A stretch of 64,000 nt of DNA from Kribbella aluminosa (GTDB lineage Bacteria; Actinomycetota; Actinomycetes; Propionibacteriales; Kribbellaceae). The notes under the pieces were generated by a model that made no database searches, was not told where the DNA came from, and saw only the letters and a list, made by a program, of their open reading frames with translations. Position 1 is the stretch's first letter; every line of letters starts with the position of its first letter. The translations under genes and the position numbers were made by a program. The stretch spans positions 2,108,001-2,172,000 of the forward strand of contig NZ_JAGINT010000002.1 of assembly GCF_017876295.1 (NCBI RefSeq). Direction: 5' to 3'. Below, piece after piece: positions 1 to 64,000 of the stretch.

Positions 1-84
1 GCTGGGTGATTGCGTAAGAACTCTCCGGATGCGGCATGATTTGCGCGTTGCAGTCTGTGACTGCCGGGGTGGAAGGACCAGAAG

Positions 85-1695
85 GTGGCGCCAGGTGGTG
101 CCCAGGTCGCTCGTGGTGCGTTGGCCGGGCTGCCTGAGGCGTTGGGGAGGATCGCGGCGGAGGGGGACTGGGACGCGCTGCAGCGTGTCTGTGACGAGCA
201 TCTACTGTCGGTGGAGGGGGAGCTGGCGACACGGTTGCTGGACGCGCTGACGCTGGTGCCGGACGACGAGTTGCGGGCCCGCCCGCGGTTGATGCTGTCG
301 TGGCTGAGCGTGTACTACGCGGCGACGCAGCCGGACGCCGTCGAGCTTCGGCCGTTTCTGCGGCACTACACCGAGCTCGGGACCCGGCTCGCGGCGTCGA
401 TGGACATCGACAGTGAGACGTCGGTGGCGACACTGACGACGGTCGGGGTCGCGGCGATGATCGCGCTGCGGGAGCAGGGGCGATGTGTCGAGGCGGAGGA
501 GCTGGGGCAGCGGCTCAGTGCGCGGGCCGCGCAGCTCAGCCCGCTGCCTGGGGTCGACGGTGCCTGGCGGCCGGGGTGGCTGCCGTTGCAGCGCGGCCTC
601 ACCCGGACGTTGATGGACGACCGGCCGGCCGCGGTCGAGCTGTTCCGGCACGCGTTCGAGCTCGCGACCCTCGAGCCGGCCACCGCCGCCACCGCGCTGA
701 ACGCCGCCGCGAACCTCGCGATGATCTTCGCGAATCTCGGCCATACCGGGTCCGCGCAGCAGTGGCTGCAGCGGATGCAGGAGTTCGAGGTGCCGTCCCA
801 GCGGGTCCGGTACCTGCTCACCGCCGGCGGATCGATCGCCGAGGGCTGGGACGCCCTGGACCGGTACGACGACACCGAACTGGCGAGCCTGCTGGAGATC
901 GTCGGCGACGGCACCCGGCGGATCGAGGTCTGGCCGTTCGCGGCGGCGCTGGTGTTCGCCCACGGGCTGTACCGCGGCGACCAGGCGTCGGCGCTCGCGC
1001 ATCTCGGCACCCTCCGCCTCAGCCACGCGCCCGAGCTCACCGAACTCACCGCGGCGTCGCAGGTACTGCGGCGTGCGTGGATCGACCTGCTGATCGCCAC
1101 CGGCCAGGGAACGCGCGCGTTGCGGCTGATCAAGGAAACGGGCGCGCACGAACCGTGGCTCACGCTTTCGACCGCACGGATCCGGTTCCTCAACGGCGAG
1201 TACGCCGCGGTCCGTGCGCTGGCGTCCCGGCTGCCGTGGGACACGGTCACGTCGTACCGGGATCTGCGGCAACTCCTGCTGCTCAAGGCGATTGCGGCAT
1301 CGCGGATGGGCGACGTACCGGAAGCGCGGGCGGCCGCGGACCTGGCTGATCGGCTCCGGACGCCGGACGAGGTGCTCTCGCTGGCGTCGCTGTCTCCGGC
1401 CGAGCGCGCGGAAATCCAGGAAATCAAGGAATTTCCGTTGACCGACGAGGCCCGCGAACGGCTCGCCCGGGCGCGGGGAGTGTTTCCGGATCGCCTGGAT
1501 CTGGTGGAGCTGACCAGCCGGGAACACGCCGTACTGACCGAACTGGACGCCGGCGGGAGTACGCCGGAAATCGCCGGAAAACTGGTGGTTTCGGTGAACA
1601 CCGTGCGCACCCAGGTGAAAAGCGTCTACCGCAAACTCGGCGCCTCGACCCGCGAGGACGCGGTACTGCGTGCATACGAGCTCGGCCTGCTCTAG
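85..1695 (+). CDS. LuxR-family regulator lacking the usual ATPase half
   Basis: This is a 536-aa transcriptional regulator. The last 65 residues or so form a GerE/LuxR DNA-binding domain (LTSREHAVLTEL, then EIAGKLVVSVNTVRTQVKSVYRKLG). The rest is helical and TPR-like, resembling the C-terminal half of large MalT/LAL-type regulators, including the DWDALQRVCDEHLLS segment typical of the start of that half. No Walker A motif is present. A stop codon lies in frame at 58-60, so the reading frame cannot extend upstream into an ATPase. It is therefore either a stand-alone short form or the 3' part of a broken longer gene. The GTG start is the first plausible one. Its four last bases overlap the 3' end of the convergent peroxidase gene. 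The regulated genes are unknown. Confidence 0.75.
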   Translation: MAPGGAQVARGALAGLPEALGRIAAEGDWDALQRVCDEHLLSVEGELATRLLDALTLVPDDELRARPRLMLSWLSVYYAATQPDAVELRPFLRHYTELGTRLAASMDIDSETSVATLTTVGVAAMIALREQGRCVEAEELGQRLSARAAQLSPLPGVDGAWRPGWLPLQRGLTRTLMDDRPAAVELFRHAFELATLEPATAATALNAAANLAMIFANLGHTGSAQQWLQRMQEFEVPSQRVRYLLTAGGSIAEGWDALDRYDDTELASLLEIVGDGTRRIEVWPFAAALVFAHGLYRGDQASALAHLGTLRLSHAPELTELTAASQVLRRAWIDLLIATGQGTRALRLIKETGAHEPWLTLSTARIRFLNGEYAAVRALASRLPWDTVTSYRDLRQLLLLKAIAASRMGDVPEARAAADLADRLRTPDEVLSLASLSPAERAEIQEIKEFPLTDEARERLARARGVFPDRLDLVELTSREHAVLTELDAGGSTPEIAGKLVVSVNTVRTQVKSVYRKLGASTREDAVLRAYELGLL

Positions 1696-2936
1696 AACAA
1701 CGTGCTGCCCAACGGGCGCCGTGGATCGAACCCGGGGAGGATCAGGAACGTCGCGCTGGCTGTCGTCTTCGTGAACGGCAGCAACGCGTCCCCGTTCTCC
1801 ATGTGGGTAAGGGTTGCGGTGAACGTCCGCAGGTCGTTCTGGAAGCTGACGAAGAGCAGACCCGGTGCCGGTTCGTCGATGCTGTACGAACGACGGAGCA
1901 TCAGCCGGACGCCGACCACGGCCGCGTGCGCACGACGGGCGTGGGCGTCGGCCGGCACGAGGTACCGACCGTCGGGCGTCTTCGCACCAAGATCGGGGCC
2001 GTCGGCAACAACTCCGCCGGACAACGGGATCCCGGTGTCCCGGTGCCGGCCGATCACAGCCTCCTGGTGCGCGGCGGACAGCCCGGCGAAGCGGCGCAGG
2101 TCCAGCTCCATCCGGCGCAGTACGGCGATCGTGCCGCCGGCCACCGGCGCGGGTTCGTCGAGCCAGAGGTTCAGGCTCTGCTCCGCCTCGGTGTGCGGAC
2201 CGACGATGCCGTCGACGAATCCCAGTTGGTTGCGTGGCGCGGTGAGGCCTTCGGCCACCTGTACGGCCGGCCCTCGTCGTGCTGACTGGCGCCAGCGTTC
2301 CCGCAGCCGATCGCCGGCCCGGTCCAGCAGGGCGGCGGCCGCGACCGAGAGGACCAGCGGGTCGCTCGCACAGATCTGCAGCAGTACGTCGCCGCCGCGC
2401 GCCGCGGGGGCGATCTGTTCGTGCGCGAAGGCCGGCAGGTCGGTCGCGCCGGGCAGGGTACGTCCGGCCATCCGCACCAGCCGCGGGCCGACGCCGACCG
2501 TCACGGTGAGATCGCCCGGCACAAGCCCGACCAGCCGCGGCTCCGTCCCCGCCGACAGCGCAACGATCGTCTCCCCAAGCTCAGCAAGCAGCCGCCCAAC
2601 GGCGGACAGGGGCCCGGATGGGGCACCCGACGGCACGGCGGACGGGGCGGCGGAGGGGGCGGCCGACTGAACGGCGGATGGGGCGAGGGACGGGGTGATG
2701 TCGGCGATGATTGCCAGCAGGTTGGGTTGTGGGGTGTGGGGTGTTGCGATGCCTGCTTGGTGCGTGCCGGTCGGCGTGACCTGGCCGGGTGCCGAGGCAG
2801 TGGCTGCCGGTGCTGCGGGCTGCCCGTTGGAGTCAGCGGAACAGCCTGCCGTCAGGACGGCCGCGGAGGCGGCGCCGAGGAGTGTGCGGCGCGACGGGCG
2901 GTCGTCTGCTCGGATCACGGAGCGAGAGTGCCACAT
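1692..2936 (-). CDS. Dyp-type haem peroxidase, Tat-exported
   Basis: This 414-aa protein is a dye-decolourising peroxidase of the EfeB-like group. The family uses haem and H2O2 to oxidise bulky or iron-porphyrin substrates outside the cytoplasm. The distal GFVDG motif (GxxDG), the proximal-histidine region HARRAHA and the terminal signature RRSYSIDEPAPGLLFVSFQ are all visible. The N-terminus has a twin-arginine signal (SRRTLLGAASAAVLTAGCS) whose end also resembles a lipobox, so it may be a Tat-exported lipoprotein. An Ala/Ser/Pro-rich linker of about 30 residues follows. The ATG at 2936 is preferred; a GTG at 2972 would add 12 residues before the signal. No efeU or efeO iron-uptake genes are adjacent. 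The divergent neighbour starts only 45 bp away. Confidence 0.88.
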   Translation of the reverse strand: MWHSRSVIRADDRPSRRTLLGAASAAVLTAGCSADSNGQPAAPAATASAPGQVTPTGTHQAGIATPHTPQPNLLAIIADITPSLAPSAVQSAAPSAAPSAVPSGAPSGPLSAVGRLLAELGETIVALSAGTEPRLVGLVPGDLTVTVGVGPRLVRMAGRTLPGATDLPAFAHEQIAPAARGGDVLLQICASDPLVLSVAAAALLDRAGDRLRERWRQSARRGPAVQVAEGLTAPRNQLGFVDGIVGPHTEAEQSLNLWLDEPAPVAGGTIAVLRRMELDLRRFAGLSAAHQEAVIGRHRDTGIPLSGGVVADGPDLGAKTPDGRYLVPADAHARRAHAAVVGVRLMLRRSYSIDEPAPGLLFVSFQNDLRTFTATLTHMENGDALLPFTKTTASATFLILPGFDPRRPLGSTLF

Positions 2937-2981
2937 CACCCGCAGTACTCGCGAATCGGTCGTCCGTGCCACACTGCCGCC

Positions 2982-4358
2982 ATGTCACGTGGAGGTTGCC
3001 GGGCCCAAGTTCTGACAATGGTCCTGGTCCTGGGGGTCCTGGCACTGGCGGGGTGCAGTGGAGCGGAAGCAGATCAGGTACGGCGGCCCGCGGGCGCGCA
3101 CGTGACGATCCGGGTGCCCGCCGACGCCCCGACCATCTCGGCCGCGGTATCGGTCGCGCAGCAAGGGGATCTGGTCCTGGTCGCGCCGGGTACGTACCAC
3201 GAGTCGGTGCGGATCACGACCGCGCACGTCACGCTCCGCGGGGAGTCCCGGGACAAGGTCGTCATCGACGGCGAACTGCGGCAGCCGAACGGCGTCGTGG
3301 TCACCGCACCGGGTGTCGCGGTCGAGAACCTGACCGTCCGGGGCAACACACAGAACGGCGTCCTCGTCACCGGCTCGGTGAAGGCCGCCGACACGCAGCC
3401 CGGGCAGGGCGGATACGACACCGGTGACGAGCCGGTACGGTTCCTCGACTCGTTCCTGGTGTCACACGTGACGTCGACCCGCAACGGCCTGTACGGCATC
3501 TACGCGTTCTCCGCGCGGAACGGCGTGATCACCGATTCGTACACGTCCGGCGGTGCCGACTCGGGGATCTACGTCGGCCAGTGCAAGCCGTGCCACGTCG
3601 TGGTGCAGGACAACGTCGCGGAGTACAACGCGGTCGGCGTCGAAGGCACCAACGCGAGCGGCGAGATGTACTTCGTCCGCAATCGCATCACCGGCAACCG
3701 GGTCGGGCTCACCACGGGCTCCGACCACCAGGAGAAACTGCTGCCGCAGCAGGGCGCCGTTGTCGCGGGCAACCTGATCGCGGGCAACCAGCAGGCCGCC
3801 ACGCCCGAGCAGGCGGACGGCGGCTGGGGCATCGGCGTCGGGGTCGACGGCGGCAGCGGCAACCAGATCGTGCGCAACCGGATCACCGGCAACGTGAACG
3901 CCGGCGTGGTGCTCACCGCGACCCAGGACATCGCGCCGGACGGCAACACGATCGCCGGCAACACGTTCGCGGGTAACGCCGTCGACGTCGGCTGGACGTT
4001 CCCGACCCCGACGAAGGGCCACGGCAACTGCCTGACCGCCACGACGGCCCGAACAGTGCCGGCCGGGCTGGCGACCACCTCCCCATGTCCGCGGTCCGGC
4101 AGCCCGTCGGCTGTCGCCCCGCCCGGCCGCTCGTCCTCGTCGGCTGTGTCGCCGTCCGGCACGTGGACCGGCCCCACCCCGCCGCCCGGCATCCCGTTCA
4201 ACGAGGTAGCGCCGCCACCGGCGCAGCCGCAGTTCCCGAACGCCACAACCACCGGCGCCACAACCGTCCCGGCCGTCCCCGCGCTGCCGAACCTCGCCCA
4301 GCTAACGCCTCCGGCGCCATCGTTACTAGCCGCCCAAGCCCTGGCCAACGCCAGCTGA
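2982..4358 (+). CDS. Right-handed beta-helix lipoprotein (NosD/pectate-lyase-like)
   Basis: This is a 458-aa exported protein. The N-terminus (MSRGGCRAQVLTMVLVLGVLALAGCSG) is a lipoprotein signal with a canonical LAGC lipobox. The body opens with IRVPADAPTISAAV and PGTYHESVRI, the usual entry into a parallel beta-helix (PbH1/NosD). It continues with many short coils such as GNTQNGVLVTG, RNRITGNRVGL and GNTFAGNAVDVG. Such folds occur in polysaccharide lyases, glycosidases and carbohydrate-binding surface proteins, and no catalytic set can be assigned by eye. The C-terminal 100 residues are Pro/Ala/Ser-rich and probably disordered. The open frame continues far upstream, but the start at 2982 is chosen for the signal peptide. 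CACACT six bases before the ATG suggests a leaderless message. Confidence 0.8.
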   Translation: MSRGGCRAQVLTMVLVLGVLALAGCSGAEADQVRRPAGAHVTIRVPADAPTISAAVSVAQQGDLVLVAPGTYHESVRITTAHVTLRGESRDKVVIDGELRQPNGVVVTAPGVAVENLTVRGNTQNGVLVTGSVKAADTQPGQGGYDTGDEPVRFLDSFLVSHVTSTRNGLYGIYAFSARNGVITDSYTSGGADSGIYVGQCKPCHVVVQDNVAEYNAVGVEGTNASGEMYFVRNRITGNRVGLTTGSDHQEKLLPQQGAVVAGNLIAGNQQAATPEQADGGWGIGVGVDGGSGNQIVRNRITGNVNAGVVLTATQDIAPDGNTIAGNTFAGNAVDVGWTFPTPTKGHGNCLTATTARTVPAGLATTSPCPRSGSPSAVAPPGRSSSSAVSPSGTWTGPTPPPGIPFNEVAPPPAQPQFPNATTTGATTVPAVPALPNLAQLTPPAPSLLAAQALANAS

Positions 4359-4420
4359 CCCCCCGCGCTGCCCCACGCCCTGCGCCGTGTCCTGCGCTGC
4401 GCCCTGCGCTGCTCGGAGGA

Positions 4421-5113
4421 CTACTTCGGGGCGACGTACGGCTGGGTGTCGAAGTCGATGACGACCGGCTGCGGCTCCGAGGCGACCGCGACCTGCACGC
4501 GGTACATCGTGCCGTCGGCGCCGATCCAGTACCGCACGGTCCCTTCGGTGTCGGGGCGATCGCGCGCGCCCGGCCCGACCATCACGTCGGTCTGGTGCCC
4601 GTTCACCGTCTCCTGACCGATTCGGCTCGCGCCGTTCTGCGGCAGCAGCTGGGCGTTGTCCGGCCGGTCGGCCCCGAGCCCCAGCGCGATCCGCAACGCG
4701 GTGTCGAGCGCACTGCCGGCCGTCTGCAGCGGACGATTGGTCCACCCCACGGTCGCCGACGCGGCGGACAGCTCCGTCGACGTCCACCGGATCGGCCCGT
4801 CGCTCGAGGAGTTGCGCCCGTCGCCGCGCAGTACGCCGTACGCCCGCTTCGCCCGGAAGTCGACGGACGCGGTGACGGTCAGCCCGCCGGCGGTGTCCGG
4901 CACGGTGATCCGGACCGCGCGCCCGCCGGATGCGTAGTTGCGGAACCGGGTGATGGCCAGCCGGTTCGCCTCGTCCGCGGTGAGTGCCCGCGGCGCGGAG
5001 GCGTCGGAGTTCGAGCTGACGACGAGCAGCACGGTGGCCACCGCGGCGCAGGCCGTGACTCCGGCCGCGATCACCCATCGGGCGCGCCGGGTGAGACTTC
5101 GCAGGTTCCGCAT
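4421..5113 (-). CDS. Membrane-anchored protein of unknown function
   Basis: This 230-aa protein was not recognised. Residues 13-33 form one hydrophobic segment after an Arg-rich start, followed by a polar extracellular domain. The outer domain has alternating beta-strand patterns (VRITVPDTAGGLTVTASVDF, YWIGADGTMYRVQVAV) that recall LppX/LprG-type or MucB/RseB-like periplasmic domains, but no signature is firm. It is convergent with the beta-helix gene and divergent from the SdrD-B surface protein gene, both of which are exported. A role at the cell surface is inference only. Confidence 0.6.
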   Translation of the reverse strand: MRNLRSLTRRARWVIAAGVTACAAVATVLLVVSSNSDASAPRALTADEANRLAITRFRNYASGGRAVRITVPDTAGGLTVTASVDFRAKRAYGVLRGDGRNSSSDGPIRWTSTELSAASATVGWTNRPLQTAGSALDTALRIALGLGADRPDNAQLLPQNGASRIGQETVNGHQTDVMVGPGARDRPDTEGTVRYWIGADGTMYRVQVAVASEPQPVVIDFDTQPYVAPK

Positions 5114-5239
5114 GGCGCCGCACGCTAACAGGCCGGCAGATTCACCCAGTAATTCACCCGATACGGACGGTCACAGAGTGCGCCGTTCTGGTTGGCTGAG
5201 TCGATTTGAGTGCACCAACCAAAGGGGACAGCAACAACT

Positions 5240-7789
5240 ATGAGAAGACGGCTGTTGCGTGCAGGCTTGTCGGCCCTCTTGTTGGCCGGCGGCGCTGCAG
5301 GCGCGATGGTTCCGGCGAGCGCCGCAGCCATCCAGGACCAGGACGGCACACTGACCGTCCAGGTGCTGCGCGATTTCTTCGGCACCGGCGTGATCAACGC
5401 CGCGATGGACACGCCGCAGCAGGGCATGGCCGTCGAGGTCACCGACACGGCGGGCCACCACGTCCGGGGTACGACGGACGCGACCGGCAAGGTCGTCGTA
5501 CCGCCGTCGTCCACGCTGGCCGGCGGGCAGTACCGGGTGGACGTGTCGATCCCCGCGCCGTACGACGGGTACCTGCGCGCGGCGCCCGCGTCGACGAAGG
5601 ACAACCACTTCGACAGCTTCACGTCGTTCGTGGACGTCCGGAACGGCAAGGCGGACTCGGTGATCACCGCAGTCTGGAACCCGGCGGACTACACGCTGCC
5701 GGACTCCAAGTACTACGTACCGGTGCAGAGCCCGGCCGTGAACGCCGACGGCAGTGCGCCGGACCCCAACGCCCGCGCGCTGGTGTCGTTCGGCCAGGAC
5801 GCGCGCGGTACCTGCCCTGACCAGCTGGCCTGCCCGGCGGTGGTCAACACGCAGTCGCAGGTGGGGACCACGTGGGGCCTGGCCTACGACAAGTACCGCA
5901 AGCGGATCTTCCAGGCCGCGTTCGCGAAGCGCTTCACGGAGTACGGTCCGGAGGGCGGCGGCGCGATCTACACGACCCCGCTCGACGGTTCCGGTACGCC
6001 GACGCTGTTCGCGAAGGTGACCGGCGCGGCACTGACGCCGCACGGCCCGGGGGACATGCGCAAGGACCAGCTGTTCACGGACGCGCCGGGCAAGGAGAGC
6101 CTCGGCGGTCTCGCGCTCTCCGAGGACGGCACGACCCTGTACGCGGTGAACCTGCGGAGCCGGCGACTCCTGAGCTTCGACGCCACCGGCGCCAAGGCCG
6201 CGCTGCCGGCGAAGTCCGTACGGATCCCCGATCCGGGCTGCGCGTCCGCGAGTGACTGGCGGCCGTTCGCGCTGACCGCCCACGACGGCAAGCTGTACGT
6301 CGGTGGCGTGTGCTCCGCGGAGAGCACCCAGCAGCGCGCCGACCTGAAGGCTGTCGTCTACACCTACGACGGTACGACGTTCGCGCCCGTACTGACGCAG
6401 CCGCTGACCTTCACGCGCGGCCAGGTCCTGATGGGCATGACCCAGCCGACGGCCGATCACTGGAACCCCTGGGACACCCGGCTGTCGAACTGGGACAGCC
6501 GTGCGATCGGCGTGAACCTGTACGTCAACCCGCAGCCGGAGCTGGCCACGCTGGCCTTCACCCGGAACGGGTCGATGATCGTCGGCTTCCGCGACCGGTT
6601 CATGGATGTGATCGGCAACGGCATGGACCCGCGGCCGGGGAACGACACGATCCAGGCGGGCATGTCCGGCGGCGACATCAACATGGCCTGCGCCAAGCCG
6701 GGCGGTGGGTACGACTGGGAGGGTACGGGCGACTGCCCGAACCACGGCACGTTCGCGACGAACGGTCACGAGCCGGGCGACGTCAAGGAGTACTTCCACG
6801 GCGACTTCTTCGATCCGAACCGCTCCGGCAACGGGCTGCACCAGGAGACGTCGCAGGGTTCGGTGGCGTACATCCCGCAGCAGCAGTGGGTGGTCAGCAC
6901 CGAACTGGACCCGGCGCGGGACGTCAGCTCGAACGGTGCCGGCTTCTACAACGTGGAGACCGGGGTCGGCCCCGGGCAGGACAACCCGGCGCACGGGTAC
7001 CAGTTCGTGGGTGCGACCAACAGCTTCGGGAAGGCCGGCGGTCTCGGTGACGTCGCCTACGCCGCCGCGAACGCGCCGATCCAGATCGGCAACATCGTCT
7101 GGTTCGACGGCGACCACAACGGCATCCAGGATCCGTACCACGAGGACGAGGTTCCGCTGGCGGGAGCGACCGTGAACCTGCTGGACGCGTCCGGGAAGCA
7201 GGTTGCCGGCACGAAGACCGACCCGGCGGGCGAGTACTACTTCGGCGGCGTCGGGGCGGAGTACGAGCTGACACCGGGAGCGAAGTACACCGTGGAGTTC
7301 AACGTGTGTACGGCGGACACCGGTAACGTGCCGCGGCAGCCGGCGGCCACGGAACTGCGGTTCACGCTCCCGGTCGCGGGCGCGGATCGTGCGCACGACT
7401 CGAACGTCACACCGCCGACGAGTGGGCAGCTCTGCAAGGGATCCACACAGGTGACCGCGCCGAGTACGCCGGGCGGGGTCGACCACACGATCGACGCGGG
7501 GGTCTACCTCCCGCCGCCGACCCCTCCGACGACGCCGACACCGACGCCGACTCCCACGCCGTCGCCGTCGCCCAGCCCGTCTGCGACGCCGAGCACGACG
7601 CCGAGTGCGACGCCCACCGTGGCGCCGTCCACGACGCCGCCGGCCAACCCGCCCAAGCCGGGCGGGCCGCTGGCGTCCACCGGTGCGGAGGTCTCACCGC
7701 TGGTGTTCATCCTGGCGGGGGTCCTGCTGGCCGCGGGTGGCGTGTTCCTGCTGATCAGCCGGAAGCGCCGGACGAGCCGGCAGCACTAA
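5240..7789 (+). CDS. Large surface protein with SdrD-B domain and LAXTG sortase signal
   Basis: This is an 849-aa secreted protein. It has a Sec signal (MRRRLLRAGLSALLLAGGAAGAMVPASA), an N-terminal Ig-like/carboxypeptidase-regulatory region (to about residue 160), and a long central region that looks like a beta-propeller. An SdrD B-like domain follows near residues 620-740 (IGNIVWFDGDHNGIQD, then TDPAGEYYFGG, the Ca-binding D-x-D-x-N-G pattern). A Pro/Thr/Ser stalk of about 60 residues comes next. The C-terminus reads LASTG, a hydrophobic stretch, then RKRR: a cell-wall sorting signal of the LAXTG type read by class E sortases. ATG 5240 is chosen over an upstream in-frame start because AAGGGGAC precedes it and the signal peptide begins there. 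No sortase gene lies in the window. Confidence 0.82.
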   Translation: MRRRLLRAGLSALLLAGGAAGAMVPASAAAIQDQDGTLTVQVLRDFFGTGVINAAMDTPQQGMAVEVTDTAGHHVRGTTDATGKVVVPPSSTLAGGQYRVDVSIPAPYDGYLRAAPASTKDNHFDSFTSFVDVRNGKADSVITAVWNPADYTLPDSKYYVPVQSPAVNADGSAPDPNARALVSFGQDARGTCPDQLACPAVVNTQSQVGTTWGLAYDKYRKRIFQAAFAKRFTEYGPEGGGAIYTTPLDGSGTPTLFAKVTGAALTPHGPGDMRKDQLFTDAPGKESLGGLALSEDGTTLYAVNLRSRRLLSFDATGAKAALPAKSVRIPDPGCASASDWRPFALTAHDGKLYVGGVCSAESTQQRADLKAVVYTYDGTTFAPVLTQPLTFTRGQVLMGMTQPTADHWNPWDTRLSNWDSRAIGVNLYVNPQPELATLAFTRNGSMIVGFRDRFMDVIGNGMDPRPGNDTIQAGMSGGDINMACAKPGGGYDWEGTGDCPNHGTFATNGHEPGDVKEYFHGDFFDPNRSGNGLHQETSQGSVAYIPQQQWVVSTELDPARDVSSNGAGFYNVETGVGPGQDNPAHGYQFVGATNSFGKAGGLGDVAYAAANAPIQIGNIVWFDGDHNGIQDPYHEDEVPLAGATVNLLDASGKQVAGTKTDPAGEYYFGGVGAEYELTPGAKYTVEFNVCTADTGNVPRQPAATELRFTLPVAGADRAHDSNVTPPTSGQLCKGSTQVTAPSTPGGVDHTIDAGVYLPPPTPPTTPTPTPTPTPSPSPSPSATPSTTPSATPTVAPSTTPPANPPKPGGPLASTGAEVSPLVFILAGVLLAAGGVFLLISRKRRTSRQH

Positions 7790-7798
7790 GACCGCTGA

Positions 7799-7831
7799 GC
7801 GTCCTGCCCGACCCGCTCTCGGGCAGGACGC
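7799..7831. terminator. Bidirectional hairpin terminator
   Basis: A perfect 13-bp inverted repeat (GCGTCCTGCCCGA / TCGGGCAGGACGC) with a 7-base loop lies between two convergent genes. It lacks a long T run, which is common for terminators in high-GC actinobacteria. Confidence 0.75.
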
Positions 7832-7836
7832 GACGG

Positions 7837-8040
7837 TCAGCCGCGTTCGGGGTCGGCGCCGGCGGCCTTGGTGACGCGGTCGCCGACCTCGAGGGACTTC
7901 CACAGGTCGCGGTTCACCTTGACGTCGCGGACCTCTCCGCCGTCCAGCTCTACTTCGAGTTTGCGGTAGAGGTTCGCGCCGTCGTACATGGCTCGTGACT
8001 TCTTCACGACAACCCCGCTCCAGGCATCCCCGTCAGCCAT
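7837..8040 (-). CDS. Small DUF7489-like protein
   Basis: A 67-aa acidic/basic mixed protein (MADGDAWSGVVVKKSRAMYD...). It has the look of a small beta-barrel (SHOCT-free, no Cys, no membrane segment) found as a lone conserved gene in many actinobacteria; the DUF assignment is from memory and not certain. The ATG at 8040 is preferred over the GTG at 8058 because AAGGAG lies six bases upstream of it, inside the longer frame. Function unknown. Confidence 0.6.
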   Translation of the reverse strand: MADGDAWSGVVVKKSRAMYDGANLYRKLEVELDGGEVRDVKVNRDLWKSLEVGDRVTKAAGADPERG

Positions 8041-8089
8041 TGGTAACTCCTTCGTCACGGTGAGTGGACTCCTGCAGGGTATCTCCGGC

Positions 8090-8860
8090 TCAGCCCATCG
8101 CGAGGTCGTTGACGAAGCTGTCGGACCAGTCGGACAGGGTGGGGAGCCGTTCGGACCAGACCTTGGTCCGGGGAGTGCCGGCGGTGCTGGGTTCGCCGTT
8201 CTCCGGCCAGTAGCCGATCATCGACCGCAGGGTGCCGAGGTGTTCGCCGAAGTGGTCGTCGCCGGGCACGATCGCGGCGACCCGGACGGCGCCCAGCCGG
8301 GCGACCACCTCGGGGTCGCGGAACGCGGTCCGGATCGCACCGCCGAGGTTCGCGAGCTGGGAGTCGCAGGGCTGCGCGGCCACCGGCTCGGCGATCACCA
8401 GGATGTGGGTGTCGGGGAGGTACCGGCCCTGGCGCTCGGCGATCCGGTACAGCTCGGTCAGCCGGGTCCGCAGGTGCGGCGTGGTGGCGAGCCCGGTGCC
8501 GTGGTCCTCGCAGGACGACGCGTGCAGGTAGGTCAGCGTGCACTCGGTCCAGCTCTGGCAGAGGATCCGGATCGCCTCGAACGCCGGGTCCTCGCCGACC
8601 GTCCGGTACGTCTTCCGCAGTTCGTCGAGCGCCACCGTCAGCGGGACCTCCCGCTCCGCGAGCCGCCGCCCCGCCGCGGCCGCGTGCGGAACCGGGTCCG
8701 ACCCGGCCGCCAGCGACTGCAGCAACGGCCGGAAAACGGTGTCGTTGCTCGGCCCGTTCAACCGATGCCGCCCACGGCCCGGCGTCGGCTCCGAGATCTC
8801 CGGCTCCGGCTCCGGAGTAGTGGTGGTGGGCGGTTGTCTGCGCAGCTTGTCGATCAACAT
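8090..8860 (-). CDS. Unknown protein with a degenerate GGDEF-like C-terminal part
   Basis: This 256-aa protein is not assigned. A disordered Pro/Glu-rich stretch (about residues 8-35) follows a short basic start. The middle is helical (REVPLTVALDELRKTYRTVGEDPAFEAIRI), similar in pattern to the sensor helices of RsbR/PucR-type regulators. The segment LANLGGAIRTAFRDPEVVARLGAVRVAAIVP matches the rhythm of GGDEF-like domains around the active loop but lacks the GGDEF residues themselves. It would be cytoplasmic. It ends just after the promoter region of the small downstream protein gene. A regulatory or sensory role is inference. Confidence 0.6.
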   Translation of the reverse strand: MLIDKLRRQPPTTTTPEPEPEISEPTPGRGRHRLNGPSNDTVFRPLLQSLAAGSDPVPHAAAAGRRLAEREVPLTVALDELRKTYRTVGEDPAFEAIRILCQSWTECTLTYLHASSCEDHGTGLATTPHLRTRLTELYRIAERQGRYLPDTHILVIAEPVAAQPCDSQLANLGGAIRTAFRDPEVVARLGAVRVAAIVPGDDHFGEHLGTLRSMIGYWPENGEPSTAGTPRTKVWSERLPTLSDWSDSFVNDLAMG

Positions 8861-9047
8861 GGCGGATCCCCGTTTGACTACCGATCGTGGTCACCTACCT
8901 GGCCGGCAGGCAACTCGTACGCCCTGAGACGCTCGTCCTGGCGAAGCATGACGCGGGTCTGCCAGAAAATTCGGAAGGTACGCCGGGGACTCCGGGAAAC
9001 TGTCGCCGGCGACAATCAGGTTGAGTGCTGCCGCCAAGAACAGCCAG

Positions 9048-9848
9048 TTACCAGAGTTGTGGCTGGATCGCCGGGTCGGTGTAGTCAGGGTCGGGGTTGC
9101 GCCGGACGAGGTCGTCGTTCGGATGGCCGGAGCCGGGGCGCCAGCGGTTGTCCGAAGGCTGCAGGTGGATGGCCAGCGACCGGCGCGGCGCCGTACTCAG
9201 GTTCGCCGAGCTGCCGTGCACTGTCCGGCAGTGGTGGAAGCTGACCTGCCCACGCTTCATCCGCGGTACGACGGGAGCCGGGTCGAAGCCCTGCGCGACG
9301 ATCGACGCCTCGAGTCCGGCCGCGTCCTGCGAGAAGAAGTCCAGCCCGGTCACCGGCCAGCGGTGGCTGCCGGGCATGAACGCGACCGCCCCGTTCACCT
9401 CGTCGACGTCGTGGAACCCTACCCACGCGGTCAGCATGTTGTCCGACGTACACGACTGCCAGTACTGCCGATCCGTATGCCAACCGACCGTCGCCGCCGG
9501 CCCGCCCGGTGCCGATTCGCTGGGAGGCTTGTACAGCAGCTGGTCGTGCCACAGCCGGATCCCGTCCGCCCCGGACAGCGCCGCGGCCGTTTCCGCGATC
9601 GCCGGATGCCGGACCAGCGCCGCCAGCTCGTCGACGCGCAGCGACGAGTAGTCGTTCTTCCGCAGTACGTCGCCGTGCTCCGGCTGCCAGCCCCGCGTCG
9701 CCGGTACGTCGGGCAGCACGTGATCGTGGTCGTTCGCGTAGAACCGGTCCATCCCGCGCTCGGCCGCGTCGAGTACGTCGGGCGGCACGATCACCGGCGA
9801 GATCCAGTACCCGTGCTCCTGGTAGAAGGCAATGTCGTCAGCGTTCAT
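9048..9848 (-). CDS. Phytanoyl-CoA dioxygenase (PhyH) family oxygenase
   Basis: This is a 266-aa Fe(II)/2-oxoglutarate-dependent dioxygenase. The metal triad is visible: H124-T-D126 in VGWHTDRQYW and H211 in CRTVHGSSANLS, with the 2-oxoglutarate-binding Arg (PRRSLAIH) about ten residues later. The length is typical of bacterial PhyH enzymes, which hydroxylate lipids, amino acids or natural-product scaffolds. The substrate cannot be told. It is divergent from an AraC regulator 70 bp away, a pairing that suggests the regulator controls it. TACCGT lies six bases before the ATG. Confidence 0.88.
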   Translation of the reverse strand: MNADDIAFYQEHGYWISPVIVPPDVLDAAERGMDRFYANDHDHVLPDVPATRGWQPEHGDVLRKNDYSSLRVDELAALVRHPAIAETAAALSGADGIRLWHDQLLYKPPSESAPGGPAATVGWHTDRQYWQSCTSDNMLTAWVGFHDVDEVNGAVAFMPGSHRWPVTGLDFFSQDAAGLEASIVAQGFDPAPVVPRMKRGQVSFHHCRTVHGSSANLSTAPRRSLAIHLQPSDNRWRPGSGHPNDDLVRRNPDPDYTDPAIQPQLW

Positions 9849-9854
9849 GGGACC

Positions 9855-9860
9855 ACGGTA
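9855..9860 (-). promoter_or_regulatory. -10 hexamer of the PhyH gene (leaderless)
   Basis: Read on the minus strand the sequence is TACCGT, six bases, then ATG. The spacing places the transcript start at or next to the start codon, and no Shine-Dalgarno sequence is present. Confidence 0.5.
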
Positions 9861-9883
9861 GAAACCGGCGACCGCTTCGGGCG

Positions 9884-9912
9884 TTGCCGATGTTCAGCCG
9901 GATGGACACAAT
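9884..9912 (+). promoter_or_regulatory. Promoter of the AraC regulator gene
   Basis: TTGCCG, a 17-base spacer and CACAAT are followed six bases later by the GTG start. This is a reasonable sigma-70-type promoter giving a leaderless or near-leaderless message. Confidence 0.5.
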
Positions 9913-9918
9913 CTTCAG

Positions 9919-10749
9919 GTGTCCCTCTATCGCCCCGACGGGCTCCGCGCCGGCTTCCACGCCGAAGGGTTCGCGCCGGGCAGCGGCCTGTTGCACGCCG
10001 GCGAGCAGTGGGTGCCCGAGCAGTTCCTGATCGAGCCGCACGAGCATCCCGTCTGGGAGATCTACCTGCAGCAGCACGGCACCACGCACTGGGTCGCGGG
10101 CGGCGAGAGCTACGTGCTGCACCCGGGCCACGTGTTCGCCGTACCGCCCGGCGTCACCCACCACCTCGCGGGCCGGTCCGGCAACCACCACTTCTTCTTC
10201 GCCGCGATCGACCTCGACGCCGTCGGCCGGCGCCATCCTGGTCTGGCGATGCCGGCGGCCGTCGTCCATCGGGAGGCCGGGGAACTCGCGTACGCCTTCG
10301 CGCAGCTGGTCCGGGAGCTGACGACCCGCTACGAGTACGCCGACACCGGTCTGACGCTCGCCGTCGACCATCTGGTGCTCGCCTTCTCGCGGTCGATGGC
10401 GCCGACCGCCGTACCGCAGCTCGCTATGCATCCCGCCGTGCGGACGGTGAAACGCCTGCTGGACCAGGAGTTCCACGAACGCTGGACGTTGAAGGAGCTG
10501 GCGGACCGGGCCGGGCTCGCACCGGCGTACCTGGCCGAGCTGTTCGCCGCCGAGCTCGGCCAGCCGCCGCACCGCTACCTCAACGAACGCCGCATCGACC
10601 GCGCCCGCCAGTTGCTCGAGTCCAGCGACGTCACGATCACCGCCCTCGCGCTGAGCCTCGGCTTCAGCTCCAGCCAGCACTTCGCCCGGGTGTTCCGGCA
10701 GCTCACCGGCAGTACGCCGACCGCGGTCAGATCGTCACGAGCGCGGTGA
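9919..10749 (+). CDS. AraC-family transcriptional regulator with cupin sensor domain
   Basis: A 276-aa regulator. Residues 10-110 form an AraC-type cupin ligand domain (EQFLIEPHEHPVWEIYLQQ, HPGHVFAVPPGVTHHL). Residues 175-275 hold the double helix-turn-helix of the family (TLKELADRAGLAPAYLAELF and the signature ITALALSLGFSSSQHFARVFRQLTG). Members bind a small molecule in the cupin and activate adjacent catabolic genes. Divergence from the PhyH gene makes that its likely target. Confidence 0.88.
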   Translation: MSLYRPDGLRAGFHAEGFAPGSGLLHAGEQWVPEQFLIEPHEHPVWEIYLQQHGTTHWVAGGESYVLHPGHVFAVPPGVTHHLAGRSGNHHFFFAAIDLDAVGRRHPGLAMPAAVVHREAGELAYAFAQLVRELTTRYEYADTGLTLAVDHLVLAFSRSMAPTAVPQLAMHPAVRTVKRLLDQEFHERWTLKELADRAGLAPAYLAELFAAELGQPPHRYLNERRIDRARQLLESSDVTITALALSLGFSSSQHFARVFRQLTGSTPTAVRSSRAR

Positions 10750-10900
10750 CGCCGAGCGCGATCCCGACCAGATAGGTGCCCATGGGCGCGGACCGCGATC
10801 AGCAATCGGTCGGCGGGGTCGGCGAGCACGAGTACGCCGTCGTCCGCGACGTCCTCGACCGGCTGGTCGGCGTCCTCGACCGGTTCGCGTCCGAAGCGGA
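10727..10900 (-). other. Coding-like stretch, possible gene remnant
   Basis: Between the ArsR stop and the AraC 3' end, the minus strand reads IRFGREPVEDADQPVEDV... in one frame and MGTYLVGIALGVTALVTI-stop in the next. It looks like the last 60 or so residues of a degraded protein ending in a membrane segment. No start codon or intact frame is present. Confidence 0.25.
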
Positions 10901-11488
10901 TCAGGCCTCGTCCGCGGCCGGCGGCAGCGTCGGGTAGTCGCCGATCGGGTAGAGGCCGACGGTGAAGCCGTACGTCGTACCACCCGCGCGGGGCAGCTGG
11001 TCGAAGGTGTGGATCAACGCGTCCACCTGCTGCCAGAACTCGGCGGCCCGCTCGTCGGGGATCCGGGCGTGCCGGATGAACGAGCGCAGCTCGCCCGCGT
11101 CGTACGCCGGCTTGGACTCCTGGGCCGCCACCTCGAAGTCGTTGAAGTCGTCCGGCAGTCGCCCTTCCGCGCCCTGCCGGCCCAGCCCGACGAAGAACAT
11201 CCGCGCCGCGCGCCCGTAGAACCGCTCCTCGATCGCCCGCACCCGCCGGGTCCGCACCACCCGCAGGATGCCCGCGTCGGTCAGCACCTTCACGTGGTGC
11301 GCCACCGTGCTCTTCGGCCGGCCGACCGCGGTGGACAGCTCGGTCACGGTCGCCGCCCGCTCGTGCAGCAGCCCCAGGATCGTGGTCCGCAGCGGGTCGC
11401 TGATCGCCCGCACCTGCTCCGCGGTGGTCAGCTCGACGGTCTCCGCGAGCTCATAGTCCGGGATTCCCGAGAGCTTGTTGATCGACAT
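10901..11488 (-). CDS. ArsR-type winged-helix regulator
   Basis: A 195-aa regulator. Residues 22-95 hold an ArsR/HTH_20 winged helix (VRAISDPLRTTILGLLHERAATVTELSTAVGRPKSTVAHHVKVLTDAGIL). The C-terminal half is helical and could be a dimerisation or sensor region. No metal-binding Cys motif is visible, so it is not a classical metal sensor. It is divergent from a dienelactone-hydrolase-like gene 58 bp away, which is a likely target. The ATG at 11488 lacks a strong ribosome site. Confidence 0.82.
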   Translation of the reverse strand: MSINKLSGIPDYELAETVELTTAEQVRAISDPLRTTILGLLHERAATVTELSTAVGRPKSTVAHHVKVLTDAGILRVVRTRRVRAIEERFYGRAARMFFVGLGRQGAEGRLPDDFNDFEVAAQESKPAYDAGELRSFIRHARIPDERAAEFWQQVDALIHTFDQLPRAGGTTYGFTVGLYPIGDYPTLPPAADEA

Positions 11489-11546
11489 GGTTCGAATAGA
11501 CTAGCATCGCGGATTGTTCGAGATATTTGGATCATTGGAGCTGATG

Positions 11547-12125
11547 ATGGCTGAGGTCGTGATGTACCACCACGCGCAGGGGCTGACCGACGGGGTGAAG
11601 GCGTTCGCCGACGAGCTCCGGCAGGCGGGGCACACCGTCCACACGCCGGACCTCTACGAGGGCAACACCTATGCCACCCTCGACGAGGGCATGGACTACG
11701 CCCGGGCGACGGGCTTCGGCGCGATCGCGGAGCGCGGTGTCGCGGCCGCGCAGAGCCTGCCGGAGAACGTCGTGTACGCCGGGTTCTCGCTCGGCGTGGT
11801 GCCCGCGCAGCAACTCACCCAGACCCGCGCGGGCGCGGCCGGCGGGTTGTTCTACTACTCGTGCCTGCCGGCCGAGGAGTTCGGCAGCTGGCCGGACGGC
11901 GTACCGGCGCAGGTGCACGCGATGGAGGAGGACCCGTTCTTCGCCGAGGAAGGCGGCGACATCGACGCGGCCCGCGCCCTGACCGCCGCGGCCGACACCG
12001 TCGAACTGTTCCTCTACCCCGGCAAGGAGCACCTGTTCGCGGACTCCTCGCTGCCGGGCTACGACGAGGGCGCCGCGAAGCTCCTGCTGCAGCGCACCCT
12101 CGACTTCCTCGCCGCGATCAGGTAG
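11547..12125 (+). CDS. Dienelactone hydrolase-family alpha/beta hydrolase
   Basis: A 192-aa single-domain alpha/beta hydrolase. The nucleophile elbow is GFSLG (residues about 83-87), with Ser where classical dienelactone hydrolases have Cys. The catalytic His is in GKEHLFAD near residue 160. The acid is likely the Asp/Glu near EEDPFFAEEGGD. Substrates of this group are small esters or lactones. ATG 11547 is chosen because GGAG lies six bases upstream; in-frame ATGs at 11514 and 11544 are alternatives. It is divergent from the ArsR gene. Confidence 0.82.
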   Translation: MAEVVMYHHAQGLTDGVKAFADELRQAGHTVHTPDLYEGNTYATLDEGMDYARATGFGAIAERGVAAAQSLPENVVYAGFSLGVVPAQQLTQTRAGAAGGLFYYSCLPAEEFGSWPDGVPAQVHAMEEDPFFAEEGGDIDAARALTAAADTVELFLYPGKEHLFADSSLPGYDEGAAKLLLQRTLDFLAAIR

Positions 12126-12146
12126 CTCTCAGCTAGTTCGGCCTAG

Positions 12147-12188
12147 CCTTCGGGGCCATGCGAACACGAGTTTTCCCGGCCCCGAAGG
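12147..12188 (+). promoter_or_regulatory. Hairpin across the DUF347 gene start codon
   Basis: An 11-bp perfect inverted repeat (CCTTCGGGGCC / GGCCCCGAAGG) with a 20-base loop. The left arm directly abuts the ATG at 12158 and the right arm is in the first codons. It would sequester the initiation region in the mRNA. Confidence 0.45.
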
Positions 12189-12955
12189 TCCCAGCGGTGT
12201 TCCTGATGTTCTGGGCGGTCAAGCTGCTGACCACCGGGATCGGCGAGACCGCGGCGGACTACCTCGGCACCGTCAGCATCCCGCTGGCTGCCGTTATCGG
12301 GCTCGGTAGCTTCAGCACCGCCATCTATCTGCAACTGAAGGCCGACACCTACCATCCGGTGCGCTACTGGGCCACCGTGCTCAGCGTCGCCCTCTTCGGC
12401 ACGATGGTCGCCGACGGACCGCACATCGCGCTCGGTACGCCGTACTGGTTCGACTCGATCGTCTACCTCGGCCTGCTCTGCGGCCTGCTGACCTGGTGGC
12501 AGCGCAGCGAGGGCACCATCTCGGTGCACTCGATCACCACCGCCCGGCGCGAACGGTTCTACTGGGGCGTCGTGCTGCTCACGTTCGGCCTCGGTACCGC
12601 GGTCGGCGACGCCACCGCCATCGACTTCGGCCTCGGCTTCACCTGGTCGATCGTGCTCTTCGCCGTGCTGATCGTCGTACCGCTCGGCCTCTGGAAGCTC
12701 GGCCTGAACGCCACGATCGCCTTCTGGGCGTCGTACGTGCTGACCCGGCCGCTCGGCGCGTCGATCGCCGACTGGTTCGGCAAAGACATCCACAAGGGCG
12801 GCCTCGGCTGGGGCATCGGCCCGGTCACGCTGGTCGGGCTGCTGCTGTTCGCCGTGCTGGTCGCCTACCTGAGCCTGACGCACAGCGACGTCGACCACGC
12901 CGCCGACCACGCCCGCGAGTCAGCTGTCCGTGAGCCCGACCCGGTCCTCGAGTGA
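12158..12955 (+). CDS. DUF347/COG4705 multi-pass membrane protein
   Basis: A 265-aa integral membrane protein with about eight transmembrane helices. The family signature is visible twice in divergent form: KVPAVFLMFWAVKLLTTGIGETAADYL near the start and FYWGVVLLTFGLGTAVGDATA in the middle, consistent with an internal duplication. The function of the family is not established; some members are annotated as putative metal or small-molecule permeases. The start at 12158 is set by the conserved N-terminal motif. Its last 36 bases overlap the 3' end of the convergent MFS gene. Confidence 0.8.
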   Translation: MRTRVFPAPKVPAVFLMFWAVKLLTTGIGETAADYLGTVSIPLAAVIGLGSFSTAIYLQLKADTYHPVRYWATVLSVALFGTMVADGPHIALGTPYWFDSIVYLGLLCGLLTWWQRSEGTISVHSITTARRERFYWGVVLLTFGLGTAVGDATAIDFGLGFTWSIVLFAVLIVVPLGLWKLGLNATIAFWASYVLTRPLGASIADWFGKDIHKGGLGWGIGPVTLVGLLLFAVLVAYLSLTHSDVDHAADHARESAVREPDPVLE

Positions 12956-14377
12956 CCGCTCCGCGAATCCTCCGGCCGGGACCGGCTCGGCGGCGCGGCG
13001 GGCGGGGATGAACGACGCGACGGCCAGTGCGGTGAGCGCGGCGCCGGCGCCGATCAGCAGGACGACCCGGAAGCCACTCTGCGATGGCAGGGTGTAGCCG
13101 CCCAGGCTGACCGTCAGGTTGGCCAGGATCACGCCGGCCACCGCGCTGGACACCGAGGTGCCGATCGACCGCATCAGCGTGTTGAAGCTGTTCGCGGCCG
13201 CGGTCTCCGAGACCGGTACGGCGGACATGATCAGCGCCGGCATCGCGCCGTACGCCAGGCCGATACCGGCACCGATCAGCAGCGACACCAGGACGAGCTC
13301 CCAGACCGAGCTCATCAGCACGCTGCCCACGCCGTACCCGGCGGCGACCACGAGCGCGCCGAGCATCAGCGTGACCTTCGGGCCGCGGGTGCTGGAGATC
13401 TTCGCCGAGAACGGCGCGGTGACCAGCATGACCAGACCGGACGGGCCCATCACCAGACCGGACGCGAGCATCGACTGGCCCAGTCCGAAACCGGTTGCCT
13501 TCGGCATCTGCAGCAGCTGCGGCAGCACCAGCGACATCGCGAACATCGCGAACCCGAACACCATCGACGCGAGGTTCGTCAGCAGTACCTGTGGGCGCGC
13601 CGTGATCCGCAAGTCGACGAGCGGTTCGCTGGTACGGCGTTCCCACCAGCCCCAGGTGAGCAGTGCGACGACCGCGAGCGCGAACAGGCCGACCGTCCGG
13701 CCGCCGGTCCAGCCCCAGCTCGCGCCCTGGGAGATTGCCAGCAGCAACGAAATCAGGCCGACCGACAGGCCGATCCCGCCGAGCAGGTCGAAGTGGCCGC
13801 CGGAGCGCACCGACGACTCCGGGACGAAGCGCAGTACCAGCCCGAAGACGATCACGCCGAGTGCGGCCGAGAGCCAGAACAGCGTGTGCCAGTCGAAGTT
13901 GTCGGCGAGCAGCGCGGCCGCGGGCAGGCCGAGCGCGCCGCCGACGCCGAGGGAGGCGCTCATCTGCGCGGTCGCGGTACCGAGCTTCTCGGGCGGCAGT
14001 TCGTCGCGCATGATGCTGATGCCGAGCGGGATCACGCCGGCGGCGAGGCCCTGGAGTGCGCGGCCGGCGATCATCGGCACGAGCGAGCTGCTCAGTGCGG
14101 CGACGACCGAGCCGGCGACCAGCATGCCGACACTGATCAGCAGCATCCGGCGCTTGCCGTACATGTCGCCGAGGCGGCCCATGATCGGGGTCGCGACCGC
14201 GGCCGCGAGCAGCGTGGCGGTGATCGCCCAGGCGGTCCCGGCGGCCGAGGCGTGCAGCAGCCGCGGCAGCGTGGGGACCAGCGGGATCACCAGGGTCTGC
14301 ATCAGCGCGACCGTGATACCGGCCGAGGCGAGCACCGGCACGACGGTCCCGGCGCGCACGGATGGAGCAGCGGACAT
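12920..14377 (-). CDS. MFS drug exporter, EmrB/QacA (DHA2) type
   Basis: A 485-aa proton-coupled exporter with about 14 membrane segments. Motif A is visible as GRLGDMYGKRRML (residues about 67-79) and a motif C-like segment GVGGALGLPAAALL is in helix 5. Such pumps export drugs, dyes or endogenous natural products. ATG 14377 is preceded by AGGAGG at a good distance, so the longer in-frame extension to 14539 is rejected. It is divergent from the P450 operon and shares a promoter region with two palindromes, so the TetR regulator of that operon may control both. Confidence 0.88.
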   Translation of the reverse strand: MSAAPSVRAGTVVPVLASAGITVALMQTLVIPLVPTLPRLLHASAAGTAWAITATLLAAAVATPIMGRLGDMYGKRRMLLISVGMLVAGSVVAALSSSLVPMIAGRALQGLAAGVIPLGISIMRDELPPEKLGTATAQMSASLGVGGALGLPAAALLADNFDWHTLFWLSAALGVIVFGLVLRFVPESSVRSGGHFDLLGGIGLSVGLISLLLAISQGASWGWTGGRTVGLFALAVVALLTWGWWERRTSEPLVDLRITARPQVLLTNLASMVFGFAMFAMSLVLPQLLQMPKATGFGLGQSMLASGLVMGPSGLVMLVTAPFSAKISSTRGPKVTLMLGALVVAAGYGVGSVLMSSVWELVLVSLLIGAGIGLAYGAMPALIMSAVPVSETAAANSFNTLMRSIGTSVSSAVAGVILANLTVSLGGYTLPSQSGFRVVLLIGAGAALTALAVASFIPARRAAEPVPAGGFAERSLEDRVGLTDS

Positions 14378-14406
14378 CAGCAGCCTCCTGGGCTGAGAAC
14401 AGATAG

Positions 14407-14423
14407 TTGGTTTCTGCAACCAA
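14407..14423. promoter_or_regulatory. Palindromic operator candidate TTGGTT-N5-AACCAA
   Basis: A perfect 6-bp inverted repeat separated by five bases. It lies just downstream of the predicted -10 of the MFS gene, where a bound repressor would block transcription. The form suits a TetR-family dimer. Confidence 0.5.
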
Positions 14424-14424
14424 T

Positions 14425-14453
14425 AGCCTAAGTCAGGCAGTTGACTTAAACAA
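14425..14453 (-). promoter_or_regulatory. Predicted promoter of the MFS exporter gene
   Basis: On the minus strand TTGTTT, 17 bases, TAGGCT. The spacer is occupied almost exactly by the second palindrome. Confidence 0.45.
14429..14448. promoter_or_regulatory. Palindromic operator candidate TAAGTCA-N6-TGACTTA
   Basis: A perfect 7-bp inverted repeat with a 6-base spacer. It fills the gap between -35 and -10 of the MFS promoter. On the plus strand it contains TTGACT, a good -35 for the P450 operon. Confidence 0.55.
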
Positions 14454-14499
14454 GCGAGCGAGGCAAGCTGGAGGAACAACCACACGGAGGTGATGGCCT

Positions 14500-15702
14500 G
14501 TGACCGACAGTGAGCAGCTCGTCCAGTACCCGATCCCACCCGTCGACGCGATCGAACCGCCGCCCGAGTGGGAGCGGCTCCGGCGACGGTGCCCGGTGGC
14601 GCAGGTGCAGCTGCCGAGCGGCGACGAGGCCGCCTTGCTCACCCGGTACGACGATGTCCGCCAGGTGCTGTCCGACGCCCGGTTCAGCCGGACGGCGGAG
14701 GGGTCCGCGCGGGTGTCCGCGGAAGGCGCCGGCGTCTTCGACCGGCGGCGCCCCGGCGTACCGCAGTCCGGGGACGGGCACCAGCGCTGGCGGCGGATGA
14801 TCACCAAGTGGTTCACCGCGAAGCGGATGGCGGCGCTCCGGCCGTCGATCGAGGCGATGGCCGACCAGCTCGTCGACGGCATGGTCGCGGCCGGTCAGCC
14901 GGCCGATCTGAAGGCGGCGCTCGGGTTTCCGCTGCCGGTCTGGGTGATCTGCGAGCTGCTCGGCGTCCCGGCCTCCGACCGGGAGCGGTTCTCGTACTGG
15001 TCCGACACGTTCCTCAACCTCAGCCGGTACTCGGCCGCCGATATGGAGGCCGCGCACGCCGAGTTCGCGGCGTACATGACCGGGCACATCGAGGCGAAGC
15101 GCGCGCAGCCGGGCACCGATCTGCTGAGCGACCTGATCACCGGCACCGACGCGGCGGGCGAGAAGCTGACCGACGACGCGCTCGTCTCGACCGGGATGGG
15201 CCTGCTGATCGCCGGGCACGAGACCACCACCAACATGATCGGCAAGATGATGGCGATGCTGCTCGCCGATCGGTCGCGCTGGGAGCAGCTGCTCGCCGAC
15301 CCCGCCCTCGTCCGTACGGCGGTCGAGGAGGCGTTGCGGTACGACGCGAACGCCGGGTTCGGGATGATCCGTTACGTCACCGAGGAGCTCGAGCTGTCCG
15401 GCGGCGTCCTGCCCGCGGGAACGACCGCGGTGTGCAGCATGGCGTCGGCGAACCGGGACGAGCGGATCTTCGCGGACGCCGCGGACATGGACCTGACCCG
15501 GACCCCGAACGTGCACCTGGCGTTCGGCGCCGGGCCGCACTCCTGCATCGGCCAGTCGCTGGCGCGGACCGAGTTGCAGGTCGTACTGGAAGTGTTGTTG
15601 CGTCGGTTGCCGACGTTGGCACTCGCAGTGCCGGCGGCGGAGCTGCCACTGGTCGAGGGGCTGCTCGTCGGCGGGCTGCGGGAGGTAAGGGTGATCTGGT
15701 GA
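14500..15702 (+). CDS. Cytochrome P450 (first of two)
   Basis: A 400-aa soluble bacterial P450. The haem-ligand loop is FGAGPHSCIG with C349. The I-helix oxygen-activation motif is AGHETT and the K-helix ExxR is EEALR. It needs electrons from the ferredoxin and reductase encoded downstream. The GTG start follows GGAGG by nine bases. It heads an operon with the TetR regulator, whose ATG overlaps this stop by one base. The substrate is unknown; the length and I-helix are normal, so an ordinary monooxygenase is expected. Confidence 0.92.
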   Translation: MTDSEQLVQYPIPPVDAIEPPPEWERLRRRCPVAQVQLPSGDEAALLTRYDDVRQVLSDARFSRTAEGSARVSAEGAGVFDRRRPGVPQSGDGHQRWRRMITKWFTAKRMAALRPSIEAMADQLVDGMVAAGQPADLKAALGFPLPVWVICELLGVPASDRERFSYWSDTFLNLSRYSAADMEAAHAEFAAYMTGHIEAKRAQPGTDLLSDLITGTDAAGEKLTDDALVSTGMGLLIAGHETTTNMIGKMMAMLLADRSRWEQLLADPALVRTAVEEALRYDANAGFGMIRYVTEELELSGGVLPAGTTAVCSMASANRDERIFADAADMDLTRTPNVHLAFGAGPHSCIGQSLARTELQVVLEVLLRRLPTLALAVPAAELPLVEGLLVGGLREVRVIW

Positions 15703-16346
15703 TGATGGCGAAAGAGGTGCGGGGCGCGCGGGTGAACGCGACCCGGGAGCTGATCCTGGCGACGGCGGAGCGGATGTTCGCCGAGCGCGGTGTGCACGAG
15801 GTGTCGAACCGGCAGATCAGCGAGGCGGCCGGGCAGGGCAACAACACCGCGGTCGGGTACCACTTCGGGACCAAGACCGACCTGGTCCGGGCGATCGTCC
15901 GCAAACACGCGGAGCCGGTCGAGGCGCGCCGCCGGGAACTGCTCGCGGAGCTGGGCGCGGAGCCCGACGTACGGGACTGGGTGACGGTGCTGGTGCGGTC
16001 GGCGACGGACCACATGGGCAGTCTCGGTACGCAGAGCTGGCTGGCGCGGTTCAGCGCGCAGCTGATGAACGACCCGGCGCTGCGGGAGATCCAGTTGCTG
16101 GAGTCGCGGAGTTCGCCGTCGCTCACCCGGGTCGTCGACGGGCTGGCGTCGCGGCTCGCCGATCTGCCGCCGGCGGTGCGGATCGAGCGCGGCGACATGG
16201 CGCGGCACCTGATCGTCCAGATGACGGCCGAGTTCGAGCTGGCGCGCGCGGAAGGGCGGCCGACCGCGCGGGCGACGTGGGAGGAGATGGCCGACGGGTT
16301 GATCGACGGGATCGTCGGGCTGCTGACCGCGCCGGTGACTTCGTGA
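15702..16346 (+). CDS. TetR-family transcriptional regulator
   Basis: A 214-aa repressor. The N-terminal helix-turn-helix is typical (ATRELILATAERMFAERGVHEVSNRQISEAAGQGNNTAVGYHFGTKTDLVRAIV). The C-terminal ligand domain ends GLIDGIVGLL. ATG 15702 overlaps the P450 stop by one base and GGAGGTAAGG lies upstream; a GTG at 15699 in the same frame is less well placed. As the only regulator in the operon it probably binds one or both palindromes at 14407-14448 and controls the P450 genes and the divergent exporter. Confidence 0.9.
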   Translation: MMAKEVRGARVNATRELILATAERMFAERGVHEVSNRQISEAAGQGNNTAVGYHFGTKTDLVRAIVRKHAEPVEARRRELLAELGAEPDVRDWVTVLVRSATDHMGSLGTQSWLARFSAQLMNDPALREIQLLESRSSPSLTRVVDGLASRLADLPPAVRIERGDMARHLIVQMTAEFELARAEGRPTARATWEEMADGLIDGIVGLLTAPVTS

Positions 16347-17470
16347 GCGTGCTGGTGGTGGGTGCCTCCGCGGCCGGGCTGACGACCGCGGAAGCCCTGC
16401 GGCGCAAGGGTTTCCGGGATCCGATCACTGTGCTCGGGGCCGAGTATCACAGGCCGTACGACCGGCCGCCGTTGTCCAAGCAGTTTCTGTTGGGGGACTG
16501 GGACGAGACTCGTACTCGCTTGCGGCCGGACACGATGCTGACAGCCCTCGACGCGGAGTTCGTGCTCGGCGATCCTGCGGTCGCGTTGGACGGACACACC
16601 GTCCACACCACCTCAGGCCGATCCCTGACCGCCGACCACGTGGTGATCGCCACCGGCCTCACCCCACGCCGTCTCCCGGGCCCAGACCTCGAAGGCGTCC
16701 ACGTACTCCGCACCCTCGACGACGCGGCCGCACTGCGCAGATCCCTCACCCCTGAGGTGCAGGTGGTTGTTGTGGGCGACGGGGTGCTTGGGGCGGAGAT
16801 TGCTGCGACCGTCTGCAAGCTCGGCCTCTCCGTGACGCTTGCCGGCCCACAGGCGGCGCTGATGGAGGCTCAGCTTGGTGCTGTTGTGGGGGGATTGCTG
16901 GGGGAGTTGCACACGGCTGCAGGTGTTGAGCTTCGGTTGGGTGTTGCGGTTGATGGGCTGACAGGTGTGGGCGGGCGGGTGAGCGGCGTACGGCTGGCAA
17001 ACGGGGACTTGTTGCCGGCTGACGTGGTGGTGGTTGCGTTGGGGGCTGCGCCGGCTACCGGGTGGTTGGAAGGTAGTGGGCTGACGGTTGAGAACGGTGT
17101 GGTGTGTGACGAGTACTGCCGCGCCGCGGACGGGGTGTACGCCGCGGGCGATGTCGCGCGCTGGCGTGCCGAGGACAGGCTTGTCCGGCTGGAGAACCGG
17201 ACCAACGCCACCGAGCAGGCCCTGTGCGTCGCCGCGAACATCCTCGGCGAGAGGCAGCCATACCGCCCGATCCCGTACTTCTGGACAGACCAGTTCAGCA
17301 CCCGGCTCCAGGTTCACGGCCGCCCGTCCGCGGACCTGACGATTGCCGAGGGCAACATCGGCGAGCGCTTCGTCGCGCACTACCGCGACGCCGGCCGGAT
17401 CGTCGGTGTCCTCGGCTGGAACGCACCGAAACAGACCCGTGCGCACCGGCAGCACCTGGTACGTACGTAA
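16343..17470 (+). CDS. FAD-dependent ferredoxin reductase
   Basis: A 375-aa pyridine-nucleotide-disulphide-type oxidoreductase of the putidaredoxin/rhodocoxin reductase group, passing electrons from NAD(P)H through FAD to a ferredoxin. The FAD motif is VVGASAAGLTTAEALR (GxSxxG form), the NAD site is VVGDGVLGAEIAATV (about residues 142-156) and the second FAD motif is GVYAAGDVARW. The GTG start overlaps the TetR stop by four bases. The stretch 16740-17110 has more T at third codon positions than its neighbours, which may mark a patch of different origin. Its partner is the small ferredoxin at 18701. Confidence 0.9.
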   Translation: MSVLVVGASAAGLTTAEALRRKGFRDPITVLGAEYHRPYDRPPLSKQFLLGDWDETRTRLRPDTMLTALDAEFVLGDPAVALDGHTVHTTSGRSLTADHVVIATGLTPRRLPGPDLEGVHVLRTLDDAAALRRSLTPEVQVVVVGDGVLGAEIAATVCKLGLSVTLAGPQAALMEAQLGAVVGGLLGELHTAAGVELRLGVAVDGLTGVGGRVSGVRLANGDLLPADVVVVALGAAPATGWLEGSGLTVENGVVCDEYCRAADGVYAAGDVARWRAEDRLVRLENRTNATEQALCVAANILGERQPYRPIPYFWTDQFSTRLQVHGRPSADLTIAEGNIGERFVAHYRDAGRIVGVLGWNAPKQTRAHRQHLVRT

Positions 17471-17492
17471 ACCTCTCTGGGGAAGGACACAT

Positions 17493-18689
17493 ATGACAAC
17501 GCCGGCCTATCCGATGACCAGGGCAACAGGTTGTCCGTTCGATCCGCCGCCGCAACTCCGTGAGCTGCAGGCGGAGGAGCCGCTGACCAAGGTGAACATC
17601 TTCGGCAAGGACGCGTGGCTGGTGACGCGGTACGACGACCAGCGCACGCTGCTCGCCGATCCGCGGCTGAGCTCCGACGTCCGGCAGCCCGGCTACCCGA
17701 GCCCGACCGGTGAGCCGCCGCGCAAGGACGGGGTCGGGATCGGGTTCATCCTGATGGACGACCCGGAGCACGCCCGGCTGCGGCGGATGGTGACCGCGCC
17801 GTTCATGATCAAGCGGATCGAGGCGATGCGTGCCGGCGTACAGCAGATCGTCGACGGCCTGATCGACGACCTGCTGGCCGGGCCGAACCCTGTGGACCTG
17901 GTCGAGGCGTTCGCGCTGCCGGTGCCGTCGCTGGTGATCTGCCGGCTGCTCGGCGTCCCGTACGCCGACCACGACTTCTTCCAGCAGAACAGCAAGAACC
18001 TGATCCGGATGTCCGCGGCCCCGGAGGAGCGGGCGGCGGCGCACGGCAACCTGGCGACGTACCTGGACAACCTGGTCGGCGAGAAGCTGGAGAACCCGGC
18101 CGACGACCTGCTGTCCGGGCTGACCGAGCGGGTGAAGGCGGGCGAGCTGACCCGCCAGGACGCCGCCGGGATGGGCGTCCTGCTGCTGCTCGCCGGGCAC
18201 GAGACGACCGCGAACATGATTGCCCTCGGCACCCTTGCGCTGCTGGAGCACCCGGACCAGCTCGCCGTACTGCGGGAAACCGACGACCCGAAGGTGGTGG
18301 CGGGCGCGGTCGAGGAGCTGCTGCGCTACCTGAACATCACACACAACGGCCGGCGGCGTGCGGTACTCGAGGACATCGAGCTGCACGGTCACGTGCTGAA
18401 GGCCGGCGACGGCGTCATCCTGCCGAACGACATCGGCAACCGGGACCCGTCGGTGTTCGCGGATCCGGACGCGCTGGACCTGAGCCGGGACGCGCGCCGG
18501 CATGTGGCGTTCGGGTTCGGCGTACATCAGTGCCTCGGGCAACCGTTGGCGCGGCTCGAGCTGCAGGTCGTTTACAGCACGCTGTACCGGCGGATCCCGA
18601 CGTTGCGCCGGGCGGTCGGGCTGGAGGAGATCCCGTTCAAGCACGACGGCGCCGTGTACGGCGTCTACTCGCTTCCCGTGACGTGGTGA
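17493..18689 (+). CDS. Cytochrome P450 (second), CYP105-like
   Basis: A 398-aa P450. The haem loop is FGFGVHQCLGQPLARLEL with C347, the I-helix is AGHETTANM and the K-helix ExxR is EELLR. The HVAFGFGVHQCLGQ string and the DDPEHARLRRMV segment are typical of CYP105 and relatives, which act on varied xenobiotics and polyketides. GGAAGGAC lies seven bases before the ATG. It is followed 11 bp later by its ferredoxin, the usual CYP105-ferredoxin pair. Confidence 0.92.
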   Translation: MTTPAYPMTRATGCPFDPPPQLRELQAEEPLTKVNIFGKDAWLVTRYDDQRTLLADPRLSSDVRQPGYPSPTGEPPRKDGVGIGFILMDDPEHARLRRMVTAPFMIKRIEAMRAGVQQIVDGLIDDLLAGPNPVDLVEAFALPVPSLVICRLLGVPYADHDFFQQNSKNLIRMSAAPEERAAAHGNLATYLDNLVGEKLENPADDLLSGLTERVKAGELTRQDAAGMGVLLLLAGHETTANMIALGTLALLEHPDQLAVLRETDDPKVVAGAVEELLRYLNITHNGRRRAVLEDIELHGHVLKAGDGVILPNDIGNRDPSVFADPDALDLSRDARRHVAFGFGVHQCLGQPLARLELQVVYSTLYRRIPTLRRAVGLEEIPFKHDGAVYGVYSLPVTW

Positions 18690-18700
18690 AAGGACTCTCA

Positions 18701-18895
18701 ATGAAGGTGATCATCGACCAGGACAAGTGCGTCGCGTCCGGCCAGTGCGTGACGGCCGCGGCCGACGTGTTCGACCAGCGCGACGAGGACGGCATCGTCG
18801 TACTGCTCACCGACAACCCGCCCGAGGAACGCGCGGCCGACATCCACCAGGCCGCCGCGGTCTGCCCGGCGCTGGCCATCGTCGTCGAGGACTGA
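18701..18895 (+). CDS. Ferredoxin, [3Fe-4S] type
   Basis: A 64-aa acidic electron carrier of the P450-associated type. Three cysteines are present (C10, C16 and C55 in AVCPALAI), which supports a [3Fe-4S] cluster because the fourth ligand position is not Cys. AAAGGACTC lies before the ATG. It lies directly after the second P450 and would transfer electrons from the reductase at 16343 to both P450s. Confidence 0.93.
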   Translation: MKVIIDQDKCVASGQCVTAAADVFDQRDEDGIVVLLTDNPPEERAADIHQAAAVCPALAIVVED

Positions 18896-18906
18896 GAACG
18901 CGGCTA

Positions 18907-18954
18907 CAGTGCTGTAGATGATCAACGGAGCGCACGCGATCATCTACAGCACTG
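18907..18954 (+). promoter_or_regulatory. 17-bp perfect hairpin across the VOC gene start
   Basis: CAGTGCTGTAGATGATC and its exact reverse complement are separated by 14 bases. The ATG of the VOC gene (18918) lies inside the left arm. The left arm with its flank also forms the smaller palindrome CTACAG-TG-CTGTAG at 18904-18917. It could be an operator, or an mRNA hairpin hiding the start codon. Confidence 0.6.
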
Positions 18955-19265
18955 ACGCGGACGCGGACCGGGCGTTCTTCCGGGACGTGCTGGAGTACCC
19001 GTCCGTCGACGCCGGCCACGGCTGGCTGATCTTCAAACTCCCACCTGCCGAAGTCGCGGTGCATCCGGCCGAGGCGGCGTCGCACGAGTTGTTGCTGATG
19101 TGCGACGACCTCGAGCAGACGATGAGCGATCTGACGGCGCGGGGAGTGGAGTTCGTCCGACCCGTGGAGCGGCAGCGGTGGGGTGTGCTGACGGCGTTCC
19201 GGCTGCCGGGCGGCGGCGAGGTCGGGTTGTACGAACCGCTGCACGAGCGGGCGCATGATCTCTGA
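18918..19265 (+). CDS. VOC-superfamily protein (glyoxalase/bleomycin-resistance fold)
   Basis: A 115-aa single-module VOC protein (GAHAIIYSTDADADRAFFRDVLEYP at the start, PGGGEVGLYEP at the end, the usual metal-site Glu region). VOC proteins are dioxygenases, isomerases or drug-binding proteins. Substrate unknown. It follows the ferredoxin by 22 bp, but its own start is buried in a strong inverted repeat, so it may be separately regulated. TACAGT lies seven bases before the ATG. Confidence 0.8.
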   Translation: MINGAHAIIYSTDADADRAFFRDVLEYPSVDAGHGWLIFKLPPAEVAVHPAEAASHELLLMCDDLEQTMSDLTARGVEFVRPVERQRWGVLTAFRLPGGGEVGLYEPLHERAHDL

Positions 19266-19659
19266 GTTCCGGATCGCGATCGCCGACGCGGAGGTCGCCG
19301 AGCTGCGGGAGCGGCCGGCGCGGGTTCGTTGGCCTCGGCAACTACCCGGCGGGTGGGAACGCGGGGTGCCGGTCGACTACCTGCGGCGCGTGGCCGAGCC
19401 GTGGGCGAGGTACGCCGACCTGCAGGGAACGCGTCCGCAAACGGTTTCCTTCGGGCTGAGCGACTCGCCGGTCGGGCAGCTGGCGTGGATCCTGGAGAAA
19501 TTCTGGGAGTGGACCGATCCCGCGATCCGCCGGGTGCTAGACCGCCGGCACCGAATCGTCCATTGGTCGGAGTTCACCAGCGGCGGGCACTTCGCCGCAC
19601 TCGAGGCACCCGGTCTGCTCGTGGACGACATCCGCGCGTTCTTCCGGCTGGTCCGGTAG
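19255..19659 (+). pseudogene. Epoxide hydrolase remnant with two in-frame internal deletions
   Basis: The 134-codon frame starts like the N-terminal EHN domain of microsomal-type epoxide hydrolases (ISEFRIAIADAEVAELRERPARVRWP, GVPVDYLRRVAEPWARY). It then jumps to the late segment FGLSDSPVGQLAWILEKFWEWTD and jumps again to the terminal VHWSEFTSGGHFAALEAPGLLVDDIRAFFR. Known members are about 370-390 residues long. The nucleophile Asp region and the lid with its Tyr are gone; only the catalytic His block remains. Both junctions keep the frame, so the loss was probably by deletion. It overlaps the VOC gene by 11 bases and so once closed the P450 operon. Confidence 0.82.
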
Positions 19660-20133
19660 CCGCGCCGGTGCGACGAAGCTCAGCAGCGCCCCGTCGCGGT
19701 CGACCGTCGCGTCCGGCCAGCGCCGCCGTACCATCCGCAGCGAGCGCTCGTTGGCGGCGCTGACCACGAACAGGAAGTGCGTCGCCCCGGCGGCGATCGC
19801 GTCCGCGGCGGCGATCGACAGCATCCGGATCCCGAGCCCGCGGCGCTGATCGTCCTCGGCGATCACCGCCGCGAGCTCCGCGGTCGCCTCACCTGGAGCC
19901 CAGGCCCACATGGCGTGCCCGACGATCGCCGGGCCGCGGGTGGCGACGAACGCGGCGCCGGCCGGGCAGAGCATCCGCAGCAGCAGCGCGGACCGCGGCG
20001 GCGACCCGATCGCGGTCTGGAACCGGAAGTAGCGGCTGAGCTCGGTCAGCCCGGTCAGCATCCTGGCCAGCTCGTCCGTGTCGGGTTCGCCGGCGCGGCG
20101 GACGAGTGGCGGTCCCGTCTGAGTCTGGTTCAC
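19537..20133 (-). CDS. GNAT-family N-acetyltransferase
   Basis: A 198-aa acetyltransferase. The acetyl-CoA site is AAVIAEDDQRRGLGIRML (V/I-x-x-x-x-R/Q-G/R-x-G/A, about residues 90-107), followed by ANERSLRMVRRRW. The last 40 residues or so, after FVAPARLP, are read from the antisense strand of the epoxide hydrolase remnant and look like run-on sequence. GTG 20133 is preferred to ATG 20181, because the longer form would cover the operator-like palindrome at 20159 and collide with the HxlR start. The acceptor is unknown. Confidence 0.78.
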   Translation of the reverse strand: MNQTQTGPPLVRRAGEPDTDELARMLTGLTELSRYFRFQTAIGSPPRSALLLRMLCPAGAAFVATRGPAIVGHAMWAWAPGEATAELAAVIAEDDQRRGLGIRMLSIAAADAIAAGATHFLFVVSAANERSLRMVRRRWPDATVDRDGALLSFVAPARLPDQPEERADVVHEQTGCLECGEVPAAGELRPMDDSVPAV

Positions 20134-20158
20134 GGATTCAGCGTTGCTGGCTTGGCTG

Positions 20159-20175
20159 AGTCTGTCAAGCAGACT
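20159..20175. promoter_or_regulatory. Palindromic operator candidate AGTCTG-N5-CAGACT
   Basis: A perfect 6-bp inverted repeat 14 bases before the HxlR start and between it and the divergent GNAT gene. Autoregulation by the HxlR dimer is likely. Confidence 0.45.
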
Positions 20176-20188
20176 TATCATCGATCAC

Positions 20189-20680
20189 ATGGATACGGCG
20201 GTGAGCGAACGGGTTCCGGAAGCGATGAACTGGTCCACGGAGAACTGCACGATCTCCCGGACGATGGACATCCTCGGCGACAAGTGGACTTTTCACGTAC
20301 TGCGGGAGGTCTTCGTCGGCGTGCGCCGCTTCGAGGACATCCGGGCCCGGGCGGGTGTCCCGCGCCAGGTGCTGACCGAGCGGCTCGCCGCCCTGATCGA
20401 GCGCGGCCTGATCCGCCGCCACCCGTACCGCCTGCCCGGCCAGCGCGAACGCTCGGAGTACCGCCTCACCCAGGCCGGCCTGGACCTCTACCCGGTGCTG
20501 GTCGCGATGGTGCAGTGGGCCGACCAGTACCTCCCGCTCGACGCCGGCCCGCCGCTCGAGCCGCGCCACCGCGGCGACTGCGGCGAGCGCGTCAGCGTGG
20601 TGCTGCAGTGCGAGGGCGGCCACCAGCCGACCCCCCGCGAGGTCGCCTTCCGCCCCGGCCCAGGGGCGCAACGCCGCTAG
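20189..20680 (+). CDS. HxlR-family winged-helix regulator
   Basis: A 163-aa regulator with the complete HxlR signature: CTISRTMDILGDKWTFHVLREVF, RFEDIRARAGVPRQVLTERLAALIERGLIRR and YRLTQAGLDLYPVL. Many members sense reactive aldehydes or quinones through the N-terminal Cys (here C25 or nearby in TENCTIS). A Cys-containing C-terminal tail (RGDCGERVSVVLQCEGGH) is unusual and might bind metal. ATG 20189 is chosen because the signature follows it closely. Its stop overlaps the convergent XRE gene by four bases. Confidence 0.87.
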   Translation: MDTAVSERVPEAMNWSTENCTISRTMDILGDKWTFHVLREVFVGVRRFEDIRARAGVPRQVLTERLAALIERGLIRRHPYRLPGQRERSEYRLTQAGLDLYPVLVAMVQWADQYLPLDAGPPLEPRHRGDCGERVSVVLQCEGGHQPTPREVAFRPGPGAQRR

Positions 20681-21558
20681 AGCTCGTCGAGCCGTTCGAT
20701 GGCGCGGCGTAGCAGGCCCTCGGTCTCGCGGGGCTGGGCCGCGGTGATCGAGACGGCGTCCATCGTGACGACGTACGTGTCGAGCTCGTCGCGCTTGTCC
20801 AGGTAGACCGCGCTGCTCAGGTGCTCGATGTAGACGATGTCGGGCAGGTCGGCGTCGTTGTACCGCAGCAGCGTGAACGCGCCGCCGGTCGAGGTGTACC
20901 CGCCCATCTCGAACGGGATGATCTGCAGCGTCACGTTGTGCCGCCGGGACGCCTCCAGCAGGTACTCCAGCTGCGTCCGGAGGATCTCGGGGCTGCCGAT
21001 CGGGCGGCGCAGCACCGCCTCGTCCATGACCGCCCACAGCCGCGCCGGTCGTTGCCGCGTCAGCACGTCCTGACGGCTCATCCGCAACGACACCAGGCGG
21101 TCGACCTCGGCCTTCGGCAGCGGCATGTCCTTTCGGGCCATCTGGATGACCGCCCGCGCGTAGTCCGGCGTCTGCAGCAGCCCGGGCACGAACTGCAGCT
21201 CGAACGTACGGATCAGGTCGGCCGCCATCTCCAGGCCGAGGTACGAGTGGAACCACTGCGGCGTCAGGTCGTCGTACCGCTGCCACCAGCCGGGGTTGTT
21301 CGCCTCCTGGGCCAGCGTCAGCAGCCGCTCGCGCTCGTCCGGGTCGTCGAGCTTGTACAGCGTCAGCAGGTCGTCGACGTCGCGGACCTTGAAGCCGACG
21401 CGGCCGAGCTCCAGGCGGCTGATCTTGGACTCCGAGCCACGGATCGCCCAGCCCGCGTCGGTACGTGTCACGCCCGCGGCCTCGCGCATTCGGCGCAGGT
21501 ACACGCCGAGCATGATGCGCAGGGCGGTCGGGCCGCCGTACGCCCCCGGCTCGGTCAC
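20677..21558 (-). CDS. XRE-family regulator with DUF5753 (Scr1-type)
   Basis: A 293-aa protein. An N-terminal Xre helix-turn-helix (LRRMREAAGVTRTDAGWAIRGSESKISRLELGRVGF) is followed by a DUF5753 domain (NPGWWQRYDD, LEMAADLIRTFELQFVPGLLQTPDYARAVI, IPFEMGGYTSTGGAFTLLRY). This family is abundant in actinobacteria, usually paired with a DUF397 or other small partner, and can act in development or secondary metabolism. No DUF397 gene is adjacent; the divergent neighbour is a DUF574 methyltransferase. GTG 21558 is chosen since GGGAGG lies eight bases upstream. Confidence 0.88.
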   Translation of the reverse strand: MTEPGAYGGPTALRIMLGVYLRRMREAAGVTRTDAGWAIRGSESKISRLELGRVGFKVRDVDDLLTLYKLDDPDERERLLTLAQEANNPGWWQRYDDLTPQWFHSYLGLEMAADLIRTFELQFVPGLLQTPDYARAVIQMARKDMPLPKAEVDRLVSLRMSRQDVLTRQRPARLWAVMDEAVLRRPIGSPEILRTQLEYLLEASRRHNVTLQIIPFEMGGYTSTGGAFTLLRYNDADLPDIVYIEHLSSAVYLDKRDELDTYVVTMDAVSITAAQPRETEGLLRRAIERLDEL

Positions 21559-21718
21559 CTCTCGCCTCCCAGCAGCTGACACCGGATGGAACAGCTGATC
21601 ATTTCACAACAGATCGGGAACGCGTCCACCCCGACCCGCAGACACGGTGTGTTCAGCGCCCCGTACAGTCAGTAGAGTCGGCGGAACAGACTCCCGATCA
21701 CTCTCTGCGAGGTCCACC

Positions 21719-22549
21719 GTGCCAGATGCCACCAAGGCACCCAGTTCCAACCCGGTGGGCGTGGACACCACTCGGGCGAGTATCGCCCGGGTGTACGACG
21801 CCGCGCTGAACGGCAAGGACAACTTCGAGGTCGACCGCGAGGTGCTTCGCCAGGTCGCCACCGTCGCGCCGCAGGTCGCCGACCTGGCCTGGTCGAACCG
21901 GAAGTTCCTGATCCGGGCGTGCCGCTTCCTGGCCGACAACGCCGGCATCACGCAGTACCTCGACTGCGGGTCCGGCCTGCCGACCGCCGAGAACACCCAC
22001 CAGGTCGTGCAGCGCCTGCAGCCGGACGCCAAGGTGCTGTACGTCGACAACGACCCGGTGGTGCTCGCGCACGGCCGGGCGCTGCTCGAGGAGAACGAGA
22101 ACACGCTGTTCGTCAGCGCCGACATCTTCGACCCGGACGAGGTGCTGAGCAGCCGGGAGGTGCGCAGCTTCCTCGACTTCAGCGAGCCGATCGCCGTGAT
22201 CCAGAACGGCACCCTGCACCACTACATCGGCGACGAGGGCGCGCAGATCATGCAGAAGTACGTCGACGCCGTGGTGCCCGGGTCGTACACGGTGATCGCG
22301 CACTTCTACGACCCGGAGACCCCGGAGCACTCCGAGGTCGCCCGGAAGATGGAGGAGAAGTTCGTGCACAGCCCGATGGGCAGCGGCCGGTTCCGCACCC
22401 GGGAGGAGCTGCTGTCGTTCTTCCCCGGCCAGGAGCTGGTCGAGCCGGGCCTGGTGCTCTGTGACGACTGGTGGCCGGACGGGCCGCGGATCAAGCCGCT
22501 GAACCAGGTCGAGGAGTGCATCGTCGGCGCAGTCGGCCGCAAGATCTGA
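21719..22549 (+). CDS. SAM-dependent methyltransferase, DUF574 family
   Basis: A 276-aa class I methyltransferase-like protein of the actinobacterial DUF574/Methyltransf_19 family. Its opening is typical (VDTTRASIARVYDAALNGKDNFEVDREV). Motif I is YLDCGSGLPT, followed by VLYVDNDPVVLAHGRALL and the late FPGQELVEPGLV. Substrates of the family are not known. GTG 21719 is chosen over an in-frame GTG further upstream because the conserved N-terminus starts here. It ends at a strong terminator and is divergent from the XRE-DUF5753 gene. Confidence 0.88.
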   Translation: MPDATKAPSSNPVGVDTTRASIARVYDAALNGKDNFEVDREVLRQVATVAPQVADLAWSNRKFLIRACRFLADNAGITQYLDCGSGLPTAENTHQVVQRLQPDAKVLYVDNDPVVLAHGRALLEENENTLFVSADIFDPDEVLSSREVRSFLDFSEPIAVIQNGTLHHYIGDEGAQIMQKYVDAVVPGSYTVIAHFYDPETPEHSEVARKMEEKFVHSPMGSGRFRTREELLSFFPGQELVEPGLVLCDDWWPDGPRIKPLNQVEECIVGAVGRKI

Positions 22550-22572
22550 GTCAGCGGTAGCGCAAGACTGCG

Positions 22573-22610
22573 GTTGCCCGGGGCATCAAGTGCCCCGGGC
22601 AACTTTTTTT
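22573..22610 (+). terminator. Rho-independent terminator
   Basis: A perfect 13-bp stem (GTTGCCCGGGGCA / TGCCCCGGGCAAC) with a 5-base loop and a run of seven T. It ends the methyltransferase gene and lies just beyond the 3' end of the convergent XRE-cupin gene. Confidence 0.95.
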
Positions 22611-22613
22611 GGG

Positions 22614-23168
22614 TCAGACGTGCTCGGAGACCAGGGTCGCGGCGGTGTTCTCCTCGAGCGCCTGGAAGACGTGCGGCAGGTCGCCCGGGTAGGCGATGTA
22701 GTCGCCCGGCCCGAGTTCCACCGGGTCGTCGGTGGGGCCGACGAGGGCCCGTCCGGAGCCGAGGATGACGTGCTCGACGACGCCGGGCATGTGCGGGTCG
22801 GACTTCCGGCCGGGGCCGGGGGAGGCGACGATCCGGTAGATGTCCCGGCGGGCGTTCGGGGGGCTGGACGCGACCAGCGTGGCGCTGTAGTCGGCGTGGT
22901 CGGAGTAGATCGCCGGGCCTTCGCCGGCCCGGATGATCTGTACCTTCGGGCGCGGCGGGTCGAGGAGCGCGGCGAACGGCGTGTCGAGCGCGACCGCCAG
23001 CGCCCACAGGGTCTCCACGCTCGGGTTGCCGGTGCCGGACTCCAGCTGGGACAGCGTGGACTTCGCGACGCCGGCCCGCCTGGCGACCTCGGTCAGCGAC
23101 AGGCCGGCCCGGGCCCGGTGCCGGCGCAGGGAGGCGGCGATCACGTCCAGTGGTGCCTTGCTGTCCAT
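22614..23168 (-). CDS. XRE-cupin transcriptional regulator
   Basis: A 184-aa regulator. Residues 6-65 form the helix-turn-helix (LRRHRARAGLSLTEVARRAGVAKSTLSQLESGTGNPS). Residues 105-180 form a cupin (VVEHVILGSGRALVG, LGPGDYIAYPGDLPHVFQALEENT). These proteins often repress the amino-acid transporter gene next to them. It is divergent from azlCD. The ATG at 23168 has GGAG upstream; an ATG at 23183 is an alternative. Two copies of GTTCG-N6-CGAAC lie in the shared promoter region and are its likely binding sites. Confidence 0.88.
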   Translation of the reverse strand: MDSKAPLDVIAASLRRHRARAGLSLTEVARRAGVAKSTLSQLESGTGNPSVETLWALAVALDTPFAALLDPPRPKVQIIRAGEGPAIYSDHADYSATLVASSPPNARRDIYRIVASPGPGRKSDPHMPGVVEHVILGSGRALVGPTDDPVELGPGDYIAYPGDLPHVFQALEENTAATLVSEHV

Positions 23169-23192
23169 CGGTGTTCGCTCCATCGGTCTGAT

Positions 23193-23210
23193 CGTTCGGC
23201 TTGACGAACC
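23193..23210. promoter_or_regulatory. Operator copy 1, GTTCG-N6-CGAAC
   Basis: The sequence is CGTTCGGCTTGACGAACC. It lies in the gap between the XRE-cupin and azlC genes and matches the second copy in both arms and in the central TTG. Confidence 0.6.
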
Positions 23211-23231
23211 GGCAGTGGATTGTTCATCATA

Positions 23232-23924
23232 ATGCCCATGCGTTCGATTTGGCGAACACTCGATCGGGGACTCGCCCGCGACATCGCCCTGGTCTGCCTG
23301 GCCGACGGTGTCGTAGGGCTGTCGTACGGCGCGATCAGTGTCGGCGGCGGGTTGCCGTTGTGGGTGCCGATCCTGTTGTCGATCGTGGTGTTCGCCGGGG
23401 CGTCGCAGTTCCTGTTCGTCGGGATCGTGGCGGCCGGCGGCAGCCCGATCGCCGCGATGATCGCCGGCCTGCTGGTGAACAGCCGGCACGTCGCGTTCGG
23501 TCTGGCGGTCAGTGACGTCATCGGCGGCGGCTGGCGGCGGTGGCCGGGCAGTCACCTGATGACCGACGAGAACGTCGCGTTCGCGATGGGGCAGGACGAG
23601 CCGGGGCAGCGGCGCGCGGCGTACTGGGCAGGTGGGATCGGCATCTTCGTCTGCTGGAACGTCGGCGTGGTGATCGGTGGACTGGCCGGTTCGGTGATCA
23701 CGAACACCGACGTCTTCGGGCTGGATGCGGCGTTCCCGGCGGTCCTGCTGGCGCTGGTCCTGCCCGCGTTGCGTGACCGCAGAACGCGGACGGCGGCCCT
23801 CGTCGGCGTCGTGATCGCACTCGCCGCGACGCCCTTCCTGCCGGCCGGCGTGCCCGTATTGCTGGCCCTTGCCGGCCTCTTGTTCTACCGCGCGGACAAA
23901 CCCGCGCTGGAGGTGGCCCGATGA
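23232..23924 (+). CDS. azlC: AzlC-family amino-acid exporter, large subunit
   Basis: A 230-aa membrane protein with about five to seven helices. The family signature is visible (GLSYGAISVGGGLPLWVPILLSIVVFAGASQFLFVGIVAAGG and LLVNSRHVAFGLAVS). With AzlD it exports branched-chain amino acids or analogues. The stop overlaps the azlD start by four bases. The start is uncertain: TTG 23220, ATG 23232 and ATG 23238 are in frame and none has a clear ribosome site. Confidence 0.88.
   Translation: MPMRSIWRTLDRGLARDIALVCLADGVVGLSYGAISVGGGLPLWVPILLSIVVFAGASQFLFVGIVAAGGSPIAAMIAGLLVNSRHVAFGLAVSDVIGGGWRRWPGSHLMTDENVAFAMGQDEPGQRRAAYWAGGIGIFVCWNVGVVIGGLAGSVITNTDVFGLDAAFPAVLLALVLPALRDRRTRTAALVGVVIALAATPFLPAGVPVLLALAGLLFYRADKPALEVAR
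23241..23258. promoter_or_regulatory. Operator copy 2, GTTCG-N6-CGAAC
   Basis: The sequence is CGTTCGATTTGGCGAACA, centred 48 bp from copy 1 and lying over the first codons of azlC. Two sites on nearly the same helix face suggest cooperative binding. Confidence 0.6.
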
Positions 23925-24244
23925 CGAACACGCCGCTGCTGCTGACCGGCATCGCAGTACTTGCCGTAGGCACCTTTTCGCTGCGGTTCGCGGGGCCTGC
24001 GCTGCGGAGCCGGATCGAGATACCGGAGAAGGCACAGCAACTGCTCGCCGCCGCCGCGATCGTGCTCCTGACCGCGCTGGTCGCCACCTCCGCGCTGACC
24101 CAGGGGCACGGTCCGGCCGGGATCGCCCGGCCCGCCGGGGTGCTGGTCGGCGGGGTGCTCGCCTGGCGGAAGGTGCCGTTCGTGCTGGTCGTGGTGGCGG
24201 CCGCCGCGACCGCCGCGGGTCTTCGTCTGCTCGGCGCACCCTGA
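23921..24244 (+). CDS. azlD: AzlD-family exporter, small subunit
   Basis: A 107-aa protein with three or four membrane segments and the AzlD pattern (AVLAVGTFSLRFAGPALRSRIEIPEKAQQLLAAAAIVLLTALVATSAL, KVPFVLVVVAAAATAAGLRLL). It is translationally coupled to azlC by an ATGA overlap and would form the export complex with it. Confidence 0.88.
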   Translation: MTNTPLLLTGIAVLAVGTFSLRFAGPALRSRIEIPEKAQQLLAAAAIVLLTALVATSALTQGHGPAGIARPAGVLVGGVLAWRKVPFVLVVVAAAATAAGLRLLGAP

Positions 24245-24251
24245 CGCCCGA

Positions 24252-24257
24252 TACGGT
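24252..24257 (+). promoter_or_regulatory. -10 hexamer TACGGT (leaderless)
   Basis: TACGGT, six bases, then the ATG of the membrane-protein gene at 24264; no Shine-Dalgarno is present. Confidence 0.45.
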
Positions 24258-24263
24258 GCAGTC

Positions 24264-24941
24264 ATGAGCATGCCCGGGATGTCCGCAGCGCCCAAGAAGT
24301 CGATCCTGCCCACGCTCGCGATCGTCTGCTTCGTGGTCGGCGCGGTGCTGACCGCGTTCTTCGTCTGGCGGATCGTCGTGACCGCCCCGAGTACGCCGCA
24401 GCCGATCGAGGGTGGCACGGTCCACCTGAAGAAGGAGGGCCTGACGATCTACTCGTCCGTCCCGGTGCTGACGCCGCCGTGCACGGTGAAGGACGCGAGC
24501 GGCAACGACGTACCGACGAAGAAGCCGGGCGGGTCCGAGACGATCACGATCAACGGCGACACCTGGTACGTCGTGGCGCGGTCGGCGTCGACCGTGCCGG
24601 CCGGTGACTACAGCATCTCGTGCACCGACAGTGGGACCAGTGCGACGTACGCGGCCGGGCCGAAGTCGTCGATCGGCGCGTTCGTGCTGTCGATCTTCGC
24701 GACCGTCCTCTCGCTGCTGATCTTCCTCGGGCTGGGCGTCACGTTCCTCACCATCGGCCTGGTCCGCAAGAACCGCGGCCGCCGCCCCACCGGCACCTTC
24801 CCCACCCAACCAGGTGCCCCCGGCAACTACCCTCCCGGCAACTATCCCCAGCAGCCGATGCCGCCCCAGCAGTCCAACACCTTCCCGGCGCCGCCGCCCT
24901 ACAATCCCGGCCAGAACCCGGACCGCCCCCAGGGGCAGTGA
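24264..24941 (+). CDS. Two-helix membrane protein with Pro-rich cytoplasmic tail
   Basis: A 225-aa protein of unknown function. Hydrophobic helices lie at about residues 16-38 and 133-160. The loop between them (about 95 residues, with Cys in TPPCTVKD and SISCTDSG) should be outside and may be disulphide-bonded. The C-terminal 60 residues are Pro/Gly/Gln-rich and disordered. It shares one base with the phosphatase gene that follows, so the two are probably co-transcribed. Confidence 0.65.
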   Translation: MSMPGMSAAPKKSILPTLAIVCFVVGAVLTAFFVWRIVVTAPSTPQPIEGGTVHLKKEGLTIYSSVPVLTPPCTVKDASGNDVPTKKPGGSETITINGDTWYVVARSASTVPAGDYSISCTDSGTSATYAAGPKSSIGAFVLSIFATVLSLLIFLGLGVTFLTIGLVRKNRGRRPTGTFPTQPGAPGNYPPGNYPQQPMPPQQSNTFPAPPPYNPGQNPDRPQGQ

Positions 24942-25642
24942 TGGATCTCGACTGGCCCGGGTGCCGCAACGTACGGGACGTCGGCGGGCTGCCGACCGCT
25001 GACGGGCGGGTGCTGAAGGACGGCGTGCTGATCCGCTCCGACAGCCTGCAGTACCTGACCGCGGACGGGGTCGAGGAGGTCCGGCGGTCCGGTGTGCGCC
25101 GGATCCTGGATCTGCGTGGCGACGGCGAGGTGGCGGCCTCGCCGACGCCGTTCACCGGTACGCCGCTCGCGGTCCGGCAGTCGCTGCAGGACCCGGCCGA
25201 CCCGGACCACGGGCAGCCGACCATCGTCGACGCCTGTACCTGGATGCTCGACCAGCGGCCGGAGCTGTTCGCGGCCGCGGTGAAGGCGATCGCGGACGAG
25301 CCGGAGGGCGCGGTCGTCGTGCACTGCCACGGCGGCAAGGACCGCACCGGCATGGTGGTCGCGCTGGCGTTGAGCGTCGCCGGCGTACCGGAGGACGAGA
25401 TCGTCGCCGACTACTACCTCACCCAGGCGCGGCTCGCGGGCTGGCTGGAGGAGCAGCTGGCGGCCGAGCCCGACACCTCGAAACACCCGGAAATGATCGA
25501 GTTCCGCGACACCCGCGCGGAGTCGATCGTCGCGATCCTGCGCCATCTGGACACGAAGTACGGCGGGGCGGAGGCATACCTGCTGCACGGTGGTATCACT
25601 GAAAACGACCTCAGCAACCTGAAAGCCCGCTTAGTGGGCTGA
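24941..25642 (+). CDS. Tyrosine/serine phosphatase (PTP, Y_phosphatase3 type)
   Basis: A 233-aa cytoplasmic phosphatase. The active-site loop is HCHGGKDRTG with C129 and R135, the form found in the PtpB/Y_phosphatase3 group. The N-terminal NVRDVGGLPTADGRVLKDGVLIRSD is typical of that family. Substrates may be phosphotyrosine, phosphoserine or phosphoinositides. ATG 24941 or GTG 24938 can serve as start. It follows the membrane protein with a one-base overlap. Confidence 0.9.
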   Translation: MDLDWPGCRNVRDVGGLPTADGRVLKDGVLIRSDSLQYLTADGVEEVRRSGVRRILDLRGDGEVAASPTPFTGTPLAVRQSLQDPADPDHGQPTIVDACTWMLDQRPELFAAAVKAIADEPEGAVVVHCHGGKDRTGMVVALALSVAGVPEDEIVADYYLTQARLAGWLEEQLAAEPDTSKHPEMIEFRDTRAESIVAILRHLDTKYGGAEAYLLHGGITENDLSNLKARLVG

Positions 25643-25672
25643 CCTGCGTCACGACGGCGTCACACAGCGCAG

Positions 25673-25678
25673 TACATT
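25673..25678 (+). promoter_or_regulatory. -10 hexamer TACATT (leaderless)
   Basis: TACATT, six bases, then the ATG of the ABC permease gene at 25685. Confidence 0.5.
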
Positions 25679-25684
25679 GCTGCA

Positions 25685-26587
25685 ATGCCGACCGCCGCAG
25701 TGCCGACAGAGCCGACCGGGGTATCCGTGGACCCCGCGGCACTGGCCGAACGCTACGGACTCTCCAAGAGCTCGATCCGCCCGCCGCTCGGCTCGTACCT
25801 GCGCGAGCTGTGGAGCCGTCGTAAGTTCGTCGTCAGTTACGCCACCGCACGCACCTACGCCATGTACGCCGGAGCCCGCCTGGGCTCGATCTGGCAGATC
25901 CTGACCCCGCTGCTGAACGCCGGGGTGTACTACCTCGCGTTCGGCGTCCTGCTCGGGACCAAGAACGGGATCAACAACTACGTGGCCTTCCTGCTCAGCG
26001 GGGTGTTCGTGTTCACGTTCACCCAGCGCTGCATGACCGAAGGGTCGCGTTCGCTGGCGCTGAACCTGTCGCTGATCCGCACCCTGCACTTCCCGCGCGC
26101 CACACTGCCGTTGGCCTACGTGCTGAACGAGCTGAACCAGATGCTCATCTCGCTGGGCCTGCTGTTCCTGGTCGTCGGCTTCACCGACGGGCCCGCGTGG
26201 CGCTGGCTGCTGGTGGTGCCGGCGATGCTGTTGCAGGTGATGTTCAACATCGGCATCACCCTGGTCTTCGCGCGGATCGGAACGTTCGTGACCGACATCA
26301 GCCAGCTGCTGCCGTTCATCACCCGCACCTGGCTGTACGCGTCCGGGATCTTCTTCTCGCTGCCGTACAAGCTGTCCCAGCTGCACGCCCCGGGCTGGGT
26401 GGTCCAGGTACTGGCGTTCAACCCGATCTCGGCGTACATCGACATCGTCCGGCGTTCGTTGCTCACCGAGCACCAGAAGAACCAGCTGCCGTACGCGTGG
26501 ACGATCGCGGTCGTCTGGGCGTTCGTGATGCTGGCCGGCGGACTCTGGTACTTCTGGCGGGCGGAGGACCGTTATGGGCGTGGCTGA
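25685..26587 (+). CDS. ABC-2 permease for polysaccharide/teichoic-acid export
   Basis: A 300-aa membrane protein with about six helices, similar in layout to TagG/Wzm/RfbA permeases (LGSIWQILTPLLNAGVYYLAFGVLLG, FLLSGVFVFTFTQRCM, FNPISAYIDIVRRSLL). It would move lipid-linked wall glycopolymer across the membrane with the ATPase encoded next, whose start overlaps this gene by 14 bases. A glycosyltransferase and an LCP transferase lie 2 kb away, which supports a wall-polymer role. The exact polymer is unknown. Confidence 0.9.
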   Translation: MPTAAVPTEPTGVSVDPAALAERYGLSKSSIRPPLGSYLRELWSRRKFVVSYATARTYAMYAGARLGSIWQILTPLLNAGVYYLAFGVLLGTKNGINNYVAFLLSGVFVFTFTQRCMTEGSRSLALNLSLIRTLHFPRATLPLAYVLNELNQMLISLGLLFLVVGFTDGPAWRWLLVVPAMLLQVMFNIGITLVFARIGTFVTDISQLLPFITRTWLYASGIFFSLPYKLSQLHAPGWVVQVLAFNPISAYIDIVRRSLLTEHQKNQLPYAWTIAVVWAFVMLAGGLWYFWRAEDRYGRG

Positions 26588-27356
26588 TTCGGTGGCTGGT
26601 TCAGGGGTTGAACCGACGGTCATCGCGGACCGCTTGGACATCATCTACAAGGTGATCGCCGGCCAGGGCGGCAAGGGTACGGCGGCGACCGCGCTGCGGC
26701 GGATCGTCAACCGCCAGGACCGGCCGACGATCCGCGAGGTGCACGCGGTCAGGAACGTCAGCTTCACCGCCTACAAGGGCGACGCGATCGGCGTCATCGG
26801 CCGCAATGGCTCCGGCAAGTCGACGATGCTGCGCGCGATCGCCGGCCTGCTGCCGCCGGTGTCCGGCGCCGTCTACACCGGCGGCCGCCCGTCGCTGCTC
26901 GGCGTCAACGCGGCGATGATGAACGACCTCACCGGCGAACGGAACGTCGTCCTCGGCTGTCTCGCGATGGGCATGTCCCCGGCCGAGACCCAGCGCCGGT
27001 ACGCCGAGATCGTCGACTTCTCCGGGATCGGCGACTTCATCGACCTGCCGATGTCGACGTACTCGACCGGCATGCAGGCCCGGCTGAAGTTCGCGATCGC
27101 GTCCGCGAAGACGCACGACATCCTGCTCGTCGACGAGGCGCTGGCGACCGGTGACGCCGAGTTCCGGGTCCGGTCGGAGCGCAAGATCAAGGACCTCCGC
27201 GACCAGGCCGGCACCGTGTTCCTGGTCAGCCACAGCCTGGACGTGGTGCAGGAGACCTGCAACCGCGCCCTGTGGCTGGACGCCGGCGTACTGAAACTCG
27301 ACGGCCCGGTCGACGAGGTCATCGCCGCCTACATCCGCTCCACCCGGGCAGGCTAG
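26574..27356 (+). CDS. ABC ATPase for polysaccharide/teichoic-acid export
   Basis: A 260-aa ATPase of the TagH/Wzt/RfbB type. Walker A is GRNGSGKST (76-84), the signature is YSTGMQARLKFAIA, Walker B is ILLVDEALATGD and the switch His is in VSHSLD. It has no C-terminal glycan-recognition extension of the long Wzt type. It is the partner of the permease that overlaps it. Confidence 0.92.
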   Translation: MGVADSVAGSGVEPTVIADRLDIIYKVIAGQGGKGTAATALRRIVNRQDRPTIREVHAVRNVSFTAYKGDAIGVIGRNGSGKSTMLRAIAGLLPPVSGAVYTGGRPSLLGVNAAMMNDLTGERNVVLGCLAMGMSPAETQRRYAEIVDFSGIGDFIDLPMSTYSTGMQARLKFAIASAKTHDILLVDEALATGDAEFRVRSERKIKDLRDQAGTVFLVSHSLDVVQETCNRALWLDAGVLKLDGPVDEVIAAYIRSTRAG

Positions 27357-27373
27357 CGCGGTCGCACACCAGT

Positions 27374-27443
27374 GGATATCCACTGGTGTTGGGGGTTCTC
27401 CACCGGTACTGGAGTGAAGAACCCCCACTGCGAAGGGATATCC
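27374..27443 (+). repeat. 70-bp hairpin repeat, copy 1
   Basis: An imperfect palindrome that begins and ends with GGATATCC. Inner arms are GGGGGTTCT and AGAACCCCC, with an asymmetric centre (GGTTCTCC ... GAAGAACC) that gives it a direction. By hand alignment about 53 of 70 bases match copy 2 read in the reverse direction. It lies 73 bp before the AbiEi-like gene. Confidence 0.88.
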
Positions 27444-27516
27444 ACTCGCGAGGAAGTTGTCCACAGATGCCTGGTCGGGGGCCTCCGGCGCTGGCTGTTC
27501 GTTGGATGCTTGATGG

Positions 27517-28464
27517 GTGAACCAGCGGCTCAGACTCATCGCGCAGCAACAAGGTGGCGTCTTCAGCCGTCGCCAGGCCCTTGCCAGTGGATGCACCCAC
27601 GAGCAGATCGTCCGCTGCCTGCGGGACGGTAGCTGGGAACAGGTCCGACGCGGTCAGTACGCCGAGATGCTTGACCTGACGGGTCTGCCGCCGTGGGAAC
27701 GCGCCCGTCTGCTGCACCTCCGGCAGGTGCATGCGGTGGTGAACGCGATGCGCCCGCGCTCCGTCGCCGTCAGCCATCAGTCGGCGCTGGTCCTGCACGG
27801 TCTGCCGATCTGGGGCCTCGACCTGAGCCGCGTGCACGTCACCCGGGTTGACGGACGGTCCGGTGGTGTCGTCGCCGGCGTACAGCATCACCTCGGAGTG
27901 CTGACCGACGCCGACCTGAGCGTCGTCAACGGCCTCCTCGTGACCAGCATGGCGCGGGCGACCCTCGAATCCGCTTGTACGACGTCGTTCGAGGTGGGGG
28001 TGGTCGGGGTTGACGCTGCGCTGCGCGCCGGCTGCCTCGGGGAGGACGAGGTACGGCGTCTGCGGTGCGCGACGGCGTTCTGGCCCGGATCCGCCGCAGC
28101 CCGGAAAGCGCTGCTGTTCGGGAACGGACTGTCCGAGTCGGTCGGTGAGTCACGGCTCCGGGTGCTGATGTACGAGCATGGCCTGCCGCGACCCCGGCTG
28201 CAGACGGAGTACTACGACCGTCTCGGCCTCATCGCCCGGGTCGACTTCGACTTCGACGGGTACGAGACGGTGGTCGAGTTCGACGGGGCGCTGAAGTACG
28301 GCGGCGGGTCACCCGAGGTCCTGATCCGGGAGAAGCGCCGCGAGGACCGCCTCCGCGCCCGCGGCCTGTCCGTGATCCGCACCGACTGGTCCGACTTCGA
28401 TCATCCCGCCGAGCTCGCCGCCGGCATGTTCCGAGTCCTGAACCGCTACCGCCGCCCCGCCTGA
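27517..28464 (+). CDS. AbiEi-like winged-helix protein with C-terminal DUF559/Vsr-type nuclease domain
   Basis: A 315-aa protein. The first 50 residues match the AbiEi antitoxin N-terminal helix-turn-helix (LIAQQQGGVFSRRQALASGCTHEQIVRCLRDGSWEQVRRGQY). The middle resembles the AbiEi family (SVAVSHQSALVLHGLPIW). The last 90 residues resemble the DUF559/Vsr-like PD-(D/E)XK fold: ARVDFDFDGYETVVEFDG and later REKRREDRLRARGLSVIRTDWSDF. Such genes are common in actinobacteria and their role is not settled. No AbiEii-type toxin is adjacent. It is bracketed by two inverted copies of the hairpin repeat and sits alone between wall-polymer genes, which looks like an inserted module. GTG start. Confidence 0.8.
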   Translation: MNQRLRLIAQQQGGVFSRRQALASGCTHEQIVRCLRDGSWEQVRRGQYAEMLDLTGLPPWERARLLHLRQVHAVVNAMRPRSVAVSHQSALVLHGLPIWGLDLSRVHVTRVDGRSGGVVAGVQHHLGVLTDADLSVVNGLLVTSMARATLESACTTSFEVGVVGVDAALRAGCLGEDEVRRLRCATAFWPGSAAARKALLFGNGLSESVGESRLRVLMYEHGLPRPRLQTEYYDRLGLIARVDFDFDGYETVVEFDGALKYGGGSPEVLIREKRREDRLRARGLSVIRTDWSDFDHPAELAAGMFRVLNRYRRPA

Positions 28465-28486
28465 CCGCCACCCCAGCCGGGTCGCT

Positions 28487-28556
28487 GGATATCCACCCGC
28501 GTTGGGGGTTCTTCCATCGCATACCAGCGGAGAACCCTCAACACGAACGGATAACC
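28487..28556 (-). repeat. 70-bp hairpin repeat, copy 2 (inverted)
   Basis: The same element as copy 1 at exactly the same length, but with its asymmetric centre pointing the other way. It starts GGATATCC and ends GGATAACC on the plus strand. It lies 22 bp after the AbiEi-like gene, so the gene is flanked by inverted copies. Confidence 0.88.
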
Positions 28557-28577
28557 ACTCGGTTGGGAACCGGTGGG

Positions 28578-29582
28578 TCAGACGGCCTTCGGGCGTTCGG
28601 GGAGGCCGACCAGGAAGCCGAGGCCCCAGGAGACGTGCATGGTCGCGCAGACCAGCGGCATCCAGAACAGCGCCTTCCAGGGCAGGTAGCGGCCTTCCAT
28701 CGCGGAGCCGAAGATCAGCAGCAGGGCATAGCCCAGCGGGGCCAGGAAGCCGATGTCGAGCCAGCTGACACCGGTGGCCAGGCCGATGATCCCCAGGATC
28801 GTGCCGACGGCCAGGCCGATGACCGCGACCGGCGGTGCCAGGTACCGCTTGCTGGCGGTCTCCGGGTGCCGGCGGATCACCTCGCGGCGCCACTGGCCGG
28901 TGTGGAAGAACTGCTTCGCGACCGCGGACAGCGAGGACCGCGGCCGGTACGTCACCGAAAGGTCCGGGCTGAACCAGATCAGCCCGCCGGTCTTCCGGAT
29001 CCGGTAGTTCAGCTCCCAGTCCTGGGCCCGGTGCATGGTCTCGTCGAAGCCGCCGACCCGCTCCAGCGCGGCCCGCCGGAACACGCCGAGGTACACCGTG
29101 TCCGCGGGGCCGGCCGTGCCGCCCTGATGGAACGTCGAGGCACCCAGACCGAGCCGGGAACGGTACGCGCAGGCGACCGCCATCTCGGTCGGGGTCCGAC
29201 CCTCGGCCGCCATCACGCCGCCGACGTTGTCCGCGCCGCTCTCGTCCAGCACCTCGACCGCGCGGGTGATGTACCCGTCGGTGAGCGCGCCGTGCCCGTC
29301 CACCCGGACCAGGATGTCGTGCTTGGCGTGCGCGATCCCGACGTTCAGCGCGGCCGGCGTCTTGCCGGTCGGGTTCGGCACGATGCTGATCCGGTGGTCC
29401 TTCTCGGCCAGCTTGTCCGCGATCTCCTCGGTCCGGTCCTTGCCCGGGCCGATCGCGAGGACGACTTCGAGCTCACCCGGATAGTCCTGGTCGAGGACGC
29501 GGCCGACCGCCTCCTCCAGGTGACGTTCCTCGTTCAGCACGGGCATCACGACGGACACGGGCGGCCAGTGGGACAGCGGCAT
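28578..29582 (-). CDS. Family 2 glycosyltransferase with C-terminal membrane helices
   Basis: A 334-aa enzyme. The GT-A nucleotide-sugar domain fills residues 8-225 (VSVVMPVLNEERHLEEAV, DHRISIVPNPTGKTPAALNVGIAHA, the DGHG metal site, and AQDWELNYRIRKTGG). Two to three hydrophobic segments follow (about residues 250-320), placing the active site at the inner membrane face. It lies six bases after the LCP gene and is co-transcribed with it. With the nearby exporter it probably builds a wall glycopolymer; the sugar is unknown. Confidence 0.9.
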   Translation of the reverse strand: MPLSHWPPVSVVMPVLNEERHLEEAVGRVLDQDYPGELEVVLAIGPGKDRTEEIADKLAEKDHRISIVPNPTGKTPAALNVGIAHAKHDILVRVDGHGALTDGYITRAVEVLDESGADNVGGVMAAEGRTPTEMAVACAYRSRLGLGASTFHQGGTAGPADTVYLGVFRRAALERVGGFDETMHRAQDWELNYRIRKTGGLIWFSPDLSVTYRPRSSLSAVAKQFFHTGQWRREVIRRHPETASKRYLAPPVAVIGLAVGTILGIIGLATGVSWLDIGFLAPLGYALLLIFGSAMEGRYLPWKALFWMPLVCATMHVSWGLGFLVGLPERPKAV

Positions 29583-29588
29583 ATCAGG

Positions 29589-31082
29589 TCAGGCCTTACA
29601 GATCGAGGCGACGTCGTCGACGCCGTTGGCGGGTGGTGTGGTCGTTGAGCTTGTCGGCTTCTTGCTCGGTTTCTTCGTGGTGCTGGTGCTCGGGGCGCTG
29701 CTGGACCTCCCCGCGGTGCTACGCGGAGTGGTCGAGGTCTTACCGTCTCCTCCCGAGCCGTCGTTGTCCAGCGATTCGGACTTGGCGATCGCCTCCGCGA
29801 CCTTGGTCCGGATCAGTGCGAAGTCCGGGTCGCTGCCCTTGATCAACGGCGGAACCGCGGAGAAGCTTGACACCGGTAGCTTCTTCGCGTCCAGTGCGAG
29901 GTCCGTGAAGGTGCCCAGTTCGCCGGCGGGGATGTTCGTCTGGACCACTTCCTTGCTGGCCGACGCGATGCCCTGGAACTTGGTCAGCACGACCTGCGGC
30001 GACAACTGGTTGAGCATCGCCGAGATCACGCACTTCTGCCGTGCCATCCGTGCGTAGTCCGACGAGTCGGCGCGGGACCGGGCGAACCAGAGCGCGTGGT
30101 ACCCGTCCAGATGGACGTTCTTGCCGGGTTCGATGTAGCCCTTGATCGGTGTGCTCTCGCCGCCGATCGGTACCCGCACACTGATGTCCAGGGTGATCCC
30201 GCCGACGGCGTTGATCAGGTCGCGGAAGCCCGTCAGGTCGATCAGCGCGTAGTAGTTGAGCTTCAGCCCGGTGGTCGCCTGGATGGCCTGGCTGGTCGCG
30301 GTCACGCCGGGATGCGGGTCGCCCGGGAACAGCTGCTTGTGATCGGTCGCCCAGGTGAACACGCCGTTCAGCCAGCAGTTCGGGGTGCAGCCCTTCCACT
30401 GGAAGCCCTGCGGGAACTGCTTGGCCATCGCCGTACCCTCCGGGAACGGCACCTTGGAGAGGTTCCGCGGTACCCCGATCAGCACGGTCCGGCCGGTGTT
30501 CGCGTCGATGCTCGCGATCGTCATGCTGTCCGGCCGGGTGCCGACGCGGTCCGCACCCGAGTCGCCTCCGAGCAGCAGCACGTTGTAGCGGCCCTTGTCG
30601 GCCTTCGAGGACTTGCCGCTGCCGAACACGCTGGCGACGAAGTCGCGCTGGGTGTTCACGATCACGCTCGCGTAGATCAGCGCCCCGACCACGACGAAGA
30701 TCAGCGCGCCGTCGAGGATGCTGGTGATCAGCCGGTGGTTGCGCTCCAGCGTCAGCGGCTGGCTGATCCGGTACGCGTCCACGAACAGCGCCGCCCAGCC
30801 GAGGGCGAGCACGATCAGCAGGATCTGCACCAGCCGGAGAGTGCTGGGCCGGGCCAGGATGTTGATCGTCCCGGAGCGCCAGATCAGGCCCAGGACGACG
30901 AAGAAGACGATGATCGCGATCAGCCCGGCGACCACCCGCCAGGCCCAGCGGCCGGCCGTCCTGGAGCCCGCGACGATCTGGGCCGATCCCGGCAGGATCA
31001 GCGTCATCAACAGCAGTGTCAGTGCCCGCTTGAACCGGACCGGCTCGCGGAGACTGCGCAGGTCTGGCTTCTCCTGCGGCAT
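29589..31082 (-). CDS. LytR-CpsA-Psr (LCP) family glycopolymer transferase
   Basis: A 497-aa membrane protein. Four hydrophobic segments come first (about residues 20-40, 48-70, 84-105, 123-145), more than the single helix of classical LCP proteins. The LCP domain follows from about residue 165 (YNVLLLGGDSGADRVGTRPDSMTIASID, IGVPRNLSKVPFP, NYYALIDLTGFRDLINAVGGI, LDGYHALWFARSRADSSDYARMARQ). The conserved Arg and Asp residues for pyrophosphate binding are there. LCP enzymes attach teichoic acids, capsule or arabinogalactan to peptidoglycan. A Ser/Thr/Lys tail ends the protein. ATG 31082 has GGGAAGGA upstream. Confidence 0.92.
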   Translation of the reverse strand: MPQEKPDLRSLREPVRFKRALTLLLMTLILPGSAQIVAGSRTAGRWAWRVVAGLIAIIVFFVVLGLIWRSGTINILARPSTLRLVQILLIVLALGWAALFVDAYRISQPLTLERNHRLITSILDGALIFVVVGALIYASVIVNTQRDFVASVFGSGKSSKADKGRYNVLLLGGDSGADRVGTRPDSMTIASIDANTGRTVLIGVPRNLSKVPFPEGTAMAKQFPQGFQWKGCTPNCWLNGVFTWATDHKQLFPGDPHPGVTATSQAIQATTGLKLNYYALIDLTGFRDLINAVGGITLDISVRVPIGGESTPIKGYIEPGKNVHLDGYHALWFARSRADSSDYARMARQKCVISAMLNQLSPQVVLTKFQGIASASKEVVQTNIPAGELGTFTDLALDAKKLPVSSFSAVPPLIKGSDPDFALIRTKVAEAIAKSESLDNDGSGGDGKTSTTPRSTAGRSSSAPSTSTTKKPSKKPTSSTTTPPANGVDDVASICKA

Positions 31083-31346
31083 GACGTCCTTCCCCTGAAA
31101 ATCCCAGGCAGTTCCCTCCGGGCGGTCTGCTCCCGACCGTACCTGGTTGCTTGTCATCACTTGGTACGACGTGCCGGTGGCACCGATGGTTCGCACCCGG
31201 GCGGATCCGGAGACGAAGGGTAGCAGCCCGGACACGGAGCGCAGGAAATCCCCTGCTCTGACCCTGCTTGACACAGCTGTGATGGTCGGCGGCGGACAGA
31301 TGCGTTACGAAGTCCTTTACGTACAACCAGTGAGGAAACCGCCCCC

Positions 31347-32180
31347 ATGAAACTGTTCCGTACGCTTCTGGCCGCCACCGCGGTCGCCACCACGACACTT
31401 CTCGGTACGACGTCCGCACAGGCGGCCGCGCCGGGAGCCGACTTCACCGGCATCGCCGCGCTGAGCAACTGCTCCGCCTCCCTCGTCCGGTACACCGAAT
31501 CCGTCGACACCGACAAGGCCCTCGTACTGACCAACGGGCACTGCTACGAAGGGGGGTTCCTGCAGCCCGGCCAGGTGCTGGTGAACAAAGCCTCGACCCG
31601 GTCGATCACGCTGCTGAACCCGGACTCCAGCCGGGCCGGTACGGTCCGCGCCGACAAGATCCTGTTCGGCACCATGACCAAGACCGACCTGATCGTGTAC
31701 GAGGTGAACGAGACCTACGCCTCGATCAAGAGCCGGCTGAGCGTCACCCCGCTGACCCTCGCCAAGCAGGCCCCGGCCGACGGCGCCGGCATGGCGGTCG
31801 TCTCCGGGTACTGGAAGCGGATCTACACCTGCTCGGTGCAGGCCACCATCCCGCAGCTTCGCGAGGGCGACTGGACCTGGCAGAACTCGATCAAGTACCA
31901 CCAGCCCGGTTGCGAGACGATCGGCGGTACGTCGGGATCGCCCGTGGTCAGCACCACCACCGGCGAGATGATCGGGATCAACAACACCGGCAACGAGAAC
32001 GGCGAGCGCTGCACCGTGAACAACCCGTGTGAGGTGGACGCCAGCGGCAATGTCACCGTCGAGCAGGGTGCGGCGTACGGCGAGCAGACCTGGTGGCTGT
32101 ACACCTGCCTGACCGCCGGCCGCACGATCGACCTGAACAAGTCCGGCTGCGAACTGCCGAAGCCGGCCAGCCGCCGCTGA
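31347..32180 (+). CDS. Secreted trypsin-like serine protease (S1)
   Basis: A 277-aa exported protease. The signal peptide ends near TTSAQAAA. The catalytic triad is H65 (LTNGHC), D114 (TKTDLIVYE) and S198 (GGTSGSPVVS). Cys pairs are consistent with a secreted disulphide-stabilised enzyme. There is no pro-region as large as in alpha-lytic proteases. It is divergent from the LCP gene; the 264-bp gap between them shows no clear palindrome. Confidence 0.9.
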   Translation: MKLFRTLLAATAVATTTLLGTTSAQAAAPGADFTGIAALSNCSASLVRYTESVDTDKALVLTNGHCYEGGFLQPGQVLVNKASTRSITLLNPDSSRAGTVRADKILFGTMTKTDLIVYEVNETYASIKSRLSVTPLTLAKQAPADGAGMAVVSGYWKRIYTCSVQATIPQLREGDWTWQNSIKYHQPGCETIGGTSGSPVVSTTTGEMIGINNTGNENGERCTVNNPCEVDASGNVTVEQGAAYGEQTWWLYTCLTAGRTIDLNKSGCELPKPASRR

Positions 32181-32243
32181 CGCTTCGTAAAGTTGCCTGC
32201 GGGGTGACGCACACCACTTGGAAATCCGGTAACGTCCCCCCGC

Positions 32244-34340
32244 ATGGCTGTCGACTCCGCTACAGACCACGTCTCCACGCCCAGTTGGCCGAGCCCGTTC
32301 GGAGTACGGACGCGGTTGGTCGCGTCCAGCGCGCTGATGCTCTTCACCGAGCTCGCGCTGATCCGCTGGACAGGCTCGAACGTCGTCCACCTGAGCTACT
32401 TCTCGAACTTCGTCCTGCTCGGCTCGTTCCTCGGCATCGGGATCGGGGTACTGCGCTCCAGCCGCGCGAAGCGGCTGCCGTACTACTCGCCGATCATGCT
32501 CGGACTGCTGGTCCTGGTGATCGCCTGGAAGCCCGTCACGGTCGACCGGGGCAGCTCGTCGAGCGTCATCTACTTCACCAGCCTGAACACCACCGGCCCG
32601 CCGGTCTGGGTGATCCTGCCGATCATCTTCGTCGCGGCCGCCGTGGTGCTGGCCGGCCCGGCGGAGCTCGTCGGCCGCTGTTTCGCGGAGCTGCCGCGGT
32701 TGACGGCGTACCGCTTCGACCTGGTCGGCAGTCTGGTCGGGATCGTCTCGTTCACCGCGCTGTCGTTCCTTGGGGCGCCGCCGATCTGGTGGGGCCTGAT
32801 CGTCACGATCGTGTTCGCGGTGCTGATGATCCCGCGGACCGTGACGGCGCCGGGGAAGCGTGTGGTGGCGACCGCGGTCAGTGCTGCGCTGGTGCTGACG
32901 CCGCTGATCGTGATGCTCGGCGTGCTGTTCCACGAGTCGACCAAGTCGGACCTCAGTTGGTCGCCGTACTACAAGGTGCAGACCAAGCAGTACACCTGGG
33001 AGAACGTCCCGCTGCTCACCATCACGGTGAACGGCGTACCGCACCAGCAGGCGATCCCCGCGGACGCGCGGCTGCAGTGGGAGCCGCAGTACGGGCTGCC
33101 GTACGAGCGGGCGACCACCGGCAAGACGCCGAAGAACGTGCTGATCATCGGGGCGGGTTCCGGCTCCGACGTGGCGATCGCGCTGAAGAAGGGCGCGACG
33201 CACGTGGACGCGGTCGAGATCGACCCGCGGATCCGCGACCTCGGCAAGCAGCTGAACCCGGACCGTCCGTACCAGGACCCGCGGGTGACGTCGCACATCG
33301 ACGACGGGCGGGCGTTCCTGTCCCGGACCGACAAGAAGTACGACATGATCCTGCTGGCGCTGCCGGACTCGCTGACCCTGGTCAACGGTGCGAGCTCGCT
33401 GCGGCTGGAGAGCTACCTGTTCACCAAGCAGGCGTTCGAGTCGGCGCGCGAACACCTCAACCCAGGTGGCGCGTTCGCGATGTACAACTACTACCGCGAG
33501 ACCTGGCTGATCGACCGGCTGGCCTCGACCGCACAGGCGGCGTTCGGGCACAAGCCGTGCGTGGACAAGATCGGTGACGGTCTGCAGCAGGCCGTCGTCA
33601 CTGTCGGCCTGACCGAGCAGGACCAGTCCTGCGCGTCCGAGTGGGCCGGGGCGACCTCGGCGACGCCCCCGCCGGCGACCGACAACCGCCCGTTCCTGTA
33701 CCTGTTCACCGACCGGATCCCGTCGTTGTACCTCATCACGCTCGGGTTGATCCTGGTCGCAGGCCTCGTCGGCGTCGGGATCGCCGGCGGCGGCGCGTCG
33801 TACCGGCGGATGCGTCCGTACGCGGACCTGTTCCTGCTCGGCGCCGGCTTCACGCTGCTGGAGACGAAGAGCATCACCGGGTTCGCGTTGCTGTTCGGTA
33901 CGACGTGGGTGGTGAACGCGATCGTGTTCGCGGGCGTGCTGGTGGCGGTGCTCGCCGCGGTCGAAGTGACGCGGCGGTTCAAGACCCCACCGGTGAAGGT
34001 GATGTTCGCCGTGCTGTTCGGCGGGCTCGCGCTGTCGTGGGTGTTCCCGGACAGCTGGCTGCTCGGGATGCCGCTCGGCCTTCGGGTAGTTGTCGCTGTC
34101 CTGATCGCGTTCACGCCGATCTTCGCGGCGAACGTGATCTTCGCGAAGCGCTTCACCGACACCGCCGACGGCACGGCGTCGTTCGGCGCGAACCTGCTCG
34201 GCGCGATGCTCGGTGGCTGCCTCGAGTACGCCGCACTGGTGATCGGCTTCCACGGCCTACTGATCATCGCCGCCCTGCTGTACGCCGGCGCCTTCCTGCT
34301 GACACCGAAGCTCAAAGTCTTCGGGTCTGCTGGCAGCTAA
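32244..34340 (+). CDS. Multi-pass membrane protein with spermidine-synthase-like domain
   Basis: A 698-aa protein. About six membrane helices (residues 20-230) are followed by a Rossmann methyltransferase-type domain of the spermine/spermidine synthase family (VLIIGAGSGSDVAIALKKGATHVDAVEIDPRIRDLGKQL, HIDDGRAFLSRTDKKYDMILLALPD). About seven further helices close the protein (residues 490-690). Such fusions are widespread in actinobacteria and are not proven polyamine synthases. The motif-I Asp/Glu for S-adenosyl binding (VEID) is kept. TAACGT lies eight bases before the ATG. Confidence 0.85.
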   Translation: MAVDSATDHVSTPSWPSPFGVRTRLVASSALMLFTELALIRWTGSNVVHLSYFSNFVLLGSFLGIGIGVLRSSRAKRLPYYSPIMLGLLVLVIAWKPVTVDRGSSSSVIYFTSLNTTGPPVWVILPIIFVAAAVVLAGPAELVGRCFAELPRLTAYRFDLVGSLVGIVSFTALSFLGAPPIWWGLIVTIVFAVLMIPRTVTAPGKRVVATAVSAALVLTPLIVMLGVLFHESTKSDLSWSPYYKVQTKQYTWENVPLLTITVNGVPHQQAIPADARLQWEPQYGLPYERATTGKTPKNVLIIGAGSGSDVAIALKKGATHVDAVEIDPRIRDLGKQLNPDRPYQDPRVTSHIDDGRAFLSRTDKKYDMILLALPDSLTLVNGASSLRLESYLFTKQAFESAREHLNPGGAFAMYNYYRETWLIDRLASTAQAAFGHKPCVDKIGDGLQQAVVTVGLTEQDQSCASEWAGATSATPPPATDNRPFLYLFTDRIPSLYLITLGLILVAGLVGVGIAGGGASYRRMRPYADLFLLGAGFTLLETKSITGFALLFGTTWVVNAIVFAGVLVAVLAAVEVTRRFKTPPVKVMFAVLFGGLALSWVFPDSWLLGMPLGLRVVVAVLIAFTPIFAANVIFAKRFTDTADGTASFGANLLGAMLGGCLEYAALVIGFHGLLIIAALLYAGAFLLTPKLKVFGSAGS

Positions 34341-34408
34341 CTGGTAGTTGGTACAGGTTCGGCCCGTTCGCGAGGGTTCGGCGGGGTGCGGGTGGCAGGA
34401 TCTGGGAC

Positions 34409-35386
34409 ATGACGTGGCTTGTGACTGGTGGTGCCGGGTACATCGGAGCGCATGTGGTGCGGGCGTTCCGCGACGACGGGATCGACGTGGTCGTGATCGA
34501 CGACCTGTCGAGCGGGAAGGCCGAGTTCGTTCCGGACGGCGTGCCGTTCGTGCGGGCGAACCTGCTCGACGGCAAGGCGGTGCGCGAGGCGCTCGACGGG
34601 GCCGAGGGCGTGGTGCATCTCGCCGGGTTCAAGTACGCCGGGGTCTCGGTCGAGCGGCCGTTGCACACGTATACACAGAACGTGACCGCGATGGTGTCGC
34701 TGCTCGAGGCGATGGCAGAGCAGTCGGTGCGCAACATCGTGTTCTCGTCCAGCGCCGGGGTGTACGGGACGCCGCGCGACGAGGTGGTGACGGAGGACAC
34801 CGCGCCGGACCCGCAGTCGCCGTACGGCGAGTCGAAGCTGATCGGCGAGTGGCTGCTCCGCGACGAGGCGGCCGCCGCGGACCTGCACCACACCTCGCTG
34901 CGGTACTTCAACGTGGTCGGTTCCGGGGACCCGACCGTGTACGACGCCAGCCCGTACAACCTGTTCCCGATCGTCTGCGACCTGCTGACCCAGGGCAAGA
35001 CCCCGCAGATCTACGGCACCGACCACCCGACCCCGGACGGTACGTCGGTGAAGGACTACGTGCACGTCGCCGACCTGGCCCGCGCGCACGTCGCGGCTGC
35101 CCGCGCGCTCGAGGCCGGCAAGACCCTCGAGCGCGTCTACAACCTGGGCAGCGGCACCGGTACGTCGGTCCGCCAGATCATGGACGCCGCCCGGCGCGTG
35201 ACCGGGATCGACTTCACCCCGGCCGAAGGCCCGCGCCGGCCCGGCGACCCGTCCCGCGTGGTGGCGAACGGCGACCTCGCGGCCCGCGACCTCGGCTGGC
35301 GGAACACCTACACGGTCGACCAGATGTTCGCGACCGCGTGGGAAGCCTGGCCTTCCAGTACTCCTTCTTCTAGTACTCCTTCTTGA
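34409..35386 (+). CDS. galE: UDP-glucose 4-epimerase-like sugar epimerase
   Basis: A 325-aa extended SDR. The NAD motif is TGGAGYIG (6-13), the catalytic region is SSSAGVYG with Y139 and K143 in SPYGESK, and the Leloir-type late motif KDYVHVADLARAH is present. It interconverts UDP-hexoses for wall polysaccharides. The Ser/Thr/Pro tail is odd and its last 17 bases overlap the convergent SDR gene. The assignment to galE rests on overall pattern; other UDP-sugar specificities are possible. Confidence 0.87.
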   Translation: MTWLVTGGAGYIGAHVVRAFRDDGIDVVVIDDLSSGKAEFVPDGVPFVRANLLDGKAVREALDGAEGVVHLAGFKYAGVSVERPLHTYTQNVTAMVSLLEAMAEQSVRNIVFSSSAGVYGTPRDEVVTEDTAPDPQSPYGESKLIGEWLLRDEAAAADLHHTSLRYFNVVGSGDPTVYDASPYNLFPIVCDLLTQGKTPQIYGTDHPTPDGTSVKDYVHVADLARAHVAAARALEAGKTLERVYNLGSGTGTSVRQIMDAARRVTGIDFTPAEGPRRPGDPSRVVANGDLAARDLGWRNTYTVDQMFATAWEAWPSSTPSSSTPS

Positions 35387-36149
35387 AGAACCCAGACGGG
35401 CCGAGGTTCATCCCGCCCGGCCCGGTGAGGACGCCGCCTTCCACCGGGAGGGTGTGGCCGGTGATCCAGGAGGCGTCGTCCGAGGCCAGGAAGGCCACGG
35501 CGGCGGCGATGTCCTCCGGCTCGCCGACCCGGCCCAGCGGGTACAGCTTGCCGAAGCGTTCCAGGGTCTCCGGCTGGCTGTCCCAGTTCGGGGTCTTGAT
35601 GGTGCCGGGGGCAACGACGTTGAAGCGCACACCGAGCTCGCCGTACCGCGCGGCGTAGTTGACGGTCAGCGCGATCTGGCCGGCCTTGGCAGCGGCGTAC
35701 TCGATGTTGCCGAAGGCGGCGAGCCCGTTGACCGAGCTGATCGTGACCACGTTGCCGCGGTGCTTCACCAGCTGCGGGAGTGCGGCCTGGATGCAGCGTG
35801 AGGCGCCGACCAGCGTCAGGTCCAGCTGTGCGTGGAACTCCTCGGCGGTGGCGTCCTCAGGCACCGACCGGACGATGCAGCCGCCGGCGTTGTTCACCAC
35901 GACGTCCAGCCGGCCGAAGCGGTCCACCGCGGCCGCGACGGCGGCGTCCACGTCGTCGCGGTTCGTCACGTCCACGCGGACCGGCAGCGTCTGCTCGCCG
36001 ATGCCGTTCGCGACCTCGGCGAGCTTGTCCTCCTGGAGGTCGGTGACCACGACCGACGCCCCCTCGTCGGCCAGCCGGCGCGCGACTGCCGACCCGATTC
36101 CCTGCGCCGCCGCTGTGATCAGCGCTACCTTGCCCTCGAACCGTCGCAC
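35370..36149 (-). CDS. Short-chain dehydrogenase/reductase
   Basis: A 259-aa classical SDR. The cofactor motif is TAAAQGIG, with Ala replacing the first Gly of TGxxxGxG. NNAGG follows, then catalytic S139 (TISSVNG), Y151 and K155 (YAAAK). D37 after VVVTD favours NAD(H). The substrate is unknown. Its GTG start shares one base with the stop of the TIGR03089 gene, so the two form an operon. Confidence 0.9.
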   Translation of the reverse strand: MRRFEGKVALITAAAQGIGSAVARRLADEGASVVVTDLQEDKLAEVANGIGEQTLPVRVDVTNRDDVDAAVAAAVDRFGRLDVVVNNAGGCIVRSVPEDATAEEFHAQLDLTLVGASRCIQAALPQLVKHRGNVVTISSVNGLAAFGNIEYAAAKAGQIALTVNYAARYGELGVRFNVVAPGTIKTPNWDSQPETLERFGKLYPLGRVGEPEDIAAAVAFLASDDASWITGHTLPVEGGVLTGPGGMNLGPSGFFKKEY

Positions 36150-36829
36150 TACCCCTCCAGGATTCGGTCGACCTTCTCGTCCGCGACCCGGCGCTCCAGT
36201 TTCGCGGCGTCCAGGTTGCGGCAGAGCACGATCGAACCACCTCCGGCGATCACACCGACCAGCAGGCCCAGACCGTCCCGGTCCGTGAGCGTGCGGGTGA
36301 CGAGGATCCGGTCGGCGACGGGGTCCGCCGTACCGATCAGCTGCTCGTGGGTGAGTTCGTCGTACGCCGGGGAAGTGGGCGTGGGGGCGTCGTACGGAGA
36401 GAAGACGTCCGGGTGGTTGTAGACCTCGGCGCCGTAGTCGTGCACGCCGTCCGGCAGCGGTTCGCGGAAGCGGCCGCCGAGCGGGAGGAGAGCCGACGCG
36501 ACGGTCTCGCGCTCGCCGCGGATCGCGAAGTCCGGGCCGGTGATCGCGATCGTCCCGGTGCCGCTGGTGAGGACGGCGCCGGCCGACCAGGTGGACAGCG
36601 CCCAGACCACGCCGAGCCAGTGCGGGGGGAGGCCGATCGCGACGGTGTCGCCGGACTCGACGTCGTACTCGTCGGTGAGCAGGTTGGCGGTTTTGGCGAC
36701 CCAGTTCGCGGTGGTCACCGCGCTGAGCTCGATCCGTTCGCCGGTCGCATCGTCGTAGTAGGTGAGGAACGGCCGGGCGCCGTCCCGGCGGACCGCGGCC
36801 GCGAACAGCTCGGGCAGGACTTGTGACAT
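36149..36829 (-). CDS. TIGR03089-family protein (short AMP-ligase-like)
   Basis: A 226-aa protein of the actinobacterial TIGR03089 family, related to the N-terminal part of acyl-CoA synthetases (ARPFLTYYDDATGERIELSAVTTANWVAKTANLL, GDTVAIGLPPHWLGVVWAL). It lacks the C-terminal ligase subdomain and the P-loop, so it is unlikely to be a complete ligase. In mycobacteria the family gene sits by an LCP gene in the same conserved wall/F420 region, as here. ATG 36829 is chosen; upstream in-frame sequence is antisense to tatA. Confidence 0.85.
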   Translation of the reverse strand: MSQVLPELFAAAVRRDGARPFLTYYDDATGERIELSAVTTANWVAKTANLLTDEYDVESGDTVAIGLPPHWLGVVWALSTWSAGAVLTSGTGTIAITGPDFAIRGERETVASALLPLGGRFREPLPDGVHDYGAEVYNHPDVFSPYDAPTPTSPAYDELTHEQLIGTADPVADRILVTRTLTDRDGLGLLVGVIAGGGSIVLCRNLDAAKLERRVADEKVDRILEG

Positions 36830-36896
36830 ATGGCCCACCCTACGGTTCGCGGATCGGCGTACGTTGGGAGGGAATGAGTGGAGAGAAGGGCAAGTC

Positions 36897-37286
36897 ATGG
36901 TGCCAGAGCTCGCGCTGCCCGAAGGCGGCGAATGGATCGTCATCCTGGTCATCGTCGTACTGCTGTTCGGTGCGAAGAAACTCCCGGAACTGACCCGCAA
37001 CGCCGCCAAGGCCATGAAGGAATTCGAGAAGGCCCGCCAAGGCGACGACGAACCCCCGGCCCAGGTCACCCAAACCCAAGCCCCAGCTGCGTCCCAGGCA
37101 CCGACCCAAACCCAGACAGCAGCCCCAGCTCAGCCCCAGGCAACAGCTCCATCCGAGCCACAGGCACCCACTCCCTCTCCCACCCCCAGCCAGCCTGAGG
37201 TGTCGGCGCCTTCTGCTGGTCCGGTGCAGGCGGAGGGGTCAGGCGAGGGGGAGTTCGGTGGTGGCGGCTCGGAGGGCAGCCGCTAG
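36897..37286 (+). CDS. tatA: Sec-independent translocase subunit TatA/E
   Basis: A 129-aa protein. One N-terminal helix (WIVILVIVVLLFGAKKLPELTRNAAKAMKEFEKA) has the TatA/E FGxKKLPE hinge and amphipathic helix. The remaining 75 residues are a Pro/Gln/Thr/Ala-rich tail, longer than usual. Subunits of this kind form the Tat pore for folded proteins, including exports such as the Dyp peroxidase at the window start. tatC is not in the window. The 3' end overlaps the convergent LysR gene by 48 bases. Confidence 0.92.
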   Translation: MVPELALPEGGEWIVILVIVVLLFGAKKLPELTRNAAKAMKEFEKARQGDDEPPAQVTQTQAPAASQAPTQTQTAAPAQPQATAPSEPQAPTPSPTPSQPEVSAPSAGPVQAEGSGEGEFGGGGSEGSR

Positions 37287-38159
37287 TAGGGCGACTGGCT
37301 CCGGCAGCCGGCCGGGGAGGCGGGCGAGGATGGTGCGGCGGAGTTCCTGTGGGCCGCCGCGTACGGTGATCACCCGGACACCAGCCGGCACGGCCGGTGC
37401 CATCGACGCGGAGATCGTGGTGATCCCGGCCCCGGCCGCCACCAGCTGCAGCTTCGCGAACCAGTCGCGCACCGTGTGCGCGACCACCGGCCGCTCGTCC
37501 AGCCCCGGCCACACCCCCATCAGCAGCTCCCCGCTGGACGCCGGCCCCGCGATCCATCGCTGACCTCGCAGCTCGCCGATGTCCACCGCGTCGTACGCCG
37601 CCAGCGGATGCCCGGTCGGCACCGCCAGCATCAGGCTCCGCTCTGCCAGCGTCTCCAGCTTCAATGCCGGAGTCTCCGCGTCCGGCGGCCGGAACGGCGG
37701 CGCCGACGCGATCACCGCGAGGTCGATCGTCCCGGCCCGCAACGCCCGTACCAGCGCCGGCGTGGACCCCTCCCGCGTCGTCACGGTCACCGCCGGATGC
37801 GTACGCCGTACCGCGCTGATTGCCCGCGGCAACAACACCGCCCCGGCGCTCGGGAACCACCCGAGCCGTACCGTCCCGCCCGCGACCGGCAACCCGGCAA
37901 GCTCCCGCGCCGCCGCGTCCAGCTGGTCGAGGATGACCGCCCCGGTCCGCAGTACCACCTGCCCGGCCGCGGTCAGTACGACGCCTTCGCGCCGCCGCTC
38001 CAGCAGCCGGCTGCCCGCCGCGCGTTCGAGCGAGGCGATCTGCCGCGACACAGCCGATTGTGTATACCCGAGCGCCGCCGCGGCAGCCGTGAACGTACCC
38101 CGCTCCGCCACCTCCCGGAACACCCGCAACGCCACCAGCGAGACATCGGTGAAGTCCAT
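37239..38159 (-). CDS. LysR-family transcriptional regulator
   Basis: A 306-aa regulator with the N-terminal helix-turn-helix (LRVFREVAERGTFTAAAAALGYTQSAVSRQIASLERAAGSRLLER) and a two-lobed LysR substrate domain (VRLGWFPSAGAVLLPRAI...). It is divergent from an SDR gene 70 bp away, the classical arrangement for a LysR protein and its target. GTAT-ACGC-ATAC just upstream of its start could be a half-site pair. ATG 38159 is preferred to the GTG at 38177. Confidence 0.9.
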   Translation of the reverse strand: MDFTDVSLVALRVFREVAERGTFTAAAAALGYTQSAVSRQIASLERAAGSRLLERRREGVVLTAAGQVVLRTGAVILDQLDAAARELAGLPVAGGTVRLGWFPSAGAVLLPRAISAVRRTHPAVTVTTREGSTPALVRALRAGTIDLAVIASAPPFRPPDAETPALKLETLAERSLMLAVPTGHPLAAYDAVDIGELRGQRWIAGPASSGELLMGVWPGLDERPVVAHTVRDWFAKLQLVAAGAGITTISASMAPAVPAGVRVITVRGGPQELRRTILARLPGRLPEPVALLAAALRAATTELPLA

Positions 38160-38217
38160 GACGTATACGCATACCACCTGTGCCGAACTTTCGCTGGAGT
38201 CATACCTCTCGCAGACC

Positions 38218-38223
38218 TACGTT
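38218..38223 (+). promoter_or_regulatory. -10 hexamer TACGTT (leaderless)
   Basis: TACGTT, six bases, then the ATG of the SDR gene at 38230. Confidence 0.5.
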
Positions 38224-38229
38224 TGCCCC

Positions 38230-39060
38230 ATGAGAATCGCACTGATCACCGGAGCCAACCAGGGCATCGGCTACGCACTTGTAGAAGAACTCGCTCACCG
38301 CATGAACCCCGAAGACCTCGTACTGCTGACCGGCAGAAGCCCCGAACGAGTCGCGGCCGCCACCCGGTCGGCCGTAGGTGGGGGAGCTCGGGTTGAGGGG
38401 CGGGTGCTGGATGTCACCGACGGGGAGGCGGTGCGGCGGCTGGCTGATGAGGTTGGCGGTGTGGACATCGTGGTGTCCAACGCGGTTGGTCCGTTGGAGC
38501 CGGGGAAGGCGCCGGGGGAGCAGGTGGACGAGTTCGTGGATGTGGCGAATGTGGGGGCGCAGTTCATGCTGCGGGCGTTCGGACCGATCTTGCGCCCTGG
38601 CGGCCGGTTGATCGTGGTCGCGAGTTCGCTCGGGACGCTCGAGCAGTTGCCGGAGAGTCTGTGGGGGCGGTTCGACGGTGCCTCGCTGGACGATGTGGAG
38701 AAGGTCGTCGAGGAATGGCGTACGGCGGTCCACGACGGTACGGCGGTCGCGCAGGGCTGGCCGGAGTGGATCAACCTCCCGTCGAAGGTCGCCCAGGTCG
38801 CGGCGGTCCGCGCGGTCGCCGGCGAGCGACGTGAGGACGATCTCGCCGCCGGCACCCTGGTCGCCTCCGTCTGCCCCGGGCTGGTCGACACCCGCGCCTC
38901 CCGGCCGTGGTTCGACGACTTCAGCCAGGCGAAGTCCCCGGCCGACGCGGTCCGCCCGATCGCCGACCTGATCCTCGCCGACGCCGTCGACCCGGCCTTG
39001 TACGGCGAACTGATCCGTGACGGCAAAGTCGTCCCGTGGAAGCCGTCCACGGCCAGGTAG
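38230..39060 (+). CDS. Short-chain dehydrogenase/reductase, LysR-linked
   Basis: A 276-aa SDR. The cofactor motif is TGANQGIG (8-15) and the following LLTGRSPER suggests NADP(H). SNAVGPL replaces the usual NNAG. SSLGTLEQLPE is in the Ser position, but no YxxxK motif is at the expected distance, and a 30-residue insertion (SLDDVEKVVEEWRTAV) lies there as in carbonyl-reductase/sepiapterin-type SDRs. Activity is therefore uncertain. The divergent LysR protein probably controls it. Confidence 0.83.
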   Translation: MRIALITGANQGIGYALVEELAHRMNPEDLVLLTGRSPERVAAATRSAVGGGARVEGRVLDVTDGEAVRRLADEVGGVDIVVSNAVGPLEPGKAPGEQVDEFVDVANVGAQFMLRAFGPILRPGGRLIVVASSLGTLEQLPESLWGRFDGASLDDVEKVVEEWRTAVHDGTAVAQGWPEWINLPSKVAQVAAVRAVAGERREDDLAAGTLVASVCPGLVDTRASRPWFDDFSQAKSPADAVRPIADLILADAVDPALYGELIRDGKVVPWKPSTAR

Positions 39061-39063
39061 CCC

Positions 39064-39184
39064 GCAGGCGTGGTGTGCGGCCGAGGTCGGCGGCGCACTC
39101 CGGATGCGCGCGTACACCCGGGCGGCCGAGGACGGCCTGGACGTCACCGACCCCGCAGTACCGCAGTCGCTCGAGTTCTCATAG
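39064..39184 (+). other. Possible C-terminal remnant of an unidentified gene
   Basis: An open stretch reading QAWCAAEVGGALRMRAYTRA and ending PAVPQSLEFS-stop lies between two genes. It has coding-like codon use but no start or ribosome site, and is not assigned to a family. Confidence 0.25.
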
Positions 39185-39187
39185 GGT
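39182..39187 (+). promoter_or_regulatory. -10 hexamer TAGGGT (leaderless)
   Basis: TAGGGT, six bases, then the ATG at 39194 of the first CNNM/CBS gene. The same hexamer and spacing occur at 42733 and 60511. Confidence 0.5.
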
Positions 39188-39193
39188 TTGGTC

Positions 39194-40531
39194 ATGTTGA
39201 TCCTGGCCGGCCTGGGCCTGATCCTGGCGCTGACCGTTGCCACCGGCTACTTCGTGTCCCAGGAGTTCGCGTACGTCGCCGTCGACCGGAACCGCCTGAA
39301 GACCCTCGCCGAGGACGGTGACGCGGCGGCCGCCCGGGCGCTGAAGGTCACCGCGCGGCTGTCGTTCGTGCTGTCCGGCGCGCAGGTCGGAATCACGATC
39401 ACCGCGCTGCTCGCCGGGTACTTCGCCGAGCCGTACCTCGGCGAGGGCCTGCAGCACCTGCTCGGCGCGGCCGGCGTACCGGAGGCCGTGAGCCTGTCCG
39501 TCTCGGTGATCCTGGCGTTGCTGCTGGCAACGATCATCCAGATGGTGCTCGGTGAGCTGGCCCCGAAGAACCTGGCGATCGCTCGCGCGGAGGCGATCGC
39601 GCTGCGGTTGTCCCGTTCGACGCTGCTGTACCTGGCGGTGGCCGGGCCGGTGGTCCACCTGTTCGACTCGGCGTCCAACCGGATCCTCCGCCGGGTCGGG
39701 ATCGAGCCGGTCGAGGAGCTGCCGCAGGGCGCGACGCCGCAGGAGCTCGACCGGATCATCGAGACGTCGTACGAGCAGGGCCTGCTGGACCAGGACACCA
39801 TGCGGCTGCTGGACCGCGGCCTGGACTTCCGCGGCCGGACCGCCGGCGAGGCGATGGTGCCGCGCGTCGACGTCGTCACCATGCACCGCGACGAGCCGCT
39901 GACCCGGGTGGTCGAGCTGCAGGACACCGGGCACAGCAGGTTTCCGGTGATCGGCGAGTCGGTCGACGAGGTGATCGGCGTGGTCGCGATCGGCGACGTC
40001 GTCGAACTCGAACCGGCCGATCGCGCGACGATCGCGGTCGGCTCGCTGGCGACCCAGCCGGTCGCCGTACCGACGACGCTGCCGCTGCCCGCGGTGCTGG
40101 AGCGGCTCCGGACCGCGCGCCGGCAGCTCGCGATCGTCGTCGACGAGTACGGCGGGTTCGCGGGCATCGTGTCGCTGGAGGACATCGCGGAGGAACTGGT
40201 CGGCGAGATCCGCGACGAGGACGACCTGCCGGAGACCGGCCTGGTGCAGGGCGGCGACGGGTCGTGGGTGGTGCCGGCCAGGTGGCGGCTCGACGAGGTC
40301 GCCGAGGCCACCGGCGTACCGCTGCCGGAAAGTGACGACTACGAGACGGTGTCCGGGCTGGTGATGGCACGGCTCGGCCGGATTCCGGACGTCGGTGACA
40401 CGCTGGTGGTGGAGTTGCCGCAACGGATCGACCACGACGGGAAGCCGGTGCCGACGGAGTACGTACGGCTCACTGTGCAGACGATCGAGCGCCGGGTGCC
40501 CGGCATCGTCCTGATGGAGAAGACGGCATGA
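39194..40531 (+). CDS. CNNM/CBS-domain membrane protein (HlyC/CorC family), copy 1
   Basis: A 445-aa protein. The DUF21/CNNM membrane domain covers residues 1-190 (GYFVSQEFAYVAVDRNRLKTLA, LSGAQVGITITALLAGYFAEP, VLGELAPKNLAIARAE). Two CBS domains follow (about 215-335; AMVPRVDVVTM, AIVVDEYGGFAGIVSLEDIAEELVGEI). A CorC_HlyC/TerC-like domain ends the protein. The family transports or regulates Mg2+/Co2+. A TTG at 39188 would add two residues. It overlaps the second copy by four bases. Confidence 0.9.
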   Translation: MLILAGLGLILALTVATGYFVSQEFAYVAVDRNRLKTLAEDGDAAAARALKVTARLSFVLSGAQVGITITALLAGYFAEPYLGEGLQHLLGAAGVPEAVSLSVSVILALLLATIIQMVLGELAPKNLAIARAEAIALRLSRSTLLYLAVAGPVVHLFDSASNRILRRVGIEPVEELPQGATPQELDRIIETSYEQGLLDQDTMRLLDRGLDFRGRTAGEAMVPRVDVVTMHRDEPLTRVVELQDTGHSRFPVIGESVDEVIGVVAIGDVVELEPADRATIAVGSLATQPVAVPTTLPLPAVLERLRTARRQLAIVVDEYGGFAGIVSLEDIAEELVGEIRDEDDLPETGLVQGGDGSWVVPARWRLDEVAEATGVPLPESDDYETVSGLVMARLGRIPDVGDTLVVELPQRIDHDGKPVPTEYVRLTVQTIERRVPGIVLMEKTA

Positions 40532-41583
40532 GTACGACGTGGGCGCTGATCATCTCCGCCGTACTGCTGGCGCTGAACGGGTTCTTCGTCGCGGCCGAGT
40601 TCGCGCTGGTCGCGTCGAAGCGGCACCGGCTCGAGGAGGCGGCGGCGTCCGGCAGCCGGTCCGCCCGGGCCGCGATCGCCGGGGTCAGCGAGTTGTCGTT
40701 GATGCTCGCGGGGGCGCAGCTCGGGATCACGCTGTGCACGCTGGGGCTCGGTTCGCTGAGCGAGCCGGCGATCGCGCATCTGCTGCATCCGCTGTTCGAG
40801 CTGGCCCACATTCCGGAGGGCGTCGGGCACGTGGTCGCGCTGATCCTCGCGGTCGGCGGGATCGGTCTGCTGCACGTGCTGCTCGGGGAGATGGCGCCGA
40901 AGTCGTGGGCGATCAGCGATCCGGAGCGGTCCGCGCTGATCCTGGCGCTGCCGTTCCGCGGGTTCACGTACGTGTTCCGGCCGCTGCTCAGCCTGCTGAA
41001 CTGGATCGCGAACCTGTGCATCCGGCTGGTCGGCGTGACGCCGCAGAACGAGATCGCCAACGCCCACGGCCCGGACGAGCTGCGGCTGCTGATCGAGTCC
41101 TCCCGCGAACACGGGACGCTCGAGCAGCCGGAGCACGAGCTGCTGACCGCGATGCTCGCGTTGCAGAACACCACGGTCGGTCAGGTGATGACGCCGATCG
41201 CGGAGCTGTCCACGGTCCCGGTGACCGCGTCCGCTCGCGAGATCGAGCTGACGAGCCGTCGCGAAGGACACTCCCGCCTGGCCGTTGTTTCCGGTACGTC
41301 GATCTGCGGCATCGTGCACGTCCGCGACGCGGCCCGGGCGACCACCGCCGGCGACACCGAGAGCCGGGCGTCGGACCTGATGATGGCCGCGCTCGAGCTC
41401 GGCGACAACACCCCGGTGGCGACGGCGATCCGCACCATGCGGGAGGAACGCTCCCAACTCGCCGTAGTCTGCGGCGGCGACCAAGCGATCGGCGTAGTCG
41501 CCCTCGAGGACCTCCTAGAAGAGGTAATCGGCGAGTTCGACGACGAAACCGACCCCATCGTCACGGCCGCCCGTCCCGAGTGA
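40528..41583 (+). CDS. CNNM/CBS-domain membrane protein (HlyC/CorC family), copy 2
   Basis: A 351-aa paralogue of the preceding gene. The CNNM domain is clear (LNGFFVAAEFALVASKRHRLEEAA, LAGAQLGITLCTLGLGSLSEP, LLGEMAPKSWAISDPE) and two CBS domains end the protein (MTPIAELSTVPV, LAVVCGGDQAIGVVALEDLLEEVIGEF). It lacks the C-terminal CorC_HlyC domain of copy 1. ATGA overlap implies translational coupling, and the two may form a heteromer. Confidence 0.9.
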   Translation: MSTTWALIISAVLLALNGFFVAAEFALVASKRHRLEEAAASGSRSARAAIAGVSELSLMLAGAQLGITLCTLGLGSLSEPAIAHLLHPLFELAHIPEGVGHVVALILAVGGIGLLHVLLGEMAPKSWAISDPERSALILALPFRGFTYVFRPLLSLLNWIANLCIRLVGVTPQNEIANAHGPDELRLLIESSREHGTLEQPEHELLTAMLALQNTTVGQVMTPIAELSTVPVTASAREIELTSRREGHSRLAVVSGTSICGIVHVRDAARATTAGDTESRASDLMMAALELGDNTPVATAIRTMREERSQLAVVCGGDQAIGVVALEDLLEEVIGEFDDETDPIVTAARPE

Positions 41584-41664
41584 CGTTCTTTGGGCACGCA
41601 CCAACCGTTCTGAGGCCTTCGACGTGGTTGGTGGGTGCTCAAGGTTGCCGGGTTACCGTGTGGT

Positions 41665-42735
41665 GTGGCGATTTCGCGGCTTGGGCTGGTGGTTCATCAG
41701 GGGCGTCCGGTGGCGGTGGAGACCGCGGGGACCGTACGCCGGTGGGCCTCCGCGCACGGCATCGGCTGTACGGACATCGATGTCTGGAAGGACCACGAGG
41801 AACGGCGTACCGGCACCGACGAGCTGCATCATGCCGGTGACCCGGACCTGGTCGTCACGCTCGGCGGCGACGGCACGTTCCTGCGTGGCGCGCGGATCGC
41901 GGCGAAGAACAACGCCGCCGTCCTCGGGGTCGATCTGGGCAAGGTCGGGTTCCTGACCGAGGTCGCCTGCAAGGACGTCGAGGCCGCGCTGGAAGCGGTG
42001 CACCACGGCGGCGCGACGTACGAGGAACGGATGACCCTGACGATGCGGGCGTCGCGGCCGCTGGAGATCCCGCAGGGCATCGAGTCGCTGCTGCGGTACG
42101 GCCACGGTCCGGCGCTGCCGCCGCCGCCGATCCGGCACGAGATGGCCGAGGGCGACGGCTGGGGGATGGCGCTCGACGTCACCGCGCTGAACGACGTGGT
42201 GGTGGAGAAGCTCGCGCGGGATCACCAGGTGGCGCTGGGCGTGTACCTGTCCGGGCGGTTGCTGGCGTCGTACTCCGCGGACGCGGTGATCGTGGCGACG
42301 CCGACCGGGTCGACGGCGTACAGCTTCGCGGCCGGCGGGCCGATCCTGTCGCCGAACACCGAGGCGATCGTGTTCACTCCGGTCGCACCGCACATGACCT
42401 TCAACCGTACGGTCGTCGCCGCACCGGACGAGCCGATCGCGGTGCGGGTGCTGCCGCATTCGGGGCAGGCGGCGGTGAGCATCGACGGGCAGCTGCGCGG
42501 CGTACTCGATCCGGGGGACTGGATCGGGGTCTACGGATCGCCGCAGCGGTTGCGGCTGGTACGGCTGCGCCCGACCGACTTCTACGGCCGCCTGCGCGAC
42601 CGCTTCCGCCTGACAGACGCACCGGCGACAGCGCAGGACGGCGAGGCCGAACTGTTCTGGCAGCCCGCGGACTCACCCGTACCGCCAGACCTCAAGCACC
42701 TACGGATTCCGCAACCGCCCAGTGACGACCGGTAG
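41665..42735 (+). CDS. nadK: NAD kinase
   Basis: A 356-aa NAD kinase-like protein. GGDGT (67-71, LGGDGTFLR), NDVVVEK and PTGSTAYSFAAGGPI are all present. It would phosphorylate NAD to NADP in the cytoplasm. It is about 50 residues longer than usual, with an insertion after the GGDGT block (IPQGIESLLRYGHGPALPPPP) and a long C-terminal tail. The typical nadK neighbours (tlyA, recN) are missing, so it may be a second NAD kinase. The GTG at 41665 follows TACCGT by five bases; an in-frame TTG at 41635 is less likely. Confidence 0.87.
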   Translation: MAISRLGLVVHQGRPVAVETAGTVRRWASAHGIGCTDIDVWKDHEERRTGTDELHHAGDPDLVVTLGGDGTFLRGARIAAKNNAAVLGVDLGKVGFLTEVACKDVEAALEAVHHGGATYEERMTLTMRASRPLEIPQGIESLLRYGHGPALPPPPIRHEMAEGDGWGMALDVTALNDVVVEKLARDHQVALGVYLSGRLLASYSADAVIVATPTGSTAYSFAAGGPILSPNTEAIVFTPVAPHMTFNRTVVAAPDEPIAVRVLPHSGQAAVSIDGQLRGVLDPGDWIGVYGSPQRLRLVRLRPTDFYGRLRDRFRLTDAPATAQDGEAELFWQPADSPVPPDLKHLRIPQPPSDDR

Positions 42736-42738
42736 GGT
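42733..42738 (+). promoter_or_regulatory. -10 hexamer TAGGGT of manC (leaderless)
   Basis: TAGGGT overlaps the nadK stop codon and is followed by six bases and the manC ATG. Confidence 0.5.
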
Positions 42739-42744
42739 CTCCGC

Positions 42745-43839
42745 ATGCGAAACGTGGTGATCCTGGCGGGTGGTTCAGGGACGCGGTTGTGGCCGATGTC
42801 CAGAGACGACAGGCCGAAGCAGGTGCTGCCGCTGGCGGCCGGCCAGTCGCTGCTGCGGGTGGCGTACAACCGTCTGCTGGGACTGGTCGCCCCGGAGAAC
42901 ATCTACGTGTGTACGGTCGGCGCGATCACGGACGTCGTACGCAAGGAGCTGCCGGAGCTCGGCCCGCACAACATCATCGGCGAACCGGCCCGCCGGGACA
43001 CCGCGAACGCGGTCGGGCTGGCGTCGGCCGTGGTCGCGCGGAACAACCCCGACGCGATCGTCGCGTTCGTCGGGTCCGACCACCTGATCAGCCCCGAGGA
43101 CGAGTTCCGGACCGCGATCGAGCACGGGTTCGAGGTGGTCGAGGCGCGCGGGCGGTCACTGGTCACATTCGGCATCGAGCCGACCCACCCGCACACCGGC
43201 CTCGGGTACATCGAACGCGGCGAGCCGATCGAGGGCACATCGGCGTACGTCGTGGACCGCTTCCGGGAGAAGCCGGACCGCGCGACCGCCGAGGAATACC
43301 TGGCCACCGGGCGGTTCTGGTGGAACTCCGGCATGTTCGTCTGGCGGGCGTCGACGGTGCTGAACGTCCTCGACACCCTGCTGCCGGACTCGGCCGCCCG
43401 GCTGCGCGAGGTCGCCGCCGTCTGGGACACCCCTGCACGTGAGGCGACGCTCGCGGAGATCTACCCAGGGTTGCGAAAGATCAGCGTCGACTACGCGGTG
43501 ATGGAGCCCGCCTCCCAGGGCAAGGTCGACGCGGACGTGGTCGTCGTACCGATGCCCGTGCACTGGCTGGACGTCGGCTCATGGGCCGCCCTCGCGGACA
43601 CGTACGACGCCGACCCGAACGGCAACCGCACCGACAGCAGCACCCTCAGCTGCCTGCTCGACTCCCACGACAACATCATCGTCACCGACGACCCCGACCA
43701 CCTGGTCGCCACCGTCGGCCTCCGCAGCCACATCATCGTCCACACCCAGGACGTCACCATGGTCTGCCCCCTCTCCGACGGCGAACGCGTCAAAGAACTG
43801 GTAGCCCAGGTCCAATCCGACCACGCCGACTACATCTGA
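42745..43839 (+). CDS. manC: Mannose-1-phosphate guanylyltransferase
   Basis: A 364-aa nucleotidyltransferase making GDP-mannose from mannose-1-phosphate and GTP. The signature is ILAGGSGTRLWPMSRDDRPKQVLPL (about residues 6-30), with FVGSDHLI, the FREKPDRATAEEYLATGRFWWNSGMF block and ISVDYAVMEP. It lacks the C-terminal isomerase domain of bifunctional enzymes, so the separate manA at 63194 is needed. In mycobacteria the orthologous gene lies in the same conserved region as fbiA/fbiB and whiB2. Confidence 0.93.
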   Translation: MRNVVILAGGSGTRLWPMSRDDRPKQVLPLAAGQSLLRVAYNRLLGLVAPENIYVCTVGAITDVVRKELPELGPHNIIGEPARRDTANAVGLASAVVARNNPDAIVAFVGSDHLISPEDEFRTAIEHGFEVVEARGRSLVTFGIEPTHPHTGLGYIERGEPIEGTSAYVVDRFREKPDRATAEEYLATGRFWWNSGMFVWRASTVLNVLDTLLPDSAARLREVAAVWDTPAREATLAEIYPGLRKISVDYAVMEPASQGKVDADVVVVPMPVHWLDVGSWAALADTYDADPNGNRTDSSTLSCLLDSHDNIIVTDDPDHLVATVGLRSHIIVHTQDVTMVCPLSDGERVKELVAQVQSDHADYI

Positions 43840-43841
43840 CC

Positions 43842-43946
43842 CACACAACACGAGGGATATCCGGACAACACGAGCGGACATCCGGACAACACGAGCGGAT
43901 GTCCGGGCAACACGAGTGGATGTCCGGACAACACGAGGGGATGTCC
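43842..43946 (+). repeat. Five tandem 21-bp repeats
   Basis: Five consecutive 21-bp units, each containing CAACACGAG followed by GGAYRTCC. The first unit carries GGATATCC and the others GGACATCC or GGATGTCC. There are no spacers. The unit matches about 15 of 18 bases of the right arm of hairpin copy 3 (CAACGCGAGCGGATAGCC). It begins three bases after the manC stop. Confidence 0.92.
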
Positions 43947-44488
43947 GGCTCTTCTGCTCGATGTGTGGGTGGTGGTTGTCCTGATTCGGGGTCGTGAGAC
44001 AGGTTGTGGTGGGTGGAGACCTGGTATTGCCTGTCTCCTGCCACCAGTGCCTGTTCCCGGTCTCCACCGTCGCCCCGCAGTTGCTGCACACCCCGCCACG
44101 GGATTCCCCACTGCCGGAACGCGGCGCGGCGCAGCCCTCCCCGGCAGGGGGCCGTCGACTCGGGCCGCGCCCTGCCGTACACGCTCGCACCAGCAGGACC
44201 TGTGGCGTGACGGCGGGGTTTGACAGGGGGTTGCCCGCCGCATCACCGGGGTTGCCCCGTCGTTTGGAGGGTTGCCTGCTCAGATTTTGAGGGGGCAACC
44301 CTCCCGTTGAGCGGGCAACCCCGCCGCGAGACCGGCGAAGCCGCGGCTGGTGGCCGGGATGGTGGATGGTGGAGGGTTTTCTGGGATAGCGCCGGACAGC
44401 CTCCACCGATGTGCTGGAAGTCTCCACCCAAGCGTGAATCAGGCCGGCGAGCGGAGCCGACGGACGGTGGACCGGGCGAGCCATCCGG
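43947..44488. other. Non-coding block with interleaved inverted repeats
   Basis: No convincing gene lies here. GAGACAGG (43996) pairs with CCTGTCTC (44030), and GGTGGAGACC (44012) pairs with GGTCTCCACC (44059); the two pairs interleave. Further on, GGGGTTGCCCGC (44227) pairs with GCGGGCAACCCC (44311) around a second perfect pair. The block could be an unrecognised repeat element or a structured RNA. Confidence 0.55.
44227..44322. repeat. Nested inverted repeat with GGGTTGCC arms
   Basis: The outer arms are 12 bp and exact. The inner arms start GGAGGGTTGCC and end GGCAACCCTCC (44266-44304) with a short AT-rich loop. An additional GGGGTTGCCCC lies between the left arms. The whole could fold into a branched hairpin. 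Confidence 0.65.
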
Positions 44489-44496
44489 TTCGACCC
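44489..44496 (+). repeat. Target-site duplication, left copy
   Basis: TTCGACCC directly abuts the left end of the insertion sequence and recurs at the right end (45917-45924). Confidence 0.8.
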
Positions 44497-45916
44497 AGTT
44501 GCGTCCCGCAGAGTGGTGTACGACGTGGTGGTGGCCGGCCCGGGTGTGGACGTGGGTGCGGTCACCGCGTGATTCTTCGAGGAATCTCTCACAACCCACT
44601 CGAAGAGAAGAGCACAGCGATGACCGCATCACCCAGTATCGACCCTGCCGAGTTCTTGCACGAGCACCTGCAGCAGGCCAGTCCTGATCTGCTGCGCGAG
44701 CTGATGGAAGGCTTCGTGAACACGTTGCTGTCGGCCGATGCCGACAGCGTGTGCGGCGCCTCGTACGGAACCCGCGACCCCGAACGAGTGAACTCTCGCA
44801 ACGGCTACCGCCATCGCGAGCTGGACACGAGGATCGGGACGCTGGATGTCGCGGTCCCGAAACTGCGCGAAGGAACCTATTTTCCCGACTGGCTGCTCGA
44901 GCGGCGCCGGCGTGCCGAAGCCGCGCTGACCAGTGTGGTGGCGACCTGTTATCTGCTTGGGGTGTCGACTCGGCGGATGGACCGGCTGGTGCAGTCGCTC
45001 GGTATCACGGGCCTGTCCAGGTCGCAGGTGTCGGTGATGGCCAGGGACCTCGACGAGCTGGTCCGCGACTTCCGCGAACGACCGTTGAACGAAGGGCCTC
45101 ACACGTTCGTGGCGGCGGACGCGTTGACGATGCGAGTCCGCGAAGGTGGCCGGGTGATCAAGATCGCGGTCATGGTGGCCACCGGCGTGAACGCGGACGG
45201 GTTCCGCGAAATCCTCGGCGTCTCCACCAGTACCGCCGAGTCCGGGGCCGGCTGGAACTCGTTCTTCAAAGACCTGGTCGCCCGCGGCCTCAACGGCGTC
45301 GCACTCGTCACCAGCGACGCCCATGCGGGGCTGGTCGACGCGATCGGTGCGAACCTGCCCGGCGCATCCTGGCAACGCTGCAGAACCCACTACACCGCCA
45401 ACCTGATGGCGATCTGCCCCAAACACGCCTGGGGAGGCGTGAAAGCGATGCTGCACTCGGTGTTCGACCAAATCGACACCACCGCCGTCCACGCCCAGTA
45501 CGACAAACTCCTCGACCAGACCGAAACCACCCTGCCGGCCGTCCACGCCCACCTCGACGACGCCCGCGGCGAAGTACTCGCGTTCACCACGTTCCCCCGC
45601 GACGTCTGGCGACAGATCTGGTCCAACAACCCCAACGAACGCCTCAACCGCGAAATCCGGCGCCGCACCGACGTCGTCGGCATCTTCCCCGACCGCGGCT
45701 CCATCATCCGACTCGTCGGCGCCGTCCTGGCCGAACAACACGACGAATGGGCCGACGGACGCCGCTACCTCGGCCTCGAAGTCCTCCACCGCAGCCGACT
45801 CACCCTCATCACCAACCCCGACCAGACCACCACAACCACCATCGCCAGCGCCATCAGCGCCTAACCAGACAACGACGAATCACAAACCGTCGTACACCAC
45901 TCCACGGGACTTGACC
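44497..45916 (+). mobile_element. IS256-family insertion sequence, apparently intact
   Basis: The element is 1,420 bp. Its ends are imperfect inverted repeats of 29 bp with 23 matches by hand count, sharing GTCCCG and GAGTGGTGTACGACG. An 8-bp direct repeat (TTCGACCC) flanks both ends exactly, the size expected for IS256 transposition. One full-length transposase gene fills the interior. The matched target duplication and intact gene point to a fairly recent insertion. Confidence 0.88.
44620..45864 (+). CDS. IS256-family DDE transposase
   Basis: A 414-aa transposase of the usual length. The catalytic triad regions are visible: first Asp in VAADALTMRVREGGRV, second in VTSDAHAGLVDAI, and the Glu in NPNERLNREIRRRTDVVGIFPDRGSIIRL. 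The helical insertion between second Asp and Glu carries CRTHYTANLM. ATG 44620 follows GAAGAGAAG and the conserved N-terminus. The enzyme would move the element by copy-out/paste-in via a circle. Confidence 0.95.
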   Translation: MTASPSIDPAEFLHEHLQQASPDLLRELMEGFVNTLLSADADSVCGASYGTRDPERVNSRNGYRHRELDTRIGTLDVAVPKLREGTYFPDWLLERRRRAEAALTSVVATCYLLGVSTRRMDRLVQSLGITGLSRSQVSVMARDLDELVRDFRERPLNEGPHTFVAADALTMRVREGGRVIKIAVMVATGVNADGFREILGVSTSTAESGAGWNSFFKDLVARGLNGVALVTSDAHAGLVDAIGANLPGASWQRCRTHYTANLMAICPKHAWGGVKAMLHSVFDQIDTTAVHAQYDKLLDQTETTLPAVHAHLDDARGEVLAFTTFPRDVWRQIWSNNPNERLNREIRRRTDVVGIFPDRGSIIRLVGAVLAEQHDEWADGRRYLGLEVLHRSRLTLITNPDQTTTTTIASAISA

Positions 45917-45924
45917 TTCGACCC
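45917..45924 (+). repeat. Target-site duplication, right copy
   Basis: TTCGACCC, identical to 44489-44496. Confidence 0.8.
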
Positions 45925-45970
45925 GTATCGCGCGGGCGTGACAAGTCGCCACGGCTCAATCAGAAGAGCC

Positions 45971-46039
45971 GGATATCGGCTCGTGCTGGGGGTTCTCCGG
46001 CGGTGCGCTGGCGAAGAACCCCAACGCGAGCGGATAGCC
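45971..46039 (+). repeat. Hairpin repeat, copy 3
   Basis: A 69-bp relative of the repeats at 27374 and 28487, in the orientation of copy 1. It starts GGATATCG, has GGGGGTTCTCC and GAAGAACCCC arms, and ends GGATAGCC. It lies 47 bp after the insertion sequence and contains the first possible start codon of the toxin-like frame. Confidence 0.82.
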
Positions 46040-47662
46040 CTCGAACGAGGCGGGAGGTCAGCCGACGGCCGCCGCCGGCATGCGCGCTCCAGCGCGGTGA
46101 CCACACCGCCGCCCCGCGCACCCGAACCACCGGACGGACCCGCCCAACGCACAGACCACCGGGCGGACCCGCCCAACGCACAGACCACCGGGCGGATCCC
46201 GACCGGCCCTCGGAATCCCGCCCGGACCGCGCGGCGTCCGGGCCCGACCGCCGGCTGGACCAGTCGTCGGCACCCGACCGCCGGCTGGACGAGCCGTTGC
46301 CGGAGTGGGCGGATCGGTATCCGCTCGAGGTACGCCGCCGACTCGCAGCAGACGATACGTTCGCCAGACTCCAGTACACGTCGCCCCGCGACGCCGAACC
46401 GGACCGCGCAGCCGACACCAGGCAACCAGCCACGACGCCCGAAGTACCTGAACCCGACGCTCCGGACCGCGCCGAACTCGACGCTGCCGAACCTGTCCGC
46501 GAAGCCTCGGCGGATCAACTGCCCCAGCTGTCGGCGAAACTCCGCGAGCAGCTGGCCAAGGATCCAGTCTTCACACGCGAAGGCTGGAGCCGCCCAGACC
46601 ACGAAGTCCGCGACGCGGATCCCGAAGACCAGCCGCAGGATCTGGGAGACCAGCCGCAGGATCCCGAAGACCAGCCGCAGGATCTGGGAGACCAGCCGCA
46701 GGATCTGGGAGACGAGCCGCGGGATCTGGGAGACGAGCCGCGGGATTTGGGAGACGCTGGCTCAGGCTCGGCGAGGTCGCCGGTCGACCTCATCGAGGAA
46801 TCACCGACCGGACAGAAGCCGACGGACGACGCTGATGCGCACACCCCGCGCGATGACGACATCGTCGATCAGTCGACTGATCCGATCCGGCCCGAGGACC
46901 TCCGACAAGAGCGCCGTACCGACCACGACAACAGCACCGCACACCCATCCGACGATGCACGTGCGGAGACACCCGATGACATCCACCGAGCCGTCGACGC
47001 CGAGGCCGACAGCGCCGGCCCCGCACACCCGCGACGAGACCGCCGAGCCGTCCGCGGTCGAGCCCGCAGCGGATCGGTCCGTCGACGACGCTGACGCACC
47101 CGAGCACGAGTTCGTCGAGGATGCGGATCCGAAGGACATGGAGACGTACCGCCGGATCCGCGAAACCGACGACGTGGATGCCGTCGCCGAGAACACGGGC
47201 TTCCCCCGCGAGGTCGTCGACGCTGTGAAGGATCACCTCTTCATGCGCGAGCACGATGTGGCGGTGAGGCCGGGGGTGCTCAAGCATGGCGCCTTCACAC
47301 CGCTCGAAATAGTCGGTCTGTTGTGGGACCGGGGTGCATCGGGTGCCGAGCTGACAGACGAAGAGCGCACGCAGTTCTGGTCGCTGCTCGCGCACGAGTA
47401 CGTCGAGGCAAAACTGATGCAAGCCGGCCTTCCGTACAACTCGGCGGACGCGGATGCGTGGAACGAGTACGGGATGTCGAAGGTCACTCCTGAACATCCG
47501 ACGGCGCACAACATGGCACCACGGAGTCTGCAGGAGCGCAGGGTGGACCTGCTCGCGCACTGGGAGAAGCTGGATATATCGAGAGGTGGGCTGCTAGTGG
47601 CGGACGATTTGTCCAACCTGGACGAGGTGGTTCGGGTGGCAAAGGAAGGACTGGGGTTGTGA
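46003..47662 (+). pseudogene. Toxin-like gene split by a frameshift near 47,020
   Basis: Two adjoining frames look like one gene. The first (46003-47094) has PEWADRYPLEVRRRLAADD, QLPQLSAKLREQLAKDPVF, six heptads of the DQPQDLG type (46624-46749) and an acidic Asp/Glu/Pro stretch. Near 47010-47040 this character passes to the next frame (SAG then HTRDETAEPS), which runs to 47662. The second part ends in a compact domain (VAENTGFPREVVDAVKDHLFMREH, then LLAHEYVEAKLMQAGLPY, TPEHPTAHNMAP, LLAHWEKL). The disordered repetitive N-terminus, compact C-terminal domain and overlapping small partner gene resemble polymorphic toxins; the domain itself was not recognised. The 5' end is inside a hairpin repeat, so the true start may be lost. 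An ATG at 46976 could start the second part alone. Confidence 0.55.
46624..46749 (+). repeat. Six in-frame 21-bp repeats encoding DQPQDLG-type heptads
   Basis: Six 21-bp units encode variations of D-(Q/E)-P-(Q/R)-D-(L/P)-(G/E). They keep the frame of the toxin-like N-terminal part and are good substrates for slippage. Confidence 0.9.
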
Positions 47663-48276
47663 CGGATACGGCGGCGTGTGAGCGGTTGCTCGAACGCCTG
47701 ATCGCAGCGCGGTGGGACGACCAAGAGGCCGAAGATCTGCACCAGACCTCGCGGGGTGCGTTGGCCAGCGAGTTCTTCCGGCGGAAGGCCGTCTGGGCGA
47801 ACGCACTGGGCATCACCAAACTGTGGCCACTCGCTGAGGTTGCTCTGGCGTTCGACCCGTCGATCGAAACCGATCCGCTGTGGCTGGAGCGGCTTGAGAC
47901 CGCCGTCGGTCATGAGTTGATGCCGCAGGTCCGCCGGGTGGTGACAGACATGTTCCGGTGGGCGTCGCTGGGCAACGGTCCGAAGGAACGATTCCCCGAC
48001 TTCGATGATCCGTACGAGCCAATGGCGCAATTGCTGGAGCGGGGTGGCCAGTTCTGGCCGGGCCAGGGAGGGATCGATCTCCCCATCGCCACCGCCTCCT
48101 ACGGCAGCCTCAGCAAGCGACTCGCCCAGGCACCGATCCCGATCGACGCCGAAGCTCTGGCTGTACTGGACGAGAGGGACCGGATCGAGCTCGAGAAGAT
48201 TCGTGCCCGGGCGGCCGCGCGACGCGCCGCGGAAGCCGCTGGGCAGGAGCCCGGTGGGTCTGGCGACTCTGCGTGA
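47659..48276 (+). CDS. Unknown protein coupled to the toxin-like gene, possible immunity protein
   Basis: A 205-aa soluble protein (MTDTAACERLLERLIAARWDDQ..., ELMPQVRRVVTDMFRWASLGNGPKERFPDFDDPYEPMAQLL). It is mainly helical and has no signal or membrane segment. No family was recognised. Its GTG start overlaps the stop of the toxin-like frame by four bases, the usual coupling of a toxin and its immunity gene. The role is inferred only from that position. The C-terminal helix is rich in Arg, Ala and Glu and may be a coiled coil. Confidence 0.65.
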   Translation: MTDTAACERLLERLIAARWDDQEAEDLHQTSRGALASEFFRRKAVWANALGITKLWPLAEVALAFDPSIETDPLWLERLETAVGHELMPQVRRVVTDMFRWASLGNGPKERFPDFDDPYEPMAQLLERGGQFWPGQGGIDLPIATASYGSLSKRLAQAPIPIDAEALAVLDERDRIELEKIRARAAARRAAEAAGQEPGGSGDSA

Positions 48277-48323
48277 TGTGGAACGACCCCGGGAGTGGTG
48301 CTCTCGGGGGCGTTCGGGGAGGG

Positions 48324-49040
48324 TCAGCCGCCGTTGGGTTCCTGGGCGTCGGTGGCGGGGTATTTCTCCATGAACTGTTTGAGGGCCTCGCCGCTCACCG
48401 AGCTGCAGAACTGGCGGTGGCCGTAGGACTTCTGGTCGGTGCCGGGGCCGCTCCAGTGGGCGAAGGCGAGGTTCTTGCCGTCCGGCCAGCCCTTGCCCTC
48501 GGACTGCTTGTAGGGGGCGGCGATGAGCTTGTTCAGCGAGGTGTCCGGCAGTTTCGACTTGGCGATCTTCTCGATCTTGTCGATCTGGTCCTTCGGCAGG
48601 GTGTCGCGGTACCAGAGGATCGTGTACCCGTGCTCGAGGTTGTGCACCAGGTTCTCCACCGGCGGCCGGTCGGTCATCGAGTAGAACTTCTTGCCGAACG
48701 GCGCCCAGACCGCGTAGTGCGGGCCGGAGGACGGCGGGGACACGGAGTACAGGATCTTCTCGCCGTCGGGGCGGTGGTCCTGGGTGCCGCCGGCGGTGTC
48801 GTTGGTGGCCGGGTCGCAGGACGCGGAGCCGGCCGCGACACCGAAGTCGGTGAGTGCCTGGTTCTTGGTCCGGGAGTCCTGGACGAGCTTGATCGCCGGG
48901 TAGGCGATGATGGCCAGTCCGACCACGATCGAGCAGACCACGATGATCACGGTACGGCGGCGGTCCGAGGCGGCCTGCTCGCGCTGCATCTTCTCGATCA
49001 TCTGGCGGCGCGAATGTTTCTGCGACGACGCTTTACCCAC
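48324..49040 (-). CDS. DUF3105 membrane-anchored protein
   Basis: A 238-aa protein. A basic N-terminus and one helix (about residues 29-52) lead to an external DUF3105 domain (YSVSPPSSGPHYAVWAPFG, PVENLVHNLEHGYTILWY). Conserved His residues in SGPHY and HNLEHG could bind a metal. The function is not known. The gene lies just beyond the F420 genes, where the conserved block resumes after the island. Confidence 0.87.
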   Translation of the reverse strand: MGKASSQKHSRRQMIEKMQREQAASDRRRTVIIVVCSIVVGLAIIAYPAIKLVQDSRTKNQALTDFGVAAGSASCDPATNDTAGGTQDHRPDGEKILYSVSPPSSGPHYAVWAPFGKKFYSMTDRPPVENLVHNLEHGYTILWYRDTLPKDQIDKIEKIAKSKLPDTSLNKLIAAPYKQSEGKGWPDGKNLAFAHWSGPGTDQKSYGHRQFCSSVSGEALKQFMEKYPATDAQEPNGG

Positions 49041-49126
49041 AGTGTTGTTCTTCCCGGGTAGGGGCGGCCATCGCGCCGCCGTGCGAAGGCAGTGTACGAG
49101 GTGACCCTAAGAAGTTGCCTAGAAAA

Positions 49127-50098
49127 CTACCTCGACCGTGAGCCGAACGTGACCGTCGCCGCACTGCCGGGACCGGGCCGCACCGCGACCCCGTAACCCT
49201 CCGCATGCAGCAGCACCGCGAGCCGCTCCGCGACCACCCCGACCGTCACGGGATCCTCACCGACCACGGTGACAGCGTTGCCACCGACCTCCAACCGCAC
49301 CCCGTCGACACCCGGCAGGTCCGACCACACCGCGGTATCCGCCTCCCGCGGCCCGGCCGGTGGTTGCCGGTCGAGTACGGCGGCCCGCGCCGCCTCGCGG
49401 GTTCCGAGGCTGAACATGTCGTGCTCGGCGTCCCGTACCAGCGCCCGCGCCCCGGGACCATCCGAGCCGACCGGCAGTACGACGTCCTCGAGCCCGCGCA
49501 GCACCGCGACCGGTACGCCGTCGGCCTTGCCCTTCACCAGTTCGCTGGCGCCCGCGATCTCGTCCGCGAGCGCGGGCTCGGTGACCGCGAGGACGTTGCC
49601 GTGGCTGTCCGTCGTACCGCGCAGGTCCTCGACCACGCGGACCCCGGCGGCGCCGATCGCCACGTCGGTCTGGCCGGTGCGCCACGGGCGGCCGAGCGTG
49701 TCGGTGACGACGACGCCGACGTTCACGTCGTACCGCTCCTTCAAGGCCGAGCGCAATGAGCGCGCGGACTCGTCCGGGTCGACCGGGAGCAGCAGGACCG
49801 TGCCGGGCGCCGTGTTCGAGGTGTCGGTGCCGGCCGCGGCCATCACCAGGCCGTGCCGGGTCTGCACGATCCGGGTGTCGCCGCGTTGCGCGACCACCCG
49901 GACGAGCTCGGCGTCGATCGCCTCCTGCCGGGTGCCGTACGTGAGCCGGCCCTCCGCCTTGCTGACGATCTTGGACGTCACCGAGACCACGTCGCCGTCG
50001 CGCAGGTCGGTGCCGTCCGCGATCAGCGCGGCCAGGTCGGCCCCCGCCGCCACCTCGGGCAGCCCGGTCACCGGAAAGATCTCCAGGTGCTTCCTCAT
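49127..50098 (-). CDS. cofE: Coenzyme F420-0:L-glutamate ligase (CofE domain of FbiB)
   Basis: A 323-aa GTP-dependent ligase that adds L-glutamates to F420-0. The CofE domain covers residues 5-245 ([64 protein letters not shown]). Mycobacterial and most actinobacterial FbiB proteins are about 450 residues, with a C-terminal FMN-binding nitroreductase domain that reduces dehydro-F420-0. Here only about 75 residues follow and no FMN motif is visible. The ATG overlaps the cofD stop by four bases. Confidence 0.9.
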
Positions 50099-51108
50099 CG
50101 CCGTACGGCCTCCGCGAGGGTCAGTGCCGCGTCAGCCATCGCGGCGGTGGTGGTCTCGTCCGTCATCCACAACGGCACCGCCTGGACGTGAATTCCGGCT
50201 CCGGCGATCGAATCCGCCTGGATCGCGTCCGAGGTGTCGATCAGCCAGCCGTCCAGGATGCCGCCGGACGCGCGCGAGCCGTAGTACCGCGCGACCGCCG
50301 ACGCGGTGGCCGCGACGCCGACCGTGGCCAGCACCTTGTCGGCCATCCCGCGGACCGGGCCGGTCCCGATGATCGGCGACAGCCCGATGACCGGGGCGGC
50401 GGTCTCCCGGACCGCCTCCCGGATTCCCGGTACGCCGAGGATCGTGCCGACCGAGACCACCGGGTTGGACGGCGGGACGATCAGTACGTCGCAGTCCGCG
50501 ATCGCGTCCAGGACGCCGGGCGCGGGCTTGGCCTTGTCCTGGCCGACGGCAACGATCTGGTGTGCCGGGATGCCCGCCTGGTAGCGGACCCAGTACTCCT
50601 GGAAATGAATGGCCTTGCGGCGGCCCGGCTGCTCCGGGTCGTCCACCACCACGTGGGTCTCGATCCGGTCGTCGCTCATCGGCAGCAGCCGGACCGGGAG
50701 CTTCCAGCGGGCGCAGAGCGCTTCGGTGACCGCGGTCAGGCTGTACCCGGCGTCCAGCATCTGGGTCCGCACCAGGTGCGTCGCGACGTCGCGGTCGCCG
50801 AGCCCGAACCAGGTGGGCTCCACGCCGTACGCCGCGAGCTCCTCCTTGATCACCCAGGTCTCGTCCTCACGGCCCCACTTGCGCTCCTCCGAGATGCCGC
50901 CGCCGAGGGTGTACATGACGGTGTCGAGGTCGGGGCAGACCCGCAGGCCGAACAGGGTGATGTCGTCCGCGGTGTTCCCGACGACGGTGATCTCGGCGTC
51001 GGGACGGGCCTTGAGCAGACCACGCAGGAAGGCGGAACCGCCGATGCCGCCGGCCAGCACGGTGACACGCTCGGGGAATCGCTTGGGCAGGTGGGTGCGA
51101 ACTTGCAT
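50095..51108 (-). CDS. cofD: 2-phospho-L-lactate/phosphoenolpyruvyl transferase (CofD/FbiA)
   Basis: A 337-aa enzyme that joins the activated phospho-lactate or phosphoenolpyruvate moiety to the deazaflavin Fo, making F420-0 or dehydro-F420-0. The N-terminal [18 protein letters not shown] and [27 protein letters not shown] are characteristic, with [22 protein letters not shown] and the late [17 protein letters not shown]. It forms an operon with cofE. CAGACT six bases before the ATG may be its -10. fbiC and fbiD are not in the window. Confidence 0.95.
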
Positions 51109-51222
51109 GGGAAGAGTCTGCCCGAGTCGTCAATGCGTCGGCCCACCGCACGACTATGCTGCGGTGAGTCATCAGATCCGCACAGCTCAGTTGTACGGCC
51201 CCCCAACATCCGAGGAGCCCTC

Positions 51223-52494
51223 GTGGTCACCGACGCAACCAAGAAGCTCAGAGAGCCGGTCGCGTACATCTTGCTCGCATTCACCGGCCTGCTCGCACTG
51301 GCAGCGCTCTTCCAGTTGTTCGTCGGCGGGATCGGCTTCGTGGCCGCATCCGCGGGCGTGCACAGCATCATCGTCCCGCCGTCCGTCACCACGATCGCGC
51401 TGATCCCGGCGCTGGTGGGCGCGGTCTGGCTGGTCAACGAGGGCGAGCGCACGCCGAACGCCCGGATCGTCACGCTGGCCGCGCTGGTCATCACCGGTCT
51501 GTTCCTGCTGATCGGCCTGGTCGCGACGTTCGCGCAGTTCAACGGCGGCGGCACGGCCGGCGAGAAGATCGTCGGTTTCATCGCCTCGCTCGGTGGCCTC
51601 GCGCTGTACGGCGGTGTCGGGCTGTACGCACTGAAGACGTTCCAGGCGCTGCCGGCGCCGGTGAAGGCCCCGAAGGCGGGGCAGTTCCAGCAGCCGGGCC
51701 AGCACGGGCAGCAGGGCCAGTTCGGTGGCCAGCAGGCGCAGTACGGCCAGCCGGGCTACGGCCAGCAGCCGGGCTACGGTCACGACCAGCAGGGTCAGTA
51801 CGGCGGTCAGCAGTACGACCAGGGCCAGCAGCAGTACGGCGGTTACGCGGCTGCCGGTGCGGCAGGTGGTTACGCAGCGGGTCAGGGCGACCAGCAGCAG
51901 TGGCCGCAGGAGCAGGGCTGGAACCAGGGCGAGCAGCAGCAGGCCTGGTCCGCCGGTGACGTCGAGGCCCAGCAGGCCGGTCAGCACACGGACCCGCAGG
52001 TCGCACAGCCGGCCGCACAGCCGGAGCAGGCGTGGCCGGCCGAGGGCCAGGCCGCTGCCGAGCCGACGCAGGCGTGGAACTCCGAAGGCCAGCAGCAGTG
52101 GAGTGGCCAGGAGCAGGGCCAGCAGTGGCCGCAGGAGCAGCAGCAGTGGGGCGGCGACGCCGGTCAGCAGCACGGCCAGCAGCAGTGGAGTGGCCAGGAC
52201 TACGGCCAACAGGGCCAGCAGGCCCCGCAGGGCCAGGAGTGGGGCCAGCCGGAACACGCTGCTGCTGAAGGTTCGCACGAGCAGCCCGAAGCCCAGCAGG
52301 GCCAGCAGGCCTGGCAGCAGGAGCAGTCCTGGCAGGCCGACGACAAGCCGGCCGAGCAGCCGGCGGCCACAGAGCCTGCACAGCAGGCGGAATCGGCCGA
52401 CGAGACCCGCGTCGACCCGCGTGTCGAGGGCGACAAGAACGACCCGAACCAGCCGGGCCAGGGCCAGCAGGGCTGGTGGTCCCAGCCTTCCTGA
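51223..52494 (+). CDS. Four-helix membrane protein with long Gln/Gly-rich tail
   Basis: A 423-aa protein of unknown function. Four hydrophobic helices occupy residues 10-140 (AYILLAFTGLLALAALFQLFVG through GLALYGGVGLYAL). The remaining 270 residues are low-complexity Gln/Gly/Tyr/Trp/Ala (GQQGQFGGQQAQYGQPGYGQ, QQWSGQ and similar), likely disordered and cytoplasmic. Such tails can drive condensation or bind partners, but nothing here proves this. The GTG follows GAGGAG by seven bases. It is divergent from cofD and ends before a strong terminator ahead of whiB. Confidence 0.75.
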   Translation: MVTDATKKLREPVAYILLAFTGLLALAALFQLFVGGIGFVAASAGVHSIIVPPSVTTIALIPALVGAVWLVNEGERTPNARIVTLAALVITGLFLLIGLVATFAQFNGGGTAGEKIVGFIASLGGLALYGGVGLYALKTFQALPAPVKAPKAGQFQQPGQHGQQGQFGGQQAQYGQPGYGQQPGYGHDQQGQYGGQQYDQGQQQYGGYAAAGAAGGYAAGQGDQQQWPQEQGWNQGEQQQAWSAGDVEAQQAGQHTDPQVAQPAAQPEQAWPAEGQAAAEPTQAWNSEGQQQWSGQEQGQQWPQEQQQWGGDAGQQHGQQQWSGQDYGQQGQQAPQGQEWGQPEHAAAEGSHEQPEAQQGQQAWQQEQSWQADDKPAEQPAATEPAQQAESADETRVDPRVEGDKNDPNQPGQGQQGWWSQPS

Positions 52495-52591
52495 CCGGTC
52501 AGCAGATCGGTCGGCGGCTGGGGCAGCAAGCCCTTACCGCGGCTGCGGAAAAATCGCGGCACCACGAGGTTTGAAGCCGGGTACCCGGCGC

Positions 52592-52626
52592 GAGAGGCCT
52601 GCATCTGCAGGCCTCTCGTTCTTTTG
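52592..52626 (+). terminator. Hairpin terminator before whiB
   Basis: A perfect 12-bp stem (GAGAGGCCTGCA / TGCAGGCCTCTC) with a 2-base loop, followed by GTTCTTTT. The 328-bp gap from 52495 to 52822 otherwise holds the whiB promoter and leader. Confidence 0.85.
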
Positions 52627-52664
52627 CGGGCGTGTTGCGGATGGTCCCAATAGCAGAGCACGGC

Positions 52665-52693
52665 TTGACTTTCGTGCATTGCAGGAATGTAAT
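52665..52693 (+). promoter_or_regulatory. Promoter of whiB2
   Basis: TTGACT, a 17-base spacer and TGTAAT, the best sigma-70-type match in the window. Transcription would start near 52700, leaving a leader of about 120 bases. Confidence 0.75.
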
Positions 52694-52765
52694 TTCAACC
52701 GTGTCGTTCGTTAGGACACTCGGTATCGGGGACCGTTGCAGAGCGTAGGACGGACGAGGTCAGGC

Positions 52766-52788
52766 ATGTGGACCGCAAACCCACATGT
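52766..52788. promoter_or_regulatory. Inverted repeat in the whiB2 leader
   Basis: CATGTGG and CCACATG separated by nine bases, 35 bp before the GTG. It could be an operator for autoregulation or a leader hairpin. Confidence 0.35.
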
Positions 52789-52822
52789 ACAGGGGAACGA
52801 ACAGGGTCGAGGAGGTCGTACC

Positions 52823-53086
52823 GTGACAGAGCTGATGGCGATTGTCGACGGTGAGGCGATCGAGGAGGAGCCGAACTGGCAGGAAAGGGCGCTGTGCGCC
52901 CAGACCGATCCAGAGGCTTTCTTCCCGGAGAAGGGCGGTTCCACCCGCGAGGCCAAGAAGGTGTGCCTCGGCTGCGACGTCCGGGGCGAATGCCTCGAGT
53001 ACGCGCTGCAGAACGACGAACGCTTCGGAATCTGGGGCGGTCTGTCGGAGCGGGAGCGCCGCAAGCTGAAGAAGAAGGCCGTCTGA
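52823..53086 (+). CDS. whiB2: WhiB-family [4Fe-4S] regulator, WhiB2/WhmD type
   Basis: An 87-aa Wbl protein. The four cluster cysteines are C25, C48, C51 and C57 (CLGCDVRGEC), followed by the G-I-W-G-G turn (69-73) and a basic C-terminus (RERRKLKKK). Length and context beside cofD/cofE and the mannose genes fit WhiB2/WhmD, which controls septation with a sigma-A partner. The GTG follows GGAGG by seven bases. Confidence 0.94.
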   Translation: MTELMAIVDGEAIEEEPNWQERALCAQTDPEAFFPEKGGSTREAKKVCLGCDVRGECLEYALQNDERFGIWGGLSERERRKLKKKAV

Positions 53087-53121
53087 CAGCCGGCTGAGAG
53101 CACAACGCAACAGCAGAGACT

Positions 53122-53166
53122 TCCGCGAGGCCCTGGACGATCCGTCGTCCGGGGCCCGCGGCTTTT
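53122..53166 (+). terminator. Probable terminator after whiB2
   Basis: Imperfect GC-rich stem (CCGCGAGGCCC..GGAC pairing with GTCCGGGGCCCGCGG) followed by CTTTTCC. Confidence 0.6.
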
Positions 53167-53280
53167 CCACAGGTGAGGCCGTGGCTTTCCAGACACTCCG
53201 AGAGCGGCTGTATGGTGAGTCCTCGCCGGGACCTGCGGTCGCGGTGACCGTCCGCAAGCATCGAGGTGTCACAGCTCCGC

Positions 53281-56196
53281 ATGGAACAAGAAGCTCCGGC
53301 TGGTTGGGAATTCTTCGACTCCGTCGACTTCCCGACCGATCACACTGGCGGCCACATGCGCCGTCCGCGGGTCCGGCATGTCGTCACCGCCGTGGTGGTC
53401 GGGCATGAGGGCGCGGCCTGGCTGCCGCGGCTGTCCGAGTCCTTGTGGGCACTCAACCCGCGTCCGGACCGGCTGATCGCGGTCGACACCGGCTCCACCG
53501 ACGAGACCGCCGAACTGCTGGCCGCGATGCCCGGCGTCGAGCCCGTGGTCAGCGTGTCCGCGCGGACCGGCTTCGGCGTGGCCGTCGCCCGCGGCCTGGA
53601 AACGCACGGTTTCGCGCCGATCCCGAGCGCCGTCGGTCCGTACGGCGACGACGGCCAGGTGCCGGTGGTGGAGTGGCTGTGGCTGCTGCACGACGACTGC
53701 GCGCCGGCTCCGAAGGCACTGGAGAAGTTGTTGCTCCAGGCCACTATTTCGCCGGAAACCGGAGTGTGGGGTCCGAAGCTCCGGCTCTGGCCGCGGGACC
53801 GCGAGCTGCTCGAGGTCGGTGTCACCACGTCGCTCGGCGGTCGCCGCGACACCGGGATCGAGAACGGCGAGCTCGACCAGGGCCAGCACGACCAGCCGCG
53901 GAACGTGCTCGCGGTCAGCTCGGCCGGCATGCTGGTCCGCCGCGACGTCTGGGAGGCGCTGCACGGGTTCGACCCGCGGCTGCCGATGTTCCGCGACGAC
54001 ATCGACTTCGGCTGGCGCGCGAGCCGCGCCGGGTACCAGGTCGGCGTCGCGCCGGACGCGGTCGTCTACCACGCCCAGGCCGCGGCCACCGGCGAGCGGG
54101 CACTGGCCGGCACCCGGCGGCACGCGTACCAGCTCGACCGCGCCCATGCGTACTACACCGTTCTTGCGAACGCTCCTGGCAAACTGCTGCCGCTGCTGAT
54201 CCTGCGGTTCCTGTTCGGCACCGTGCTGCGGTCGATCTGGTTCGTGATCGGCAAGACACCGTCCGGCGCGGTCGACGAGTGGACGGCGCTGCTGGGCACG
54301 CTGCTCGCGGGCGGCTGGACCACGGCCCGGAAGAACCGCCGGGATCTCAACCAGGTCCCGTACGACGACATCAAGGGCCTGTTCTCCCGGTCCGTGCACG
54401 CACTGCGGCACAACCTGGAGGAGACCACCAGCACGATCTCCGAGCGGATCCGCGAAGCCTGGGCGGACGAGCCCGACGAACAGGTCGTCACCACGGCCCG
54501 CCGGGCGAAGTCGACCGCGCGCGTCGCGGTCGACCAGCCGCGCTGGCGCCGGCAACTGATCCGGCGGCCGTTCCTGGTCGCTTGGGTGGTGCTCGCGCTC
54601 GGGGCGGTCCTGGCGGCTCGTGGCCTGATCGGCGGCGGTACGCTGCGTTCGCACCTGCTGCTCCCGGCTCAGGAGAACCTCGCGGCGCTGTGGCACGCGG
54701 CCGCGTCCGCTCCGCCCGGCGTCACTCCGCCGGCGTGGTTGGGGCAGATGTGGGCGTTCTCCACGATCCTGTTCGGTCCGGGCGGTGCGACGAACATCCT
54801 GCTGCTCGGCGCGGTTCCGCTGGCCGGTCTCGCGGCGTGGGCGTTGCTCCGGTCCTTCGTCGTCGACCGCGTGGCCCGCGCCTGGGGCGCATCGGCGTAC
54901 GGGCTGGCGGTCTTCACGAACGGTGCGATCTCGCAGGGGCGGCTCGGGACGTGTGTGGCGGCGATCGTGCTGCCGCTGCTCGGTGCCGCCGTCCACACCG
55001 TCGCGCGGCGGCGACGTGTGGTTGTGCAGGGCAGCTGGCGGGCCGCGTGGTTCGCCGGCGCCTGTCTGGCCGTGCTGTTCGCGTTCACGCCGGCGCTCGG
55101 TCTGCTGATCGCCGTCGTCCTGGTGCTGGGCGCGGTGTTCGGCCTCGGCTGGCGGCGCCAGGGGCGACAGCTGGTCTTCTCGGTCGTGCTCGGTCTGCTG
55201 CTGGTGCTGCCGTGGACGATCGACCTGGTGCGGCACCCGTCGAAGCTGGGCCAGGAAGCGGGCGGCCCGCCGACCGCCGCGGTCGGTCCGGGTGACAGCC
55301 TGCTGCATCTGCTGACCGGTACGCCGATCGGTGCCCCGACGCCCTGGTGGTTCGCCGTACCGCTGATCGTGGTGGCGCTGGTCGCGCTGCTGCGCGAGTC
55401 GCGGCAGCGGTACGAGTTGCTCGGCTGGTTCGCCGCGCTGGCCGGTCTGGCCGGGACGCTGCTCTCGAGCCGGCTCGGCGGCGGCAGCGGGCCGTTGATG
55501 TTCCTGATGACGGCCGGCTGGATCATGTCGGTCACGGTCGCCTGGGACTCGGTCGGGAAGTCCCGGGAGCTCATCGTCCAGGGCGTGCTCGGGCTCGCGC
55601 TGGTGACGACGATCGTGACGGCGGGCTTCTGGATGGTGCGCGGCGCCGACGGTCCGCTCTGGCGCGGCTCGGCGCAGGACCTCCCGGCGTACCTGGTGGC
55701 CTCGCAGGATCCGCCGGACAACCAGTCGATCCTGGTCGTACGCAAGGCGGACGGCGGCCAGATGCGGTTCTCGCTGGTGAAGAACGGCGGCCCGCGGATG
55801 GGCGCGCTCGAGGCGGCGCCGACCCCGGCGCAGACCAAGCCGATCACCGACGTCCTGGCGACCCTCGGCGGTGGTGGTAGCGGCGAGGAGGGGCGGCAGT
55901 TGGCCGGCCTCGCGATCGACTACGTGTACCTGCCCGGTCCGGTGGACCCGACGTTGCAGGCGGCGCTCGACTCGCTGCCGGGCCTGACCCGGGCCAGCGC
56001 GAACGACGGCGACGCCTCGTGGCTGGTGGACCGCTCGAAGATCGAGGGCAGGACGCCGATCGTCGACCAGACGCATTCGCTGTGGCGCATCCTCGGGCTG
56101 ATCGGCTGGATCATCGCGCTGATCTTCTGCCTGCCGACGGTCCGCCGTACCGTCGCCGTACCGCAAGGCACGCACGCGAGAAGGGACCCCCGGTGA
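53281..56196 (+). CDS. Large membrane glycosyltransferase, family 2
   Basis: A 971-aa protein. The GT2 domain fills roughly residues 30-270 (VTAVVVGHEGAAWLPRLSESLWALNPRPDRLIAVDTGSTDETAELL, WLWLLHDDCAPAPKALEKLL, DDIDFGWRASRAGYQVGVAPDAVVYH). The rest has about a dozen membrane helices. It is part of the conserved actinobacterial block whiB2-GT2-DUF5719-DUF3499 and probably adds sugars to a lipid-linked wall polymer. The start is uncertain: GTG 53266, ATG 53281 and ATG 53356 are in frame, and the last is also compatible with the domain boundary. It overlaps the next gene by four bases. Confidence 0.88.
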   Translation: MEQEAPAGWEFFDSVDFPTDHTGGHMRRPRVRHVVTAVVVGHEGAAWLPRLSESLWALNPRPDRLIAVDTGSTDETAELLAAMPGVEPVVSVSARTGFGVAVARGLETHGFAPIPSAVGPYGDDGQVPVVEWLWLLHDDCAPAPKALEKLLLQATISPETGVWGPKLRLWPRDRELLEVGVTTSLGGRRDTGIENGELDQGQHDQPRNVLAVSSAGMLVRRDVWEALHGFDPRLPMFRDDIDFGWRASRAGYQVGVAPDAVVYHAQAAATGERALAGTRRHAYQLDRAHAYYTVLANAPGKLLPLLILRFLFGTVLRSIWFVIGKTPSGAVDEWTALLGTLLAGGWTTARKNRRDLNQVPYDDIKGLFSRSVHALRHNLEETTSTISERIREAWADEPDEQVVTTARRAKSTARVAVDQPRWRRQLIRRPFLVAWVVLALGAVLAARGLIGGGTLRSHLLLPAQENLAALWHAAASAPPGVTPPAWLGQMWAFSTILFGPGGATNILLLGAVPLAGLAAWALLRSFVVDRVARAWGASAYGLAVFTNGAISQGRLGTCVAAIVLPLLGAAVHTVARRRRVVVQGSWRAAWFAGACLAVLFAFTPALGLLIAVVLVLGAVFGLGWRRQGRQLVFSVVLGLLLVLPWTIDLVRHPSKLGQEAGGPPTAAVGPGDSLLHLLTGTPIGAPTPWWFAVPLIVVALVALLRESRQRYELLGWFAALAGLAGTLLSSRLGGGSGPLMFLMTAGWIMSVTVAWDSVGKSRELIVQGVLGLALVTTIVTAGFWMVRGADGPLWRGSAQDLPAYLVASQDPPDNQSILVVRKADGGQMRFSLVKNGGPRMGALEAAPTPAQTKPITDVLATLGGGGSGEEGRQLAGLAIDYVYLPGPVDPTLQAALDSLPGLTRASANDGDASWLVDRSKIEGRTPIVDQTHSLWRILGLIGWIIALIFCLPTVRRTVAVPQGTHARRDPR

Positions 56197-57677
56197 GCCG
56201 GTTGCTGTCCGACCCGCGCCTCCGGATCGGGGCCGTCGTCGCCGCCATGGCCGTGCTGGCCGGGCTCGGAGTGATCACTCATCCGGGCAAGGCCGACACC
56301 CGCGTGGAGGCGGCCGCCGCCAAGCCTGCGCGGGCCGTCGTGAACCGGACGGCGCTCGCGTGCCCGGTGGTCGCGCCCGGCGGCAGGATGACCAGCGTGG
56401 TGAACGCGGTCTCGCCGACGCTGCCCGAAGGTACGGCGACCTCGCCCGGGACCGCTCAGCCGTTGTCGATCGTGCCGCTGCCGGCCACGTCCAACCCGGT
56501 CGGATCCCTGCTCAAGCGCGGCACCATCGGCTCGAGCCCCGTGGCGGTCAGCCCGGTGCCGCTGTCGATCCAGGGCAGCGGTCCGCTGGCGGCCGGGACG
56601 GTCGGCACGAGTACGACGACCGCGCCGGACGGCGAGGTGAACCGCGGGATGGCCAGCGTGCCGTGCCAGCTGCCCGGATCGGACTTCTGGTTCGTCGGCG
56701 CGTCCGGGGCGAGCGATCGCCGCGACGTCCTGGTCCTCACGAACCTGGACAGCATCAACGCCGAGGTGAACGTCAGCGTGTACTCCCGCGCCGGCTCCGC
56801 CGACCTGCCCGCGGCCCGCGGCATCGTGGTGCCGGCCCGCGGTACGTCGGAGGTGTTCCTCCGGCAGGTCGCTCCGAACCTCCGGGACATCGCCCTGCAC
56901 GTCGAGTCGACCGGCGGCCGGGTCGCCGCCGCGGTCCGGTCGAACGCATCGACCGGTAGCAGTCCGGCCGGTGTGGACTGGCTGAACACGTCGGCACCGC
57001 CGGCCACCATGGTGTTCGTGCCCGCGGTGGCGCCCGGCGGCGGGGGACGGATCCTCTCGATCGCGAACCCGACCGACCTGCAGGCGACCGCGAGCCTGAC
57101 GATCAACGGCCCGAACGGCCCGTTCAAGCCGGCCGGGCTGGAGACCGTCGCGGTGCCCGCCGGTACGGTCCGGACGATCTCGCTCGGCAAGGTGCTGAAC
57201 GGCGATGCGAGCGCGATCACGATCAACTCCGACCAGCCGGTGACCGCGGCGATGCGGACCACCGACGCCAGCCAGACCGAGTTCTCGTCGATCGGGTCCG
57301 CGGAGGCGTTGACCGGCCCGGCGTACCTGGTGCTGCCGGTGCACAAGCAGCCGGCCGTTCTACAGGTGACGGCGCCGGGGAAGACCGGGAGCGTCAAGTT
57401 CGAGCTGCGCGATGCGGCCGGACGGGTGCTGGTCACGCGGGCGCTCGACGTCCTCAACGGTGCGACGACGCCGATCTCGTTCCCGGCGCAGCCGCGGCCG
57501 ACGTACCTGATGGTGCAGCAGACCCGCGGGACCGTGGTCGCGGGCGTCACGCTGATGCCGGCGCCGAAGCCCGCGAAGGACGACGTACCGCAGGTGGCCG
57601 CGTGGCCGCTGTCGACGTCCTTGGTGTTCCAGGCCCAGCTCGGCGCGCAGCCTGACGTGAGCGCCGCGCTCCGTTAA
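56193..57677 (+). CDS. DUF5719 exported protein
   Basis: A 494-aa protein with an N-terminal signal-anchor (residues 10-30) and a large external part. The latter consists of beta-sandwich repeats with an N-terminal Cys (LACPVVAPGGRMTSVVNAVSPT; later FWFVGASGASDRRDVLVLTNLDSINAEVNVSVYSRAG and FVPAVAPGGGGRILSIANPTDLQATASLTING). This family always follows the large GT2 gene in actinobacteria and may be an accessory of it. The function is unknown. GTG start by four-base overlap; the 3' end overlaps the DUF3499 gene by four bases. Confidence 0.85.
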   Translation: MSRLLSDPRLRIGAVVAAMAVLAGLGVITHPGKADTRVEAAAAKPARAVVNRTALACPVVAPGGRMTSVVNAVSPTLPEGTATSPGTAQPLSIVPLPATSNPVGSLLKRGTIGSSPVAVSPVPLSIQGSGPLAAGTVGTSTTTAPDGEVNRGMASVPCQLPGSDFWFVGASGASDRRDVLVLTNLDSINAEVNVSVYSRAGSADLPAARGIVVPARGTSEVFLRQVAPNLRDIALHVESTGGRVAAAVRSNASTGSSPAGVDWLNTSAPPATMVFVPAVAPGGGGRILSIANPTDLQATASLTINGPNGPFKPAGLETVAVPAGTVRTISLGKVLNGDASAITINSDQPVTAAMRTTDASQTEFSSIGSAEALTGPAYLVLPVHKQPAVLQVTAPGKTGSVKFELRDAAGRVLVTRALDVLNGATTPISFPAQPRPTYLMVQQTRGTVVAGVTLMPAPKPAKDDVPQVAAWPLSTSLVFQAQLGAQPDVSAALR

Positions 57678-58060
57678 CCCTCGGTGGTGTTGGCGCCCGG
57701 GTCCTGGAGCATCCGGAGGTGACCGCGGCGGGCGACTTCGACCGGGGCGCCCGGGGTGCCGGCGCGGGGCTCGCCGCGCGGTGGGAGCGGGCGGGCTGCT
57801 TCCCGGACCGCGTTCGCCAGCGCCTCGAGGTCGTCCGACGACGGACCGGCCGCGGCCGGGTCCGGAGCGAGCCGGATGACCTCCCACCCGTTCGGCGCGG
57901 TGAGGCGGTCGGCGTGGTCGGCGCACAGGTCGTAGCAGTGCGGCTCGGCGTACGTGGCCAGCGGACCGAGGACACAGGTCGAGTCGGCGTACACGTAGGT
58001 GAGCGTCGACACAGCCGGCTTCTGACATCCGGCGCGCGAACAGATCCTGGCGATGCTCAC
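57674..58060 (-). CDS. DUF3499 protein
   Basis: A 128-aa protein of the conserved actinobacterial DUF3499 family. The N-terminus has a zinc-ribbon-like set of Cys and His (ARICSRAGCQKPAVSTLTYVYADSTCVLG, PHCYDLCADHADRLTAPNGW). The C-terminus is disordered. The function is unknown. The GTG start follows TAATGT by six bases. It is divergent from the metallopeptidase-like gene with a gap of only 31 bp. Confidence 0.9.
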   Translation of the reverse strand: MSIARICSRAGCQKPAVSTLTYVYADSTCVLGPLATYAEPHCYDLCADHADRLTAPNGWEVIRLAPDPAAAGPSSDDLEALANAVREAARPLPPRGEPRAGTPGAPVEVARRGHLRMLQDPGANTTEG

Positions 58061-58066
58061 GGACAG

Positions 58067-58072
58067 ACATTA
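58067..58072 (-). promoter_or_regulatory. -10 hexamer of the DUF3499 gene (leaderless)
   Basis: On the minus strand TAATGT, six bases, then GTG. It lies seven bases from the -10 of the divergent gene. Confidence 0.5.
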
Positions 58073-58079
58073 CGCCCAC

Positions 58080-58085
58080 TAGGCT
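58080..58085 (+). promoter_or_regulatory. -10 hexamer TAGGCT (leaderless)
   Basis: TAGGCT, six bases, then the GTG of the metallopeptidase-like gene at 58092. Confidence 0.5.
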
Positions 58086-58091
58086 GAGTGC

Positions 58092-58538
58092 GTGACCGAG
58101 GCTCGCCGTCATCGCAGGCACATAGACCGCCACGGCCGTGGAATGCTCGGCCCGATCAGCCGGCCGAGCAGGTTCGCGCCGCGTGGCCTGCCGCTGCAGC
58201 GGTCCGCCGCCGCGCAGTTCGACGAGGTGGTCGCGATCGAGGTGACCCGGCTGGAGAAGCGGCTGCCGCAGGTGATCGCCCGGGTCGAGTTCGCGATCGA
58301 GGACGTCCCGAACCTGGAGCTCGACGCGACCGAGATCCCGCTCACCCACGCCACCGGCGGTACGTCGCACGAGCCGTACCGGATCGTGGTGTTCCGGCGC
58401 CCGATCGAGCTCCGCGCCGAACGCTCCGGCAGCAGCCTGTCCTGGCTGGTCCGGTCGGCCCTGGTGCTGGAGCTGGCCGACGTACTGGCGCTGGCTCCCG
58501 AGCAGATCGACCCCGACTTCGATCCCGACGGCGACTGA
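58092..58538 (+). CDS. Metallopeptidase-like (zincin, COG3824) family protein without HExxH
   Basis: A 148-aa protein in the place always held by the small 'metallopeptidase family' gene next to DUF3499. It has the family core (FDEVVAIEVTRLEKRLPQVIARVEFAIEDVPNLE, and PYRIVVFRRPIELRA). The end reads SSLSWLVRSALVLELADVLALAPEQIDPD. In catalytic members this is where HExxH lies, and here no such His pair is present. It is therefore probably not a peptidase, or it is a subfamily with lost metal binding. The N-terminal RRHRRHIDRHGRG is His/Arg-rich. Confidence 0.82.
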   Translation: MTEARRHRRHIDRHGRGMLGPISRPSRFAPRGLPLQRSAAAQFDEVVAIEVTRLEKRLPQVIARVEFAIEDVPNLELDATEIPLTHATGGTSHEPYRIVVFRRPIELRAERSGSSLSWLVRSALVLELADVLALAPEQIDPDFDPDGD

Positions 58539-58570
58539 GGCCTCGTTACCGGTCTGTTACTCAACGCCGG

Positions 58571-58599
58571 TTGACCGATGTTGAAACCTGTTCCGTAGT
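58571..58599 (+). promoter_or_regulatory. Possible promoter of the Gfo/Idh gene
   Basis: TTGACC, 17 bases, CGTAGT in the 109-bp gap before the gene; the -10 match is weak. Confidence 0.35.
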
Positions 58600-58647
58600 G
58601 TGGGAAGCAGTTGTGTCCTTCGTTGTCATCGGGAGAGGATCGTGGGT

Positions 58648-59737
58648 GTGAACGATCAAAAACTGCGGGTCGGTGTGGTCGGACTGGGTTTCGCCGGCAG
58701 GACCGCGCTGGAGGCGTTCTCCGAGTTGCCGGACGTCGAGGTGATTGCGCTGGCGGGCCTGGAGAAGGACACGCTGACCAGCCTCGGCGAGAAACACGGC
58801 GTACCCCATCTGTACGAGAAGTGGGAAGACCTGCTCGCGACGCCGGGGCTGGAGGCGGTCAGCATCGGTACGCCGACGCAGCTGCACGCCCCGATCGCGC
58901 TGGCGGCGCTCGGCAAGGGTCTGCACGTGCTGTCCGAGAAGCCGCTGGCCCGGACGGTCGCCGAAGGTACGGCGATGGTCGAGGCCTCGAAGCAGGCCGG
59001 CCGGGTGCTGAAGGTGGTGTTCAACCATCGCGAGCGCGGTGACGTGGCGGCCCTGAAGCACCAGATCGACGAGGGTCAGCTGGGCCGGATCTACTACGCG
59101 AAGGCGCACTGGATGCGCCGCAACGGCATCCCGGGGATGGGCGGCTGGTTCACGAACCGGGAGCTGTCCGGCGGCGGGCCGCTGATCGACCTGGGCGTGC
59201 ACATCCTCGACATGGCGCTGCACCTGCTCGGCGAGCCGGAGATCAGCACGGTGTCCGCGGACACGTTCGCGGAGCTCGGGCCGCGCGGCAAGGGCAGCGC
59301 GAGTACGCCGGACCGCCCGACCGTCGACACCCTCGGGTCGAAGTTCGAGGTCGAGGACCTGGCGACGGCGTACCTGCGGCTGAAGGGCGGCGGCGCGCTG
59401 CAGCTGGAGACCAGCTGGGCGACGTACCGGGCGCCCGGCGACAACTTCGGGATCGAGCTGTTCGGCACCGAGGGCGGCGCGAAGATCGACGTACAGAACT
59501 ACACCACCGCGGACACGCTGCGGATCTTCACCGACGTGGCCGGGGTCCCGGCCGAGGTGAAGCCGGCCACCGGTGCGGGGCCTCGGGCACCGCGCGGTGG
59601 TGAAGGAGTTCGTGCGGATCGTGCGGAGCGGTGAGTGGGAAGGCCAGAACGGGTCCGAGGCGCTGCTCCGGACCGAGATCATCGACGCCTGCTACGCCTC
59701 GGCGAAGGCGGGACGAGAGGTTGTGCTCAATGCCTAG
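58648..59737 (+). pseudogene. Gfo/Idh/MocA-family oxidoreductase with a one-base frameshift
   Basis: The N-terminal part has the NAD(P) motif VGVVGLGFAGRTAL, the GxPTQLHAPIALAAL and EKPLA block, and GGGPLIDLGVHILDMALHLLG, all normal for sugar or inositol dehydrogenases. At 59581-59582 (GGGG-CC-TCGGG) one extra C shifts the frame. Removing it joins ATGAG to LGHRAVVKEFVRIVRSGEW and onward to AGREVVLNA-stop at 59737, a normal family ending. As read, the product runs out of frame and stops at 59634. GTG 58648 is chosen with GGGAGAGG upstream. Either an inactive gene or a sequencing error. Confidence 0.85.
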
Positions 59738-60485
59738 GACAGCTCAGGGTCCGATCCGCGTCACGGTGTGGGGCGAGAACGTCCACGAGGGACGCGACGA
59801 GACCGTCCGGAAGGTCTACCCGGACACCATGCACGAGACGATCGCGGCGGCGCTGCGGGACAAGCTCGGGCAGGAGGTCGTGGTCCGTACGGCATGGTTG
59901 CAGCAGGACGAGCACGGCCTCACCGAGGAGGTGCTCGCGGACACCGACGTACTCACCTGGTGGGGGCACGCCGCGCACGGCGACGTCGACGACGCGATCG
60001 TGGACCGGGTCCAGCAGCACGTGCTGTCCGGGATGGGCCTGATCGCGCTGCACTCCGCGCACTTCTCGAAGATCTTCATCCGGTTGATGGGGACGACCTG
60101 CTCGCTGGACTGGCGGGCCGAGAACGACCGCGAGCTGATCTGGACGGTCGCCGCCGGCCACCCGATCGCGCAGGGCGTCCCGCACCCGCTGGTGATCGAG
60201 CGCGAGGAGATGTACGGCGAGCTGTTCGACATCCCGCAGCCGGACGAGCTGGTCTTCGTCAGCTCGTTCTCCGGCGGCGAGGTGTTCCGCTCCGGCTGCT
60301 GCTACCGCCGCGGCCAGGGCCGGGTCTTCTACTTCCGCCCCGGCGACCAGGAGTACCCGACGTACCACCAGCCCGAGATCCACCAGATCCTCGCCAACGC
60401 CACCAAATGGGCCGCACCGGTGGTCCCGCGCCAACTCCCCACCGTCCACCACCGCGCCACCCCGGGCTGGTTCGAGAAGGCCTGA
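59730..60485 (+). CDS. ThuA-domain protein
   Basis: A 251-aa protein of the ThuA-like class I glutamine-amidotransferase fold (IRVTVWGENVHEGRDETVRKVYP, ADTDVLTWWGHAAHGDVDD, MGLIALHSAHFSKIFIRLMG, PGDQEYPTYHQPEIHQILANATKWA). ThuA proteins act with Gfo/Idh-type dehydrogenases in trehalose or other sugar oxidation pathways, matching the gene just upstream. Its ATG overlaps the restored end of that gene by eight bases. The catalytic Cys of true amidotransferases is absent, as is usual. Confidence 0.9.
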   Translation: MPRTAQGPIRVTVWGENVHEGRDETVRKVYPDTMHETIAAALRDKLGQEVVVRTAWLQQDEHGLTEEVLADTDVLTWWGHAAHGDVDDAIVDRVQQHVLSGMGLIALHSAHFSKIFIRLMGTTCSLDWRAENDRELIWTVAAGHPIAQGVPHPLVIEREEMYGELFDIPQPDELVFVSSFSGGEVFRSGCCYRRGQGRVFYFRPGDQEYPTYHQPEIHQILANATKWAAPVVPRQLPTVHHRATPGWFEKA

Positions 60486-60510
60486 GATACACGTTGGTCG
60501 GTGGGCCGGA

Positions 60511-60516
60511 TAGGGT
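60511..60516 (+). promoter_or_regulatory. -10 hexamer TAGGGT of manB (leaderless)
   Basis: TAGGGT, six bases, then the ATG of manB. The same arrangement precedes manC. Confidence 0.5.
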
Positions 60517-60522
60517 CCGTGC

Positions 60523-61917
60523 ATGGTTGATGTTGCGGGGATCTTCAAGGCTTATGACGTGCGGGGGGTTGTGCCCGAGCAGCTGGACGAGACCGTGGCT
60601 CGGGCTGCTGGGGCTGCGTTCGTCGAGGTGCTGGATGTGCTCGCGGGACCCGGGGCCGTGGTGATCGGGTACGACATGCGGCCGTCCAGCCCGGCGTTGG
60701 CGGCGGCGTTCGCCGAGGGTGTGACCTCGACCGGCGCGGACGTGATCGACATCGGCCTCGCGTCCACCGACCAGCTGTACTTCGCGTCCGGGCGGCTCGA
60801 CCTGCCCGGCGCGATGTTCACCGCGAGTCACAACCCGGCGCAGTACAACGGCATCAAGATGTGCCGCGCCGGCGCCGCCCCGGTCGGCGCCGACTCGGGG
60901 CTGCGGGACATCGCCGACCTGGTCGCGAAGGCCCTGACCGAAGGCCCGGCGACCGGCTCGACCCCGGGGCACCTCACCCACAAGGACCTGCTCACGGCGT
61001 ACGCCGATCACCTGCACGACCTGGTCGACCTGAGCGGCATCCGCCCGCTCACCGTGGTCGTCGACGCCGGCAACGGCATGGGCGGCCACACCGTCCCGGC
61101 AGTCTTCGCCGACGGCCCGGTGACGATCATCCCGATGTACTTCGAGCTCGACGGCAACTTCCCGAACCACGAGGCGAACCCGCTGGACCCGAAGAACCTG
61201 GTCGACCTGCAGGCCAAGGTCCGCGAGACCGGCGCCGATCTCGGCCTCGCGTTCGACGGCGACGCCGACCGCTGCTTCGTGGTGGACGAGCAGGGCGACC
61301 CGATCTCGCCGAGCGCGATCACCGCCGCGGTCGCCGTCCGGGAGCTCGCCAAGCACCCCGGTGCGACGATCCTGCACAACCTGATCACCTCGAAGGCGGT
61401 CCCGGAGCTGATCGCCGAGCACGGCGGCGTACCGGTCCGGACCCGGGTGGGGCACTCCAACATCAAGCAGAAGATGGCCGAGACCGATGCGGTGTTCGGC
61501 GGCGAGCACTCCGCGCACTACTACTTCCGCGACTTCTGGCGCGCCGACACCGGCATGCTGGCCGCGCTCCACGTACTCGCCGCGCTCGGCGAGCAGGACC
61601 GACCGGCCGGCGAGCTGTTCGCGGAGTACGAGCGGTACGTCGCCTCCGGCGAGATCAACAACAAGGTCGCGGACGCGGCGGAGACGGTCGCGGCGATCGA
61701 GGATACGTATTCTGGCCGCAGCGAAACGGACGGCGTGACCATCGACCACCTGGACGGGTTGACGGTATCGGCGGGACAGTGGTGGTTCAACGTCCGTGCG
61801 TCGAACACGGAGCCGTTGCTGCGGCTGAACGTCGAGGCCGCGGACCGTGCCGGCATGGAACGCGTCCGTGACGAAGTACTGGCCCTGATCACCGGCGCAT
61901 CGGTGGAGGAGAACTGA
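60523..61917 (+). CDS. manB: Phosphomannomutase/phosphoglucomutase
   Basis: A 464-aa alpha-D-phosphohexomutase converting mannose-6-phosphate to mannose-1-phosphate for GDP-mannose. The phosphoserine is S102 in FTASHNP, the Mg site is DGDADR (245-250), the sugar loop is GGEHSAHYYF and the phosphate loop is VRASNTEPLLRLNVEA. It starts the manB-Trm112-SIS-manA operon. Confidence 0.95.
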   Translation: MVDVAGIFKAYDVRGVVPEQLDETVARAAGAAFVEVLDVLAGPGAVVIGYDMRPSSPALAAAFAEGVTSTGADVIDIGLASTDQLYFASGRLDLPGAMFTASHNPAQYNGIKMCRAGAAPVGADSGLRDIADLVAKALTEGPATGSTPGHLTHKDLLTAYADHLHDLVDLSGIRPLTVVVDAGNGMGGHTVPAVFADGPVTIIPMYFELDGNFPNHEANPLDPKNLVDLQAKVRETGADLGLAFDGDADRCFVVDEQGDPISPSAITAAVAVRELAKHPGATILHNLITSKAVPELIAEHGGVPVRTRVGHSNIKQKMAETDAVFGGEHSAHYYFRDFWRADTGMLAALHVLAALGEQDRPAGELFAEYERYVASGEINNKVADAAETVAAIEDTYSGRSETDGVTIDHLDGLTVSAGQWWFNVRASNTEPLLRLNVEAADRAGMERVRDEVLALITGASVEEN

Positions 61918-62124
61918 ATGGCAGTCAATCTGGACCCGGACCTGCTGAGCATCCTGGTCTGCCCGAAGTGCCGCTCGGAGTTCCGCGTGGACGACGAGGC
62001 GAACGAGCTGATCTGCACCAACGCGGCCTGCGCGCTGGCGTACCCGGTGCGTGACGACATCCCGGTGCTGCTGATCGACGAGGCTCGGGACACTCGTGCG
62101 GAAACCGAGTCCGCGAGCAACTGA
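61918..62124 (+). CDS. Trm112-family zinc-ribbon protein
   Basis: A 68-aa protein (LLSILVCPKCRSEFRVDDEANELICTNAACALAYPVRDDIPVLLIDEA). The CPKC and CTNAAC cysteines form a zinc ribbon. Trm112 proteins activate methyltransferases or act as small chaperones. It directly follows manB and shares one base with the SIS gene. Confidence 0.93.
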   Translation: MAVNLDPDLLSILVCPKCRSEFRVDDEANELICTNAACALAYPVRDDIPVLLIDEARDTRAETESASN

Positions 62125-63200
62125 TGAGTCTCTTCGACGACACGCGGCTTGACGACCCGGCCGCACTCTCGGCGGCGGACCACCTGCTGCGCCGGCTGGC
62201 GACAGCCGGGGCACGTGTCCGGGCCGAGCTGGAGGCGTCCGAGGACGTCTTGTCCAAGCTGACGTCCGACGGTTTCCGCCCACGGGCGGTTGTAGCCGTC
62301 GGCCGGGACGCCCGGCTGGTCCGCGCCGTGCTGGAGACGGTCTGCCCGGTCCCGTTCCTCGCCTGGCCCGGCCCGGGCCTGCCCGGTTGGGCCGGTCCGC
62401 TGGACCTGGTCGTCGTACTGGGTGGTGCGACCGAGGACCCGGACGCGGTCTCGGCGGCCGGTGAAGCGGTACGCCGTGGTTGCGGGCTGATGGTCGCGGC
62501 GCCCGAGGACTCACCCGTGGCGATCGCGTCCGCGGGGCTGCGGCACGCGATCCGGCTGCCGTCGCAGTCCGACGACCAGCTGGCGTCCGCGGTCGCAGTA
62601 CTGCAGGCGTTGCACCAGATGGAGCTTGGCCCGGAGGTCGACCACAAGGCCGTTGCGTCGATGCTGGACGACGTAGCGATCGAGTGCTCGCCCAACAAGG
62701 ACGTGGCGTCCAACCCGGCCAAGGACCTCGCCCTGGTGCTGGCTGACGCGCTCCCGCTGGTCTGGGGCGGTTCTGTGCTGGCGGCGCGGGCAGCTCGCCG
62801 TGTGGTCGAGGCGTTCCGGCTCGCGAGTGGCCGGCCGGCCTTGGCTGCTGACGCGGGGCACCTGCTTCCGGTACTTAACCAGCCGCCGCGGGACCTCTTC
62901 GCTGACCCGTTCGACAAGCAGGAGGAGCTGCGGCCCGCTCTGGTCGTGCTGGACGACGGCATGGAGGACGGCGGCGTCGCAGAGCAGCGCCGCAAGCTGG
63001 AGGATAAAGCGCAGGCACACGACGTCCGCGTGTACATCGTGACGCAGGCGAACGGTACGGACATCGCCCGGTACGCCGCATTGACCCAGCACGGCCGGTA
63101 CGCCGCGGCGTACCTCGGTCTCGGCCTGGGCCGCTACGGTACGGCGACCGACGCCGACCCGGCCGAGCCTGGTATCCCGTCGGAGGACCCGGCGTGGTAG
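62124..63200 (+). CDS. SIS-domain protein, phosphoglucose/phosphomannose isomerase-like (TobH)
   Basis: A 358-aa protein of the actinobacterial TobH/SIS family. The sugar-isomerase part is visible (AVVAVGRDARLVRAVLETVCPVPFLAWPG, DLVVVLGGATEDPD, SPNKDVASNPAKDLALVLADALPLVWGGS). The SIS phosphosugar-binding serines of active isomerases are only partly kept. Between manB and manA it is likely to act on or sense hexose phosphates. It overlaps manA by seven bases. Confidence 0.87.
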   Translation: MSLFDDTRLDDPAALSAADHLLRRLATAGARVRAELEASEDVLSKLTSDGFRPRAVVAVGRDARLVRAVLETVCPVPFLAWPGPGLPGWAGPLDLVVVLGGATEDPDAVSAAGEAVRRGCGLMVAAPEDSPVAIASAGLRHAIRLPSQSDDQLASAVAVLQALHQMELGPEVDHKAVASMLDDVAIECSPNKDVASNPAKDLALVLADALPLVWGGSVLAARAARRVVEAFRLASGRPALAADAGHLLPVLNQPPRDLFADPFDKQEELRPALVVLDDGMEDGGVAEQRRKLEDKAQAHDVRVYIVTQANGTDIARYAALTQHGRYAAAYLGLGLGRYGTATDADPAEPGIPSEDPAW

Positions 63201-64000
63201 TCCCGCTGCAGAACACGATCCGCGACTACGCGTGGGGCTCGCCGACCGCGCTGCCGAAGCTGCTCGGCGTCGAGCCGACCGGCAAGCCGCAGGCGGAGCT
63301 GTGGATGGGCGCGCACGAGTCCGCCCCCTCGGTGCTGCCGTCCGGGGACACGCTGTACGACGCGGTCTCGTTCGATCCGGCCGCGGTGCTGGGGGAGGAG
63401 ACGGCCGAGCGGTTCGACGGCCGGTTCCCGTTCCTGGCGAAGCTGCTCGCGGCCGCGCAGCCGCTGTCGATCCAGGCGCATCCCTCGCGGGAGCAGGCGA
63501 TCGACGGGTACCAGCGCGACGAGGCGGCCGGGATCCCGCGGGATGCCGCGGACCGGAACTACAAGGACGCCTGGCCGAAGCCGGAGATCCTGATCGCGCT
63601 CGAGCCGTTCGACGCACTGGTCGGTTTCCGGCCCCTCGACCGGACCGTCGCGTTGCTGGACGCAGTGGCACCCGAAGGATTCGCTGAGTTCGCCGACCTG
63701 CTCCGGAACGGCAAGCTGCGCGAGGTGTTCACCGATTTCATGAGCCGCGACCGGGACGCGATCCGTCCGCTCGTCGCTGCTCTCGGTCAGGCTGTTGCCG
63801 GTTCGGCCGGCGACTTCGCGCTGGAGCGGGAAACCCTCGCGACGTTGTGCGCCGACTTCCCGGACGATCCCGGCGTACTCGCGGCGCTGCTGCTGAACCG
63901 GGTGCGGCTGCAGCGGTTCGACGCGGTGTACCTGCCGGCCGGCAACGTGCACGCGTACCTGCACGGGCTCGGGTTCGAGGTGATGGCGAACTCCGACAAC
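63194..64000 (+). CDS. manA: Mannose-6-phosphate isomerase class I, 5' part
   Basis: The first 269 residues of a type I phosphomannose isomerase, cut by the window end; the full enzyme is about 390-400 residues. Zn-site regions are visible: QAHPS, KPEILIAL and GNVHAYLHG. NTIRDYAWGSPTALPKLLG and AELWMGAHESAPS are typical. It interconverts fructose-6-phosphate and mannose-6-phosphate, feeding manB and manC. GTG start within the SIS gene end. Confidence 0.93.
   Translation, partial: MVVPLQNTIRDYAWGSPTALPKLLGVEPTGKPQAELWMGAHESAPSVLPSGDTLYDAVSFDPAAVLGEETAERFDGRFPFLAKLLAAAQPLSIQAHPSREQAIDGYQRDEAAGIPRDAADRNYKDAWPKPEILIALEPFDALVGFRPLDRTVALLDAVAPEGFAEFADLLRNGKLREVFTDFMSRDRDAIRPLVAALGQAVAGSAGDFALERETLATLCADFPDDPGVLAALLLNRVRLQRFDAVYLPAGNVHAYLHGLGFEVMANSDN

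Follow-up and report, generated by a model that had tools for sequence, protein, structure and literature searches.

The window, a 64-kb (64,000-nucleotide) stretch of the 8.94-Mb genome G000, holds a gene for a two-part AbiEi-Vsr nuclease, and on either side of this gene stands a copy of its own palindromic unit, the one inverted relative to the other. With a probability of roughly 0.6, this gene and the copies of the unit that are spread through the genome constitute a REP/RAYT-like system. The initial annotation had proposed a mobile or addiction-type module, by analogy with REP palindromes and RAYT transposases, and the first half of that proposal is now strongly supported: family-wide bracketing by gene-specific hairpins, coevolution of hairpin and protein, solitary hairpins (solos) that track the gene and insertions at sites that are empty in relatives together reproduce the REP/RAYT anatomy. 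The addiction half finds no support, as no partner gene is seen and the gene has decayed or been lost in G016, G030 and G017 while the hairpins remain.

The entire inserted interval spans 27357-28577, from the stop codon of an ABC-transporter gene (27354-27356) to that of a convergent glycosyltransferase gene (28578-28580). The left hairpin unit, on the forward strand, has a 70-bp core at 27374-27443 (27371-27446 as the 76-bp unit of the covariance model R1, below), and the right unit, on the reverse strand and inverted relative to the left, occupies 28487-28556. The gene for the 315-residue protein (27517-28464, forward strand) begins 73 bp after the first hairpin and ends 22 bp before the second. 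Both the paired imperfect palindromes of 70 bp and their spacing are as initially annotated, and so is their identity of 53/70 with one hairpin reversed; in direct orientation identity is 49/70, and 20,000 shuffled copies reach a mean of 18/70 and a maximum of 32/70. The hairpin ends are palindromic, as had also been claimed, but the palindrome at the left outer end of the element proves longer in a repeat search, a perfect 24 bp (ACACCAGTGGATATCCACTGGTGT, 27366-27389). No dinucleotide shuffle out of 200 folds as stably as either hairpin (z -4.0 and -3.4), and chance palindromes are ruled out by the shuffles together with the control flanks described below. A known RNA element is likewise ruled out, an Rfam search of 26500-29600 having given no match, and a search for intrinsic terminators by T-tract pattern, a weak test in GC-rich actinobacteria, found none. 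Stop codons lie within the 8-nt end palindromes of hairpins (GGATAACC, GGTTAGCC, GGCTGACC), and in several insertions (L038, L092, L093, L096) it is these that now terminate the neighbouring gene or the nuclease gene.

The two-part architecture first read from the translated gene is upheld by profile and structural comparison. In the predicted structure (pLDDT 90.9), residues 1-203 form an AbiEi-like DNA-binding half, with a Z of 11.8 to the antitoxin AbiEi (6y8q) and of 9.3 to Rv2827c of M. tuberculosis. Residues 205-313 form a predicted Vsr-fold PD-(D/E)XK nuclease (E211, D243, E254, D256) with matches to the homing endonuclease I-Bth0305I (3r3p, Z 12.9), NGO0050 (12.2) and Vsr (11.2), and a weaker one to TnsA (Z 7.0). 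Pfam detects AbiEi_4 (E 1.4e-8) and a weak DUF559, with no Y1 transposase; an NCBIfam search gave no match. The acidic motif is conserved across 176 family proteins, with E211 present in 176/176, E254 in 175/176 and D243 and D256 each in 170/176. Values of dN/dS between orthologues range from 0.10 to 0.34, and the gene is therefore under purifying selection, despite its quick divergence.

Hairpin bracketing is a general property of the family. Ten recognisable matches to the protein, itself included, are encoded in G000, and each genus relative has one to nine closer ones. Among 38 genomes of the genus, about 80 of these loci were extracted and oriented, and hairpin presence was scored in the 260-nt flanks of 78 family genes. 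A strong hairpin is found upstream in 68% and downstream in 54% of these, compared with 3% in segments drawn at random from the window and 2% in the outer flanks of these loci, so that an inverted pair around an AbiEi/DUF559 gene, first noticed at this single locus, is the majority plan among relatives. The hairpins vary from gene to gene, yet they match within each gene: median upstream-downstream similarity is 44 within a gene's own pair versus 14 between elements, and the partner hairpin ranks in the top three for 36/40. Paralogues in the same genome can have quite different pairs, as do L017 and the 28%-identical L022. The latter, in the window's genome, carries its own pair of ~90-bp hairpins (CGGACCGCCAGGCCATCACAAT...; L022 positions 1197-1287 and 2175-2269), the right one overlapping the end of the gene.

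Matched end repeats extend to other genera, where 57 of 76 loci lie beyond the 99th percentile for mismatched pairs, with the inverted orientation the better fit in 64 of 76. These loci come mostly from Nocardioides, with others from Jiangella, Pseudonocardia and Rhodococcus, and their ends typically consist of a short perfect palindrome plus an inner hairpin, in mirrored order. At some single loci in Blastococcus, Geodermatophilaceae and Nocardia, a clear hairpin pair was not seen. Genes of this small nuclease occur across soil actinobacteria. Hairpin arms repeated in tandem (CAATTTGGCTGGCTGACCCAC and GTTAGCCCACTGTTCTGGGG) adjoin the elements at L261, L263 (crp site) and L053 and resemble the BIME clusters of REP systems.

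The relation between hairpin and protein is independent of genomic position. The genus has about 52 hairpin-bearing elements at no more than seven sites. Of these elements, 25 lie at the crp/MBL-hydrolase junction, 12 at a second site, 5 at the nadA/glycosyltransferase junction, 5 at a fourth site and 3 at the ABC-transporter/glycosyltransferase junction of the window; two further sites hold one element each. Where proteins at the same site are 55-60% identical, median hairpin similarity is 13, the background level; for proteins at least 80% identical, it reaches 64 where elements share a site and 45 where they do not. Since similarity tracks protein identity in both situations (Mantel permutation of hairpin similarity against protein identity, 0/999), the hairpin follows the protein and not the place. 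Within clade A, whose aligned units are 76 nt long (77 in two solo units), the hairpin arms covary, with 82% of cells paired versus 35-53% in slid structures and 17 of 30 base pairs changed on both sides. This covariation shows conservation of the palindrome as such, and would fit a single-stranded hairpin and a two-fold symmetric protein site alike.

Copies of the hairpin without the gene were sought with covariance models of the clade-A hairpin (R1) and of its clade-D counterpart (R2), R1 matches being counted at E ≤ 1e-10 on both strands. Among the matches listed (at most 127 candidates per genome), R1 finds 84 in G022, 50 each in G007 and G012, 45 in G005, 40 in G030 and 9 in G000, with none in 16 genomes. 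Such a search across related genomes, which the initial annotation had suggested, thus yields tens of solitary copies in G022, and although the repeat is dispersed, it is so heavily enriched around the gene family that its distribution differs from the random scatter also envisaged there. At least three R1 matches are present in all 14 genomes whose clade-A gene is intact or decayed versus 3 of the 24 that lack it (Fisher 7e-8, kinship ignored), and the corresponding R2 figures for clade D are 7/7 versus 5/31 (6e-5, kinship ignored); shared ancestry is a partial confounder here. The two hairpin families dissociate, G007 and G030 having many R1 and no R2 matches and G014 and G029 showing nearly the reverse. 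Hairpins can last longer than the gene, as in G017, which has 21 R1 matches but only a gene remnant, at nadA. In G010, G015 and G018 hairpins persist where an intact cognate gene was not found.

There are more solo units than gene-bearing ones. Nearly all of twenty inspected in G022 are intergenic by simple ORF calls, and about half of their called neighbour pairs are convergent. One insertion is clean: G022 reads CTCT-GACC-[86 bp]-GACC-GAGG where G017 has CTCTGACCGGGG, giving a 4-bp GACC target duplication, the one clear case among the solo sites examined, the others being ambiguous. The window itself contains a solitary copy of the same family, overlooked in the initial annotation, at 45971-46039 on the forward strand. 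It adjoins an IS256-like transposase gene (44350-45864); a hairpin also stands at this site in G022 and G017, and between the flanks the window genome carries an additional ~4.4 kb.

Comparison of junctions reveals empty, filled and decayed states of the insertion. In nine relatives the site is empty: the stop codons of the ABC-transporter and glycosyltransferase genes overlap (GGCTAGACGG or GGTTAGACGG), and no sequence separates the two. The junction is filled as in the window in G002 and G007, relatives with an intact gene that both carry the two hairpins; G016 and G030 have decayed genes there, and G009 and G001 a solitary hairpin. The window element is an insertion at a junction of convergent genes; a candidate GGYTAG target duplication at the site is decayed. 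The crp and nadA junctions show comparable empty, filled and solo states, and the nadA site of G022 holds a closely related element whose protein is 84% identical to that of the window. Mapped onto the protein tree, these seven sites call for exactly six changes, which is the minimum possible, and gene-bearing elements therefore move rarely and are mostly inherited vertically. Several relatives hold unrelated extra sequence at the nadA/glycosyltransferase junction (L294-L298, L302, L305), which may for this reason be a general insertion hotspot.

A sequence resembling a DnaA box occupies a fixed position before the family genes. TTRTCCACA occurs upstream of 54 of 78, with 5th and 95th percentiles of position at -61 and -59, and its only match in the 64-kb window is TTGTCCACAG (27457-27466, forward strand), at -60 of the nuclease start codon. 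The DnaA-box consensus TTRTCCACAG was rejected as a family-specific motif: G000 has 101 copies, versus 6 of the reversed control, and the majority of 30 inspected copies precede unrelated genes. Only the fixed -60 position is special to the family, and the conserved box hints at a link to replication that is given little weight because so many copies lie elsewhere in the genome.

Confinement of about 52 elements to seven sites, several clades reusing the same ones, and the coexistence of empty and filled alleles might also be produced by a homing-endonuclease-like nuclease. Such an enzyme would cut empty alleles at a small number of preferred intergenic sites, gene and flanks being copied in by recombinational repair, and the hairpins would be secondary, for example as protective or recombination ends; the best match of the catalytic domain is indeed to a homing endonuclease (I-Bth0305I, Z 12.9). 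Homing is unlikely, however, to account for the system as a whole, as it predicts neither tens of gene-tracking solitary hairpins elsewhere nor tight hairpin-protein coevolution irrespective of site. Vertical inheritance explains site fidelity on the tree equally well, and the gene has no intron or intein host.

Lower again in probability is a regulatory or structural origin, in which selection would act on transcription and not on mobility, with the gene either encoding an AbiEi-like autoregulator whose operators are the palindromes or being insulated by two bidirectional terminators. It would be in keeping with autoregulation of AbiEi-type antitoxins through inverted-repeat binding (PMC7319586), with the placement of the element between convergent genes and with the intergenic, often convergent setting of the solo hairpins. 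Operators nevertheless leave the downstream copy and the dispersed copies unexplained, a terminator-like site was not found, and neither clade-specific sequence with compensatory change nor clean solo insertion is predicted. A further proposal, that an unrelated transposase mobilises the hairpins and the AbiEi-Vsr gene is a passenger between two copies, would suit the numerical excess of solos and the IS256-like gene beside the solo of the window. It is highly improbable when set against the possession by each gene clade, across several genera, of its own hairpin and the independent variation of two hairpin families between genomes, each according to its own gene.

Under the REP/RAYT-like reading, the protein most likely recognises its own hairpins and cuts there, mobilising them in trans and only rarely moving its own gene. 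The AbiEi half would bind the end palindromes and the Vsr-fold nuclease would nick or cut at the ends of the unit, perhaps at the time of replication, when the palindrome could extrude as a hairpin. Repair or strand transfer would then place a copy of the unit at another position, in most cases alone and only seldom together with the gene. Weighing against this reading are the rarity with which the gene itself moves, the shared ancestry that partly confounds the link between gene and repeat, the hairpins that persist in G010, G015 and G018, and the fact that a single target duplication is clean. To our knowledge, no Vsr-fold enzyme transposes DNA alone, and the nuclease may need host repair to complete insertion. 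Whether the AbiEi-Vsr nuclease is itself the mobilising enzyme of widespread actinobacterial palindromic repeats, and thereby a new kind of transposition enzyme in a second, independently evolved REP/RAYT-type system, is evenly balanced. If it is, the REP/RAYT arrangement has evolved more than once, with unrelated enzymes, and a role is found for many actinobacterial genes whose present label is just 'AbiEi antitoxin' or DUF559. The spread of REP-like repeats, a long-open question, would become testable in a second system, and sequence recognition could be tested on a compact nuclease that comes with many natural pairs of protein and hairpin. No account of an AbiEi-Vsr hairpin system was found in the open-access literature on DUF559, AbiEi and palindromes.

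The element shares parts with several known systems. Its N-terminal two thirds have the fold of the AbiE antitoxin AbiEi (6y8q, Z 11.8) and Rv2827c (Z 9.3), proteins that bind inverted repeats (PMC7319586). Unlike AbiE type IV toxin-antitoxin systems, it has a fused nuclease domain, and no AbiEii nucleotidyltransferase toxin gene lies beside it at the window site (ABC transporter, glycosyltransferase) or at the recurrent sites (crp/MBL hydrolase, nadA/glycosyltransferase). The catalytic fold (Z 12.9 to 3r3p) and acidic motif are those of I-Bth0305I and the Vsr-like (EDxHD) homing endonucleases, but here they belong to a free-standing intergenic gene, with no intron or intein, that adds an AbiEi-type DNA-binding half and has cognate palindromic units both flanking it and dispersed. 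It belongs with neither the AbiE toxin-antitoxin pairs nor the homing genes carried by introns. With MITEs it shares a short palindromic non-autonomous unit and one clean 4-bp target duplication, and with insertion sequences and MITEs alike the presence of terminal inverted repeats; it differs from MITEs in that the candidate parental gene encodes a Vsr-fold nuclease, a DDE parent transposon not having been identified.

The closest resemblance is to REP/RAYT, in which a gene is bracketed by two inverted palindromes that coevolve with it (Nunvar et al. 2010, PMC2817692). The AbiEi-Vsr gene is likewise flanked by two inverted copies of a palindrome with which its protein coevolves. The abundance of dispersed cognate palindromes correlates with presence of the RAYT gene (PMC2817692), and here too it tracks the cognate gene, kinship being ignored. 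RAYT genes evolve rapidly at a largely fixed position (PMC2817692), comparable to gene-bearing elements that rarely move and are mostly inherited. The enzyme, in contrast, combines AbiEi and Vsr folds in place of the HUH/Y1 tyrosine transposase related to IS200/IS605. REP sequences of 20-40 nt with a GTAG or CGTC head are replaced by units of 70-86 bp with GG-N-T-N-N-CC palindromic ends (76 or 79 nt in the models, with ends of the GGATATCC or GGCTGACC type). The system works like REP/RAYT without being a member: the arrangement is already known, and both molecular parts, enzyme and palindrome, are different.
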